The translations under genes and the position numbers were made by a program. DNA of 64,000 nucleotides, taken from Dichotomocladium elegans (taxonomy: Eukaryota; Mucoromycota; Mucoromycetes; Mucorales; Lichtheimiaceae). The stretch is from contig JAIXMN010000017.1 of assembly GCA_025716815.1 (NCBI GenBank), positions 310,001 through 374,000 on the forward strand, given 5' to 3'. The notes below the pieces were generated by a model that saw nothing but the letters and a program-made list of their open reading frames with translations, ran no database searches and had not been told where the DNA came from. Below, one piece after another: positions 1-64,000 of the stretch. Each line of letters begins with the position of its first letter. The first letter of the stretch is position 1.

Positions 1-716
1 AGGTAAATGTATCATCTCATTCTTCAAGCAAGTACGCATTTCCTGATGCATCCTGTAGGCGAGTTACGTTTGAACTACCTGGACCGACCCTACGAAATTC
101 AGATGGGGTTATTTCAAATTGTTTTGTTGCTGTTGTTTAACGATTCAACGAGTCTGAGGGTCGCAGAGATCATAGAGCAATCCAACTTGTCGGAGATAGA
201 CGTAATCCGAAGTCTAAAGGTGACAAACAACACACGCACTGAAAAAACATGCCCATTAACGAAATAAGGATGGATGCTATAGCCCCTCCTGGATCTTCGG
301 CTATTAGAATCTAAAGACAGTGTGCTGAATACCCAGACACAGGTTTCATTAAATATGTCATTCACCAGGTATGCTTTGATGAATGGTTTTGAGAACGACG
401 CTGACGGACGGGTGGTTCCAACAGCAAACGGACCAAGATCAAAGTTGCAGCATCGGCGCATACCGAACAGCAAGAAACAATGGCTACCCGTAAAGCGGTC
501 GATGAAGACAGAAGAATGTATCTTCAGGCGGCCATAGTCCGGATCATGAAGTCTCGACAAAAACTAACCCATGTGCAGCTTGTCCAGGAGATCATTGATC
601 AGACACACGCGCGGTTCTCGCCTTCGGTGATATTAATTAAGAAATGCATCGAGCAACTTCTTGAAAAACAGTTTCTCGCTAGACAAGAACGAGACACATA
701 TGTCTATGTGGCATAA
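1..716 (+). CDS. Cullin-3-like protein, C-terminal part (5' end outside window)
   Basis: Scaffold of a Cullin-RING ubiquitin ligase; only the C-terminal region is present. Exons read as about 59-220, 283-368 and 425-716, with the tail of an upstream intron at 3-58. The joined frame runs from the cullin-homology segment (RPYEIQMGLFQIVLLLLFN) through SFTSKRTKIKV to the neddylation winged helix, ending in TYVYVA and TAA. The segment VDEDRRMYLQAAIVRIMKSR holds the expected NEDD8-acceptor lysine in IVRIMKSR. The KxxVDEDR and IVRIMKSR spacing and the terminal YVA resemble CUL3 more than CUL1 or CUL4, but the BTB-binding N-terminus is not here to prove it. The two inner junctions keep phase (AG|C at 368/425). 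Confidence 0.88.
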
Positions 717-1439
717 TAATAAAAAGGAACCGGCACACGACTGACTATGCAAATACGGTGTCCTGTGTTGCGATTGTAATCGGATTTCGTATGCAGATCT
801 GCGGGATAAGTGAGTGAGCATTTGTTCCTTCGGGCGTCAGATATGCACGTTGTACTCGTGCCATCTTGCAGAACAAGCAAACAGCTTTTAGTTTCGCATT
901 GTCACAACCAAGAGTACATAACTTGCATTAACCATTTGGGAATTTAAAATTAATGACTTTCCTCCCCCCCCCCCGATGACTTGTAGGTCTCGATTCCTCC
1001 GTTTTTGGTCGCTGACCTCTTCTACTTCTACAGACGTCGGTTTTGATACTTTTTATTTTCAAAAATAAATTACGCATGGGAGGAAAATCACAGCGCATAT
1101 AAAGTAAAATAAAATGTGGCATGGATAAAGAAGGCCGGAGACATACCCATTAGTCAACAGAAAATATCAGTTCCCTTCTTGCTCTTCAACTTACCTGGAG
1201 GCTAACTAGGTGTGCCGTTGCGGCAACAATGGCCGAAGGGTTGGGTAAGGAACGAGGAGGGACGACGATGGACCAACGACAACACCATCAGCAAAAGTAA
1301 CAGAGAAAGCAGACAAAGACAAAAGCACCTTGACGAAACCATGGTGGGGAGACTGCGCGAGTGCAGCCAAACTACCGTCCCAATCAAAGCTCATATTCTC
1401 TCATCTCGAGACAATGGAGTGAGGCTAATATCGTTATCT
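717..1439. other. Intergenic, no gene recognised
   Basis: Spacer between the cullin stop and the decayed transposon. It has a C homopolymer near 962-975 and an AT-rich stretch near 1040-1110. Part of that stretch (about 1055-1100) weakly resembles a segment shared by the Tc1-like fragments at 28 kb and 35.7 kb. No coding frame resembles a known protein. Confidence 0.4.
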
Positions 1440-2415
1440 ACAGAGGACCCGGAATATTGGAAGGTTGCAGAATGGGGAACAAGGGTAACCTATTGCCTTC
1501 TCTTTTGCTCTTGTCAACTGACCAAAACTGCTCAATCGGATCGAGTTCAGGCGAGTATCGTGGAAGATAAGCACATCGATATATCCTCAGCCTTATGGAT
1601 AGGTGCATTATCCATTACCAAATGATGGCCCCTTCGTATGTTCATACGTACCCATCTCGTCCATTGTAGCCTTGAGGAAGTTACAGTTCCTCTGCTCACA
1701 ACTTCAGATTGACCTGCCCTCTTCTTTTCTTTTCCTGATTGGTGGCTGCGGGAGGCTCAGGCTCCATTGGATGATGCCTGATGCTGAGATTTGCTTCCAA
1801 GATTGTGGTTGTCTTTGCTCTTGTCTTTGGTACTGAGACCCACGGCAGGAATCACTTGCTTGGACTATGTCATGCTGCGTTTCATATTAATATGGAATCC
1901 AGACTCATCAAGAAAAACGCAGTTTTTTCTAAAGTCGACGTCGGTCCTATCCCATCGGCGCAGCCAGTCAAGGCGCGCTTGCATGATTCCTGTCTACAGG
2001 CTGAAACCGTCCCCATTTTCAATGGCATTCGTTTTTCAGAAATAGATGGAACTCAAATCTTTGGAGCAGTTGCTCCATCAGCTGTCTAGGATAATGGATG
2101 GATTCTCATCAACACATTCTAATATAACGCTCTTCATTGAGAGGACGCGAACGACCCCTCACGTTAGGTTTCTTAAAGTGGGGTCAGGGTCTTTCTCGTA
2201 CGGTAATGCCCATCGCTTGCCTGAACGAACAGGATTCCTAGCAGCCGATGCACTCAAGGCCTTCTCAAACATCCGTTTGAACAATCTGACCTTGTCTTGG
2301 TCAATGTACGCTATATAACTGTATCCTTTGGCTTGGGAAATATGTATGGTAGTTATCGCTGCAAACGCAGATATTTAGTGCGAGAACAAACGGATCTTCA
2401 GTCTTGATCTGGCAA
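1440..2415 (-). mobile_element. Decayed Tc1/IS630-like transposase (copy 1)
   Basis: Read on the minus strand, the broken frames line up in the order expected for an IS630/Tc1-superfamily DDE transposase. An N-terminal helix-turn-helix part lies at about 2400-2200 (YIAYIDQDKVRLF, LSASAARNP), then VDENPSIILD near 2110. A catalytic block with NCVFLDESGFHINMKRSM (first Asp in FLDESG) lies at about 1880-1925, LVMDNAPIHK (second Asp) near 1593-1620 and YSPELDPIEQFWSVDKSK (third acidic residue, Glu) near 1520-1560. Frameshifts and stops separate the pieces, including a stop right after KRSMT, so it is not functional. The N-terminal part is clearly related to the fragments at 28.0-28.6 kb and 35.7-36.1 kb. 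Terminal inverted repeats were not found. Confidence 0.8.
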
Positions 2416-5400
2416 TAGGGCTTTTGGTAGGGCCCATAAATCGATGGCGCCGCTCAAGTTGTCTTTTGAAGATTTCCCTTGCCCGCCCGCCCGGCCCTCA
2501 TCATCGCTGGTATCATGGGAAAAGCTGATAAAAGGAGGCTGGCTGCGTGATCTTCTGGGTGCGGGACACGGCACGTATTAAGCGGGCAAACCAGGGACGA
2601 GCTTAAAAAGATACAGGACAAAATAAAGTAACACGGCCCATCGGGGGAAGGAATGGCTACGGATATATCACCTTTTGTTGTATAGAGAATTAGCTATTAA
2701 GCGGCATCATTGTTGTGGACCTCGCATTGTTCCCATACAAGTAGATCGGGTAGGACCGATGCCCGCCTCCCTAATCTAACAACCGCGCAAGTGCGGAGCA
2801 TCCTGTCCAAAAAATTTTTCCTTTCTCCGATGGCTTTTTCCTTTCCCGATGGTCGGCTATAGAAAAAAAATTTTTTACCGGAGTTTTGTTTGACAGGCTC
2901 GAAAACTATAAATATGGCAGACCTCTGTGGACGAGGAAGATTCTTTAGGACCGTACTCTACAGGATCTGTATGCAGTACATTACCAAGTCTACGTTTTTC
3001 AAACGTGACGCATTCTACAAGTCAGAAGATGACTTATTCCAGCTCTTCCTATGAGTGAAGTGTGCTTTTGGATTTTGCTTTCGGGCTGCCATTAGCAGTT
3101 GATGATCTCGCCTGTTTCCTTTCTGAGGGACATGGCAAGGAGGCGGCTGGGGTCTGATGGCTGCAATTATCTTTTAGTTCCAAATAATGAAAATGAAATC
3201 AAAGGACGGGAGAAACGAGCTTGGTGTTTCAAAGGTTGCCGTTGTACGTCAGCTCGTGATAAGTTGCAATGTTGGAGATGGGTACCGGTCATCTCAGATA
3301 GGATTGCCAACGTATCCGGAATGCTCAAAGTTGAGTTGAACCTGGCGGAATGAAGAGTAATGAAAAGATGTTCAACATGGGGCAGTAGGAGCATTGGGTA
3401 AAGACAGACAAAAGATGGGGCGGTGCCTATGCCCATTCTCCCCGAAATCGAGAGAATTGGCCGCATACACATTTTCCCAGGATGGTGCCGGTACTACATA
3501 CAAGAGGTCCCAGTCCTCTCGGCGTATTTATTTTTCATTCACCACAACGAAGCTTTCCCAGCGTCAACCATGAGATTTTTTTCCGGAGAGAAAATCCTGC
3601 CAAAACATCTGAAACTGGGGATTTTTCACTTTTGCACAAGAGCGTCCGCGAGACGAACGATCCACAGCATCCATTAACATATTTTTTTTTGTCGTAACAG
3701 CCGCTGACTCAGAGGGAAGGGGGACTGAGAGACCGATGATCAAGAGATTGGTTTCTGTTACCCTGTTTATCGAACTCTCCTCTGATAGTCGCAAAGTTCT
3801 CTCTCTCTTTCTCTTTGCAGAACTTGGCAGGCAAAAGCCATCGCCCAAAGTAAGAGGTCATTCTTAGGCTGTGGATCAAACTGGTATTTGTTCAACGAGA
3901 AGTGGAATGGGGCAATAGCTACGAAACGAAATGAACTTCATTTATGGTGGACGAGGTACACTCAATATGCTATCCACACCACATCATCTTCTATTTCTGT
4001 GCCATACAGTGTAGTTTGTGGTCATGTCACAACTATGTAAGAAAGCTTTGCTACAAATGATTACTAGCCGAAGGCATTTTTTTTAAAAGCATGACCATCC
4101 GCTCATTCTCCCAAGCGTACAAACAGGAAGAGATAGATTGGACTGCTTAGCACATCTCCTTCCTTGCAGATCGAGCCAGATGACCCTCACCCCCATTCAT
4201 TGTTCATTATTCTTATACCCGTGGTATGTAAGTGTGTAAATAATTATAGGCTTGCCGGGCCCAGCATAAGCTAGAGGTGTTTGTTGCTGGCGTGGGTCAG
4301 TATTTCCCCGTGTGGGATGGTTTTGGCAATATATATATATATATAGAACCCAGGTTTCTTATGTGTAGTTCTTCTCGAAGGAAAGCTTTGTACACGTAGT
4401 TTATTCATACGTACGAAGATGCGATTCGTGACGGACGTAAAGATTCGCTGGGCCATTGGTGCTTTATGTTGCATGATAGACCCTTTTTAGCGCTCGTTCA
4501 TCATTCTTCTATCAACAATACCTTACTTTCGATTGTTGTTGCTCTTGCTCTCAACAGAACGTCGATGTTGCTTCAATCGAAACCGAAAACGTGATTCTTT
4601 GAGATTCGAGGCATCTCTGCAACCAACCAACCTCCTCCGTCCCGGACTGGCGCTCCTCCTTTTCAATATAAAGCAGATTCCTTGACATCAAGAATTGTAG
4701 TTTAGGCACTTTAATCCCCTTTCTGTATTTAATCATGCTTTTGTCCTTCAAACCGTGCATATTGCAGATAGTGTGCCTCGGTCTCTGGGGCTCTATCACT
4801 TCATATATTAGCTTGTGCAAATATAAAACGGCGACCCGGTCATCTATTATGTACGCATGGAGCGAGAGAGACAGAGCGGTGATGTTTTATCGGTATACAT
4901 GCGCACACAATGGTCTAGAGTCAAATATATTATCTTCCATGGACCGCCCCTCCGAGAAGGAACGGGCTACAACTAGCTTACCGGAAAGATTTTTGAGATT
5001 ATTTCCACGACTCGCCGGCTGCATAAAACTCAGCGAGCGATCCCAAACAATGAAAAATCAACAACGGATCATAGTAGAAGTCTGCGTCTGAACAGAGCAA
5101 CATGATGAATTACGTTGAACTTGTGCAGGCCAGACATGGGATTGGTATATATATATATAGAGAGAGAGAGAGTAAGAGAGCCTATTTCTTAAATGCCGCG
5201 GTAAAGAAATAACGCCCAACTTGTTTAGACGAGCAAGTACGTAGTTCCATCAGCTGCTTCGGGCTCATATGTTATCATGTTTCCAGTGCTTAATGGTGCG
5301 CAGCCTTTAATTAACAATATTATGCTATCGTCCATTGGTACCCGAGGTCTTGCTTCACTTCTTGTACAATGTCAAGGGCCGGTCGAATCCTACGCATTTA

Positions 5401-5426
5401 TCGGATTTAAACACCAAATTCTTTCA
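2416..5426. other. Gene-poor spacer of about 3 kb
   Basis: No exon series or RNA gene could be supported on either strand. There is a short TA run near 4330-4346 and a TA/GA run near 5150-5172. An open frame at 4735-5091 (118 codons, hydrophobic start) has no splice partners and no recognised domain. The right end is the 3' flank of the minus-strand methyltransferase gene. Confidence 0.4.
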
Positions 5427-6726
5427 TCATATCGACAAGTAGTATGTACCCTTTGCATGTTCACCAGGCTCGCTGATAACTTCAAAGCTAGAAAACCCTA
5501 CTTGATTCAGCAAATAGTCATGGAATTGATCTGGCCTGAATGTGATTGCTTCAAATGTATGATGCATTTCCTAACAGTATTCCCCGCCCCACCACCACAA
5601 GAAACATCAAGTATAAGCCAATGCATTGTCATAATAAAAGTTAAACACGCTACGATACCTCGCTTGTCTTGGCGCGTCGCTCATATGTCTCGAATTTCTG
5701 GTGCTCGAGGACAAAAATACCTCCAGGTTTGAGTACCTTGTAGACACGCATGAAAAAATCTTTCATTCCATCATCGCCACGATGGATATGGATCCATTTT
5801 GCAATGCTCAGGCTAGCGGGGAGGTGATGGGATGGGGGGGTGGGAGAAAGAAGGGCGATCTCGTATGAATATCTTTGTCTGAATGGAGCAACTTGTAACA
5901 TCCAAGATTACCCAAGCACAGTATCGTATTGATTCTCCTGAAGTGTTGTGTCCATCCAGTCGGCAGCCTCAAAGGTGATATTGTAAGGGAAACCAGCAGT
6001 AGGAGGATCAGTGCCGGGAGGGAGAGCACTGGGAATGAAACCGTACATGCTACGCAAGGCTTGAGGAAAATAATGGAACCGCAGAGCGATGTCTGGTGGC
6101 TCCTTGTGCTCATGAGTCGGGTCCTGCAGCGAGTATGCTATCTTTATCTGCTGGTTCGCCTTATTGATCAATGATGCGTCAATATCCACGCCGTGAATAT
6201 GCTCGGGTGCGTATTGCATTGCTACCATTGTCGCGTTACACGATCAGTTCGATATCAATATACCCTATTGCGCTAGATCTCTCTTTTCCTATACATGTGT
6301 GCTTCATCATTTTCAACTTACCGATAATAATTGTAACATTGCCTGAGTTGCACCCAATGTCGAGAACAGTCTTGCCATGGAAGAGAGCCGACGCGTCGAG
6401 TTGATCGAGTCGTGGATCGGTTGTTCGGTGGCGTGTGCGTCGAGAGCTGCAAGGATCAACCGCTTTCCAGTCAGCGATGAACGGTACATGAGAATCGCTA
6501 GACTTTACTTGTAGTAATTCATGTAATTGCCGTAGCAAAAGTTCGTGTTTTCCTTTTTGAATGGCAGTTGTTTCTTGAGGATCTTTGTGCTTGCCTTGTT
6601 GCCAAGATACTTGGCCGACTTTTTTGGCCTTTCCTCTGGTCCGTCCACTTGGCGATGACGGCGACGTTTGATCGATTCCTCCTCTGGATTTCTAAGGTAT
6701 GGATTGTCCTCGGGCTGGCTGCTCAT
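5427..6726 (-). CDS. Bin3/MEPCE-type RNA 5'-phosphate methyltransferase
   Basis: S-adenosylmethionine-dependent enzyme of the Bin3/MEPCE family, which caps the 5' gamma-phosphate of small RNAs such as 7SK or U6. Five exons on the minus strand: 6509-6726, 6322-6446, 5912-6221, 5659-5812 and 5427-5570. All phases close, giving 316 aa. Seen in order: a basic N-terminus, YGNYMNYY, DPRLDQLD, SAM motif I (KTVLDIGCNSGNVTI), HIHGVDIDASLI, DTVLGLSIAKWIHI, VLKPGGIFVLEHQ and a C-terminal FRPDQFHDYLLNQVGF typical of the Bin3 domain. The start is MSSQPEDN at 6726; an in-frame upstream ATG at 6798 would add 24 residues. The family assignment is firm. The RNA target cannot be read from the sequence. Confidence 0.9.
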
Positions 6727-9642
6727 TGGCGAAGAAGGTAATGGTAAAAACTCAAAATACAGCGAAGCCAGCTTGTCCTCGAGGACTGGCAAATTCATGC
6801 ATTACATAACTGAATATTTTTTTTTATTATCATTGGGATGTAGAGCAGCGAATGGCACACTTTTTGTACAGTGAAGATGGAATTCGATTTCTCCAGCCTC
6901 GTATAGATGTGATGGGGTTACAGAAGCATATCGCAAGGCGTTTTCGCGTAATCAACCACCGATATTTGATGCATGGGCCATTCTTTGCGACGCTTTAGCT
7001 TACTTATAGGAGCACGTCCTTGAGCATGGTCTTTTTTTTTGGGGGGGGGAAGAGGGAGGGAGGGAGGGAAAGCACTCTATACTCCATCGACTATCCTTGG
7101 AGAGTCAAGGCGCTGTCTTTGATGCGCGCAAATCACCAGATCCATTTTAATACCGGACCTCCTGCGGAAGACATGTTTTCGAACCGGACCGAGAACAAGG
7201 AGGACCACGCTGGATTACTATTTATGCATCCCCCATATTCGAAAATCTGCTGCAAGTTCTCCTAGTTATTCTTGAACGAAATCCCTGGACATTCGTACTG
7301 AAACAGAATCTTATGAATATGGCCTGTCCATTCTCTTCTTCCACAAGAGATCGATCAAGTCACAGTTTATAGTATTGCCGGAAATGAAGGTGGCATTTTT
7401 TTTAACGGAGGAAGCTGTAACGGTCGATCATGTTTCTCCTGTTGAACGGCGTCTCGGTGTTTTTTTTTTGAGGCTGAACCCAATCTCCTGAAAATCATGC
7501 AGTTTTGAAAGTCTCCTTCATCGTGGTATGATCCATCATCCGCGCAAGCAAAACAGGGAATTCGTGATTAGGTGTAAGAATGATTGTTTATACACATACA
7601 ACATGCGCGATTAGGAAGATGGATCGCTTTCCCTCGCTCTTGTTCCGTGGACGATAGATTGCGGATTACGATATCAACACGGTATGCTGCGGGAAAGGGA
7701 AGGAGGGGGGAGAGTTAGTTTAAAACAGCCTATCCAGCACCGTTTAGACAACACGCTCTCAGGTTATAGATTTGATTAGATCCGCAATTTATGCAATGCG
7801 TCAGAGTCTTTTCCCCCAAACCCCACCAAACTATCGGATTAAGATATTTCATCCAAATAGATGGGGACCTATGAGATTTTGGCCATGGAGATCAGTGTCA
7901 TAGCGTGGCACTCGACCAGTGCTATGGGGTCACTCTCCTTTTTCGTAACATAAGAGAAGGGGAAAGCAAGGGGTAGGGGGGGATGAAAGCAGAGGACACG
8001 ACAGAAGAATGATTTATCGATTGGCCCCTCTTCGTTTCCCACTTTTTCTTCTGATGAATCCCATGATGAGATGAATCGAGCAGGATGGATAGCGTGCTCT
8101 GATCTCTTGAACGCGACGCCCGATAAAACACAGATGTAACAGTTTGCTGAAAATATTCTGAAACACGTATATACGCAAGGAGAAAGAAACCTAGATTGAT
8201 TTCCTCCTTTTGCCGCTATTTCTGTACGTTCGACCGGTATGGCATGTGATGATTGTTATGCACGCTCATGGAATGATTAACTGGATCCATTTTCATGCCA
8301 CTAATTAAAAAGTGAGGACTTGAATTTTATCCCAGCCAAAAGAATTTTTTTTATCTTTCAATGACTGGGAATGCCGATTCATATTAAATTTACTTTATCA
8401 GCCATCCCATCCTTTGTCTCCGGAATGCGGCCATTCCTCAAATAGCGATCTCCTTTTTTTTTTCACTTCTCACCCTCCACGCGCTCCCCCCAACCCCCAG
8501 AAAGAAAGAGAGAAAAAAGGGGGTTGCGCTGCAAGGTCAGCATGGGGAGGTCCAAGACACGTCCGTGATGTCCAAAAATAGTCTAGTTCAAGTCCAATCT
8601 GGATTCTTGCGGGTCTCACCATCCTCCTTCCCCGTCCACCAGCAGGGTCGGAAGAAAAGCAACAAGCGCGCTGAACCCGCTGCTTGTCTGAGAGGATATG
8701 GTGGATAGCACCGATAAGGGCTTGTCTTCTGTGTTAAGCACAGCGTTGGGGATTTAGGGGAAGCGGAGGAGGAGGGGGGAGGGGGGTAGAAGCAGCAGAG
8801 CGATTTACCTCCGATCGGTTCTGCAACCAGGTCAAAGGCGGAGACGCAACGATAGGATTAGCCAAGCGCTTATTTCCGATAGTCAGCCAGTGGCACCTTG
8901 CGCAGCCCAGCGGCTTGCAACCCTTTGCCCTAACCTCCGTCATCCTTTCCTTACACACACACATATGAGGATAAAGCAGTGGACGATGTCAGAGACAGGA
9001 AAGAGAGAAAAAGAAAGAAAGAAGCGTGTGAGATGGATCATCCATCGGGGGGGGTGAGTAGCAGGGCTGACTTTTTGCGCAAAAGGGTGCCCCAGTACGA
9101 ATGTAGCAAGAGAGGGACGCGCGAGGTTTGTGGACCGAGGGCCAAAAAAAAAAATAAAAAAAAGGTTCGGATAGGAAATAGTCACGGAGTGGTGCATTTT
9201 ATAATACATATCTACTGTGTCCACCACATTGCATCTGTATTTTTTTCCCTCTCTCCCGTGCTCTATCCGTTGCTTCTCTTTTTGTCCGCCCCATTGTGTG
9301 TATTTGCGTGCTTACGTGCGTGTGTTTACGGCACCTCAGTTTTATGTACATAATTCCCGATAGTCTCCACTACAGCTGATAGACGCACGTCCTGTTCCTG
9401 TTATCGCTAGTTCAACCAAGGGTCCGACAGTCAGGTACACAACCAACCGCAAGTATTTACTATTCCCTGCACCGCTTTTCCTTCGCCGGACGCACGACCA
9501 ACCAGCGAACAACAAACCAAGCCTTCTCTCTCTCTCTCTCTCTCTCCCTCTCTCTCTGTCTCTCTCTGAAAAGTGAAGGCAAAAAAAAGAGAGCACACTC
9601 TATTTACTCTTGCACTGGTCCACAAATCCGATTTATACGACC
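6727..9642. other. Long intergenic region, no gene recognised
   Basis: About 2.9 kb without a supportable coding series. It has many homopolymer runs, for example A/T runs near 7030, 7400, 7460, 8450 and 9145 and G runs near 7040 and 9050. The last few hundred bases, rich in CT/GA tracts, are probably promoter and 5' leader of the SWIB gene at 9643. Confidence 0.4.
9521..9568. repeat. CT microsatellite in SWIB gene leader
   Basis: An almost pure CT/CTCTCTGT tract about 75-120 bp upstream of the SWIB start codon, within the probable 5' untranslated region. A second CT tract lies inside the first intron at about 9750-9773. Confidence 0.8.
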
Positions 9643-11554
9643 ATGGAATACACCAACTATAACCCCACTTTGGAAGGTAGGTGTCAAGGCTCCCCCCGTC
9701 CGTACGAGCCCGCTTGACTACCACTACCACTATCACTACTAACACACTTCTCTCTCTCTCTCTCTCTCTCTCTTCCTTGTTGCACTATTCTTCTTCCTCC
9801 CTCTCTCTTTCTTTTTGTCAATCTCTGTGTGCGTACGTGTATATCTATGCGTGTTTTATGCAGACCTCAACAGCTACGACTCCCTCGGGATCAGACCATC
9901 GCCTGTCTATCCGGCCAGTAAACCTGACCCAATGATTAGTAACATGAGCTACTATCGTCCCGGTGACGACCACCAATCGCAATCATCACCACAACAGGCG
10001 CATCAACAGCAGCAACAGCCGCCGTCGCAACAACAGCACCCGCAGCAACAACAACAACAGCAGCACCAGCATCAGCACCATCAACAGCATCAAGCAGGAG
10101 GATCTGTTTTTCCGCCTGTGACAACGATGGGAACATCCATGGTGCAGACGGGCAGCTTCCTCGACGGTTCGTTGGGCGAGTTTAGTTCATACCAGCAGTT
10201 CAGCCATCCGTTCCCGCTTAACGATCCACTGACGCCACAACCGTCATCCGTCGCTGCTGCACAAGCTGCGGTACAGTCCATGTATAACGGCCATGGTCAG
10301 TCGACTCCGGTCATGGTATCCCCTCAGTGGCATCAGCAACATCATCAGCAGCAACAGCAGCAAGCGTTGAGGCGAAACTCGTATCAACAGCAACCGCAGC
10401 AATCACATATGTCCATGTACCGTCCACCACCCGCGACTTATCATCATCATCAACAACAACAACAGCAGCAGCAGCAGCAGCATCAGCAGCATCAGCAGCA
10501 GCAGCCCTATTATGCCGCTCCTGCACCGATGATGGGCCCACCTGCCGCTGCTGCTGCCGTTGCCGCTGCTGCCGCTGCCGCCGCGGGATACTCTCACCCC
10601 CATCATGCCCATCCTCACAACCCGTATGCAGATATGGGCCAGCGCAAACGCAAAGTGATTGAGGAACTGGCTACAGAGCAGCCGGTACAGCCCAAGAGGA
10701 AAACAAAGGCTAAGAAGAAGCGGGTCAAGGAGCCCGTAGATCCCAATGCTCCTCCTAAACCGAAACGGAAGACGGGTTTGAACAAGCCGTTGATCCTCAG
10801 TCCGGCTCTTTCGGCGTTCGTGGGAGGTGACGCGGAGGTAAAAGATATAAAAAAAACAAATATTTTTTATTTCTTTTTGGCTGACCGATTTGCTGATGAT
10901 GGGTCAAACGAAACCCAATCCCCCCTTACTTCACATGCACATGCGTAACCTTTCCACACACACACAACGTCTTCCCCCTCAACCATCCCATGGTTTTAGA
11001 TGTCTCGCCCAGAACTCGTGAAAGTACTATGGAAGTATATCAAGGACAACGATCTGCAAGACCCTGCTGACCGCCGATATATTCTGTGCGACGACAAGCT
11101 CAAGACGATCTTTGATCAGGATCGGATCAACAGCTTTGGAATGAACCGGGACCTGTCCATGCATCTGACAAAGAAGGAGGACGTGCCAGATGAGGCATCT
11201 GTGGCAGCAACAACAACAACAACAACAACAACAACAGCAGCAGCAGCAGCAGCAACGACAACAACAGCTGCGGCTGCAGCTACGGCAGCGACATCATCGG
11301 CATCAACCTTGGACACATCGCCGGCAGGGACAGCCGAAACACCTGATGTGGTCACGCCGAAAGAAGGAGAACTTGCTTCTTCAACCACCGCTGCTTCGAC
11401 GGTCACTGTTGCTGCAACCACCGCGGCGACGGCAACACGCACCATCATGACAGCATCAGCTCCTACGACTACCACTACCTCGTCTTCTTCTCCTCCGTCT
11501 TCTTCTACTGCTACAACTATCAACAGTACCACCACCAACGCCGCAACGACGTGA
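9643..11554 (+). CDS. SWIB/MDM2-domain protein with homopeptide runs
   Basis: Probable nuclear chromatin or transcription protein of the SWIB family, comparable to yeast UAF30/Tri1. Three exons: 9643-9676, 9864-10837 and 11000-11554, about 520 aa. Exon 1 encodes MEYTNYNPTLE. Exon 2 begins with an acidic/aromatic leader, then long Gln/His-rich runs and an Ala run, followed by a Lys/Arg-rich segment (PKRKTKAKKKRVKEP) that could be a nuclear signal. The SWIB fold is split by intron 2: TGLNKPLILSPALSAFVGG...E joined to MSRPELVKVLWKYIKDNDLQ and ILCDDKLKTIF. The C-terminus is a low-complexity Thr/Ala/Ser tail. The N-terminal DEK_C helix bundle of UAF30 is not seen, so orthology to that subunit is uncertain. 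Confidence 0.9.
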
Positions 11555-12372
11555 ACTCTTCAGTTGCTAGTAGGAGGGAAAAAAGGAAGACAAAAAAATA
11601 TATACGCAATAGCCACAATAAGCAAAGACACAACACTTCACTCTTTTGTCATGTACATGTAATGCTGGTCCTCTTTTTTTCATATCCTCTCTCATCGACA
11701 ACCCCACCCATCCTTCCTCGCGCTTTCTCCCCACCCCCTTTTTTCATTAAGTCTTTTGTGATTCCTTTCTTCTGCTCTTGCGCGCGCACACACATACACA
11801 TCCTCTTTTTTCTTCTTCTTTCTGTCTCTCTCGCTCTCTATTTTTCTCACTATAGCCATCTTTTCTTTTTCCCACAACAAACCTCTTTCTTCTGTCTGCT
11901 GTAAATAAACGAAAAATATCATCTGGTTGGGCTTTAGCAAATATCCAGAGCGAGCTGCCGCGGTATACGAAAGGGGTTTTGGGCGGGATGACATGGAGGA
12001 GCAGTTAAAATAGACCCAAAAAATTAACCCCTTCCCTCTGTCCGCGTGACAAGAAGAGGGGGATTGGGGGACGTATCAACTTTTCCGCCGAAAGCAACCG
12101 AGCAAAAGAAAAAAGGGCACTTTTAGATCGGCATAAGAATCGTGTTCTGAAGGTCGATAGCATCTCCCATGAGTGAGAGAAGACCACTTTGAAAAAGATG
12201 TGTAAAAAAAATAAAGGCCCAATGCGTTGGGCTTCGCCCCGAATGCCACGACCAAATTCCATGTTGGACGGGGCCAAACTCCGCGTATACCCGGCACGTT
12301 GGTTGGCTTAATATTCTTCGTGGCTCTTTTCCACGCCTTTGGTTACGGTACTGGGTGTCCTGCAGAAACTTG
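11555..12372. other. Intergenic between SWIB gene and UNC50
   Basis: T/CT-rich 3' flank of the SWIB gene, with AATAAA-like sequence near 11905, followed by the presumptive UNC50 promoter. No further gene seen. Confidence 0.4.
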
Positions 12373-13514
12373 ATGCTGCCCACTTCTTATGCGCGTAATT
12401 CACCACCGTCATTCGATGGGTCTCGTCGGCAGCGGCGTGCATCGCACTCGATTCCTCTCATAATACGAAGACTGTTTCGGTTCCCGCAAATGGACTTTGA
12501 GGTATCGACTGGATTCTTTTTTACTGCTTGCAATCCTTGTCGATTATTAAAGCGCATGTCATTGGATTGTAAAGTTTGCGTTATGGCAGATGGGTTACCT
12601 TGTGATTGCCCCGAGACGAGTGTAAGTTGATGGCGGGGAGGGGAAGAGACATGTGATTCTCATCCTGGCCCGTGGGGGCTGTTGCAGGTACCGAAATATC
12701 TATTACCATAAACGTGAGCGGAAGAGCGACGGAGAGAACGTCTCTGGCTGATGGATCAATCTATAGAGACTAAGAATCAATGGGCACGGGATGATCCTGC
12801 TTTCTTGGTGATTCTCGCGACGTTGCTGTGCTGTAAGTTGCCCTGCTTAAAAGGCGTGGAGAGCGCGCTTTTGTTAACGTTGGATTTCAGTATCTGCTGT
12901 GGCATGGGGTCTTATGTACGGTCTTGGCATGGTGGGCATCTTGCGTGCCATGTTATTTATGGTCCTTGTCGATTTTTTGCTTGTTGGGTCACTCGCGGCA
13001 AGTTTCACATGGTAAGCGCAAAGGAAGTAGGGTAAGATGGGATGCTATTGACCGACCGACCCGTTTCTCTGTAAGGTTTGTTTCAAACCGGTTCTTGGTA
13101 TTGAATAATATGACTCATGCCGTCGATCAACAAGTGGAATGGGCCTATGCCTTTGACGTGCACTGCAACTCGTTCTTCCCTGTCTTTCTGATCATCTACG
13201 TCCTCCAGTTCTTCTTCATGCCCCTCCTGCTGCGTTCCAACTGGATCTCTCTTTTCGTAGGTAACACAATGTACTTTTGCGCCAGTGCATGGTACATTTA
13301 CGGCACATTCCTGGGTTTTAACGGTAAAAAGAGATGCATTCATCAATGGAAACAGTCGGTCCATGATGCTCACACATAGGCTTTGGTAGCATTGCCCTTT
13401 TTGGCGCACACCGAACTCTTTCTTTACCCCATCCTCTTGTGTGCCGTTTTCTACATTGCATCTCTGTTTGGCCTCAACATGAGCCAAAGCGCGTTGTCCT
13501 TGTACTTTGGCTGA
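12373..13514 (+). CDS. UNC50/Gmh1 family membrane protein
   Basis: Golgi/ER multi-pass membrane protein of the UNC-50 family (yeast Gmh1 interacts with Arf guanine-exchange factors; the nematode protein acts in receptor trafficking). Seven exons: 12373-12501, 12575-12621, 12688-12713, 12767-12832, 12891-13011, 13076-13323 and 13390-13514, total 253 aa with all phases closing. Diagnostic blocks: RRLFRFPQMDFE joined to FALWQMGYLVIAPRRVY, NQWARDDPAFLVIL, VDQQVEWAYAFDVHCNSFFP, FVGNTMYFCASAWYIYGTF and FLAHTELFLYPIL. Several hydrophobic segments lie in the second half. The last exon starts at the second possible acceptor (13389); the earlier AG at 13379 would shift the frame and lose the conserved ALPFL. 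Start is the first ATG in frame. Confidence 0.93.
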
Positions 13515-14025
13515 TCTGCACTCCCATGCACGCTTTTACACACACATACATACCTCCACGCATCCACAGCACCACCACCAACACCAACACCACCACTACC
13601 AGGTTCATACGCCTATCTGAACTCGACATAGACTAATTCTCAAAACGTTGTGCAGTGCGCGTACGATGTAATTCATCTAGGTGTATACTCAATAATACGC
13701 AGGATTTCGTGCTTTTACATTGACTTGCGCTCTCTCTCGCTCTCGCTCTCTCTTGGTTCTGGTGATGTCTTTTTTCTGTATTTGTGCTATAGAAAAAGAA
13801 GATGCGTTTGTAATGATGATTAAAGAGGGATGGAAGGGAGAGAATGAGGAGAAATATTACAGGAAGAGACGTTGTGTTTCCCTTCGTCCATATACACGCA
13901 CAAAGGAGGAGTGTGAGATTAAACTATACAAGGAGGATGTTACGACCGTGCACGCGCGTATGTGTGTGTGCTCGAGAGCGAGCGTATGTATAAATTGGAT
14001 CGATCGGTAATAGAAAGGCGCCTCG
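13515..14025. other. Convergent 3' flanks of UNC50 and G-alpha genes
   Basis: Spacer between two genes that point towards each other. CT-rich tracts near 13728-13752; no coding signal beyond chance. Confidence 0.4.
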
Positions 14026-15812
14026 TCACAGCATGCCCGAGTCTCTTAATGCATTCTGCAGCAGCGTTTCTTTGACAGCTGCAAACACAAAACGTATCTA
14101 TAAAGAGAGAGCGAGAGAGAGAGAGAGATGGAGCGCGCGCGCGAGAGAGAGTGTGTGTGTGTGAGAAAAAAAAAATAAACGCGGATTCATGTGAGTGGAA
14201 GAGAACAAATGAGCGTTTGATCAATGAGGGTTTCGTACATTCGATGTATTGGTCGCCTGCGTCAAGCTGTGTGGAGATGTCAGGTAATCAATCAATCCCC
14301 CTCTCGGAGTAATATGCAATTGAGCACTGCCCCGTACGACTTACTGCGGATAGATGTTAAGCTTTGCTCTGTTCGTTTGCAAGAACCGCCAGAGTATATA
14401 TTTTGCTGCCTTGTTCGCATCTTTGCCTCCTTGGGGAAGGAGAGGGGGGGAGGGAATCCCGTCAAAAGAGCCATTCTTGGACGTCTGTATGGATGTGCGT
14501 TGCATGTGTGTGTGTGTGTGCGGGTGCATAGAGAGAGAGAGAGAGGGTGGTGGGCGGTGCGGGGGGAGGGGGCGGGAAAACCGAGAGCTTACCTCCGTAA
14601 TCGGGAAAGTACTTCTCGAGAGGCAACCTCATCACTTTTGTCTTGAAAAGATCGACCTTGTTGAGGAATAACATGATGGACGTGTGTGCGAACCATCGAC
14701 TATTGATGATCGACTCAAAGAGCGAAAGACTCTCGAGCATGCGGTTCTATTTTGGACCCACGATGTCAAAAGTTGGAGTCCTTCGCTTTCCTCCTTTTTT
14801 CTTTTATATACCTGCCGCGACTCTTCCAGTAAGACCTGATCATACTCGCTCAGGGCAACACAGAAAATGATGGAGGCAACCGAGTCAAAGCAATGGATCC
14901 ACTTTCTCCTCTCCGATCGTTGTCCGCCTACATCAAACATGCTACATGCATACATTCTTCAATCACCACCACCTTTATTTTTTCATCTTCACTTACTGAA
15001 TGGACAGGCCACCTAGCTGGAATCGTATCTCGGTAATGCCAGTTGATTTCAATCTTGCCCGCAAGACATCTTGCTCAGTTGGGATATAGTTGGGATCACC
15101 GATCCGCCTGATCTCTGTAAAAAAGCTACATAACCATCAATGCATGATTAAATGGGGGCGGGGAAAGGGTCTAATGCGCGTAACTTACTAGGGCGCAGAA
15201 TCCATCAGATAAAACTCATGTCCTCTTTCCTCCACACATAAAGACACCGTGCTGTCTTTCCACAAATGATCAATAGCGTCCACAATGCCATTGCCGAGTT
15301 CGAACTTTGGATCGCCCGGTACTTGGTATTCGAGTATCTTCTTCGCACGCTCCTGATGCAAGAGAGTTGAGCATATACCTAGTGGTTTATCTAGGCAAGC
15401 CTTACCCCGTTCTCTGTCAGTTCGAATGGCAGATCAAAGTCAGCAACGGCTTGCACAAGCGCCTGGGCTGATTCGACAATATTCCTGTAGACGATGATAC
15501 GCCAGGAAAAGAGCTCCTGGGGTGTGTAGCCATTCTGGTTGATGATCTTCATTTGCTTCAATATGGTCGATTTGCCCGATTCGCCGCTTCCTGCCCAACA
15601 CACACACACACACACATATATGCACCCACACACACACACAGAGGACGGCAAGCTAAGTGCGCTTATCCACACAAAACTTTGGTCACTTTCTCACCAAGAA
15701 GGAGGATCTTGTACTCTTTTTCTCTTCGACCACGATCCCGCTCGAGCTGCCGGTCAATCTCCCCGCTTCTTTGGACGTCGTTCACTTGTTCCTCCGTATG
15801 GCATAGGCCCAT
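14026..15812 (-). CDS. Heterotrimeric G-protein alpha subunit
   Basis: GTP-binding signal transducer at the plasma membrane. Nine minus-strand exons: 15695-15812, 15406-15590, 15189-15352, 14997-15125, 14812-14941, 14593-14746, 14345-14429, 14239-14266 and 14026-14097. They sum to 355 codons (354 aa), the standard family length. The start MGLCHTEEQ has Gly2 for myristoylation and Cys4 as a possible palmitoylation site. P-loop GSGESGKST is at about residues 40-48; switch I has catalytic Arg180 in RARLKSTG, with Ser183 where most members have Mg-binding Thr; switch II is DVGGQRSER with Gln206; the guanine motif is FLNKVDLF. The TCAT loop reads TQAT (Gln325 for Cys) in [10 protein letters not shown]. 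The C-terminus RDSGML lacks the Cys modified by pertussis toxin. The 28-nt exon is supported by phase and motif. Confidence 0.94.
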
Positions 15813-16552
15813 GCTATTATGAGCATGATACACACATTCATGCAATGCGTGTATATGTCGGTTATTTCAGTTTGGTTTCCGTATGACATGCTGCACTTAC
15901 CTCTGGAAGCGGAACACCTGTGGGAGATAGATCTGCAACAGTTTTGAACGTACGATATTCATGGATGTTAATTGAGCATTTACTGCTATTGTTTATAAAG
16001 AGAAACGAATGAAAGGAAGGTTACTAGATGATGAAAACGAAAAAAAAAAGAGAGAGAGAGAGAGAAGGAAAAGAAAAAAGAAAAAGAAGGAAGCAGGCGT
16101 GTTAGGGAAAACCTTCAGAGAGAGAAAAGAAGGAAGACACTCCTCATCGTTTCCGATGAGGAAGGGAATGGGTGTGTGGAGCAACCCAAGGTTGAAGTCC
16201 CAAAAAGAACCCATAAAAGCGTGGATCAGTCCGAGGAGCACTTATCTCTCTCTGGGCGTTCCCCCATCTACAAGAAATTCCCCCTCCCTTTTCTCCTCAA
16301 TGAGGTGGGTTGGGCAATGGATCCCCATCTTTTCTTTGCAGTGCACACACGCGCTTGGCCAGTGTATTATCGGGAGATAAATAATACCACCTGGAAGAAA
16401 AGAAAACAAAAACACCAGGTAAGAAAGAAAAGAAGACATGCAGGGCTTCGAAGCGAGCAGGAAAGTAGTTAGACCTCTATCTATCTCCGTGTAAGACTAC
16501 AGCAGAAATAATATGAACGTCGCGTTATGAGGGCGGGGGGGGGTGTGGGCGT

Positions 16553-16553
<1 letters not shown>

Positions 16554-16583
<30 letters not shown>
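16554..16583. repeat. TG microsatellite
   Basis: About fifteen TG dinucleotides in a row, directly followed by a T/G-rich run; purine/pyrimidine alternation could form Z-DNA. Confidence 0.9.
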
Positions 16584-16586
<3 letters not shown>

Positions 16587-17100
16587 GGGGTGGGGGTGAG
16601 GTGTTCTCGTGGGCTTCCGCCCTTCATGCGTGCACTGTAATAGAAACATGGTTCGCATTGAATAGTATTCGACGAAACACAGAGGTTGGGAGGGCAACAT
16701 AAAAGGAGAAATGAAGAAAGGGCCCGTGACAAACGAGGTGATGCAGAACCAACACATAAAGGAGCAGTGACGAAACGATCCGAGTCGGCGGAAACATTTA
16801 ATGAAGCCTTCTCTCTAAGCTGGACGCAGAAAAAAAGGTGGAGTGGTCCGAGTCAGCCCCAGTCTCCTTATACAAATGCATATGTACAAATCCGTCTCCC
16901 TAAAACCCATTTGGATCATTCCCACTGCAAGACAAATCCTTTGTGGCTCTTCCGAGGTCTTCTACCCCTCCCTGCTTGCCTCTTTTGTTTTTCAACAGCG
17001 ATTGCATACCATGCCATCGTGCTCAAGCGCGGATGAATGACGAGAGGAGTCGCCGCTTATCGTAGATAGGGTATCTCCCCCACCCCCAGGGCATATTTGC

Positions 17101-17132
<32 letters not shown>
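17101..17132. repeat. CCAG tetranucleotide array, eight copies
   Basis: Eight perfect head-to-tail CCAG units, ending in CCGG, about 160 bp upstream of the QCR9 start codon. Confidence 0.95.
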
Positions 17133-17134
<2 letters not shown>

Positions 17135-17190
17135 GGCTCTCTTCCCAAACCCCCCCCATCAAATAAAAGAAAAAGAGGATGTGATGTCAT

Positions 17191-17195
17191 CCAAT
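17191..17195 (+). promoter_or_regulatory. CCAAT box upstream of QCR9
   Basis: CCAAT about 96 bp before the QCR9 ATG. In fungi such boxes bind the HAP/CBF complex and are common before respiratory genes. Assignment rests on motif and position only. Confidence 0.3.
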
Positions 17196-17290
17196 AATTT
17201 TTTGTTTTGTCACTTAGGCGGGGCCCACTCCCAGATTTCGCAAGTCCCGGAATTTTAACCCTTCTCTCTTCTTCTCATATCATCCAAACC

Positions 17291-17609
17291 ATGCCTGCTG
17301 CCGGTGCCTCGTCTGGTATTACGCGTACCATTTACAACACCTTCTTCAAGCGCAACTCGGTCTTCGTCACTACCATTTTCGCTGGTGCTCTTTTGTTCAA
17401 TGTTGGTTTCGACAAAGTCACGGACAAGGTTTGGGATGACCTCAACAAGGGTGTAAGTGTATAAATAAAAGGACCGACCCATGGGGATGGTTATCATGAC
17501 CAAAAAGAAAAAGAGTGAAAGCATTCCGCGTCTCAACCCGCTCACACACTGTTCCGCGCTGCTTTAGAAACAATGGAAGGACATCAAGCACAAGTACGAG
17601 GATCAGTAA
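17291..17609 (+). CDS. QCR9: Ubiquinol-cytochrome c reductase subunit 9
   Basis: Small subunit of respiratory complex III (cytochrome bc1) in the mitochondrial inner membrane. Two exons, 17291-17452 and 17568-17609, encode 67 aa, the usual family length. Seen: SGITRTIYNTFFKRNSVFV, then a single membrane helix (VTTIFAGALLFNVGFDKV) and the characteristic WDDLNKG joined to KQWKDIKHKYEDQ by the intron (donor gtaagt, acceptor tttag). Both exons are in phase 0 at the junction. No cleavable presequence is evident, as in other members. Confidence 0.95.
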
Positions 17610-18196
17610 TTCCCATACCGTCTCGGCTGCGTTCTGTACACAATAATAAAAAAAAAGCAACACATACAACATCGATAGAAAGTATTACCAACGGTCGATC
17701 TGCCCCATTCGTAAATATAATGTGCATATGAATTAGGAAATGCAAAAGAGGAGGGCAGAAAAAAAAAGTCGAGAATGGCCGCTCCCTTTCGCGACCCTTG
17801 AACATAGAGAAGCGAGAGAAAAGATGGTACCATTCAGGGGGAGGGAAGAGTGAGAAAAAGAGGCAGGAGAAGGAGAAGGAGAGCATTCGGCGATCAGCAT
17901 AAGACTCGGTTCCCACAGAAAAGGTCTAATAAACAAAGGCTTAGAGATCCTCTGATATATTAAAAATCCCACTCCATCGCTTGGTGTGATGCAACGTGGG
18001 GTGGGCTCTTCCATTCATTTAATTGTTAGTTTTCATTGATGCCACACGGATATTAACCATACACATGCTTGTCCATTGCGGAAGCGGGGTGAGTCTGGCT
18101 GGTGGAGATGTGGTAAAGCCCCAGAGCGGGTACAAAAGGGAAAACTTGCTCCTCATTTTCGACTCTTCGTTTCTTTTTCCCTTAAATTTCCCCAGC
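17610..18196. other. Intergenic between QCR9 and HSF-like gene
   Basis: 3' flank of QCR9 (A-rich with an AATAAA-like site near 17642), then the leader of the HSF-type gene. A minus-strand open frame here is purine-rich shadow sequence. Confidence 0.4.
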
Positions 18197-19219
18197 ATGG
18201 ATAAGCTCGATCCCCATTATCAAGATATCGCGGCGGTGAGGTCGAAACCGCTATCCATCTTTGTAAAGAAGCTTTGGATGTATTGTATTTGGCGATACAC
18301 ACACACACGTCCTCTCCTTTATTGTTTTTCGACCGCATCTGACAAACGATCTCAACGTTTCCAGCATAGTCAATGACCCCGGGTCGGACCAGCTCATCCG
18401 CTGGGATGACAGCGGCAGAAGTATCTGGATCTTGGATGCCAATCAGTTCTCGAAAACGGTGGTGCCTTGCTACTTCAAACATAGCAACTGGCACAGTTTC
18501 GTTAGGCAACTCAACCGCAAGTAGATCCGTACGCAATGCCGTCGGTGTTCTTGACCTGACACGTCTTACTTTTCTAGTGTACGGGTTTCGAAAAGTGTGT
18601 GATCTGTATCCCGGTGATGGCGATGGTAGTGGTGGTGGTGATATCGACCATCGTCTGAATGACACCTGGCAATTTCGGAACAGTTTCTTCCGGCGTAACC
18701 AACCACACCTGCTTCACTTCGTCAAGAGAAACCGGAAGGGCCGTCTACCGAGGCAGAGCACCCCTCACCATGGCCTGATTGCTTCAGCAACCGGTTCCTC
18801 AATCATACCACGTATCCCATCCGTCGGTGGACCCGATCATCAGCAGGAGCAACCCGACGTGGACGTGGCCCTGCGCCGACTTGAAATGATAGAACATGAT
18901 TTACAAGGCGTCGAAATGCAAGGTATATCAGTACAGCAAAACATCACAGCAATGCGGAACCTCCAATATCGCCAGAGCCAGGTCTGTTCACACCTCTCAA
19001 GAGACACGCGTCGTGCGTGTGCATGTACGCGCGCGCTGTGCATTTACCATTTATTAGGTCCTCATTAATCTGCTTGGACTAACCAAGCTATTAGCACAAA
19101 CATCTCATTTTCACGGCACGTCTGAGGACCGAGAGAAGCGAGGGGTGGGGGGCAGATGGGGGGGGGGAGAGCAAGCTAGGGAAACTAATCACAAAGGCGG
19201 ACATGAACTTTCTTATTAA
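18197..19219 (+). CDS. Heat-shock-factor-type transcription factor (3' end unresolved)
   Basis: Nuclear regulator with an HSF DNA-binding domain at about residues 22-130. Exons: 18197-18279, 18365-18516, 18578-18981 and from 19058. Joined blocks: SIFVKKLWIIVNDPGSDQL, QFSKTVVPCYFKHSNWHSF, VRQLNLYGFRKVCDLYPG, WQFRNSFFRRNQPHLLHFVK. A Gly/Asp-rich insert (about residues 92-108) lies between YPGD and the WQFRN motif. A heptad-like coiled coil follows (VDVALRRLEMIEHDLQGVEM, about residues 172-213), fitting the HSF trimerisation region. Intron 2 has a GC donor (AACC|GCAAGT). Exon 4 read straight gives about 266 aa and stops at 19217-19219, but further splicing into 19224-19580 cannot be excluded. 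The alternative is a Skn7/SFL1-like member; no receiver domain is seen. Confidence 0.85.
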
Positions 19220-20751
19220 TAGACTCCCGCGCATTGCAAGTCGACGTCACGCAACGTAAGTAAAGGAAGCAAGAAACGTTAATACAGGACATAAAAGAAA
19301 GGTCCTAAACTATCTGGATTGGACAAATTGCTCTTGTTTCCTAGTGAATCTCATGGCCCATGAATGTCAAGTTCACAGAACCCAGCTGGATCAAAGAACG
19401 AGTCAAGGCAGCGCCAAAAACGCGGTATCCATCAATACACGCCTTTATGATAACCTGACGTCCTCGTCCAACCAGACGGACCGACATCTATTCAGATCGA
19501 CGTTACCATTCGCCAACTCGACAATTCATCAGGATTTCATTAGACTGCCACCCCTCTTCCCTTCGTGTCCTAGTTTCTGATGCGAGCTTGTCGTTTTCGA
19601 TAATTTTTTTTTTTTTTAAAAAAAAAAAACTACTCTATGCTCTTCGCGAATCAAAACAAGCAGTACGATTCAAAGACGATACGATGAAGAGAGACAATCC
19701 TGCCTTGCTTCTTTTATTGTCGGAACGCGATGACAGGGTTCTCATGCATGTGTTAGAAGACCATGGAACATTCGCATAGAGCGTGCCACGATGGCTTCTA
19801 TTTCTGGAAACTAGTTACGCTTTACGTGCTAGCCTGACCTCCCCTGAGATATCTACAGCAGCATTCGGTTGGGCGGTACATGTGGTTATTTTCATATAGA
19901 ACGAAGAAATGAGAGAGAGGAATGGCTAAAGGCTGCCATCGGGCGTACAAGGTAGGTGCGTACTCAACGGTACGAGGGTAAACAAAAAATGATTTTAGCC
20001 CTGTTAGTGCTTAAATCTCTCATGCGAGTGTTTCTTCCAGACCTTTATTAGCACGCAAGCATGCCACGCATGTGCTGCATTCTATCATTTCCCTCCCCCC
20101 TTTCCGGTTTTCCACAGGAGACGGTATACAATGACCCACGCGGTGGGGGGGGGAGGCGAGCAACGCGTCTTCTCTGAATTATTGCTGTCGTCTCCGGCCC
20201 ATCTGTTTATTTTAGCCTGGGCTTGACGAGATTGATGGCGGTTGCGAAGGGAACCAAGGACCAGCGAGTCCGGGCCGCGTTCCGTTTTATGCACACTCGA
20301 CGGGGGACGGCTCCACCGCACAGAGCCTAGCCCTTACCCAATAGTGATAGGTATAGAGAGAATGGGACACTGTCCCCCACCCACACCAAAGAACAAACAC
20401 CTATTTTCTCACTATTCACCCATCAGTAATCCTCCTCCCCCACCCCCTACCGGTCCGCCCCGGGATTTCCCCTTCAACATCCTCAGTAGACGTTGCTCTC
20501 ATATTCCCAGGACAATAGCCCAGAACGAGTCGGTTAAATACCTCCTATTTAACGCCAGTAACCAATGGGGTTGGAGGTAGAGACGCATTTCAGGGTCAGA
20601 GCAACAACCTCCTCCTCCTCCTATTTTTAAACACGGGTTGTCTATCTGCAGACAGCGAGCGAGCGAGACATATATACATACACACACAAACACACCTCAG
20701 GCACAAGCACACACGCATACCTATATACCACTCTCGTTCAGTACATTTGCC
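19220..20751. other. Intergenic between HSF-like gene and ERD1-like gene
   Basis: May hold the true 3' end of the HSF-like transcript: an open segment at 19345-19580 preceded by an AG acceptor. There is a T/A homopolymer block near 19603-19630. No other gene recognised. Confidence 0.35.
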
Positions 20752-22203
20752 ATGGATACCGATGGTGGCTCACCCATGCCTGCGAATTTTTCGCTGTTGC
20801 ATTCTGCCTTGCCAGACGCCACCTATCGGCCAATTGTCATCTTCACCATTGGCCTTTGGGGTTGGGGTCTTAATTTGTACCTTTTATCCAAGTACAAAAT
20901 TGATCCGAGTCAGCTACTTCAAGGCCATTCAACAGAAAAGCATGCACCTCTTCACAAAACGATTTTTTCGCTCGCTGCGGCGTTCACAGGGCTCGTCTGC
21001 GGCAACATGGGCTGGTATTTGATCATGGAGAGGGCATCCGTGTGGGTGCCTCTGATTTGCTACTTGTCTGCCATCGGGCTCGTGTTCTGGCCCGGCAAGC
21101 GCTTTTATTACAAGGAACGCGAACGGTTCATACGGTAAAGCAAACACAACCATGATGGTTTCTCCCCTCCCCCATACCTCTCAGCTTTTCTCTTTTTTTG
21201 CTCAACGGGGCGAACCATTTAGAATGCTCGGACGGTTGCTCACGCTCAATCTTAAGACACCCGTTTTCTTTGGCGATGTGATCATGGCTGATATCTTGAC
21301 AAGCTTCTCCAACGTGTTTGGTGATCTTTTCACAAGTGTGTGTTCCGCACTTGGCAGTGATCCTCAGGATAATGCGTGCCACCGCGATATTTTTGTGCCA
21401 CTGTTGATCAGGTTTCCCGTCTGGGTTCGTTTTTAATATCCCTCCCCCCCACTGACTAATTCCCCCCCACCTTTTTTTTTTGATCCAGTCTTCCTTACCT
21501 AATCCGACTAAAGCAGTGCCTGGCAGAATATCTAGAGTCGAACCGCCAGACCCAACGTCATCTTTTGAATGCGCTCAAGTACGCCTCTGCGTTCCCGGTC
21601 ATCATCCTGTCAGCTACTGAAAAGCGGGCAGACTATTGGGTTTCAACGACAGGTTCGGTTCCTAGCACGTGGTGGGTTAGCGACACAAACCTGTTCCGAC
21701 TCTGGTAAATGACGAAGGAGAGGAAGAAAGAGCGGGAGGGGGGCGCATGTGTGTGAGTCATTACTCTAACATGTGGGTCTTATGAAAGGATGTTTTTTGT
21801 GTGTGTCAACTCGATGTATTCGTTCTGGTGGGACATTTCAATCGACTGGTCGCTTATGCAGCTCACTTCGTCGCCAATGAACAATCATGGCGAACGAGGG
21901 ACGCCGATCCTGCAGTTCCGGCGAACACTCCACTTTCAGCACCCCTTCTGGTATTACTGCGCCATGATGATCGACTTTGTGCTCCGGACGACCTGGAGTC
22001 TGAAGCTCAGTTCGCACCTGTTTGTCCAACGACTGGAGGGCAGCATATTTACCATGGAATTGCTTGAAGTCATCCGTCGCTGGGTCTGGGTCATCTTCCG
22101 GATGGAGTGGGAGTGGATACGGCGCCTGAGCGGGAGCGTGTTGCCCACAGACGATCCGGATGGTATGCAGCTCGAGTCGCTTCATGGATCGAAACCAAAC
22201 TAA
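20752..22203 (+). CDS. EXS-domain protein, ERD1-like
   Basis: Multi-pass Golgi membrane protein of the ERD1/XPR1/SYG1 (EXS) family; yeast Erd1 supports retention of lumenal and glycosylation proteins and Golgi phosphate recycling. Four exons: 20752-21134, 21223-21411, 21489-21704 and 21789-22203, total 400 aa with all phases closing. Seen: an N-terminal membrane-rich part (PIVIFTIGLWGWGLNLYLLS), TLNLKTPVFFGDVIMADILT, FVPLLISLPYLIRLKQCLAE, HLLNALKYASAFPVIILSA, VNSMYSFWWDISIDWSLM and ELLEVIRRWVWVIFRMEWE, all typical EXS blocks. No SPX domain is present, matching ERD1 rather than SYG1. The start is the first in-frame ATG (20752). Confidence 0.9.
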
Positions 22204-22779
22204 TGAACAGGGTCCGCCTGGCCGCAGTTGCTCTCTCTCTCTCTCCCCCCCTTCCTCCCCATCTCTATGCCTCTACTTATTCTCTCGCCCTTACAACATA
22301 GACCGCTTGCTCTTAGATATGATTTGCAATGTAATAGATAAAAACAGTTCTGCTTTTCTTTTTACCACCCCTTCCCAAAAAGGAATTGGTTAATGCGCAG
22401 CTTAGACTAAGGAAAGAATGTAGACGAGACACTCAATGACCGTACACAGTACAATGTTGGGCATCCCCCCTCCATCATGTGCCTCTGCTCTAATTTCTTT
22501 AGACGCGGTGTAATTCTCCAAAAAGAAGAGGTTTTATTGACGCGAGATAGGTAATCAAAGGTAATCGGTTTCTAAGACAGGAGGATAGTGTTGTGGTGGC
22601 GCGGGAAAAGATGTGTATCTTCCGGGTTTGTATGTGCGTGCTTATGTGTGTAGATACATATGTAGATTGTATTCGGGCTAGAAATGAAGTAGGGTTATTG
22701 GATTGAAACAAAAGGGAAAACATGCTGTGAACATGTCCCCTCTTTTCTTTTAGGTGGTAACCGCAGGCAAGCAACGAGC
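22204..22779. other. Convergent 3' flanks of ERD1-like and transketolase genes
   Basis: Overlapping or abutting 3' untranslated regions of two genes that point towards each other; CT tract near 22230-22250. No coding signal. Confidence 0.5.
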
Positions 22780-25500
22780 TTAGAACTTGAGACCAAGTTC
22801 GGGGACATAGCCAGCCTTGTTATAGTAGTCGACGACGGCCTTGGCCTTCGCAACAGTGGCATCGACAGTGATGTTGAACTTCTTGTAGATGTCTTTTGCG
22901 GGACCACTGGCACCGAAGGTCTCCATACCCACCGAGGCGTGTGCATACTTCTCCCAACCATACACACCCAAGGCCTCAATCGAGACAACAGGCGTACCAG
23001 CAGGGAACACAGACTTGCGGTACTCCTCAGGCTGCTCGTCAAAGAGCTCTGTGACGGGCATCGAGACAACGCGAGCAGGAATACCCTCGCCAGCTAACAC
23101 CTTCGCAGCATCAACAGCCAGCGAAACCTCAGAGCCAGTGGCAACCAAGATGACCTTCGCGTCCTCGGCATCCTGGAGGACGTAGCCACCCTTTCGAACA
23201 GCCTCGACGGAAGAACCCTCAAGCTGGGGCAGGTTCTGGCGCGACAGAGCAATCACCGAGGGACGGTCGGCATTCTCAAGAGCAACAAGGTACGTACCAG
23301 ATGTCTCGTTACCGTCAGCAGGGCGGAAAGTGAGCATGTTTGGAGTGGCACGGGTGAGAATGAGGGTCTCGATGGGCTGATGGGTAGGACCATCCTCGCC
23401 AAGACCGATGGAGTCGTGGGTCATGACATAGAGAACACGGAGGTGCGAAAGCGCAGAGAGACGTGCAGCACCCCAGCCATAACTAATTCATGCGAGTTTC
23501 AGACCCTTGATCTGACCGACAGCATGCTTGTCTTATCCACTTACGTCAAGAAGTTCAGGAAGGTGCCGCCATAGGGGATGATGTTGGCGCCATAAGCGGC
23601 CAAGCCGTTCATGATAGCAAACATGGCATGCTCACGGACACCATAGCGGAAGTAGCGACCACTGTACTCACCAAGACCAGTAGAGGGCTAGATAAGAGAG
23701 TGTGAGCGCCTGATGAGTACCCTTTAATCGGGCATAAAACATTGCCCATCCATTCACGGATACTTACGGCCTGGAAGTCAACGGCCTTCTTCCAGCGGGT
23801 AAGGTTAGAGCCAGTCAAGTCAGCAGAGCCGCCAAGCAACTCGGGAATAACATCTGCAAGGGAAGTCAACACACCCTCGGAAAGCTTACGGGTCGCAACG
23901 GCAGCGTCGGCGGGCGTGAAGCGGGGCAGAGCAGATTCCCAGTTCTCGGGCAGTTTGCCAGCAAGGCGGCGAGCGAGCTCAGCAGCCTCGGCAGGGAATG
24001 CCTCGGTGTACTTGGCGTACAACGCATTCCACTCAGCCTCCGCCTGGGCACCGTGAGCGGCACGAGCAGAGTAGAGTTCGTAGACCTACGTTAAAGTTTA
24101 GCTCATATGTGAGTAGTCTAATCGGCATCATCAGTCAACAATAGCCTTTACCTCATCGGGAACGACATAAGATTCATCGGGGTTGAAACCAAACTTTTCC
24201 TTGACCTGCTTGATGTCATCGGCTGAACAAGGTTAAGGGGCGGTAATTAATTGCCAGCTCAAAGATCCGGAAAGCATGTGAACGCATACCTCCAAGAGGG
24301 GCACCATGAACCTTCTCCTCGCCCTGGAGCAACGAGCCGTAACCTTATTTCATATAGTAGCGCACCCATCAAAACATTAGATCTCAGCCCTTATGACACC
24401 ATAATGCACATCTGACACCCCTTACCGATAGTGGTCTTGATCTTGATAATCGAAGGCTTATCAGTCACAGCCTTGGCTGCCTCGATAGCCTTTGCAATGC
24501 TCTCAATATCGTTGTCACCGTCAGCGACGTACTGGGTGTGCCAGCCGTAGGATTCGAAGCGCTTCAAGACGTCCTCAGTGAATGAGACGGCCGTGTCACC
24601 GTCAATAGTGATGGAGTTGTCGTCATACAGAGCGATGAGCTTGCCGAGCTGCCAGTGACTGTGTACATGAATGCACGTGTGCGTATTGTTAGTCATTTGA
24701 AACACAGCCATTGATGGCGTTGTTGCGAAAACAAAAAAAAAAACAAAAAAACAAAAAAGGCCTTACCCAGCAAGGGAAGCAGCCTCAGCAGCAACACCCT
24801 CCTGAAGACAGCCATCGCCAAGGATGGTGTAGGTGTAGTTGTTGAAGAGTTCGTAGCCGGGTTTGTTGTAAGTAGCAGCAAGCTGAGCCTCGGCAGCAGC
24901 CAAACCGACAGCGTTCGAAATACCTAGTCATCGTCGGGGTTAAAGACGCATCAGCAGATGACTCTTACATTGAAGGAGAGTAGATTTGCGTTTAGGTGGC
25001 GTAAAAAGCATACCTTGACCAAGAGGACCGGTGGTCACCTCAATGCCAGGAGTATCATGAGCCTCGGGATGGCCAGGGGTCCTAGGGGGGTAAAACAGTA
25101 AGCATCCAGGCACAGGATACGCGACGCATCTGAAATACTTACTTGCTGCCGACCTGACGGAAGTTCTTGAGGTCATCCATCGAGACATCGAAGCCCAACA
25201 GGTGGAGGTATACGTACTGAAGGGCACAACCGTGGCCGTTGGACAGAACGAAGCGATCGCGGTTAATGAACTTGGGGTTCTTGGGATTCAAAGTTACAAA
25301 GTTGTTGAACAAGACGTGGGCCATGGGCGCACAACCCATAGGAGCACCTATATGCCATGCACAGGGTAAGTTGGAAGGAAAGGTGCGATTAGGACGTAAG
25401 GGGAAAACGTACCGGGATGGCCAGAGTTAGCACCACGGACGACATCGGCGGCGAGGATACGAACAGTGTTGATGGCTTTTTGCTCAATAGATTGGACCAT
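22780..25500 (-). CDS. Transketolase
   Basis: Thiamine-diphosphate enzyme of the non-oxidative pentose phosphate pathway, moving two-carbon units between sugar phosphates in the cytosol. Ten minus-strand exons: 25413-25500, 25143-25347, 25014-25081, 24767-24923, 24426-24658, 24290-24343, 24152-24222, 23768-24085, 23545-23687 and 22780-23482. They sum to 679 aa, the family norm. Seen: [54 protein letters not shown], ThDP motif [28 protein letters not shown], pyrimidine-domain [37 protein letters not shown] and a C-terminal domain ending YVPELGLKF. All catalytic histidines of the family appear present. The start codon (25500) gives the usual N-terminus. Confidence 0.96.
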
Positions 25501-25833
25501 TTTTCAGTATTGGGATTTCCAGAGGAGGAAGAAGGAAAGAAAGGCGATGCTTTTCCCGATCTTTGTCTGCTCCACCGGGCTTTTATACCATGTTTTTTTC
25601 TTTTTTTTCTTCTTTTTTTTATACCAGCGAATCTACCCGATTTAGCCTTGATATTTTGGGGGAGCGACCTGAGAGGGTCTCCCCCACTCCCCCAAATCTA
25701 CTCACTCGAAATTATACGACTGGGCTACATTATTCCAGCAACCAATAAGAAACAATGGCTCCATGCTCCCCCCAAAAAAAATGCAACCATCGTATCGGGC
25801 ATTTTCCCGTGTTTTGCAGCTCGTTAACTTTAA

Positions 25834-27551
<1,718 letters not shown>

Positions 27552-28003
27552 CGTGCGAATGGTGATGATGGCGGAGAAGGTATGGATTGATTAAGATTAA
27601 ACAATAAGTTGGAAGCGTGCGGGTATGTTCACAATGCAAAGACGACGAGCCACTAATCCTAATGCCAACAAGAACAGATCAATTTTCATAGAAATGTGGA
27701 TACTGAGAGATCTCCACCCCCCCCGGTCTCCCGACCGCTTTTCTCCCTTTAACAGCAGCCACATGGTTTTCCGAAACGGGCTTGAAATACTTCATTTTTT
27801 TAAGAAAAAAGAGCATGCATCATCTCCTCGTCTCCCAGAACTGTTCTAACACATATTGGATACCCATAGTTGATAACTGCAAGTAAGATCATCGTTCAGA
27901 TAGACTTTTCCCTCAAAACCTGCCTTATGTCAATCTATAAACGGGTTAAATTTCGATCTTCGCTTCCTTGGCAGCGAATATACACCATTTTTCAAAATCA
28001 AAG
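27552..28003. other. Upstream region of the AGC kinase gene
   Basis: Promoter side of the kinase gene, then the left flank of the transposon fragment. No coding signal recognised. Confidence 0.4.
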
Positions 28004-28640
28004 TCGCACCCTGCCAGTTTTGAAGTCGCAGGATCGCAAAAATACAAATCGCATTTTTGTCCGGAAATCTTTACGCGTGATGACAAAGCAAAAGTCGCAT
28101 ACATACACGGAAAGATGTCGCAAATCCATCTCATCCTTATGACTCTTTCTCTTTATAAACTTTTACATTTTGAAATGAGCAATCTATTATTTTACAACGA
28201 TGGCCAAGGTCATGTCGCTGATGAGGAAATGTACTTACTTCAATCCGTTTGTTCTTACACTGAATATCTGTGTAGCATATCGTGCAAAGATAACTCTGAG
28301 TTTACTCTCACACACATTCCCAAGCGAAAGGATACATACATTCGGATGAAAGAAGCGGGGATCAAGGGCAGTTACACAGCATACACTGATCAAGGCAAGG
28401 TCAGATGTTTCAAACTGGTGTTTGAGGAGGTATTGAGTGCATCAGCTGCTAGGAATCCATGTTCGTTCAGCACAGCGATGGGCATTGCAGTAAGAAAAGG
28501 ATCCTGACAGCATTTTAAGAAACGTAGAAGCAGGGGGCCGATCGTGTATTCTCAATGAAGAGCATTCATTGTTCTAGAATGCAATTTTCGCTAAAAATAG
28601 CCGTACTCAAAAGAATCCTATATCGAGAAGACTAAGTTTA
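28004..28640 (+). mobile_element. Tc1/IS630-like element, N-terminal fragment (copy A)
   Basis: Nucleotide and protein similarity to copy 1 (1440-2415, minus) and copy B (35702-36130). Shared blocks are the stretch around 28237-28270 (ATCCGTTTGTTCT...), the CCCAAGC.AAAGGAT segment near 28320, and the transposase N-terminus with DQGKVRCFKLVFEE and LSASAARNP, which matches DQDKVRLF and LSASAARNP in copy 1. Upstream, 28004-28110 is shared with copy B only. The catalytic half is missing. A frame of 179 codons (27968-28507) crosses it but is probably fortuitous in its first part. Confidence 0.7.
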
Positions 28641-29020
28641 TTCTTGGAAAGAACAAAGAACTATCAGAGTGTGCTTTCTTTGTCAATGAGCCATTTAGCC
28701 TGGGGATTGTAACTCCGAAGCTGGTTATCAAATGGAATAATGAAGTAATAGCTTTCAGGAGACTCCTGTGTTCTCATTGTAATATTCAGAGAAATTATTC
28801 ATTATGTACCTACACTTTCTGAACGTATGGATAAGGATGACAGCAGTGTCGTGTTTTGTTGTGTTGTAAGAGACTGAGAGAGTACGAAAAGAAGTACAAT
28901 CTTCCTACACTACACAAGTGCCGGATATGTATCGGATTATTCTTGAGATGGTCTCTTGGAATTACTTGTTGGAATTGTTTGGGATTTCATTGTTGATTTC
29001 AGACCGCCCTCACGTCGATA
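28641..29020. other. AT-rich flank between Tc1-like fragment and MITE
   Basis: May contain further decayed transposon sequence. No gene recognised. Confidence 0.35.
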
Positions 29021-29192
29021 CAGTGGCCGCCCCTTATAGTGATACCCTCGGTTCCAGGAAATCGCATCACTATAATGAATTATCACTATAATGAATTGGA
29101 ATAAGCCCTACCTGGCAATTTTGTCCTTCATAAAGTGTATTGCTATAACGAATTATCATTATAATGAATATCACTATAACGAGCGGCCACTG
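29021..29192. mobile_element. 172-bp MITE with pogo-like inverted repeats
   Basis: The left end (CAGTGGCCGCCCCTTATAGT...) and right end (...ACTATAACGAGCGGCCACTG) are inverted repeats of about 24 bp with few mismatches, and both ends are flanked by TA (29019-29020, 29193-29194), the Tc1/pogo target duplication. The interior is AT-rich with repeated ATAACGAATT/ATAATGAATT words, as in Fot1/pogo/Tigger ends. No coding capacity, so it is a non-autonomous element. Confidence 0.85.
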
Positions 29193-29258
29193 TAAAACCT
29201 CATTAAAGAACCCAGTGGGAAAAAGAAAAACACTGTGGAGATGGATCATTGCTGACAC

Positions 29259-29267
29259 TATAAATAG
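29259..29267 (+). promoter_or_regulatory. TATA-box candidate for the Fanzor gene
   Basis: TATAAATAG about 170 bp before the Fanzor start codon. Position and consensus fit a core promoter; no experimental support. Confidence 0.4.
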
Positions 29268-29437
29268 TGATGCTCAAGCAAGCTGTCCCTTTCCATTATC
29301 CACATACAAAACTAGAGCCCATTCAGCCTACAGAAAATAACACAGCACCACATTTACGGTTGAAAGGTAATACGGCCGCTTTCATACTCGGCTCTGCGAT
29401 ACTAAGAAATAATATACCCTAGGTCTTCACCCACCAA

Positions 29438-31636
29438 ATGGCCCAACCCCACCGCCCCGTCATTCCCGAAGGCATGCGCACTGGCCACAGCATTGACCGC
29501 ACTGGCCGTATAATTGGGGTGAAATCGTCCATACGGGGCATCGGCTGGCGACAGCAGTACCGTGAACGTCTGTATCAGTTGGTTGACCTTGTCCACAACA
29601 CCACAACACAGGCGTACGCGTTCGCCAAATATATTTTCATCAACGAGGCAGCGCGCGATCCAACTTTTAACATCCAGGAAAACATCACGGAGAAGTTCTT
29701 TTCAGAAGTTTGGCTCTCCATGGTTAACAAAGCCGAACGCCGCACCCAAGGTGAAACTGCCCGCATCCGAGAACTAATTAATCGCCACAAGGATGAGTAC
29801 CTTCGGATATCCGGATACGACAGGCCTGCGTTCCCTTATTCCCAGCAATGTTCTTCTTACGAAGGCACCAAGATTTATACTGCTTACGTGAATAATGTCC
29901 ACATGCGGTTCGGGCAACACCTTCGGCGTGTCATCAATGTCATCCTGAATCTTCGTCAGCGAAAAGCCGACCGCAAGCGAGAGTTAATCGCACAGGGCCT
30001 AAGCCCCGATCAAGTACGCCAGGACCTTTATGAAACCATCACCCGGCATGCCACAGGATTCAAGCTAGCAATTGCCCGTCGAGGTGTTTTGAGGGAAGAC
30101 ATTAACGCCGAACCTGGATTTCTTCGGGAAGCATACGATATCCTACAACCTGTCTTAAACGCTTACCCCCGAAACCACCAATTCCAACACCAGAGTATCT
30201 ATTACGACGCCAAGGCCAATCCTGTTAAGCATTTCAACGCCTTCTTCCAGCTTGCACGCGTTTGTCAACAGAACGGAATACGCGGATTCAACTGTTTTCC
30301 ACTTCGTCGCTCGTGGTCACCATGCTACATGGAGATCGATACGAAAATCCTTTGCTACCATATCCTGGGCTGCAAAATGGAATCCCACACAAGCAATATG
30401 GAGTACTGGAGACGTGTTGTAAACCTGAAATCAAGAGCTTTCAAACCCCAAGAATCCGAGCTGCTCCAATTCCGTGGGACTATTCACACTGACGGCGTCG
30501 GTGTTACTGTTTTCAAGAAGACAAATGGCCTTCAATCGGGTTTCGGACAAAGATTTGGCATCCAGAGCGAAGATATCGAATACGTCACCCCACAGATACT
30601 CCGGAACGAAGACTATAGAGGACAATGGGTCACCATTGATCCTGGCAGAAGGGACCTGTTGTATTGCGTTCATGAGAACTCGTCACCCGACAACCACCAG
30701 ACCTTCCGATATACAAAGCAGCTTCAAGATCATACACGGAAGACCAAACGGTACCGCAGACTCCGAGAACGACTCAAGTTAGAGCGACCCGAGGTCGCGT
30801 TGGCTGAGCAGAATCTATCGCAATTTCAAAGTCATACGCTTTCCGTGCCCAACTACGACGGATACCTCGCCGCCAAGAATCGGGTCTCTGTAGTTCTCAA
30901 GTCTTTCTACGCGACAACCACTACGAACCACCCGAACCCGCAATTTCTTTTTCGAAAACTTCGCCTGTCAGCGTTTTACAAGAAGCAGCAAGCAGATGAA
31001 AAGCTTCTGGATTCTTTGAATGCGAAGTTTGGCAGTAGATCCGTTTTCGTGATGGGAAATTGGTCTGCGCCGCATACAAGATATCACGAGCCTATCCGTG
31101 GTGTCGGCTTCCGGCGGCTGTTGAAGAAGAACAATTGCAATATTTATTTGGTCGACGAGTACAAGACAAGCAAGTGCTGCCCTGTATGTGACAATGAAAG
31201 CCTTGCTACCTTTAAAATGGTTCCTAATCCACGCCCGTATCGACGACCCGACAATCCGCTCACGATCTGCCATGGCCTGCTACGGTATGAAGGACGGGCA
31301 TGTTGTGTTATACTTCCAAAAGATTATAATACAGTATTTTGATGTTTCAATAGATGCACAAATCAAAACTGTACAGCAGGCATGGCAGAGGGTGTTTGTC
31401 AACCAAGGTTATGGAACCGGGATCTGGCGGCGGCTCTCAACATGCATCATATCCTCCGGGGTCTTCGGGAAGATGGTATCATCCCAGCAAGGTTCCAGAG
31501 AAGAAATGCTGCACAAGCATCCGCAGCTGGTGGAAGACCACACTCACCTGAACCAGAGCAGCGCAGCGTGAGACCACGACGGGCAAGGCCAGGAAGGCCA
31601 CGAGGTGCACGCTCTGGCGGGTCGAGACGACCGTAA
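29438..31636 (+). CDS. Fanzor: eukaryotic TnpB-like RNA-guided nuclease
   Basis: Member of the Fanzor family (transposon-borne eukaryotic relatives of TnpB/Cas12). The first exon is 622 codons long; unspliced it would stop at 31340-31342. A 72-nt intron (about 31305-31376, donor gtgtta, acceptor tgtacag) restores the frame to 31636, giving 708 aa. Seen: RuvC-I WVTIDPGRRDLL (Asp401), LVDEYKTSKCCPVC (Glu574, the relocated RuvC-II acid of Fanzors), zinc-finger Cys581/Cys584 and Cys611 in CHGLLR, and in exon 2 RuvC-III RLWNRDLAAALNMHHILRGL (Asp638). The fourth zinc ligand appears altered (CHGLLRY, Tyr for Cys; Cys622 lies nearby). The N-terminal half is the helical REC/wedge region. The C-terminus is Arg/Pro-rich. 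All three RuvC acids are present, so it could be active. Confidence 0.88.
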
Positions 31637-31649
31637 CCCCAACCAAGAA

Positions 31650-31730
31650 TTTTCCGCGTCAGTTATCGCTGACGCACCCAGGATAACCACAGCCCTTCGG
31701 GGCAAGCCCCCTTCCTTTGGAAGGACGGTG
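31650..31730 (+). ncRNA. Candidate Fanzor guide RNA scaffold (fRNA/omegaRNA)
   Basis: Starting 20 nt after the Fanzor stop codon, three perfect hairpins follow each other: GCGTCAG/CTGACGC with a 6-nt loop (31656-31662, 31669-31675), GCCC/GGGC with a UUCG tetraloop (31692-31703), and CCTTCC/GGAAGG with a UUU loop (31710-31724). Known Fanzor and TnpB guide RNAs are transcribed from the 3' end of the nuclease gene and its adjacent flank, so position and structure fit. The exact 3' end and guide are not determined. Confidence 0.65.
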
Positions 31731-32247
31731 TGTTGTAAGTCAACGGGATTGGAGAAGGCGTAGTGTTTTCTGCTGACTAACAGGGTTTCATCCATGGATG
31801 CGATATCTTTTACCTATTGATACGACAAATTTATATAATTCTATGCGACATTTTTCTTGTATTTTGCACGACATTATTTTATCTTGTTTACGAAATTTAT
31901 TTTTGAAAATAAAGTATGGGTCTTTGAACCAATATCTGAATTTTTATCAAACGCTTGAATTCTTTCCATCACCTCGCCGACCTCCAAATTTGAACGAAGA
32001 AATAGTGAGAGATACGTTTGCCGATTTGAATAAGTACAATGCTCTTCGGGCCTCTTTCTTGTTCTTGATATATTTTGTTTAAGCAAGCAAAAAGAGCGCC
32101 GTCACGATCCAATTTCATGATCGTTTCGAGGACGAAGTTTCGCCCTCCCCCCCCCCAAACCCCCTCTTCGTCCCCGACGGCGGTGCACGCAACTCTTCAT
32201 TTCAGCAACACCCAGATATCAGAAAATACCCGCTATTCTTCTTCATA
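31731..32247. other. Flank of Fanzor element and PP2A-A promoter
   Basis: The right end of the Fanzor element should lie early in this stretch; no inverted repeat or duplication could be fixed. A segment near 31836-31925, read on the minus strand, weakly resembles the 28.0-28.1 and 35.70-35.81 kb repeat. The end is the PP2A-A leader with C and A runs. Confidence 0.35.
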
Positions 32248-34781
32248 ATGGAGATCGACACTAACACCCCTCAATCTACAACGGAATTTATGGACGAAGA
32301 TCCAGTCAATACCTTTGCCAACAGCGGATCGACGGAAGCACAACGAAGAGAGCAAGATGACTTGTTCGCAGTGGCTCTGCTCATTGACGAACTGAGACAC
32401 GATGATGCCCAGTATAGACTAAACGCCATTAAAAACTTAACTGTCATTGCTCAAGCGCTCGGCCCAGAGAGAACTCGTAACGAGCTTCTTCCCTTTTTGC
32501 AAGGTTTGATGCCAGCGCTCAGCGCACCCAAGAGGAGAGAGAACGATATATAGGACGCGCCATCTCTGACTCTTTTTACCATAGAATGCATCGATGACGA
32601 GGATGAGGTTTTGCTTGTCCTCGCAGAAGAGCTGGGTAATCTCGCAGAATACCTGGGTGGACATGAATACACTTACTTGCTCCTCGTGCCTCTTGAGAAC
32701 ATCGCTGCTGTGGAAGAAAACTCAGTCCGAGAAAAGGTGATTCCCCCTTTTTGGGATACATGACAAGCTGCTGACGTTTCTTTTTTTTTTCAGGCCGTTG
32801 CTTCGCTCTGCAGGCTTGCTACCATACTTCCTTCCAATGACATCGCAACGTATTTTCTTCCTCTTCTAAAGAGACTCAGTCTTGGCGTCTGGTTTACCAG
32901 CAGAACATCTGCAGTCGGTCTTTATGCAGCTGTTTACTCGAGGGTCTCGCCTATCGTACAGGCTGAACTGAGAAAGTATGTGTGATTTTTTGTTGGCATC
33001 AGTAGCACGATTATGTTGATCGAGACAATTTCCAGTATGTTTTCCCAGCTCGTACGCGACGATAGCCCCATGGTCCGGAGATCAGCCGCAAAAGCTCTGA
33101 AAGTAAGTGCACGAGCTGTGCTTGTGGGATAAGCGGATCTGACTTGAACCAGTCTTTCGCGGTTGAATTGTCGAAAGAAGATCTCCTCGGTGGTGGATTG
33201 GAGTTGCTCCAGCTGCTGGCACAGGACTCCCAGGACTCGGTTCGATTATTGGCTGCGGAAGACATTGTCGCATTTGGCAAGATCTTTGATGAGGATGAAA
33301 ATCAAAATCTATTGCTACCTATATTCCATGCGCTCGCTCAAGACAAATCTTGGCGTGTTCGTTACATGGTTGCGTCTGAATATGTTCTTGTACGTTTGCT
33401 GTTGCTCTGGGTGCCAAGGAGACTGGCCTTGCTAAAACATTGTCTCAGATCGCCCAAGCTTTTGGCCCATCCATTGTCAAAGAGCATTTTACCGAATCCT
33501 TTTTAAACTTTCTCAGCGATCCTGAAGGCGAAGTGCGCACCGCTGCTGCTGGGCGCATCACTGGTACAACAGCGCTCATAAGCTACCCGAAGATGGATAC
33601 ATTTCGCCTAACGGATACATTTATTATTGTCTCCAGGCTACGCACAGTTGATCGACAAGCAAGTTGTAATTGGTCGGCTATTACCATGTGTCAAAAACCT
33701 TGTTGCAGATGAGAACCAGCATTCACGTGCTGCTCTCGCAAAGGAAGTCAGTGGCTTGGCATTGATCGTAGGGCAAGAACCGTACGTCAGGGACTGGTTT
33801 GGAAAGAGATCATAAAGGATTCTCTCTGCATGAGTACAGTAATAACACATAGACTGTCGTTATAGCACCATGGAGTATCTTTTGCCGACTTTTCTGCAGC
33901 AGCTTACAGATGATTTCCCGGATGTGCGGCTGAATATCATTTCAAGTCTGGATGAAATCAACAAAGGTAAAAGAAGGATCTCACTTTGCTTATATGTGCT
34001 TACATTCTCCCGCTCCCATAAAAAAAGCGATTGGCGTCGAGCGTCTTTCACAGGCCCTCCTTCCTGCTATCCATGAACTTTCAGAGGACAAGCAATGGCG
34101 TATTAGATTGGCTATCATCGAACATATTCCTTTGCTTGCCAAGCAGTTTGGTCCCCAGTTCTTCGAGGAAAAATTGCTTGACCTGTGCATGGGATGGCTG
34201 CGTGACAAAGTGTTTTCCATTCGAGAGGCCGCCACCGCTAATCTACAACGCCTCACCCATGTGTTCGGTGCTGCATGGGCCCAAGAAGCCATTATTCCCA
34301 AAATACAAAAGATGGCCGTCGATGATAATTATTTACATCGAATGATTGTGATATTTGCACTGACGGTACGTAATCACTGGACACATATATGTCTGTAGAA
34401 GTTGCTCATAGTGATATTTGGCAGATCATGGCAGAAGCTCTCCCGATCGACACGGTTCGGGACTCTGTGATGCCGACTGTTATTGAGATGTCGAATGATC
34501 CGATCCCCAACATCCGATTTAATGTCGCTAAGTCGTTGGAGACGATGATACCACTATTCAAACAGAACAAAGCTACGGCTACTCTTGTGTCAAGTCTGGC
34601 AAGGCCTACCTTGGAGAAACTCAGCGGAGATACTGATGGTGATGTGAGATTCTTTGCGAACCGAGCCTTGGAAACCAGTGAGTACATATGATCTCTATAC
34701 ATTTGCGCTCCATTGAGTTTCGTAGGACTTAATGCATCCCGTGAGCAGTTTAAAAGAGAACCCAATCCACCCAGTTGCTGA
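32248..34781 (+). CDS. PP2A scaffold subunit A (PR65/Tpd3-like), HEAT repeats
   Basis: Structural subunit of protein phosphatase 2A that links catalytic C and regulatory B subunits. Eleven exons: 32248-32503, 32585-32736, 32794-32975, 33036-33102, 33153-33389, 33449-33563, 33637-33781, 33866-33966, 34028-34365, 34425-34677 and 34726-34781, total 633 aa with every phase closing. Tandem HEAT repeats cover nearly the whole chain, e.g. [86 protein letters not shown] and [16 protein letters not shown]. An acidic leader (MEIDTNTPQ...) of about 45 aa precedes the first repeat, as in yeast Tpd3. The last exon codes only 18 residues ending NPPSC. The first donor (CAAG|gtttga) is weak but needed for frame. 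Confidence 0.94.
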
Positions 34782-34956
34782 GATACTAGCGTGGATTCAA
34801 GAAGGTCAATATGTGCAATAACGAGAACATATCGCGTGCCAGCGAAGTTATTCCATACTCCAACGCACTTTTTCTGTTTACCATGTACTTTACATCTTAC
34901 TCTCGTATATAGCCCATTTTTGACCTGGTTTAAAGCTCTTTGTTTATTATAATAGT

Positions 34957-35530
34957 TTAACCCATCATTTCAGAGACATCAAGGTCAAAGATCGTTTTCG
35001 GATCGTCTTTCAATTTTGTTCTGGGATCGACCACAACTCTGCAATGAATGTCGTCTGGTTAGTACTATTATCTGGGGATGAGCTCAGTCATCTGTACCTG
35101 TTATCTACTCGGATGTCCTCCGTCTCAATTTCTAATTTCGCCTCGGGGGTGACGGCATCAAGGATATAATGGTTGTCACAATGCGGACAATACTCATCTT
35201 CCTCCTCATAATCCCTAAGCGCCCGATGCCATTTAAATTCCTTGTCAAGCTTCGTTCTCGCTTTCCAACAGCAACACTCACGTCATGTCTTTTCGGAAAA
35301 CCTTTTTGCACTTTTTGCAGGCAAATACCATTTCATTCGTTTTACGGAGGGGATGATCCGATACCTCTGCATGGCACTCGGAACAGTCGAACCATCTTCT
35401 GCAGCACATTGCTCGAATCGCGACCTGAATTATAGGGTATTCTAAATGAGCATATGCTATGTTTTATTTTTGGACGTACGCATTGGATTCATAATGCTCG
35501 GACCTGTGCATTAAGGATGTGCTTGCACAT
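34957..35530 (-). CDS. Hot13-like CHY zinc-finger protein
   Basis: Small zinc-binding protein like yeast Hot13, which helps oxidative folding by Mia40 in the mitochondrial intermembrane space. Four short exons: 35504-35530, 35282-35424, 35098-35214 and 34957-35038, total 122 aa; phases close. Seen: MCKHILNAQ joined to VAIRAMCCRRWFDCSECHAE, then FACKKCKKVFRKDMT, DEYCPHCDNHYILDAVTP and DNRVVVDPRTK. Cys/His pairs fit the CHY finger (CC..CxxCH, CxxC, CxxC). Human RCHY1 shares the CHY finger but adds a RING finger, absent here. The gene is convergent with the PP2A scaffold gene; their ends are only 175 bp apart. Each exon is too short to show as a long open frame. Confidence 0.88.
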
Positions 35531-35701
35531 GATGAAAAAGGCGGGGTGAGGAGGAAGGGGATGGGTATCGATGACTGGAAAACGTCCAACAAAAATTGAC
35601 AAGCGAGGGGCCAAAGGCTAATGAAATATGGGAGAAGTTTTAAAGTCAGCAGCGACGCTGGACTTTGCCACGTGCCTCGCCTATAACAATGTTTTCTCAG
35701 A

Positions 35702-36130
35702 GCTCAAGTCGCGTCCTAGGAGTTCTGAAGTCGTAAAGATCACAAAAATCGAAGCCGCGTTTGCCCAGAAATATTTACGCATGATGACAAAAAATGTCGC
35801 ACAAATCCATTTCTGCAAGTGTTACCCAGCTTTTGCCCCTTTGAATCCTCATTTTTTTTACAAAGATGAGCAAGGTCATGTGATTGATGAACGTGGCTGC
35901 TCTAAACCTATGGACTATGGCGTTGATAAATGAAGGTAGTCTCTTCAATCCGTTTGTTCTCACACTGAACATCTGCGTAGTTTATCTTTCAGGAGTAACC
36001 TTGATCTTGTTGCTATGCATATCTCCAAGCAAAAGGATTCAGATGAAAGAAGCAGACTTCAAGGGCAGATATATTCCAGGTACATCGACCAAGATAGGGC
36101 CAGATTTCCCCCCTCCAATGTGCAAAATAC
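35702..36130 (+). mobile_element. Tc1/IS630-like element, N-terminal fragment (copy B)
   Basis: Aligns in order with copy A: 35702-35812 with 28004-28130, the TTCAATCCGTTTGTTCT block with 28237-28270, and the CCAAGC.AAAGGAT, CAGATGAAAGAAG and ACATCGACCAAG blocks with 28320-28390. Similarity ends soon after the start of the transposase N-terminus (GGGCCAGATTT). No catalytic part. The same element family lies on both sides of the Fanzor and PP2A-A genes in direct orientation. Confidence 0.65.
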
Positions 36131-38761
36131 ATGACTTCCTCCTCTCTTCGATGTACAAAAGACAATTTCTGTCTCTGTGTTTCTTTAAATCATAAAAGGG
36201 AATCGTGTATTCGGTTGCCTGCTCCTCTGGGTATGCCTCCGCTTGCTTTCACCAAGTCATCTAATCACAAAAATGAACTAACAAAGGACTGATCCGACGT
36301 GGTGCCCATCTGCTTTCATTTAGATTAAACAAATAAGGAACCTCGGAAAGCGTCTGTTATGACAGGAATGGACAGAAGGTAACAGTTTGCATTAATGAAG
36401 TAATAGATAAACCCGAGTTCCGCTTGTTTTCATCAAATCAATCATTAAAAATAACGCGGATACTATCACGAACGGATTTCAATGCCATCTCTCGGACAAG
36501 AAGGTGTAGTATAGCCGTAATTCTGTTTTTAGGTAAGGAAAATATCTGAACCTGACGCATGCCTGGCGTGCAAGCTCTTCAGTTGCCGGTGTCGCACCCG
36601 TTTGTGATTTGCTTCAGTCAGCAGATGCACATGCTGATTGTTGACTGGTTTGCGCGAACTATTGCTTATTTTGCTGAAGAGATCATTCCATCTTTATCTA
36701 CTCAACCATGCTACCCCATGATGAACCTGTGGGCTGCCAATTGTTTCCGAAGTTAGTGTATCTATTCTGATCCACTTCTTGACGTTCCTGCTATATTATG
36801 AGACACATCTATATAGTTGATGAAGAGGACACTTTTCATACCAATAGAAATTGCTGAAGAAGAAGGCACAATAACGTCTATTCAGCTACTGTACAAAGAC
36901 TTCGGGCTGATTATATTGTGCATGGGAATTCCGAAGGCAGCCAGGAGATAACTGGACAGCGGCGAAGAGTATATAAAGACTCGTCACTATTTCAGTTTTT
37001 TTTTGACGGGCGACAATGACTGGGAGCGAATGAATATTTATAGTAGAGAGACAAATGACGTTGCTCTGCATATTGCGCCCATACGTTTAGATCCTAACGT
37101 AGCGCAGTATGATGAGTGATGGGGATACGTTTTGCTGTGCGGCATTTCCCCCCTCCAAGTATCCTTATCAGAATCTATTCCGTTCAAGTAATTTTGGCAG
37201 GCGATCAAACACAATGTGAGATATCCTTGACGCATGAAAGCAACTGTGAAGGACGAAGGTTTTGCTTCCCATTCGCATAAGCTGTATGTAACATATATAC
37301 AGAAGCAGACAGCAATGCAATCTTCAGAGTGACACCCAGCCATCACAGCTAGTAATATCCAGGTACTCCGTGACACTTGATGGTTGCTGAACAAAGACAT
37401 TTCATGCACCTGCACACAGCTTTTAAACATCCCTTTCCATTGGCAGGCTGAATGGCCACCGATATGCTGGTATAATACTTGCGTCGCGCTTGCATTTGAC
37501 TGCATAGCTTGAACGAGTGGTTGAAACCTCAAGATAGGGTAGCTATTTGAGAAAAGTTACCATGTTGAATGAAAAAACATTCTACAACGGAGGAGATACA
37601 GACAGGTAGGGTGTCAATGTATGTGTGTGGCTACCATTACTAAAGAAAAAGGTTCATCCCTCCTCTGATTGCAGCTCTGCGAATAGTTAGTCCTCCCGCA
37701 GAAAAGAAAGAAGGCTTGGCGACTAAAACGTGACGTTAATAAAATGAATGCAGCACAGTGCTTTTGGTTAGCAACGTTCCACGTGGCACATGCAAAAGCT
37801 GCATAATGCAATAATTGCATCGTGTTCATACCGGCACCCGCTGGTGCAAGAGCTGGCAATCGTAGGGTGCCGACAGCGCATACTCACGGGTTGTGCTGGG
37901 CTGGGCTGGGCTGGGAGCGGGTGGCGCGGAGCAATAGGATTATCCGTTATGCGCAAAGTTATTCCGGAGACGGGACGATTAAGAGCCGCTACAGAGAGAG
38001 GGACAGGGGAGAGAGAGAGAGGCATGTATGACAAGCTGGCCTTTGAAAGGAAGGCGCAGCACAATAGTGGCGTATTATTTCTATGGTTAAATTCACCGCT
38101 TCCTACATGTCACGCTTCACACGTACCCTTTTTCATTATTAAAAGTCACGCAGGGTCGAGCTATCCAAAGGAAAGTAGCCGGAGAGGTTATTAAAACGGA
38201 GAAAGGAGAATGAGACGGTAAAAGTGTCACCCATTATTGTTGGTGCGGCATTTCTGCATGGTAAATGTTCACACTCCGTTTGGGTGTTTCGGAAGGATGT
38301 AATTTTATTCAGGTACCCCGAAAAACCGGGATATTGAGAAGGGGTACGGATGGGTTGCTGCTTCATATATAGACATACATATATCCACACACACATATAT
38401 ATATATGGATAGATGTACGCCCATGCATGCTTCTCCTTTTATCTGATACCGACGGTAACCAACGGGCGCCATCCGAAGCATTTAATTAGCAGCAAATTAC
38501 CAAGTCGCGGCTAGGTCATCGGTTATCTGATGCTGGGTTTACAATAGACAAAATTTAAAAATGGTTATCTTTCTTTATTGACAGACATGCTCAACATGAT
38601 TGAATGAATGTGAATTCGGGGAGGCGAACTGGTCATATATATAAGGAAGTACAGTTATGAAGTGAAATGACTCTATTATGGGGATGATAACAATATGTGC
38701 AGATGACATAAAAGAATATGTACAGACGACGATGTATAGATAGGCAAAACGGTGTGATTGC
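36131..38761. other. Gene-poor region, 2.6 kb
   Basis: No recognised protein, RNA gene or repeat family. Open frames at 36559-36756 (+) and 37038-37532 (-, 164 codons) have no domain or splice partners that could be supported. A short CTGGG array of four units lies at 37896-37915. Confidence 0.35.
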
Positions 38762-39115
38762 CTAATAAGCGGAGGCTGGTGACTGCATCGACAGAGGAGA
38801 CGTGGAAGGTGGTGAAGTTGAAAAATAGAAGGTGAACTGTTCGTGTTCAGGAGTCTTTGCAAGGTATTGTTGTACTTCTTCGATCATGGTATCACCTTCT
38901 GGGAGTTCGGCGTTTTTCCAGTTGCACTTTGAGCATTCATAGCGAACACGTGTGCTACTGGTGATGCATTTGTTGAGGAGAATAATTTGCTTCTCTGAGC
39001 GGGTCAACTGGACCGAAGCTTGGTCCTTGCAACGAGGGCAAGCGTGCGACCCATGTTCAAGCGAGAATTTCTTTCCAGTATTACGGACAATGATGAACGA
39101 CCCTGGCATAATCAC
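38762..39115 (-). CDS. Small zinc-ribbon protein, function unknown
   Basis: Single-exon gene of 117 aa. Pattern: a hydrophobic start (MPGSFIIVRNTGKKFS), ACPRCKDQASVQLTRSEK, then VRYECSKCNWKNAELPEG, giving a CxxC...CxxC zinc ribbon. The tail is Ser/Pro-rich. The overall plan (strand, CPxC, hydrophobic middle, ECxxC) recalls the zinc-ribbon-15 type of small fungal proteins, but no function is known to me. A TATA box sits about 90 bp upstream of the start, which supports a real gene. The ATG at 39109 is an alternative start two codons in. Confidence 0.7.
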   Translation of the reverse strand: MIMPGSFIIVRNTGKKFSLEHGSHACPRCKDQASVQLTRSEKQIILLNKCITSSTRVRYECSKCNWKNAELPEGDTMIEEVQQYLAKTPEHEQFTFYFSTSPPSTSPLSMQSPASAY

Positions 39116-39204
39116 AGGTGCGGTGGTGATGAGCAGCAGTCAAAGAAAAAAGGAAAGGCGGGGAGAGAAGACCTAGAGGACTGAAGTCCTGAGAAGAAAT
39201 CCGG

Positions 39205-39214
39205 CCTTTTTATA
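39205..39214 (-). promoter_or_regulatory. TATA box of the zinc-ribbon gene
   Basis: TATAAAAAGG on the minus strand, about 90 bp before the start codon at 39115; a strong match to the TATA consensus. Confidence 0.5.
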
Positions 39215-41877
39215 AAATTCATTGTGCATTCAACACGGGTGCTGATTGGTGGAAGGATGCTAGCCACGTTGTACTATTCCGGCTCGATCTGTGTAACAGT
39301 AGGATTTATTCAGTGACGTGATGGCTACATCTACGAAAGGGCGCAAAAGAGAGAAATATGACAATGCGTTTGCCCCTGCGTTATCTTTTATTCTACAGCA
39401 TTGCTTGCGCTGGGTGATACCGAATCTTGTGTCACGCTGGCAAGTACAAGTACAAGTTATATACTTTTCAAGAAGGACTTCTTACTCTGTCAAGCGGCAC
39501 TTTGCATTTCCCGAAGCTTCTGTCATGTTCGGCGCCGCTAGTAATAACATCGCGTGGCAACTACAGCTGCCGATAAAATGTCTGACGTACTCATCGGCGA
39601 TGGTCGGAGAATTCAGGTGAACGCGACCGTAGCTAGCATAGCGTCATTATGAGAGTGTAAGCACACCAATACTCCAATGCTCGTGAGGAAAAAAGTAAAT
39701 GCAGCCAAGATATTTTAAAGCCTAATGTGCAATGTGACCCAGTATATTACGTTTACATTACAATGGATACGCCTTCATGGTGAAAATGGTAAAGTCCCAA
39801 ATACGCACGTTTGGAAGTAATCGTCATTCAGGTGACAAATCATCCTGGGGAACACGCCTCCCCTTTTTTTTTATTTTAAAAAACGCATCTGATGGTGAGG
39901 ATTCTTTGAAATCCCCTTAGAATGGTAGTTTCCCCGGAGTTTACTGCCACCGATCACCATCAACACTCAGCGAGAATAATGTGTGATTGTCGTTACTGCG
40001 CGACCTGCTTTGCTTCGATAATTAGTCACCCTATGTCTCATTACATCTGCGTAAGATGCCGTTGTCAGTTGACCGTAATCTGAAGTGGTCGTCCCTAAAC
40101 CAACAACGAAAGAACAGATAAATCGTCGGAAGTTGAGACTGTGTTCAGATCGCTTTCTAGTGGCATTTTTCGGGCCAACAATTCAAAGGCATTCCAACCT
40201 TTCCATACCGATTGTGTGACAAGCCGTGCAGTGCAGATTTTTGGCCTAAACATGAGCATCTGATGGAGTCAGTTGATTTCAATTTCAGTTTGTTACAGGT
40301 ATTATGGGAAATCATTCGATAAGAAAATTAGCCCACTAGATGTATTTTAGGCGAAGAGATACAGTAGTATTTTTCATTCCTGCTCCTCATTTAGGATCAA
40401 AAAATTAGATCCTTGCTCCCCGTGCAGACGACCGCCTTGGCATACTACTGGTACGATTGGCAATTCAAGCCAGTGAGGTGGGGCGCCTACGTAAACATGG
40501 TAATGACTTTATTTGTCGTCTCGGAAACTTCGAAGACATTAACAAACATAGCGCTTAAAGCAAGTACCTTCACTGTCTGGCACGTAAATTATGGCTTTTG
40601 TTTATTTATATCCTTGGTTACCCAGAGCAATTCATCGCAATCACGCGCCTGCACTGGTGAATTGGCAATACAAACAAAAACTGGGATCGCATACAGTACT
40701 TCATCTTGTCAATTTTCAGTTAACATAATAAATGATTAAATTTGTTATCCGAGAATAGCATAGTCCGAGCTCTCATGAGGACTACGCCTACATGAGATGC
40801 AGGCACTCTTCCCGGATGCCGTGTCGATGCCAAGAAAAATTCTCTTTCCTCTCCTCTTTTTCTTTCATGCACGCAATATTTATCTCGCCTTGCCCTCAAA
40901 ATTCCATTCTTTATGAAGACCTTAATGACCACCAATATAATCTGTCAGATGACTAGACCTAACTGAGCGATGCGTGCATTAACTTCCCTTCCAAAGTATC
41001 CGTAGCCAATGTTACTGCAATCTTGGCATGCATAAAGAATGTCCCAACCTGTTGTATACCGAGTGTGTGGTTTCCTAAGCAATTGGTCTCGTCAAATGAA
41101 GTAGTTGCGTCGAAGGAAGAGATAGTCAGCGAGAAGCCATGACATTATTTGTTACAAGTGTGTGTGTATATATTTGAGTGCTCACGATGTAGAAAATGGT
41201 GGCTAACAAGAAACAATCGATCGGATGGATGTCCAATGTCCGCATTGCTTGGAGACTACTGCTTGGTGCATGCAGAGAGCAACAAGCAGTGGAGGGAACG
41301 CTTGGAAAGGAAAAGGAAATGGCGCACATATGAGCTCAGGTTCATCAGATCGACCCATTAAAATCAAACTGGTACAAGATACTTGGCGCATGTGCGGCAT
41401 GTCTCTGCACGAGTCAGTGACACTGCACTTGAAAGAGTAGAGTTCCTAATTCCATGGTGTCATCCCCGAATGAGCAACGATACACACACGCAAAATGAAA
41501 ATAGAAATGACGTCTCATTCTGAAGCAGCGACAACTGCCGCTTCGTAAAGAACAAGCAGAGCTGGAAAAATCAAAGATTCTGTTTTTCCCTTTCTCTCTC
41601 TCCGCTATCATTCCTTCTTTTCCGCTGAATATCCTCCTTTTCGAATATTCCTTTCAGGTTGCTATGTGGATTATGGACTGCTTTGCATTCCGCTGCATTA
41701 CCCTGCTATAGTATGTATGGCATCACATTACACCGCTTTTTGTTAAACACGGACCCCACCCTTTACAGATCATACTTTAAATTATCTCCTCATTCACGCC
41801 AAACGGCCTCTTTTCCTTTCCATATCTCTTTCCTTTCTCTTCCATCATCATCAAACAGCGAAATACATCGTTCTAGC
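39215..41877. other. Intergenic, 2.7 kb, no gene recognised
   Basis: No exon series found on either strand. Open frames at 39318-39620 and 40413-40739 lack domains. The last 200 bases are C/T-rich and probably lead into the gene at 41878; an in-frame ATG at 41701 and further codons back to 41659 make a longer N-terminus possible. Confidence 0.35.
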
Positions 41878-42837
41878 ATGGTCAACAGCCCTTTACCCTC
41901 GCTTAAGCGCATTCGATCGATGAGCACATCCAAAGCAAACGACAACAACCCTACTATCACCGAGCCTGCCGGCAAGTTATCAAAGGTTAAGTCAGGACTA
42001 CGCATCTGGTCGAAGTTTACTCGCCCATTCGCCTCTCGTCATCATGAACCAATAGCCAACAATGCTGAGCTGCCTTCATCGCAGCAACTCCATTCAAACA
42101 AAGGAGAGCGACGATTATCTCCGCACTTTAGTAATCATCGCTTGTCAACTCTATTGAGCTCTAGTCAATGGGATTCGCGGGAAACAACATTACCTGGACG
42201 AGAACCTCTAAACGAGCCTCGCCGGTTGCTGCACAACAAGGCGTCCCTTTCTTACACAAGGCTTAATCTCCGACGAAACAGCGATATGAATGCAACGATG
42301 AATGCGCAGACTGCCCCTGCTGCACGTCCTCCGGCAATAGAAATTAACGGATGTAATAGCAGAACCAATACCACAAATACCAGCAGCAGACCGGCATCGT
42401 CAGATCATAATCTCAAGACCCCCACGAGCATTCTGGTGAAACGGGATGATTCTGCGATTTCTACTCGTGCTCTCGGGGTTCCTGTACGACCCAAGTCATC
42501 TTCCGTCAGCAGCGGCTCGCCTCATGAAACACATCATCACTACCGGTTTTCCGCTTCAAACATCACTGTCAACTCAGAGGATTTGACAGCGAAAGAATTT
42601 GCCGATATTGCTGGGATCCGTATCGTTGACGAGAGTGACACTCGCACTAGTAACTACGATAGTTATTCCTGCTTTGATGAGGATACGTCCTTTCATAATA
42701 CGACTTCGACCGTTCGCTCTAGCCTGCAGCAGCAATCTCATGCGAGGTCTGTTCCTAGTGCATCTTCGTTGCGGACCCAGCCTCATATTTGGGACGCCGA
42801 GTTTTGGCAGAACCCGAATGCCGAAAATAGCAACAGA

Positions 42838-42879
<42 letters not shown>

Positions 42880-43056
42880 ACACCACGACTGCGGCGATTA
42901 AGGACAAAGTCAGTCGAAAAGCCTTTTAACCGTAATGGTTGCGTGATCAAGAAGGGGCGCTTTGAAATCTGCCTACAGACTGCAACTAGCGCTGATGCAT
43001 TCATGGCCGCGTGTTATCAACCGCAACGCTTACAAACCCAGGAAGAGCATCAGTAG
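41878..43056 (+). CDS. Ser-rich low-complexity protein, function unknown
   Basis: Intronless frame of 392 codons from MVNSPLPSLKRIRSMSTSK; the frame stays open upstream to 41659, but that part is less protein-like. The protein is basic, rich in Ser, Asn and Arg, with a Gln run encoded at about 42838-42878. A relatively ordered stretch is EDLTAKEFADIAGIRIVDE. Near the C-terminus the segment NGCVIKKGRFEICLQ stands out as the most conserved-looking part; GRFEI fits an RFx[V/I] docking-peptide pattern. I do not recognise the family. It probably acts through short motifs as a signalling or regulatory protein. Confidence 0.65.
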
Positions 43057-43871
43057 CAGCAGCAAAATACACCTTCAAGCGTCATAGTTACCAACTTTAT
43101 TGCATTCAGCGCAGACAATTGAAATTCGCTTCCAGTTCATATATATCAAACCTTCGTTTCGTTATCTTCAACGCTTGTACATACTGCCGTTCTTCGTTCA
43201 TTCCCACGTATACGCCCTTCCATCACGCTATAGCTCCCAGAGTACCTTATTCTCGTCTTTAATCCCTTTCAGTATTAGAAGAAGTGTAATAAATCATCGC
43301 ATGCTGTCTGTGTAAGACTGGAGCCCTCTGAGCAAATGGAAAGAAAAAATATGCTCAAACGTACCTCGTTGTTACAACGCTAACCATTCTCATGTTCCCA
43401 AAAGAAATTTATCCACAGCGTCACTGCAGAGTTCCCTATTTGATGCTTCGACAAATCTATTTTAGGAACATAAAAAGGGCAAATGCCGATGATATGCATG
43501 CATATGAACCAGGTTCAGCGAATCAGACAGGATTACCCAGATCGTCGGACATCTGGTACAGATGGATTGATTCTGAAGAGATGTGAAGGTGTGGCGGATG
43601 GTGGTTGTATGTGATAAACATCTTGTTTTCATTAAATAAATACAGATATGGAAAAAAGGAGTATGATTACCCGTCCGAAAGCGGACGTTTGTTCCCATGA
43701 ATACAGCTTCTCCTTGTTTCTTGCTTCTCCTGAATGAAATTATATACACCGATCTATCTCATAATCGTCTGTACTTGGTGTTTATCTACGTCTTAACCCT
43801 CTTCCCCCCTCCACTCGTTTACACTCCAAGAAGCAGGCTTCTGTCCTTTTCATAATATAAGAAGGTGACGC
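43057..43871. other. Intergenic before the Ca2+-ATPase gene
   Basis: 3' flank of the previous gene and promoter region of the Ca2+ pump. No gene recognised. Confidence 0.4.
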
Positions 43872-46800
43872 ATGGATTCACAGTACAGTCGACCTCCTCC
43901 ACCGTATGTGCAGCAACATTGTTCATCATTTGTAAATACCAATGTCAACAATGAAGGCGACGATGACGAAACCGTGTACCACTATCATCATCCAAAAGAA
44001 TCGATGGAAATCAAGACGATGATCCCACACCAAAACCCTCTGAACCCGTTCGCTTTTACACCCGATCAGCTAATGGCCCTGATAGAGAAACGAGATATGG
44101 GAACCTTGCATAGCATTGGCGGCGTGGATGGACTTGCAAAGGGACTCCATTCAAACACGCAGCATGGCCTTAATCCAAACCAGGAGCAGTATGAATTACA
44201 CTCAATTTCGCTTGATGATCTACAAGCGAGGACATCGAGTCGTAGCGAACATGACGATGATGAAGACATTGAGGAGGAGATCGCGGCATATGATTTGCAG
44301 GAGCTCCCAAAAAAACACGAGACATTTCATCAGCGCCGAGCTATCTTCGGATCGAATGTGCTGCCTCATATTCGACACAAGAGTCTTCTGGCGCTAATGT
44401 GGGCGGCGCTGAAAGACAAAACATTGGTAAGTAAAATTACCACAAGGAGAACGAAGAATTAACAAGCAGGAGGTTTCCATCTCTCTCTCTTTTTTTTGCA
44501 GATCATGTTGACAGTATCGGCGGCAATTTCTCTTGCAGTTGGTATCTATGAGGATACCACGACAGCCGACTATGACGAGAACGGGCGACGTATCCCAGGA
44601 GTAAAGTGGGTTGAGGGTGTCGCAATCATTATGGCTGTCATTATTGTCGTTCTTGTCGGGAGCATCAACGATTATCAAAAGGAGAAGAAGTTTCGACAGC
44701 TTAATACCAAAAAACACGACCGAAGAGTGAATGCAAGTTGAACTTTATTTACTCATAAAAACAGGGGATCTCATACATTTGCTAAAAGGTAATTCGAACG
44801 TGCCATACGGTCATTGTTCCTGTGCGCGATATCCAAGTGGGCGATGTGCTCTACCTCGGCCCAGGGGACATTGTTCCAGCCGACGGCGTGTTCATCGCTG
44901 GAAACAATCTCAAGTGCGATGAGTCTGCAGCCACCGGTGAATCTGATGCTGTTCGTAAAATGGGTCTCGAGGAATGCCTCGCGGTACACTGGGAAGAGAA
45001 CGAATCCACTGCTAGCTTTGCATGTATCGACGATGATGCGATGGCTGAACCTCATTTCCCAGATCCTTTTCTTGTGTCGGGTTCTAAAGTGATCGAGGGC
45101 GACTGTACATACCTTGTGACAGCAGTGGGTTTCAACTCAATTCACGGCCAGACCATGATGGCACTTCGAACCAAGGATGAAAACACGCCTCTACAAGACA
45201 AACTAGACCTACTAGCCGGCAATATTGCTAAGTTAGGCGTGTCTGCTGCCGGCGTACTTTTTATCATTCTGATCACACGGTGCATTATCTCTCTTATCAC
45301 ATTCAGCGTTCCGGTATCGCTCTCGGAGGTAATGTCCCAAATCATGCGCATACTGATTACTACGGTGACGATGGTTGTCGTGGCGGTACCTGAGGGCCTG
45401 CCACTCGCCGTAACTTTAGGTACGTTTAGTATTGTGGAACAGGAGCATTTTCCAACGCCCTTGTGTATAGCACTCGCATATGCCACGCAGAGGATGCTTA
45501 AAGACAACAACCTCGTCCGTGTGCTCGCCGCATGTGAGACGATGGGAAATGCCACGACCATCTGTTCGGACAAAACTGGGACGCTGACCCAGAACCAGAT
45601 GGCCGTTGTCGCTGGTACTATTGGATCATCGTTCCGATTCCTCAAGGATCCACCTGCATCTAGGAGTGACCTCATTGATGTTGGGGAAGTTCGATTTCGC
45701 CTTCCCTTACCAGTCAGGTCCTTTCTTAATCAGGCGCTGGTTATAAACTCGAGCGCTATCACCAGCACCAATGACGTTGGCGAAGTTTTTCTTACGGGAA
45801 ACAAGACAGAAACAGCGCTTCTTAATTTTGCTCAGGAATATTTGGGTTGTGAACCTGTGGATCAGTTGCGTACCTTCTGGCCCGTCGAGCAAGTCTATCC
45901 ATTTAATTCATCACGCAAATCAATGGCCACAGTGATTCGGATGTCAGTTTTGGACGAACGCACCAAGCGCGAGCGGGTCGTTTATAGGCTTCATGTCAAG
46001 GGAGCAAGTGAATTTCTTCTCAATGCATCGGCGTCCATTGTATCCATGCATGCTGCTTCGTACGACCGATTCGAAGGCATTGAACATGGGAACTGCTATG
46101 ACATCGAGACGCGAAGAATGACAGATGCCAATCGAGCACGTATGTCAAAGATTATCCAGAGCTACGCTACACGTTGCCTCCGCACTCTCGCTATCTGCTA
46201 TCAAGACTTTGATGAGTGGCCATCCCAACAGAAACTCGAGAATGTATTAGCCGAAGGCGGACTCACACTGATCGGGATTGTGGGTATCGAGGACCCGCTT
46301 CGTCCTGGAGTCAGGGATGCTGTTGCTGCATGCCAACGCGCAGGAGTATGTGTGCGAATGGTCACAGGCGACAATATGCTCACAGCCAAGAGCATCGCAC
46401 GACAGTGTGGCATCTATACGCCTGGTGGGAAAACCATGGATGGTCCGACATTTCGTCACCTATCACCTTCTGATCGTCTCCGTGTTCTCCCCAATCTTCA
46501 GGTGCTTGCGCGAACCAGTCCCGAAGACAAGCGACTGTTAGTTCAATCGTTACGCGAGCTTGGCAATATTGTTGCAGTTACAGGCGATGGCACAAATGAT
46601 GGGCCGGCTCTGAAGGCTGCAGACGTTGGATTCTCCATGGGACTCTCGGGAACCGAGGTGGCCAAGGAAGCATCAAGTATTATCTTGATGGACGACAATT
46701 TCTCCAGCATCGTCCGTGCGATCAGCTGGGGCCGCTGCGTGAACGATTCGGTTAAGAAGTTTCTCCAGTTCCAGCTCACAGTCAACATCACTGCCATTGT

Positions 46801-47595
46801 CCTCACTTTAGTATCGGCTTTGATTAGCAATGAGCAGCGGTCAGTGCTGACGGCTGTTCAGTTACTCTGGGTGAACCTTATTATGGATACTCTCGCAGCA
46901 CTGGCCCTTGCAACTGACCCACCTACACCAGCGCTCCTGGAACGCCTGCCCGAACCACGGGCAGCACCATTGATCAACAGTACAATGTGGAAGATGATCC
47001 TGGGACAGGGCACATTCCAGATAACGGTGATATTCATGTTGATGTATGCCGATCTGTTCAATCTTGCGGACGACAAGGCCACATTGAACACTGTTGTATT
47101 CACAGCGTTTGTGTTGTGCCAGATTTTTAATGAGATCAAGTAAGTGATAGATTGATGGATGTGCGCTGACTTCCTTTCATGTATTAAACTCCGTGTTATC
47201 ATTTGCTAAGCTGCCGTCGAATTGACAACCACTTTAATGTATTCAAGGGCATATCTGAGAACCATTTCTTCATTGCTATTTTTGCTACAACCATCTTCGG
47301 TCAATTTCTGATCGTTCACTTTGGTGGAACAGCTTTTCAGACAGTTCCTCTCGATTTGAAACAGTGGGCTCTGTGCATACTAATCGGTAGCATGTCTCTC
47401 CCCGTTGGTGCACTAGTACGCTTGGTACCTGACGACCTCTTCGTTCATGGGTGTGAACGAGGCCCCGCATTGACACATGGGATATACACGGTCGATAGCA
47501 ATGAAACATTAGCCTGGACTGCAGCTCCTGCAGCCATCACCCGCATGCGCCATAGTAAACGAAGTACAGACATTGAAGCGCAGAGTATTATATGA
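43872..47595 (+). CDS. P-type Ca2+-ATPase, PMC1/PMCA type
   Basis: Calcium pump of the P2B class, expected in the vacuolar or plasma membrane. Exons: 43872-44426, 44502-44732, 44789-45419, 45471-47139 and 47211-47595, total 1156 aa. Seen: a long hydrophilic N-terminus with an acidic stretch (HDDDEDIEEE); actuator DESAATGESDAV; membrane segment 4 VAVPEGLPLAVTL; phosphorylation site CSDKTGTLTQNQM; nucleotide region KGASEFLL; hinge VTGDGTNDGPALKAADVGFSMG; VNLIMDTLAALALATDPPT; and IFNEINCRRIDNHFNVFKG. Intron 2 has a GC donor (AAT|GCAAGT). Intron 3 (45420-45470) is 51 nt with no stop, so unspliced sequence reads through it; removing it restores AVTLALAYATQRML. No calmodulin-binding tail is evident; the C-terminus is short as in yeast Pmc1. 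Confidence 0.95.
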
Positions 47596-47732
47596 GACAG
47601 AATAAAAGATCCTACTTGTTCCGCCTGATTGCTGTCACTTCTGATCGGCCCGTCTGCATTTACAGTGTATCTTCGATGAAAGGACTCCCGCTCAGCATTC
47701 CACTTTTCTTTCTTCTCGCTTATCCTGCCTCA

Positions 47733-50235
47733 TGTCGCAAACATTAACAGCACTCGTTTCTTCACCCTGGGACTCAGGGAAACATCGGTAGGGCCAAGTA
47801 AAGTCCAGAAAACCCCCTTCGAGAGCAAGACTTGGCCCAGAAAACATCCATCAGTACGACATCAATCCAGATAAAACACCCGTGAAAGTTTACGTTTCTT
47901 CCAAATTTGGAAGGCGCTCGGACGTCGAGGAGTATTTCGCAATGCGAAGGTCGCTTTCCATGACCTTCTCATCCATCGAATTGAAGCTTAGGATAGCACC
48001 GGCATAGCTTGAGGCAAGTCTAGTAAAGGCACTCTTGTTTACAAACAAGTCACAATGGAAACGTATCAGACCGTCAGGGAACCAAATGGGTGATCAAAAT
48101 CAAGATAATGGCTGATAGGCAAATATTCGCTCTTCCGTTATTTCGAGGCCAAGTCAGGCTACTCTCAATCTATTTGTCCCGGTCAGGGTTAGCTTGAGGA
48201 GCCTTCTCTTTTTATGCACATCTTTGGCTAGCATTGTTGTTCATCGTTATGACCGCTTCAGTAAATATACCTTAATTTCGATGAGTTACATGGCTTTCTA
48301 TGAATCTGGACTTCTCCCCGATCACTTTATCAAGTCCTTTGCTTTCCGCTCCATCGAAAAGCTACACCGAAGGCGGACACTCAACATGGCCAAAAATATA
48401 GAGAGAGTTCTCAAAGGCCTCGATTCTGATATCGTGCATCACGATGAGAATCGACAGCGCTACAGTACGCTATTAATAGAAAATCATGCCAACCACGTAT
48501 GAGAGAATCATGTTTGAAAAATGATGGAAGAGCCATATTTGTCGCTGCATATTTCAACAGAAAATACAACCATTCATGCCTCGTATAGTTATCAGGAAGG
48601 CTATGATGTTCCACCTGGAAGTCTATAACATTGTCTCCGGACCGCTGTGTAAAAAGAGACTCAGCGGTCGCTAGACAGTTGATATGACCAAATATACATG
48701 CCGAAGTCCTCTTGTCTCCGCGCGCAACATAGTGTAGAATAATAAGGTGCTGTAGTTCAAAAGCAACTAGTACCTTGTGAGCTCAAATATCACTGCTAAT
48801 CCTAAAATAGCCGTTGTCGAGTCCAGTGCTTCCTTATGCCCGAGCTATTTTGCGGAAAGGGGTCAAAAGACGAATTGTTTGTGCCTCAAGGTAGTGCTTG
48901 GAACCACATCGGCGAAAAGCTTACTCAGGAAATTACCGTCAATTCACGGTCAGCCATCAAATTGGCCGACGAAATCAACGGAAGAGCCATTGAACATTTC
49001 ATCCAGGAGGCATGTAATGTCTTCATCGACATGGGTTTGGTAAGCTGTGATTGTATCGATACCGCCAAAAACTCTAATAGTGGGTCATACTGTAGAATTC
49101 TACAGTGCGTATTCTGCCCGTCATGACAGTTGGTCATGAAAAAGATGTGGCTCGAGTAGAAATGCAACCATTGCTCAACGCCAGCTGACTGACTGTATTC
49201 TCCTGAATAAGGATGGTGCTCTCTACGCGGAAACCACACGTATTTCAGATCTGGTAAGTAGCTTGTTTAACGACCAAGCACACCACGTTTAAACAAGTTG
49301 ATGATAGTGATTCGCATTCCCACGCAGTGTGTTCAGTCTAGGCACATACCAGACGCGAAGAGACAATATTGCGTCTATGTCTATCTTAAGGTCAATTTGG
49401 AAGCTAGGAGGCACGGATTCCCTATCGCACCCAGCCGCTGGTAGGTTTAAGCAAAGAAACCACATCACAGTATTAGCAACCCAACCCAGCATATCTATCT
49501 ACAAGAGACGAAACCGGGTACTCCACTCAGGCGCTCACTGAAAGTATAGACCCCACAGCGCCCCTATATATTTGAATTACATGTACTCAGCAACGCCGGT
49601 TGGAAACGATAAAAGATTCAGCGGGTATGATGAAGAAGGGTTTGAAGTTTTTCTACCAGAAATGCGGCAGCAAACCCTAAACCCGTTCTTCTACATGTCG
49701 GGATGATATTTAGGATGGTCGATTCGCAGCAGCCTTGGCGAGTGAGATATGTTCGATCAATGGGGAAGTCGAGCGCCATGATCAGCAGAAAGTATCTTGC
49801 AGGATGTGCTAACCGAGTGCTATTTAGTTTTGTTTGTTTGATGTACAGACGCGTGCATGCCGTAAGACAAGAACTATAATCCCGCCATCACATTTCTTGT
49901 TGCTCAGAAGCGCCACCGTACTCGATTCCCCACGGACAATAAGGATTCGGACTGCAACAATAATTGTTTACCAGGGATTGTTGTTGACACGGCAATTATC
50001 CATCCGACAGAATCCGACTTTTATCTTCCGTTCCATGCGTGTATCCGGGGATCGTTGCACCCCCTCAACATAATGATACCATGCCTTATACGATGAAAAC
50101 AACTTCAGCTCCGCCTCGTTGCAGGAACCGACATGCCGCCGCCTGTGCTATATCTGCAGTCATGCCACATGCACCCTCTCCCTCGTACTGTCCGTCTTGT
50201 TAAGCCGATATTCTCGCAAGTCGTTCCCGTTTCCA
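47733..50235 (+). pseudogene. Argonaute pseudogene
   Basis: Fragments in the correct order of an Argonaute (RNA-interference slicer) are spread over three frames. N domain: MSQTLTALVSSPWDSGKH, IHQYDINPDKTPVKVYVSS. Linker 1: MAFYESGLLPDHFIKSFAF (48285-48345). PAZ: NDGRAIFVAAYFNRKYN and MMFHLEVYNIVSGPLCKKRL (48520-48670). MID: FVPQGSAWNHIGEKLTQEI, NGRAIEHFIQEACNVFIDMG (48870-49040). PIWI: LLNKDGALYAETTRISDL, CVQSRHIPDAKRQYC, NPAITFLVAQKRHRTRF, GIVVDTAIIHPTESDFYL and YDENNFSSASLQ (49195-50150). Stops and frameshifts lie between the blocks, including a TAG within PAZ where Gln is expected. Some splice signals survive (gtaagt after RISDL, cgcag before CVQS). The gene cannot make a working protein. 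Confidence 0.85.
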
Positions 50236-52184
50236 TCGGAAAGGTGACAGCTGGTCCGGTAAGACAACATCCAAAAATCTCAATGCTGACCAAATACTGT
50301 CCATTAACCCAGACCTCCGAAGATGTACATGTTTCGCTATATTGGTTGATGATAGGGACCGTTGTGGTTAGCCATATTATATATATATACTTGCTACTCC
50401 ATGACGCTTTCTTCCCATCGAGGTTTTTCTTTTGTTTGGGTGTTCTAGTGTTCTCCTAAGATGGATCTATTTTTTTACATGATGAACAGAGGCATTTGAT
50501 GCAATGGGAAGGTTATATCGATAGATCGTACTTACATGCAAGCAGCGCCGCCTAGTTGTAGGTGCACCGTAGTGGATGCATCTTAATAGACCCCGGCCGA
50601 AATATTTAGCCGCTGCGAAACAGGTATCTCTCTCTTTTCTACTATAAGACCTCATTATTGTATGAAATGTATAAAAGACATACTGTAGGATTAATATATG
50701 TGGTATGCAGAATGAAGATCCTTCAGCAAGAAAGAAGGATCTGTTGTACTACGCATGCGTATGAATTCCTACACGCATTTCGCATGCTACAAATGATATC
50801 AACAAGATTTGCAAACTTCAGGTCTTTCCCTAATTGGAGCATGCACACTATGTCATCCCGATCATGATCCCACAAAGAGGTTTTGAGAAGTGAATTTACA
50901 TCCAACGTTTGAGAACGAAAAGTTCGAGCAGAAGTCGTTATAAAGGAACACATCAGATCGCTGCTTACAACTTGAAGCAATGCCTTTTTCTTCGCTCGCG
51001 ATTATGAAGGAGACAACAGAGTGATCTTAGTGTAGCCATGGTATTGACACTGCTCGCAGTATTTGTGTAAAGGCACAACACCCGGACCCTGGACTTGTAC
51101 CACTGCAGCTAAACGTACTGCTCGGTTTGACGGTCAGCTTTGGTAAAGCCAATTAACTCAAGCGCGGGATTGTGAATGGGGCTTTCGGGGGGAGGGGGAG
51201 GGGTGGGCAAAAGAGAAGAAGAGAGCTAAACGTATACACACTCTAAGTAACAAGTCAAATGCAATTGCGCATGGAACAACAACCTTATTCTCTTTCACAC
51301 ATGCATCCATCGTTCATCAATGGTGTTGGATCCGATGCCTCCAAAAAAAGTAGGACACATCTTTTACGGGAAAGAGAGATCTAAATTTAGCCCCCTCATA
51401 CCAAATCGGTCATACTCATGATAGTGATTGACACAATTGATGGAGTTACTAAGTGCATCGTAAACGAGCGGTGAATCCTCTTCCATCCCCTGTTTTTTTT
51501 TGTTCATTTGGGCGTGCGGGGAATGAGCTTATTGATTTATAGCCATCATCAGCAAGAATGAATCGTGAAGAGAAAGATGATCCCCCTTTTTGAATTCAAA
51601 AAAAATAGCCTCGGCCCGTTATAGTAATGTACACACTGCATGCACTCGCTCACAGTACAGATACTCCGAGGAACTAAACATGCTGCACAATAGAGAAAAT
51701 ATCAGGTCGGCTAAGGTTAAGATACTGCAAGGAGTGGTGACGACGCTCAGGCATTAGAGCGCCCACACTTCGATTTTGACCAACCTAACGAATCTCCAGA
51801 CATGTTATTTACCGGCATTTATATACATATGAACTACGACGGGTGGTGGCATCTCGGCTTATACAGGAGTAATCAGACTTAAACCTGGAACCTTTGCTGC
51901 AGTATGATCATCATCTTCACAATAAGAACTATGGCTGCTGTGAATCAACGTGGAAAAAATGCGTGTGCGCTTGCTGTGCGACAGAGACGTCGGTCATGGA
52001 CAATTGTCATACAAGAGGTTACCCGGCTCTGCAGAAGAAAAGAAGGGGGCGCGGCTGTAGTCCCTTGAATATGCATATATAAGGCTTCCATTTCCATACT
52101 GCATTCCCTTTTTCTTCTTCTTTAAAACGCGCTCATATTCATACTGTACATATATTTACACCTCTCCCCCATTCATCCAACACA
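50236..52184. other. Intergenic, 1.9 kb, no gene recognised
   Basis: Sequence between the Argonaute pseudogene and the PH-domain gene. Scattered stops in all frames; G and A runs near 51185-51205 and 51345. Nothing identified. Confidence 0.4.
52076..52084 (+). promoter_or_regulatory. TATA box of the PH-domain gene
   Basis: TATATAAGG about 100 bp before the start codon at 52185, followed by a pyrimidine-rich leader. Confidence 0.45.
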
Positions 52185-53110
52185 ATGATGATACCAGCAA
52201 CGGCAACATCAAGCATAACAACTGCGCCTCTTGCGGGAGAGCTCTCGAAAATGACTCTTTTGCCATTTGGCAGGACCAGATGGCATAGTCGATACTTCGT
52301 TCTGCTGGACTCGCAGCTACGGATATACAAGGATGAGGTGTGTAGGGTTATACAGTCCGAGTCAAAGCATACATGTCATACAAACACGCCTTTTCTTCTT
52401 CTTCTTAGCATGCTGTGTCTCCCACTAGCTTTCTTGATCTTAGTCAGATACGTGGCGCAGTTGCTATTTCTGTCGACAGCCACCTATACTGCATACGGCT
52501 CGAGCCAAGGTCCGACGCTCGCGCCAAGCCCTTGACGGTTGCCTGCTCGTCCCAAAAAGAGCTCGAGATGTGGCTTAAAGCATTGCGCATACGGATTGAC
52601 CGGCTCTATGTGACCCCACCCAGTTCTCCGAAACGATCCGTGACAGCTGCCACATTAACCTGGTTACGCAAATCAAATACGAGCATCGACAAGCATAGTA
52701 ACAAAAGCCAACCGGCACAAGATGAGACGTTCTACCATGCTATTACACATGATGAATGTATCCTTCGACCCCGGCCTAGAAAAGCCGGCCCTGCTCCTTC
52801 CCTCTCTCGAAGACGCGGGATCGTCCTTCCTCCCATCATCATCGAGTCATCGCCATTTCAACTAGCTCCGACAGAGAGCGACGATGGCGCATCAACCCCC
52901 ATTATGTCAGACAGCAGCAGTTCCACCTTGGCAGCTTCTCCTTCCGGGGGACTACTCACTGCTGCACCTTTGCCGCCACATCCATTGCCGCGGATAGCTT
53001 CTGATGATCGCGGGCTTCAAAGTTTACCATCATTATGCTGGCCGAAGAAAGAGGAGGCCGAGATTTCACCATCCTTTTTATATTACAAAGAGCGATTCCA
53101 CCTATTTTAA
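52185..53110 (+). CDS. Pleckstrin-homology domain protein
   Basis: Two exons, 52185-52337 and 52409-53110, encode 284 aa. A PH domain fills about residues 18-125: GELSKMTLLPFGRTRWHSRY, FVLLDSQLRIYKDE joined to HAVSPTSFLDLSQIRGAVAI, then LTVACSSQKELEMWLKALRI with the invariant Trp of the last helix. Such domains bind phosphoinositides or proteins at membranes. The rest is a Ser/Pro-rich tail without a catalytic domain, with Pro-rich stretches (APLPPHPLPR). It may be an adaptor. The second in-frame codon is also ATG. A good AATAAA polyadenylation signal lies near 53182. Confidence 0.85.
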
Positions 53111-54187
53111 AGAAAAAGAAGACCATAATCGCCTTTCCCTGTCTATATTTCTCTTGTGTACCTTTTGTTGTTGTTGTTGTTGAAATAAATATTTTATATT
53201 AAAATGATAATATTAGTATTTTTCCTTATTCCCCCCCCCCCAAAATAAAAAATTATACAAGCGGACAAACAAGCGATCAGCTCTATTGTTCTAGGATTGA
53301 TGTTCCACATTAGCAATACTCACCACGGTTGGTCACATCCCCACGTCTCAATGCGACTTGGGATTCTCCCATGCAACATGAAATAGGTGCGTCTGGTGCC
53401 GACGAAAGAGAGTATCAAGACATGTATGAACGTCACTGAGTCTCGATGGAAATATCGGATCTTCCGATGAAACTGGGGTTCCGCGGTGACCTCCGTTTCC
53501 CCCCCTCTCTCTTTCTTTCTCATCTAACAACGCTTGTAAACCAAAGCTATTGGCGCTGACCCGCACGCTCCCCCCTCTTACCCGCCAAATCAATCAGGCG
53601 AAAATTGCATTCGGCGCTTAAAGTCCTCGGTAGCCGCCCCCCACCTATTAATCTAGCTTGGTTGTCTTAACTTTGGTTTTAAGGAAGAAGGTAGGGGACA
53701 AAATCCCGTATGTGTTTTGAAGCGATGGACCAACAATAAGTAAAGTTCCAAATATTTGGCTTCAGGATATTGTCTTCCTCCATGCAAAGCAACAGAGTCT
53801 TTCTCATTGAGAAACGCGGCAAACGGAGTTTGGATTAACATCCAATCGGAAAATTCAATATGCTTAATTAGGATGCTAAGTGTGCAGAGCTACAGCCGAT
53901 ATTTGCCCAGCTGGGGGGGGGGTGTGCATGTCGTCGTGCGGGTGTCTCTCCCGCCTTTCCCACCCCAACCCCCACACGGTAGAACACTCAGGAACAGACA
54001 TCGTGTCCAATAACATTGTCGCTAGGAACCATTGAGCTGGAAAAATTCGGGTTACAGTGTTCCACCCCGCATTTTTTTTTTGAATGAGGCAATCTTCGGA
54101 GCAATTTTCTTTCTCTGGTTCTTCCCCACCTAATCAAACGCGCTTCTTTTGCCAGTCCTCTTCTTCTCCTTCTTACTCCCTTAACTC
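53111..54187. other. Intergenic between PH-domain and Zn2Cys6 genes
   Basis: A GTT repeat near 53167-53182 lies in the 3' flank of the PH-domain gene. C and G homopolymers near 53230 and 53912. No gene recognised. Confidence 0.4.
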
Positions 54188-56184
54188 ATGGACTCGAACC
54201 CTCCACATTCTCTTAAAGGGCCAAGCAACTTTTCAACCTTGTCTATAGAGCAAATGTCGAGTTCCTCGATAGGCATGTTTAGAGCATTTGATTCCTCCAT
54301 TCCACTCCCACCATCCATGTCCAGGCAGCAACAACCGTTGGATACAATATCAGGAACTGCTGGGACGGCATCAGATTGCGCAATTACCATCGCAAACAAT
54401 CCTGATCCGCTATTGTCATCCATGTCGATCCTGACATCCTCCAGTACGATTCCTTCGAAGCGAGGCTACAAATCGCATGTTCCGAGCGCTTGTAAGATCC
54501 TGTTGTTCAAATGAAACAATCCAGAAGGATTTGGTATTAAATGATGTTCTAGGCGTCAACTGCAAAAAAGCGCATTTGGCCTGTGATGGTAACATGACCT
54601 GATTATTCAGTCCCGGAGCTTTTTGCCATATATACTCATTTTAATTCCCCAATAGTATCACGCCCATGCAAGCGTTGTATAGGTCTCGGTAAGGCCGATA
54701 CTTGTTACGATATCAAACACAAGAAGCGCGGGCGCCCTCGCATTCGCAGCAAGAGCTCAGGCGATAATCGTAGCGACTATGAAGTCATGTGCGGAACAAT
54801 TCAAACACCTACTTTTACCGCCTCTACAAGGTCTCCTCCCCCGACTACGGCCCCCGCTACTACTCCCTCCCCCCAAAAGCTCGAACAGCAATCTCCACTT
54901 TCCGACTCCCAGCACCACTCTCAACCCGCGCTTGCATTAGCACCATCGCCGCCTCCACCTTCTCCATCAATAATACTGCAGCAGCAGCAGCAACAACCGT
55001 CGGAGTTTCTGGAGCCGTTTGATCTGGATTTTTCATTTGACGATTTAACGTTTCCGGATGATGCGTTGGTGCAGGGCTACCTTATGCCGCATTACCTTAC
55101 CGATATTTCGTTGAATAGCAGCGCATGTGCCAATAACAACTCAGCGCTGGGGATCCAGATTGATGACATGGCAATGCAGGTGGTGTCTTGCGCCGATGAT
55201 GTGGAGCAACAAGAGGAAAGGCAGACTACCATGCCGCAGAGCTTACCTAGCCCACGATCAGAAAGTTCAGATATCAAAAACGTAGAAGCGAAGCTTGTGC
55301 TATCCATGGACGTGTGTTGTGCAAGGGTATCTGAGCAGGTGACAGAGATGTGGGGTTACTATCCACAGGAACTTGCACATCGGTCCCTGTACGACTTTGT
55401 GTCGCCCAAGGACACCGGGCGTCTTGCCCGACTTCATCGAATGCTGCTTGATAATGTCGCGGACGTCGCCCGGCAATCCGAATTGCCTCAGACAGAGCGC
55501 ACTACTTCTGACCTCTTCCATAATGCCCGGTTTGATACGCTCATCTCGTCCATTGCGAACGGCTCTAGTACCTTCTCCGACACACTTCATATCAAAAAAC
55601 GCTCAGGCGACGAGGATCTCTATGAAATCCTTGTCTCTATTGGCGGTGGCCTGGGCGCCGATCTGGCTCGCTCAACCTCTCTGAGCAGATTATATATTGT
55701 CGCTCAGCTTCGCAAGTACGAGTACCAGGTCAGGGCAAGGTCCCCCACAGTGACGGACCGCAGAGATGACAGGAGCAAGAGCCCGTCGTCACTTGGTGCG
55801 CAGACGCTCACCACAACCGTTCTTCGGCCCCAGCAGCAACGGACCCAGCCTTATAGCTGCAGTACCATCACACCGATCTCCCCCAGCCCGCCTAAAATCA
55901 ACATCGCACCTATCACCGGCCTTTTAAAACGCCCACCTACCATCACTGCGTTGCCCCGCTCCTTCAGCAGCCCTGCAGCTCCCGTCAACCATCCTACCAC
56001 GCAATACTTTCTTCAAACCTCCAGCAGTACGCTCAATGCAGCCGCTTGGGCTGCCCAGTCATACTCACGCAACCGCTGCTTCAACGGGCCGACGGCGGTT
56101 CACACGGCCGACAACGACAAGGCTCTTGGTGCGAGAGAGCCCAGCCGGACTGTAGAAATGAGCATTCGCTCGCTCCTTTGCTAA
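54188..56184 (+). CDS. Zn2Cys6 transcription factor with PAS domain
   Basis: Fungal nuclear regulator. Three exons: 54188-54491, 54553-54588 (36 nt) and 54656-56184, total 622 aa. The zinc cluster is split over all three: Cys102 and Cys105, Cys112 (ACVNCKKAHLACD), then Cys118, Cys121 and Cys130 (RPCKRCIGLGKADTCYDIKH), spacing CX2CX6CX5CX2CX8C, followed by an AT-hook-like KKRGRPRIRSK. A PAS-like domain lies at about residues 320-440 (LVLSMDVCCARVSEQVTEMW, ELAHRSLYDFVSPKD). Gln/Pro/Ser-rich flanks fit activation regions. This architecture is shared with the gluconeogenesis regulators ERT1/AcuK, but orthology is not shown. Without the 36-nt exon the third Cys pair is lost. Confidence 0.9.
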
Positions 56185-56417
56185 TACCATATTTACGATT
56201 TATTTACACCATTATTGCTCTCTAACATAGTAGAGTCAATGCACTTGCATCTTTTGTTCATACATTTCTCTCCGCATGCATCCCAATCATACTTTCTTTT
56301 GTCCTGTTCACATACTTACAGTCTCTTCCTTTTTTGTTTGATTTCTTATTTCAAAGCTTTATAAAGTCTTGATGTATGTGTGGTCCATGTATACAATAAT
56401 GTGTCTATTTTTTTTTT

Positions 56418-57149
56418 TTATGTACAAGCACTGATGGTGGACATGTCAGGAACGGCGCCGAGATCGACTAAAAATTTGACCATGTCCCATAAATCTTTTT
56501 TGACACAGGCTCTGAGAGTCTCGCTGTCGGGCTTGACGCCGAGTTCTTCGACAAGGAACCTGACCATCGTGCGGTTGTTGCGTGCGGCTGCTACGCGCAG
56601 TGCCATGTTGTCCTTCACGGACGGGTCTGCGCCGAATGCGACCAAGGTGCGGACCATGTCCAGTCGGCCCAGCTGAGCGGATTTGATGAGAGGATAGCCT
56701 TGGGGCTTCTTGGGCGATGCACCACGTTCGAGGAACCGCAGTGCAAGGTCGTACCGCTCCGGGAGGACAATGAGCGGCGTCGGCAGCTGCTTCTGATCGA
56801 TCCGTATCTCGCTGCCGTGAAGGACGTCGAGCTTGTCCAACAAGCTCATTGTGAAAAAGGGAAATTTAGCACCATCGAGCAACGCTGCTACAATGTCGTT
56901 TTGATTGCGGTAGAGAAGCCAGGCAATCTTGATGTCATCAGGGCAACGATTCAAAGTGTAGAAAAGATGCCTGGAAACAAGTGGCAGATTGGGATTGGAG
57001 GAGAGGATAAAGATGACAGAGAGAAGTTCAAAGGGAAGCGCATCGAGAGGGAAACAGCTAGTACTGTTGTTCTGTTCCGACCGTTTTATCTTCTTCTTTT
57101 TGGGCGTTTGACCATCCACTACACCTGTATCGGACCCGTGCTTGGGCAT
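56418..57149 (-). CDS. F-box-like ankyrin-repeat protein
   Basis: Single-exon gene of 243 aa. After a Lys-rich leader (PKKKKIKRSEQ), the segment FPLDALPFELLSVIFILSS followed by LPLVSRHLFYTLN resembles an F-box-like helix. The second half has degenerate ankyrin repeats: YPLIKSAQLGRLDMVRTLVA, FGADPSVKDNMALRVAAARN, VRFLVEELGVKPDSETLRA and KKDLWDMVKFLVDLGA. It may be a substrate adaptor or interaction protein. It is arranged head to head with EMG1, 182 bp between start codons. Confidence 0.82.
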   Translation of the reverse strand: MPKHGSDTGVVDGQTPKKKKIKRSEQNNSTSCFPLDALPFELLSVIFILSSNPNLPLVSRHLFYTLNRCPDDIKIAWLLYRNQNDIVAALLDGAKFPFFTMSLLDKLDVLHGSEIRIDQKQLPTPLIVLPERYDLALRFLERGASPKKPQGYPLIKSAQLGRLDMVRTLVAFGADPSVKDNMALRVAAARNNRTMVRFLVEELGVKPDSETLRACVKKDLWDMVKFLVDLGAVPDMSTISACT

Positions 57150-57331
57150 AGAGGGTGGCGGGAGGGAGGTGAGAAAAAAAGGTGGAGGCCCGCTCGCTGT
57201 GTGCGGGTGGCTTATTGGAACTCCAATCGCCTAAAAGAGGTAACTTTCATGCCAACGTTTTTTTTTTTTTTTTTACCCGCCAAATAATACATCGATTTAG
57301 CCAAAAAAAAAAAAGGTCGATTCAATTTATC
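57150..57331. promoter_or_regulatory. Bidirectional promoter of ankyrin gene and EMG1
   Basis: The only space between two divergent start codons, 182 bp, so it must carry both promoters. It contains a T run near 57260-57275 and an A run near 57303-57314, typical nucleosome-poor tracts. Confidence 0.5.
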
Positions 57332-58421
57332 ATGACAGATCAGATCGAGCAACAACAGCAACGACCTGCTAAACGCATCAAGGTCGGCGACAATCGCAAT
57401 GTGGACATCCATCTTGTTCCGCAGGCGCCCAAGGTGCCCAAGACCATGATGGAGAAGGAAAAGACGCAACGATTAATCGTCGTTCTCGAGCAAGCAACAC
57501 TCGAAACGCTCAAAGTCGGCAAGAAACAAGACGGCAGTTATCAATTGCTCAATGTCGATGATCATTTGCATATCCTGAAAAAAAATGGCCGCGAATCGTA
57601 TGAAGCGCGACCTGACATTCTTCACCAGGTATATTATAAAAAAAAAGCTAGGGGTCGCGGGACGCACCTACCTTTCCCCCCCGACTTTCCCCTCCCCCAG
57701 AAGAAGAAAAGCAAATCAGCATTGGCTCAGTCTTTGGCTGGATGGTTTTTTTATGCTAGTGCCTTTTGACTCTGCTGGACAGTCCAATCAACAAGGCCGG
57801 TCGGCTGCAGGTCTTTATCCATTCCCAAAAGAACGTCCTCATCGAGGTGAATCCCCATATCCGTATTCCGAGAACATTTAAGCGATTTGCTGGCTTGATG
57901 GGTAATTTCCGGGGGAGGGAGAAGGGGAAAGAAGATACCCGGACATGAAAACGTGCTGAAAGCTATCTTTATATACTCTTAGTCCAATTGCTGCACAAGC
58001 TGAGTATTCGATCGTCTGACGGTAATGAAAAGTTGCTGCGTGTGATCGAAAACCCTGTCGAAAAGTATCTGCCAACCAACGCTCATAAAATCGGTAAATA
58101 TGACCAAAAAACACTCAACTCCTTCCCCTTTTCCCCTCCCCCCCCTCACTCACTTGAAGTTAAAGCTTACTTTATTAATCTGCCGTAATATCAATAGCCC
58201 TTTCATGGGACGCTCCGACTGTTCGATTGTCAGAATATCTTCCAACCATCCCTGAGGACAAGAGCATTGTCGTGGCAATCGGTGCTATGGCACACGGCAC
58301 CGATGACTTTGCCGATGCCTATGTGGATGACAAGATTGGCGTGTCAGAATACTCGCTGTCGGCATCGGTCGCGTGTGGCAAGATTGCCAGTGCGGTTGAG
58401 GATCTGTGGGGTATTTTGTAA
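57332..58421 (+). CDS. EMG1: Ribosomal RNA N1-specific pseudouridine methyltransferase
   Basis: SPOUT-class methyltransferase (Nep1/Emg1) needed for 18S rRNA modification and 40S subunit assembly in the nucleolus. Four exons: 57332-57628, 57760-57901, 57983-58093 and 58198-58421, total 257 aa, phases closing. Seen: [116 protein letters not shown] (SAM-binding knot) and [18 protein letters not shown]. The length is close to yeast and human proteins, and all conserved blocks are present. Confidence 0.95.
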
Positions 58422-58704
58422 ATATGTGCATTGTATATTACAAACTGAGAATAGATAGGGCATAACGAAAAATGAAAACGGGGGCGGGGAGAGAAAGGAA
58501 TGTAACTAATGCCATATGGATTGGTGAGACAGTGAGATGTGGCGGCTTGAGGATGTCGATTTTTTTTTTTGTTCGCAAGTACGACCTGTGGGGGGTGGTT
58601 GTTGTTGTTGTCGGCGGGTTTTGCTGATGCATTTATTGACTGAGGGGGAGGGGAGTGACTTATTTAAGTGGGATTGTCTGTACAACTGAAATCAGGGATC
58701 AGCA

Positions 58705-60092
58705 TCAGGGGGCGTAAGGTACGCTGGCTATTTTCAAGTCTTGGATCATTTCCTCCGTGGCCAGACCTAATGGCTCGCAATGTAAGAAAAGCAATGCGCT
58801 AGCGGTTAAGGATAGATAAGTCACTTGACTGCTTTGTTTTTTTTTTCTTCAAAAAAAAAAAAAACTGTAGCACAAGGAAGAAAAGGATATGGATTGAAGT
58901 GTGCCTGTCCGGTGGCACCCAATCATCAAATTCCTGATCGTCGTTTTCCAAGCAACCTACGTTGTCATGTGAGCTCTCGCAGAAATATCTTCTTCTACTA
59001 CGCTATGATGCAATTACTATTGCGGGCCTGCCATTCTTCTTCTAATCGCTTTATCTCTGCTTGTACTCTGCCAATCATTGATAAACGCAAAGCCGCTCGG
59101 GATTGCTACGCAAAAAGAAGCAATTTGTTTTGGTGATTTCGGGTATGTGTGTTACTCTTGTGACTCTCTCTCTCTCTCTCTCTCTCTATAGTGCGTGTGC
59201 TTGTTTTTCATGTCGACTTTCTTTGTTTTAACAAAGTATGCAACTTACATGAAAATTGTCATGAGCAGCCTTCGTGCGAGCATCAAAGGCCGACCGGATA
59301 TCGATTTCTTGGAGGTTGCGCCGCACTTGTGCTATCCGAATTTGATCCATTCTTTTCTTCTCTGCATGTGCCATCCGTTCTCGGTACTCTTGATGTGTTC
59401 CGTCGAGGATAGACTTCTCGAGCTCATCTAGTTGAGCAAGTCTATAGAGATTCGTTGTCCCCCGTATGAGAGTCGGAACGCGGTAGAGGGCAGGGGAGGG
59501 CAAGGGGGAAATGCAAAGATAATTGCCTTGATGAGTGCTTTTTTCCCTTAAAAAGACAATGCCACAAAGGAAATATATACTTCTGCTGTCGAAGGGCATC
59601 CATTGTCCCAGATGTCGCCTTCGTCTCCTTCGCATTGGGTCCTCCTCCTCCTCCTCGCCTTCGTCGTACTGGTAACGATGTGGATGGTTTTGTCACTCTC
59701 TTAGCGCGGCCATGTGAGGATTGCTGCTGATATTGGGTCAGATTCTGTCGCCTACTGCTAGTACCATTACTAGCATGATGAGGGCTTGTTGCTGTAGTAG
59801 TACTAGACGTCGTTCCTGACGCATTGCTACTAGAGGATTCCTCTGCAGGAGATAGATTGGATGCTTGAGGGTTCAGATCCGCTGACCGGGAACGTGTAGT
59901 CATTCGCCCTGCGGACTCCGAGTCCGCCATATCATTCTCCTGGACGACTGAGGTTTGGTTAGAGACACTGGAATGCGCCGATCGGCTAGCTCGGCGGGTC
60001 ATTATGCGACTTGTGGTGTGGAGTTCCTGGCTATGAGGAAGAGAGAAAGCTGATTGCGCTTGGGGCGGAGGAGAGGCTTTGAGCTGTGACAT
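58705..60092 (-). CDS. Sds3-like histone deacetylase complex subunit (3' exons uncertain)
   Basis: Exons 59581-60092 and 59249-59441 join in phase. The first gives a Ser/Thr-rich N-terminus starting MSQLKASPPP, with MTRRASR 30 residues later as an alternative start. The second gives the Sds3 core LDELEKSILDGTHQEYRERM and RIAQVRRNLQEIDIRSAF, a coiled coil found in Sds3/Dep1/BRMS1 proteins of Sin3-Rpd3 complexes. A third exon from 59105 continues the coil (AALRLSMIGRVQAEIKRLEE). It may end at a TAG at 58998-59000, or splice at 59018 into 58956 (DDQEFDDWVPPDRH) and then into EPLGLATEEMIQDLKIASVP, with TGA at 58705-58707. The latter C-terminus looks protein-like, so I give the longer span; its last intron lacks a good GT donor. 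Confidence 0.7.
59167..59189. repeat. CT microsatellite in an Sds3-like gene intron
   Basis: Uninterrupted CT dinucleotides inside the intron after the core coiled-coil exon. Confidence 0.85.
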
Positions 60093-62805
60093 GAGAGCTT
60101 GAAATGAAGAGGTGCGCGCATACAAAAACAGAGAGAGAAAAAGAGGGAGAAGGAGAGAAGGGAGACGGTGTGTATGTGCGTGTGTGTGCCCAGAATAGAA
60201 GGAAGAGGGAAAGGAAAGAGAAGTGAGAATGGGCGAGTGCGTCTGCTGGGAGAGGCGAGGGAGCACGGAGTTTGAAGAGCAAGGGCAAAGGGCAAAAGGA
60301 CAAACCGCACCGGAACACAATCAGTTTCGCCGCCCAGGAACCTATCAGACAAAAAAAAAAAAAGGGAAGCGATTGTGCATGAAGGATTCGTTGCTTCTTA
60401 GGCCGCATCTTTTTTTCTTGTCTCCAACGAGGCCTATGGCAGAATCCATCCGTATTCTGCACTCGTCCCCGTTATCCTAACCGATCCAAGTCAAACCAAG
60501 TCGCCACGCCTGTTTGTCAACTCTCCCCAACCCCAGAAGGCAACGCCAGGGCGGCATCGATGGGTTTAGCGTTCCGCTCATGGCTTCGTTCCCAAATGAC
60601 ACACAGCGGGTTATTCTCAACACGGGATGCTTGATGTTTGCGCCTTTCCTGCTCTCTTGAACATAAGGTCAGGACCAGCCACGGCGGTTGGGGCATATGC
60701 ACCTCAAGGGAGATTTCATTCATCCCAGTTTAAGCTTCTGCTCAGACCCATAATTTTTTTGTGTTGCAGTCGGGGATGTGCAACCCAAGGTCACACAGGC
60801 CTGACATCTTTTGTTCCAGGATTTTCACCATTCGCTCTTTGAAAATTTGCAAAATGTTTAAGCCAGCCTAGGAGAAAAAAAGGGCATTCCCTTGTCCCCC
60901 ACCACCACCCCGGATTCCATCCTCGTGGGTGATCGCGCTGTCGAAACCAAACGCGCTTTTCAGGTCATGGTCAATGGCTTGGTCTTGATACAGGAAAGCA
61001 TCGTTCTATCCACCCAATCCTTGAACATTTCCTTCACCTGGCCTTATTCTTTTGTTGCGAAGCCATCAAAAGGAAAAGGTTTGGGCGATTTGGGCTCGAT
61101 CAAACAATCCGTCATCGATCCTCCTGTTTCACTTTTTGATGAATACAGATAGGCCAGTGCGATACGTTCTTAATCAGTGAATAATGAATGGGTAGATGCC
61201 TGTTTACCTCGTCATTACCCCGATGACATAAAACTCGGGCGCTTTTCTTCTCGGTTTTGTTTTGTTTCCATTGTCGGGTTTTCGGCGAAGAAGGTCGTCG
61301 ACTGCAGTCGGGATGCGCACGATGGCTCAATACTAGGGTAGATCGGTGCGCAGGTTTATAAGGGCATATACTATCGCCCGGGAGTAAATTGAAAATCATT
61401 CAGGTGCCAGAAGGATGTTTTTATATACGTATACCGGCTCAAATAGGGTGTGTCGATCTACGTACAATTACAAGTCGTCGGTGTATTTACGATAATAGAC
61501 GCCAGAGTAGTATGTAGATTTCAATTTTATGAAGACCAAAAATCGGTTCTTTGAGGGGGGAGAGAGCGAACGATGGTTTGATGGACAAGCGACACGTCAT
61601 TCCAAAGAGTTATATAGTTCTGTCTCTAAACACCTTCATATCAAATTAATTCCATCCAGCATATGCACTACGAACGTCACCTATATATGTATATATAAAG
61701 TAGCATATGGATGGTATATCATTTGGAAGAGTGCAATAGATCCATTTGGACGCAGACAAGAAGAGTCAGAGTCTCCCAGATGTTCGGTCATCCAACACCA
61801 TCCGGGGAGCATGACTGAGGGGTTGTGGGGACCACCCCCTCAGATCCGCGTTTCACCGCAAAATACGTACGTAGGAAGAGATTGGGCCCTCCGAAGAATG
61901 AATTGAGAGCTCAACCTCCTGGTAGCAGATTCATTTGATCAACGAGAGATCGCGGATCAGAAGACTAAGCTAAACAGGAGAGCATAGGAAGTATTGGTTG
62001 CTTCCAGATCCTGTGTAAATGATATTAGCACCCTCGGATGAGAATGCTGGCTGCCACAATAAAGACCATTGACAGAGCTGCTGCTTTTTTTTTCACAACC
62101 GTGTCTGTCTTTTTGCATGCAAATCTTCCAGAGATGAATGTAAGCCAACAAGCGTAAGAAAATATCCAGAGATGGTTGTGTTGGACTGCAGCACAAAGCC
62201 CTGTCTTTGTGCATCACTGGGCACCCTGTCCAGAACACGAACATAGCTTGTCCGTTCGTCACGAGGGGTAACCGGCTGGTGCGCTAGATCTCGCCAAAAT
62301 AAACTTGACCTCGAGCTTGTAAAACTGGGATACTCGATCCATGAAAGAGAATAATACCTTCTCTATCAGAGAAGAGATACATACATGAGAGCAATCTTTT
62401 ACCATGGCGACAAGAAGAGGCTGCCAGGAAGAAGAACCACGGGCATGGTCTCCCAGCTGAAGCCAGACACGTGTATCCTATCAAAACGTGTTTTTGCGCG
62501 CACACCCGCACCCCCAACCCGGAAAATGCCATTTTCTGCAGCATATTGGGTTACACAGCCACAGTTTCCATACATGGGAAATTCGTATCATTTTTAGCCT
62601 AGAATCACAGACTCGCGGCAGCAGATACTTTCCCCTCACGAGACGTCACACGCATACACCGCGCCCACAGGCAACCCACACCCAACGCAAACCGGGCAAC
62701 CACGGCACACGCATATTCTAAAAGAGAAACCAAGCTCCTCTCAAACACTCGCTTCTTTTCCTCTCATCCTTTTTTTCCGCGCGCGCGCCCCCACCCAACC
62801 CCATT
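60093..62805. other. Intergenic, 2.7 kb, no gene recognised
   Basis: Leader of the Sds3-like gene (CT/GA-rich on the left) and the promoter of aminopeptidase P on the right, which is C-rich near 62780-62800. Open frames at 60892-61152 and 61529-61906 have no recognised domain. Confidence 0.4.
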
Positions 62806-64000
62806 ATGCCTATCCATACTGGAGATCGTCTCGAAGCGTTGCGCACACTCTTGAAGTCAGAGGAATACAATCTCGACGCTTTGTAAGTCCTAAGCTTCTA
62901 GGTTCACCCCTTTTATGAGTCCTCGTCACGCGACCGTTCTTTCTTCTCTTACTCACTTTGTCCGGTAAAAAAAAACACACACATGCACACATACTACTAG
63001 CCTCATTCCTTCTGAAGATGCTCACCAGGTAAAAAAAAAAAAAGAGACGGGGGGAATGGAAGCAGGGAAAAGCACGAAAACCCCTCCCCCTTGACCGCTA
63101 TCCTTTCTTTTTCCCTGCATCCAACATCCCGTCATTAGAGCGAATACATTGCGGATTCCGATAAACGCAGACACTGGATCTCAGGCTTCAATGGCTCAGC
63201 AGGTTTGTCCGATATAATCGCTCTTTCCTTTTTTTTTTCTTCTCACGCTCGCCCGCTTTATTTCTCCCACCACCTCAAGGTTTCGCTGTCGTGTCGACAA
63301 CAGAGGCTGCCCTCTTCACCGATGGTCGCTACTTCCTTCAGGCCTCTGAGCAACTCGACTCAAACTGGACGCTGATGAAGTCCGGGCTCCCGGGCGTGCC
63401 TACTTGGCAAGAGTATCTCGTCAAGGCAAGTTTTGTATATAATTAGAGATCGATGCATGTTTAGGGCTGGGTTGGGAGGGGGTAGAATACACAGAAGGCA
63501 ATACCGCGTGATAGCTCAACAAAGTCAAACTCTCATAGAACTTGCCCAGTAACTCCCGTATTGGCGTGGACCCCAAGTTAATTACGAATGGTACGTTATC
63601 ATTGCGCCGGGCCGGGGAGGTCCAGAAGAAGGGGAGGGAGAGAGAGAAAGGAATGTGTCTGAGTTTGCCAACATTGTCCTGACGTGCAATCCCTCATCAT
63701 AGCGGACGCACGGGCGCTATCTGTCTCGCTTGCCACGGTTGGATCATCTCTTGTGCCTGTGCATGAGAACCCGGTTGACAAAGTCTGGACGGATCAGCCT
63801 TTGGCACCCCAAGACCCTGTCCTCGTACACCCGGTCAAGTTTGCAGGTGGGAAGCGCGTGTGCTATCTGAGGGGTGGGCATAATCACTTATACAATATGC
63901 ATTGTGCGCAAAAAATCTCTCGCTGCTGAACAGGAAAGTCGCACGCTGATAAGCTGGAGGATGTACAGAAATACATCGCGGAGAAGAACGCATACGGTGT
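62806..64000 (+). CDS. Xaa-Pro aminopeptidase P, N-terminal part (3' end outside window)
   Basis: Cytosolic metallopeptidase (aminopeptidase P, XPNPEP1-like, peptidase family M24) that removes N-terminal residues preceding proline. Exons in the window: 62806-62882, 63001-63028, 63139-63202, 63280-63425, 63539-63590, 63703-63846 and from 63934. The joined protein reads [87 protein letters not shown] and [13 protein letters not shown]: the creatinase-type N-terminal domain. The metal-binding M24 domain lies beyond the window. Intron 4 starts with GC (AAG|GCAAGT). Phases close at every junction seen. Confidence 0.93.

Follow-up and report, generated by a model that had tools for sequence, protein, structure and literature searches.

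The window, that is, the whole 64,000-nucleotide stretch of Dichotomocladium elegans (Mucorales) DNA that was analysed, contains a Fanzor1 gene inside a transposon of the Tc1/mariner type; unless stated otherwise, the parts of this gene and transposon described here lie on the forward strand. An ATG-initiated open reading frame at 29438–31342 translates into 634 amino acids, which include two catalytic strings, TIDPGRRD (D401) and LVDEYKTS (E574), and end ahead of the third catalytic acid, as the initial annotation had described. That annotation also placed the third acid in a second exon, and removal of an intron does join the frame in phase to the string WNRDLAAALN and a basic tail. Downstream of the gene, the element continues into a stem-loop region resembling an omega RNA and ends at a TA dinucleotide.

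The Fanzor1 gene and its product

The enumeration of GT–AG pairs returned many that are formally possible, several of them in phase with exon 2. The pair at 31305–31376, which the initial annotation had proposed, gives a product of 708 amino acids, with the third acid at Asp638 and the string CHGLLRY in place of CHGLLRC, i.e., with one zinc ligand seemingly changed. The pair at 31285–31353 (69 nt, GTATGA...CAATAG) gives 709 amino acids, with the string CHGLLRC-TNQNC-...-WNRDLAAALN, and is most likely the intron as predicted from the sequence. It was chosen over 31305–31376, which is rejected on the splice-pair enumeration and the intron position in divergent loci, because five of the six more remote Fanzor loci examined in this genome share the site, because its borders are kept in the copies, and because the residues at the intron position are HGLLRC in PpFz1 and HGLLGC in SpuFz1, both of them proteins of solved structure. 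In these five loci (L107–L111; 52–57% identical), a GT–AG intron yielding HGLLRC..C lies exactly at the 31285 position; the donors are GTATGAAG or GTATAAAG, and the acceptor AG is followed by ATGC exactly at the codon of this intron. A stop follows shortly past the intron in L110, and the sixth locus, L112 (49% identical and decayed), gave no intron solution. Among 21 copies of the gene, the splice borders of the 69-nt intron are kept in 20, while L015 has the broken donor ATATGA.

With the intron at 31285–31353, D639 becomes the third acid and the zinc ligands are all retained; the apparent loss was an artefact of the wrong borders, and the position holds an ordinary cysteine, C617, which is Cys in 11 of 13 aligned homologues and Ala in P0003. 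P0014 has HGLLRY at the zinc position and loses similarity directly after it, as if this intron had been translated in that sequence. Exon 1 (29438–31284) thus carries D401, E574, and the zinc ligands C581 and C584, and exon 2 (31354–31636) carries the ligands C617 and C622, D639, and the basic tail, up to the TAA codon at 31634–31636. A small second exon of this kind can make such a gene seem truncated or mutated. A literature search for a Fanzor gene with an intron in Mucor found nothing.

Alignment to the solved proteins bears out the Fanzor identity. The only two distinct PDB sequences matched up to E 1 are PpFz1 (9cf0, E 1e-129) and SpuFz1 (8gkh, E 3e-52), and the triad D401/E574/D639 falls on D383/E541/D606 of SpuFz1 (residues counted from the NRD aspartate, D606), whose catalytic roles are stated in PMC10432273. 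The family alignments in which the initial annotation had proposed to look for the three acids and the zinc finger show D401 and E574 invariant in all 14 sequences and D639 at 90% or more (our protein and 13 of 32 homologues). The RuvC motifs D401-P402-G403, E574, and N637-R638-D639 are accompanied by a C4 zinc ribbon between E and RD (C581, C584, C617, and C622, with the 69-nt intron) and by the TDG motif of the WED domain (T351-D352-G353, of which T and G never vary and D is present at 90% or more), a mark of Fanzor1 according to PMC10711439. The relocated glutamate and the DPG motif are not new, since the same source gives them as a mark of the Fanzor clade. At least 32 homologues were found at E ≤ 0.001 among the 7999 scored candidates sharing the most words, the top seven being 40–47% identical; of the 32 homologues listed, 24 carry an organism name, fungal in every case, and 29 carry PF26935. 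Pfam returned only a sub-threshold match of the spliced protein to Cas12f1-like_TNB. The basic tail past residue 666 has no counterpart in the alignment with the solved chains. Taken with the selection described below, these residues indicate that the gene is complete and its product a plausibly active Fanzor1, as had been supposed.

The closest solved relative, PpFz1 of Parasitella parasitica (PMC11423790), aligns in two blocks and shares with our protein the DPG..E..NRD triad, the zinc ribbon, and an origin in the Mucorales. It differs by 93 further residues near our residue 505, which from their size would be the cyclophilin-binding FRI domain, placed in RuvC at about 100 residues by PMC11423790. 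SpuFz1 of Spizellomyces punctatus (PMC10432273) is more remote; it has the corresponding triad and an HGLL-C-TN zinc site, and it too exists in tens of copies, with many ghost loci described that have the RNA but lack the gene. It differs in that its gene is a single open frame, and its authors report that a transposase was not seen within its ends. RNA-guided cleavage of double-stranded DNA by the 709-aa protein is predicted from family membership. The proposal of a new eukaryotic RNA-guided nuclease therefore holds for a new member of Fanzor1 and not for a new kind, as Fanzor1, the relocated RuvC-II glutamate, and carriage by Mucorales transposons and by Tc/mariner elements are already published (PMC10711439, PMC3627910, PMC11423790).

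The transposon and its copies

The element spans 27981–31914 (3934 bp, 3.93 kb), with the left end TACACCATTTTTCAAAATCAAAG and the right end ATTTTTGAAAATAAAG, and its borders are common to 20 copies and the window. In 21 copies chosen by the gene and not by their ends, the left border is TA in all 21 (TATACAC in 18; TATATA in L011, L025, and L026) and the right border is AAGTA in all 21. The TA at 27979–27980 and that at 31915–31916, neither assigned to a strand, are presumed to be a target-site duplication; TA on both sides fits such a duplication and could also be a fixed part of the ends. Duplication is presumed and not proved because a search with 21 joined flank pairs against loci over 700 bases and the window yielded no empty site. 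The inverted repeats at the termini extend over just 14 nt and match at 86%, and GTCGCA-type subterminal motifs can be seen by eye on both sides. Insertion prefers AT-TA-TA, as 36 canonical copies have 24 A and 26 T before the TA and 20 T and 21 A after it. Patterns of the ends, allowing up to three mismatches in 22 bases, matched the genome at 215 left and 501 right ends (controls 0 and 2, respectively), and a large set of elements therefore has these ends. Right ends outnumber left ends at the same tolerance, and many elements may have only the right end.

In L045, an element with the same ends, a DDE_3 segment matched at E 2e-15 (another piece reaches only E 0.03) comes after a stretch that aligns to the first 604 bases of the window element at 79% nucleotide identity. 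The window element has only that stretch (27981–28582), a relict of the first part of the DDE_3 transposase gene from which the DDE core is missing. Fanzor1 is therefore carried here by a eukaryotic, non-IS607 transposon, as evidenced by the ends shared among 21 copies and the DDE_3 segment in a same-ended element; the build is Tc1/mariner (IS630)-like and non-autonomous, and the element is probably moved in trans by same-ended DDE_3 elements. In L047, a related element, an HTH domain matches at a sub-threshold score. Because the left ends at first seemed fixed and the right flanks variable, the ends were also considered as those of a Crypton or another tyrosine-recombinase element; this origin was dropped because of the DDE_3 segment between the same ends. 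The frame at 27968–28507 was likewise rejected as a separate gene; it has no Pfam match and overlaps the transposase relict.

Querying the genome with the transposase fragment gave 150 scored matches of 866 candidates, a few of which fall in long open reading frames (of 475 aa in two cases). All six loci retrieved with the transposase (L101–L106) have a divergent Fanzor piece (about 43–51% identity) on the strand opposite the transposase, as does L046. In L046, the scaffold and the right end lie on the transposase strand, and its guide RNA would therefore not belong to the Fanzor transcript. The window element also contains a nested short element (29019–29194, no strand assigned), with 26-nt inverted ends that start with TA and arms that are 92% complementary; it starts TACAGTGGCCGC and looks like another TA-inserting MITE inside the Fanzor transposon.

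Among published elements, PGv-1, PUl-1, and PUl-4 (PMC3627910) are similar in that Fanzor1 lies within mariner-like ends flanked by a TA duplication, with a transposase in some and none in others; the hosts named in that source differ, being viruses and a Hydra contig. The Mucorales Fanzor elements described there by Bao and Jurka are MuDR-like (9-bp duplications) or unclassified. A literature search for Dichotomocladium transposons found nothing.

With 40 of 213 candidates scored, the 39.4-Mb genome has at least 41 DNA matches of the gene at 94–100% identity, two of which, on C2, are pieces of one copy. With the 69-nt intron removed, the 709-aa product is open in 16 of the 21 copies read, including L015 with its broken donor, and interrupted by frame breaks or stops in L020, L021, L024, L027, and L028; L023 and L026 each have a change within one tested motif string. 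Unique changes in the 16 open copies comprise 46 synonymous and 38 non-synonymous ones (omega-like 0.38, p 1e-5), and those in all 21 copies comprise 65 synonymous and 64 non-synonymous changes and two stops (omega-like 0.44, p 5e-6). The excess of synonymous changes suggests that the protein has been under selection within the family. Per kb, exon 1 has 4.2 changes, the intron 4.8, and exon 2 4.9, which are similar densities. A second Fanzor set, at 52–57% identity, lies at C79:1297087, C40:584332, C57:1660083, C28:303363, and C46:1279656; in three of its members, exon 1 lies in a frame that stays open for more than 600 codons, and exon 2 of the C40 copy is interrupted by a stop.

The downstream scaffold and the predicted guide

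The region just 3' of the stop codon reads UUUUCC-GCGUCAG-UUAUCG-CUGACGC, followed by a UUCG hairpin. The first stem-loop (SL1, 31656–31675) has 7 bp and the loop UUAUCG, and the second (SL2, 31692–31703) is GCCC-UUCG-GGGC, predicted by folding, its UUCG being kept in the other families. This scaffold is common to three families, i.e., that of the window, that of L113/L114/L116/L117, and that of L045/L046. Across seven sequences of the three families, SL1 is paired in 49 of 49 cells, and four of its seven pairs are changed on both sides. No shuffle out of 500 reached the covariation score or the paired share, 18 of 500 reached the number of pairs changed on both sides, and 423 of 500 reached the number of pair types, whereas slid controls pair at 25–59%. 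The covariation of SL1 is thus strong in kind and small in number, because only three families are independent. SL2 is weaker, as the L113 scaffold folded alone has a minimum-energy structure without the UUCG stem, and the 3'UTR as a whole folds just modestly better than shuffles (z −1.9 and −1.3; L113 −1.3). By its structure, through covariation, the region downstream of the gene is a putative omega RNA with a 7-bp SL1; the three Fanzor1 RNAs in PMC11423790 have a 7-bp SL1 as well, and that of PpFz1 has a 4-bp SL2.

Exact scaffold patterns matched the genome 116 and 164 times, and the reversed-pattern controls 0 times. At least one scaffold lies in an element without room for a Fanzor gene (C39:465779–467743), with a transposase match inside, which resembles the ghost loci of S. 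punctatus (PMC10432273). L068, a 490-bp deletion copy, was considered as a ghost locus and rejected; by eye, it keeps the GTAAGT described below and neither SL1 nor SL2. SL1 and SL2 were not seen by eye in L115, of the 52% family, and Rfam gave no match on 27900–32000 up to E 1.

The scaffold starts 97–266 nt ahead of the right end of the element (48 hand-paired cases of 100 listed scaffold places; 264 nt in the window), whereas the 75-nt scaffold of SpuFz1 takes in the right end (PMC10432273). Directly behind the scaffold stands GTAAGT (31735–31740), a perfect 5' splice-site sequence; 20 of 21 copies have it, as do both other families with the exception of L114. A CTAACAG follows 47–49 nt on in two families and is missing there in the L113 family; it resembles two 3' splice sites of the host, CTAAAAG and GCTAAG. 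Read together, the two signals delimit a possible 49-nt intron of the 3'UTR (31735–31783; 47 nt in L045/L046), ending CTGACTAACAG. Between TGACTAA(CAG) and the terminal AAAG, AG is absent from all nine sequences tested (shuffles 2.9–4.1, P 0.006–0.03 for each, the copies being related). L114, the tenth tested of twelve aligned sequences, in which GTAAGT is lost, has no AG from SL2 on, against 1.8 (P 0.10).

Host introns in the window come from a calcium ATPase gene, the frame of which (44822–47143) is 98% identical to an annotated D. elegans protein. Its four introns, located by that protein, lie at 44427–44501, 44727–44788, 45420–45470, and 47140–47210, and two of them end in AAG directly behind CTAA, which suggests a branch point very near the 3' splice site in this fungus.

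The guide is predicted to start just past the right TA, a position taken from the Fanzor RNAs of PMC10432273 and PMC10711439. The likeliest reading, to which we give an even chance, is that one long omega RNA runs on to the end of the element, either unspliced or minus just 31735–31783, with the flank as the guide and the spacer tolerated. Published Fanzor1 RNAs hold the terminal repeat and run about 14–15 nt into the flank (PMC10432273, PMC10711439), and the spacer aligns between families. Furthermore, the AATAAA right at the element's terminus (31908–31913), a possible poly-A signal, could set the end of the RNA in the flank, although this is a guess. Two points stand against a long RNA: the spacing of 97–266 nt is unlike a rigid scaffold, and PpFz1, the closest solved relative, has just a short scaffold.

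It seems improbable that the guide RNA is itself spliced, from the GTAAGT at 31735 to the AAAG at 31911–31914, so that TA and the host flank would form a guide directly behind SL2. This proposal would account for the free spacing between scaffold and end, and it draws on the GTAAGT behind SL2 in three families, the lack of AG up to the terminal AAAG in nine sequences, and the AAG ending of two host introns; the guide residues of the PpFz1 RNA, moreover, run from about nt 50 on, near the size of our scaffold (PMC11423790). However, a nearer host-like 3' site, CTAACAG, is available in two families, and the intron would be 180 nt long, as compared with 51–75 nt in the four host introns. The loss of GTAAGT in L114 also counts against it, though that copy is itself broken by the exon 2 stop (L110). 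If true, the splicing of a scaffold to its guide would represent a novel route of guide RNA formation.

Left-end junctions and the possible role of Fanzor

The left junction was compared with the right flank in 51 copies, 46 of them by script; L013, L014, L018, L021, and L027 fell outside the script set for string reasons and have the usual left end by eye. Of the 46 in the script set, 36 have the canonical left end, defined as TATACAC, and the other 10 deviate from it. Six of these ten match their own right flank over 6–8 nt, compared with a mean of 0.6 and a maximum of 4 in shuffles (0 of 20,000 reach six). Over all 46 copies, seven left ends match their own right flank against 2.2 expected, which none of 5000 shuffles reached. 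With L068 set aside for a match at an offset, five scarred copies are left among the 51: L011, L025, L026, L050/L051, and L052/L053. In each, the left junction reads as the inferred empty site, extended beyond the TA by 4–7 nt of right-flank sequence, and then the element. By eye, the joins fall at microhomologies of 3–4 bp between flank and element (ACC, CCAT, CAT, ACC, and ACC). The other five odd left ends (L047, L066, L068, L087, and L095) have no clean scar. Right-hand scars would be missed in the added copies because an intact pattern served to select most of their right ends; the 21 copies selected by the gene include three scarred on the left and none similarly on the right.

The explanation we hold somewhat more readily, short of an even chance, is that the scars result from aberrant joining by the transposase with a longer stagger, since a repeat of 6–8 bp at both ends would appear identical. 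The AT-TA-TA preference favours TATA flanks, and TATACC stands to the right in 6 of 46 copies, among which are three of the five scarred ones. Such joining has to be squared with the usual TA-TACAC at 36 of 46 left ends and with the position of all five joins, judged by eye, at 3–4 bp common to the flank and the element end, as in break repair.

Nuclease-driven retention of a transposon is an idea put forward for TnpB. We tentatively suggest, as a possibility well below even, that the left-end scars are natural footprints of homing by the RNA-guided nuclease, i.e., of cutting and copying at allelic empty sites. Such junctions would arise if an intact empty site were broken on the right-hand side of the TA, the place at which a Fanzor guided by the flank is expected to cut, and then repaired by copying from an occupied copy. 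The scars are the only observations in favour of cutting, and they may have other causes. No report of a spliced omega RNA or of homing scars was found in the Fanzor and TnpB literature, which was consulted in part, so that absence is not thereby proved.

Taken as a whole, the locus is very probably a spliced Fanzor1 gene (29438–31284 joined to 31354–31636, 709 aa) in a Tc1/mariner-type transposon of D. elegans, with a putative omega RNA and predicted flank-guided cutting of empty sites. The element has lost its own transposase core and is probably moved in trans by related same-ended DDE_3 elements. Its 3' region would be transcribed into an omega RNA, with SL1 and SL2 as the scaffold just past the stop codon and the host DNA beyond the right end as the guide. 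The complex of Fanzor and RNA would then recognise and cut empty copies of its own insertion site (TA and the right flank), and repair from the occupied copy would restore or spread the element. The sequence itself establishes the frame, where the intron lies, the triad and zinc ligands, the TA-flanked ends, the number of copies, the selection, and the covariation of the scaffold, whereas transcription and splicing, the TA as a duplication, the place of the guide, cutting, homing, and help in trans are deduced. That the family is instead a decaying relic without present function is very unlikely, as the frame breaks or stops in 5 of 21 copies and the relict transposase are outweighed by the open 709-aa product in the window, the synonymous excess among the copies, and the conservation of splice borders and scaffold.

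The role of Fanzor for its transposon is discussed without an answer in the parts of PMC10432273 that we consulted, and its study is called for in PMC10711439. The protein described here is itself an ordinary Fanzor1, encoded by a complete gene in an unusually informative transposon family, and the parts that could be new are the joining of scaffold and guide and the scars as traces of Fanzor homing. The genome offers many near-identical copies with a complete gene, a covarying scaffold RNA, same-ended transposase elements, and junction scars, and these scars could be used as an in vivo test of empty-site cutting by Fanzor. If homing is true, Fanzor would spread its transposon by cutting and copying, and the high copy number of this family would be partly due to homing.
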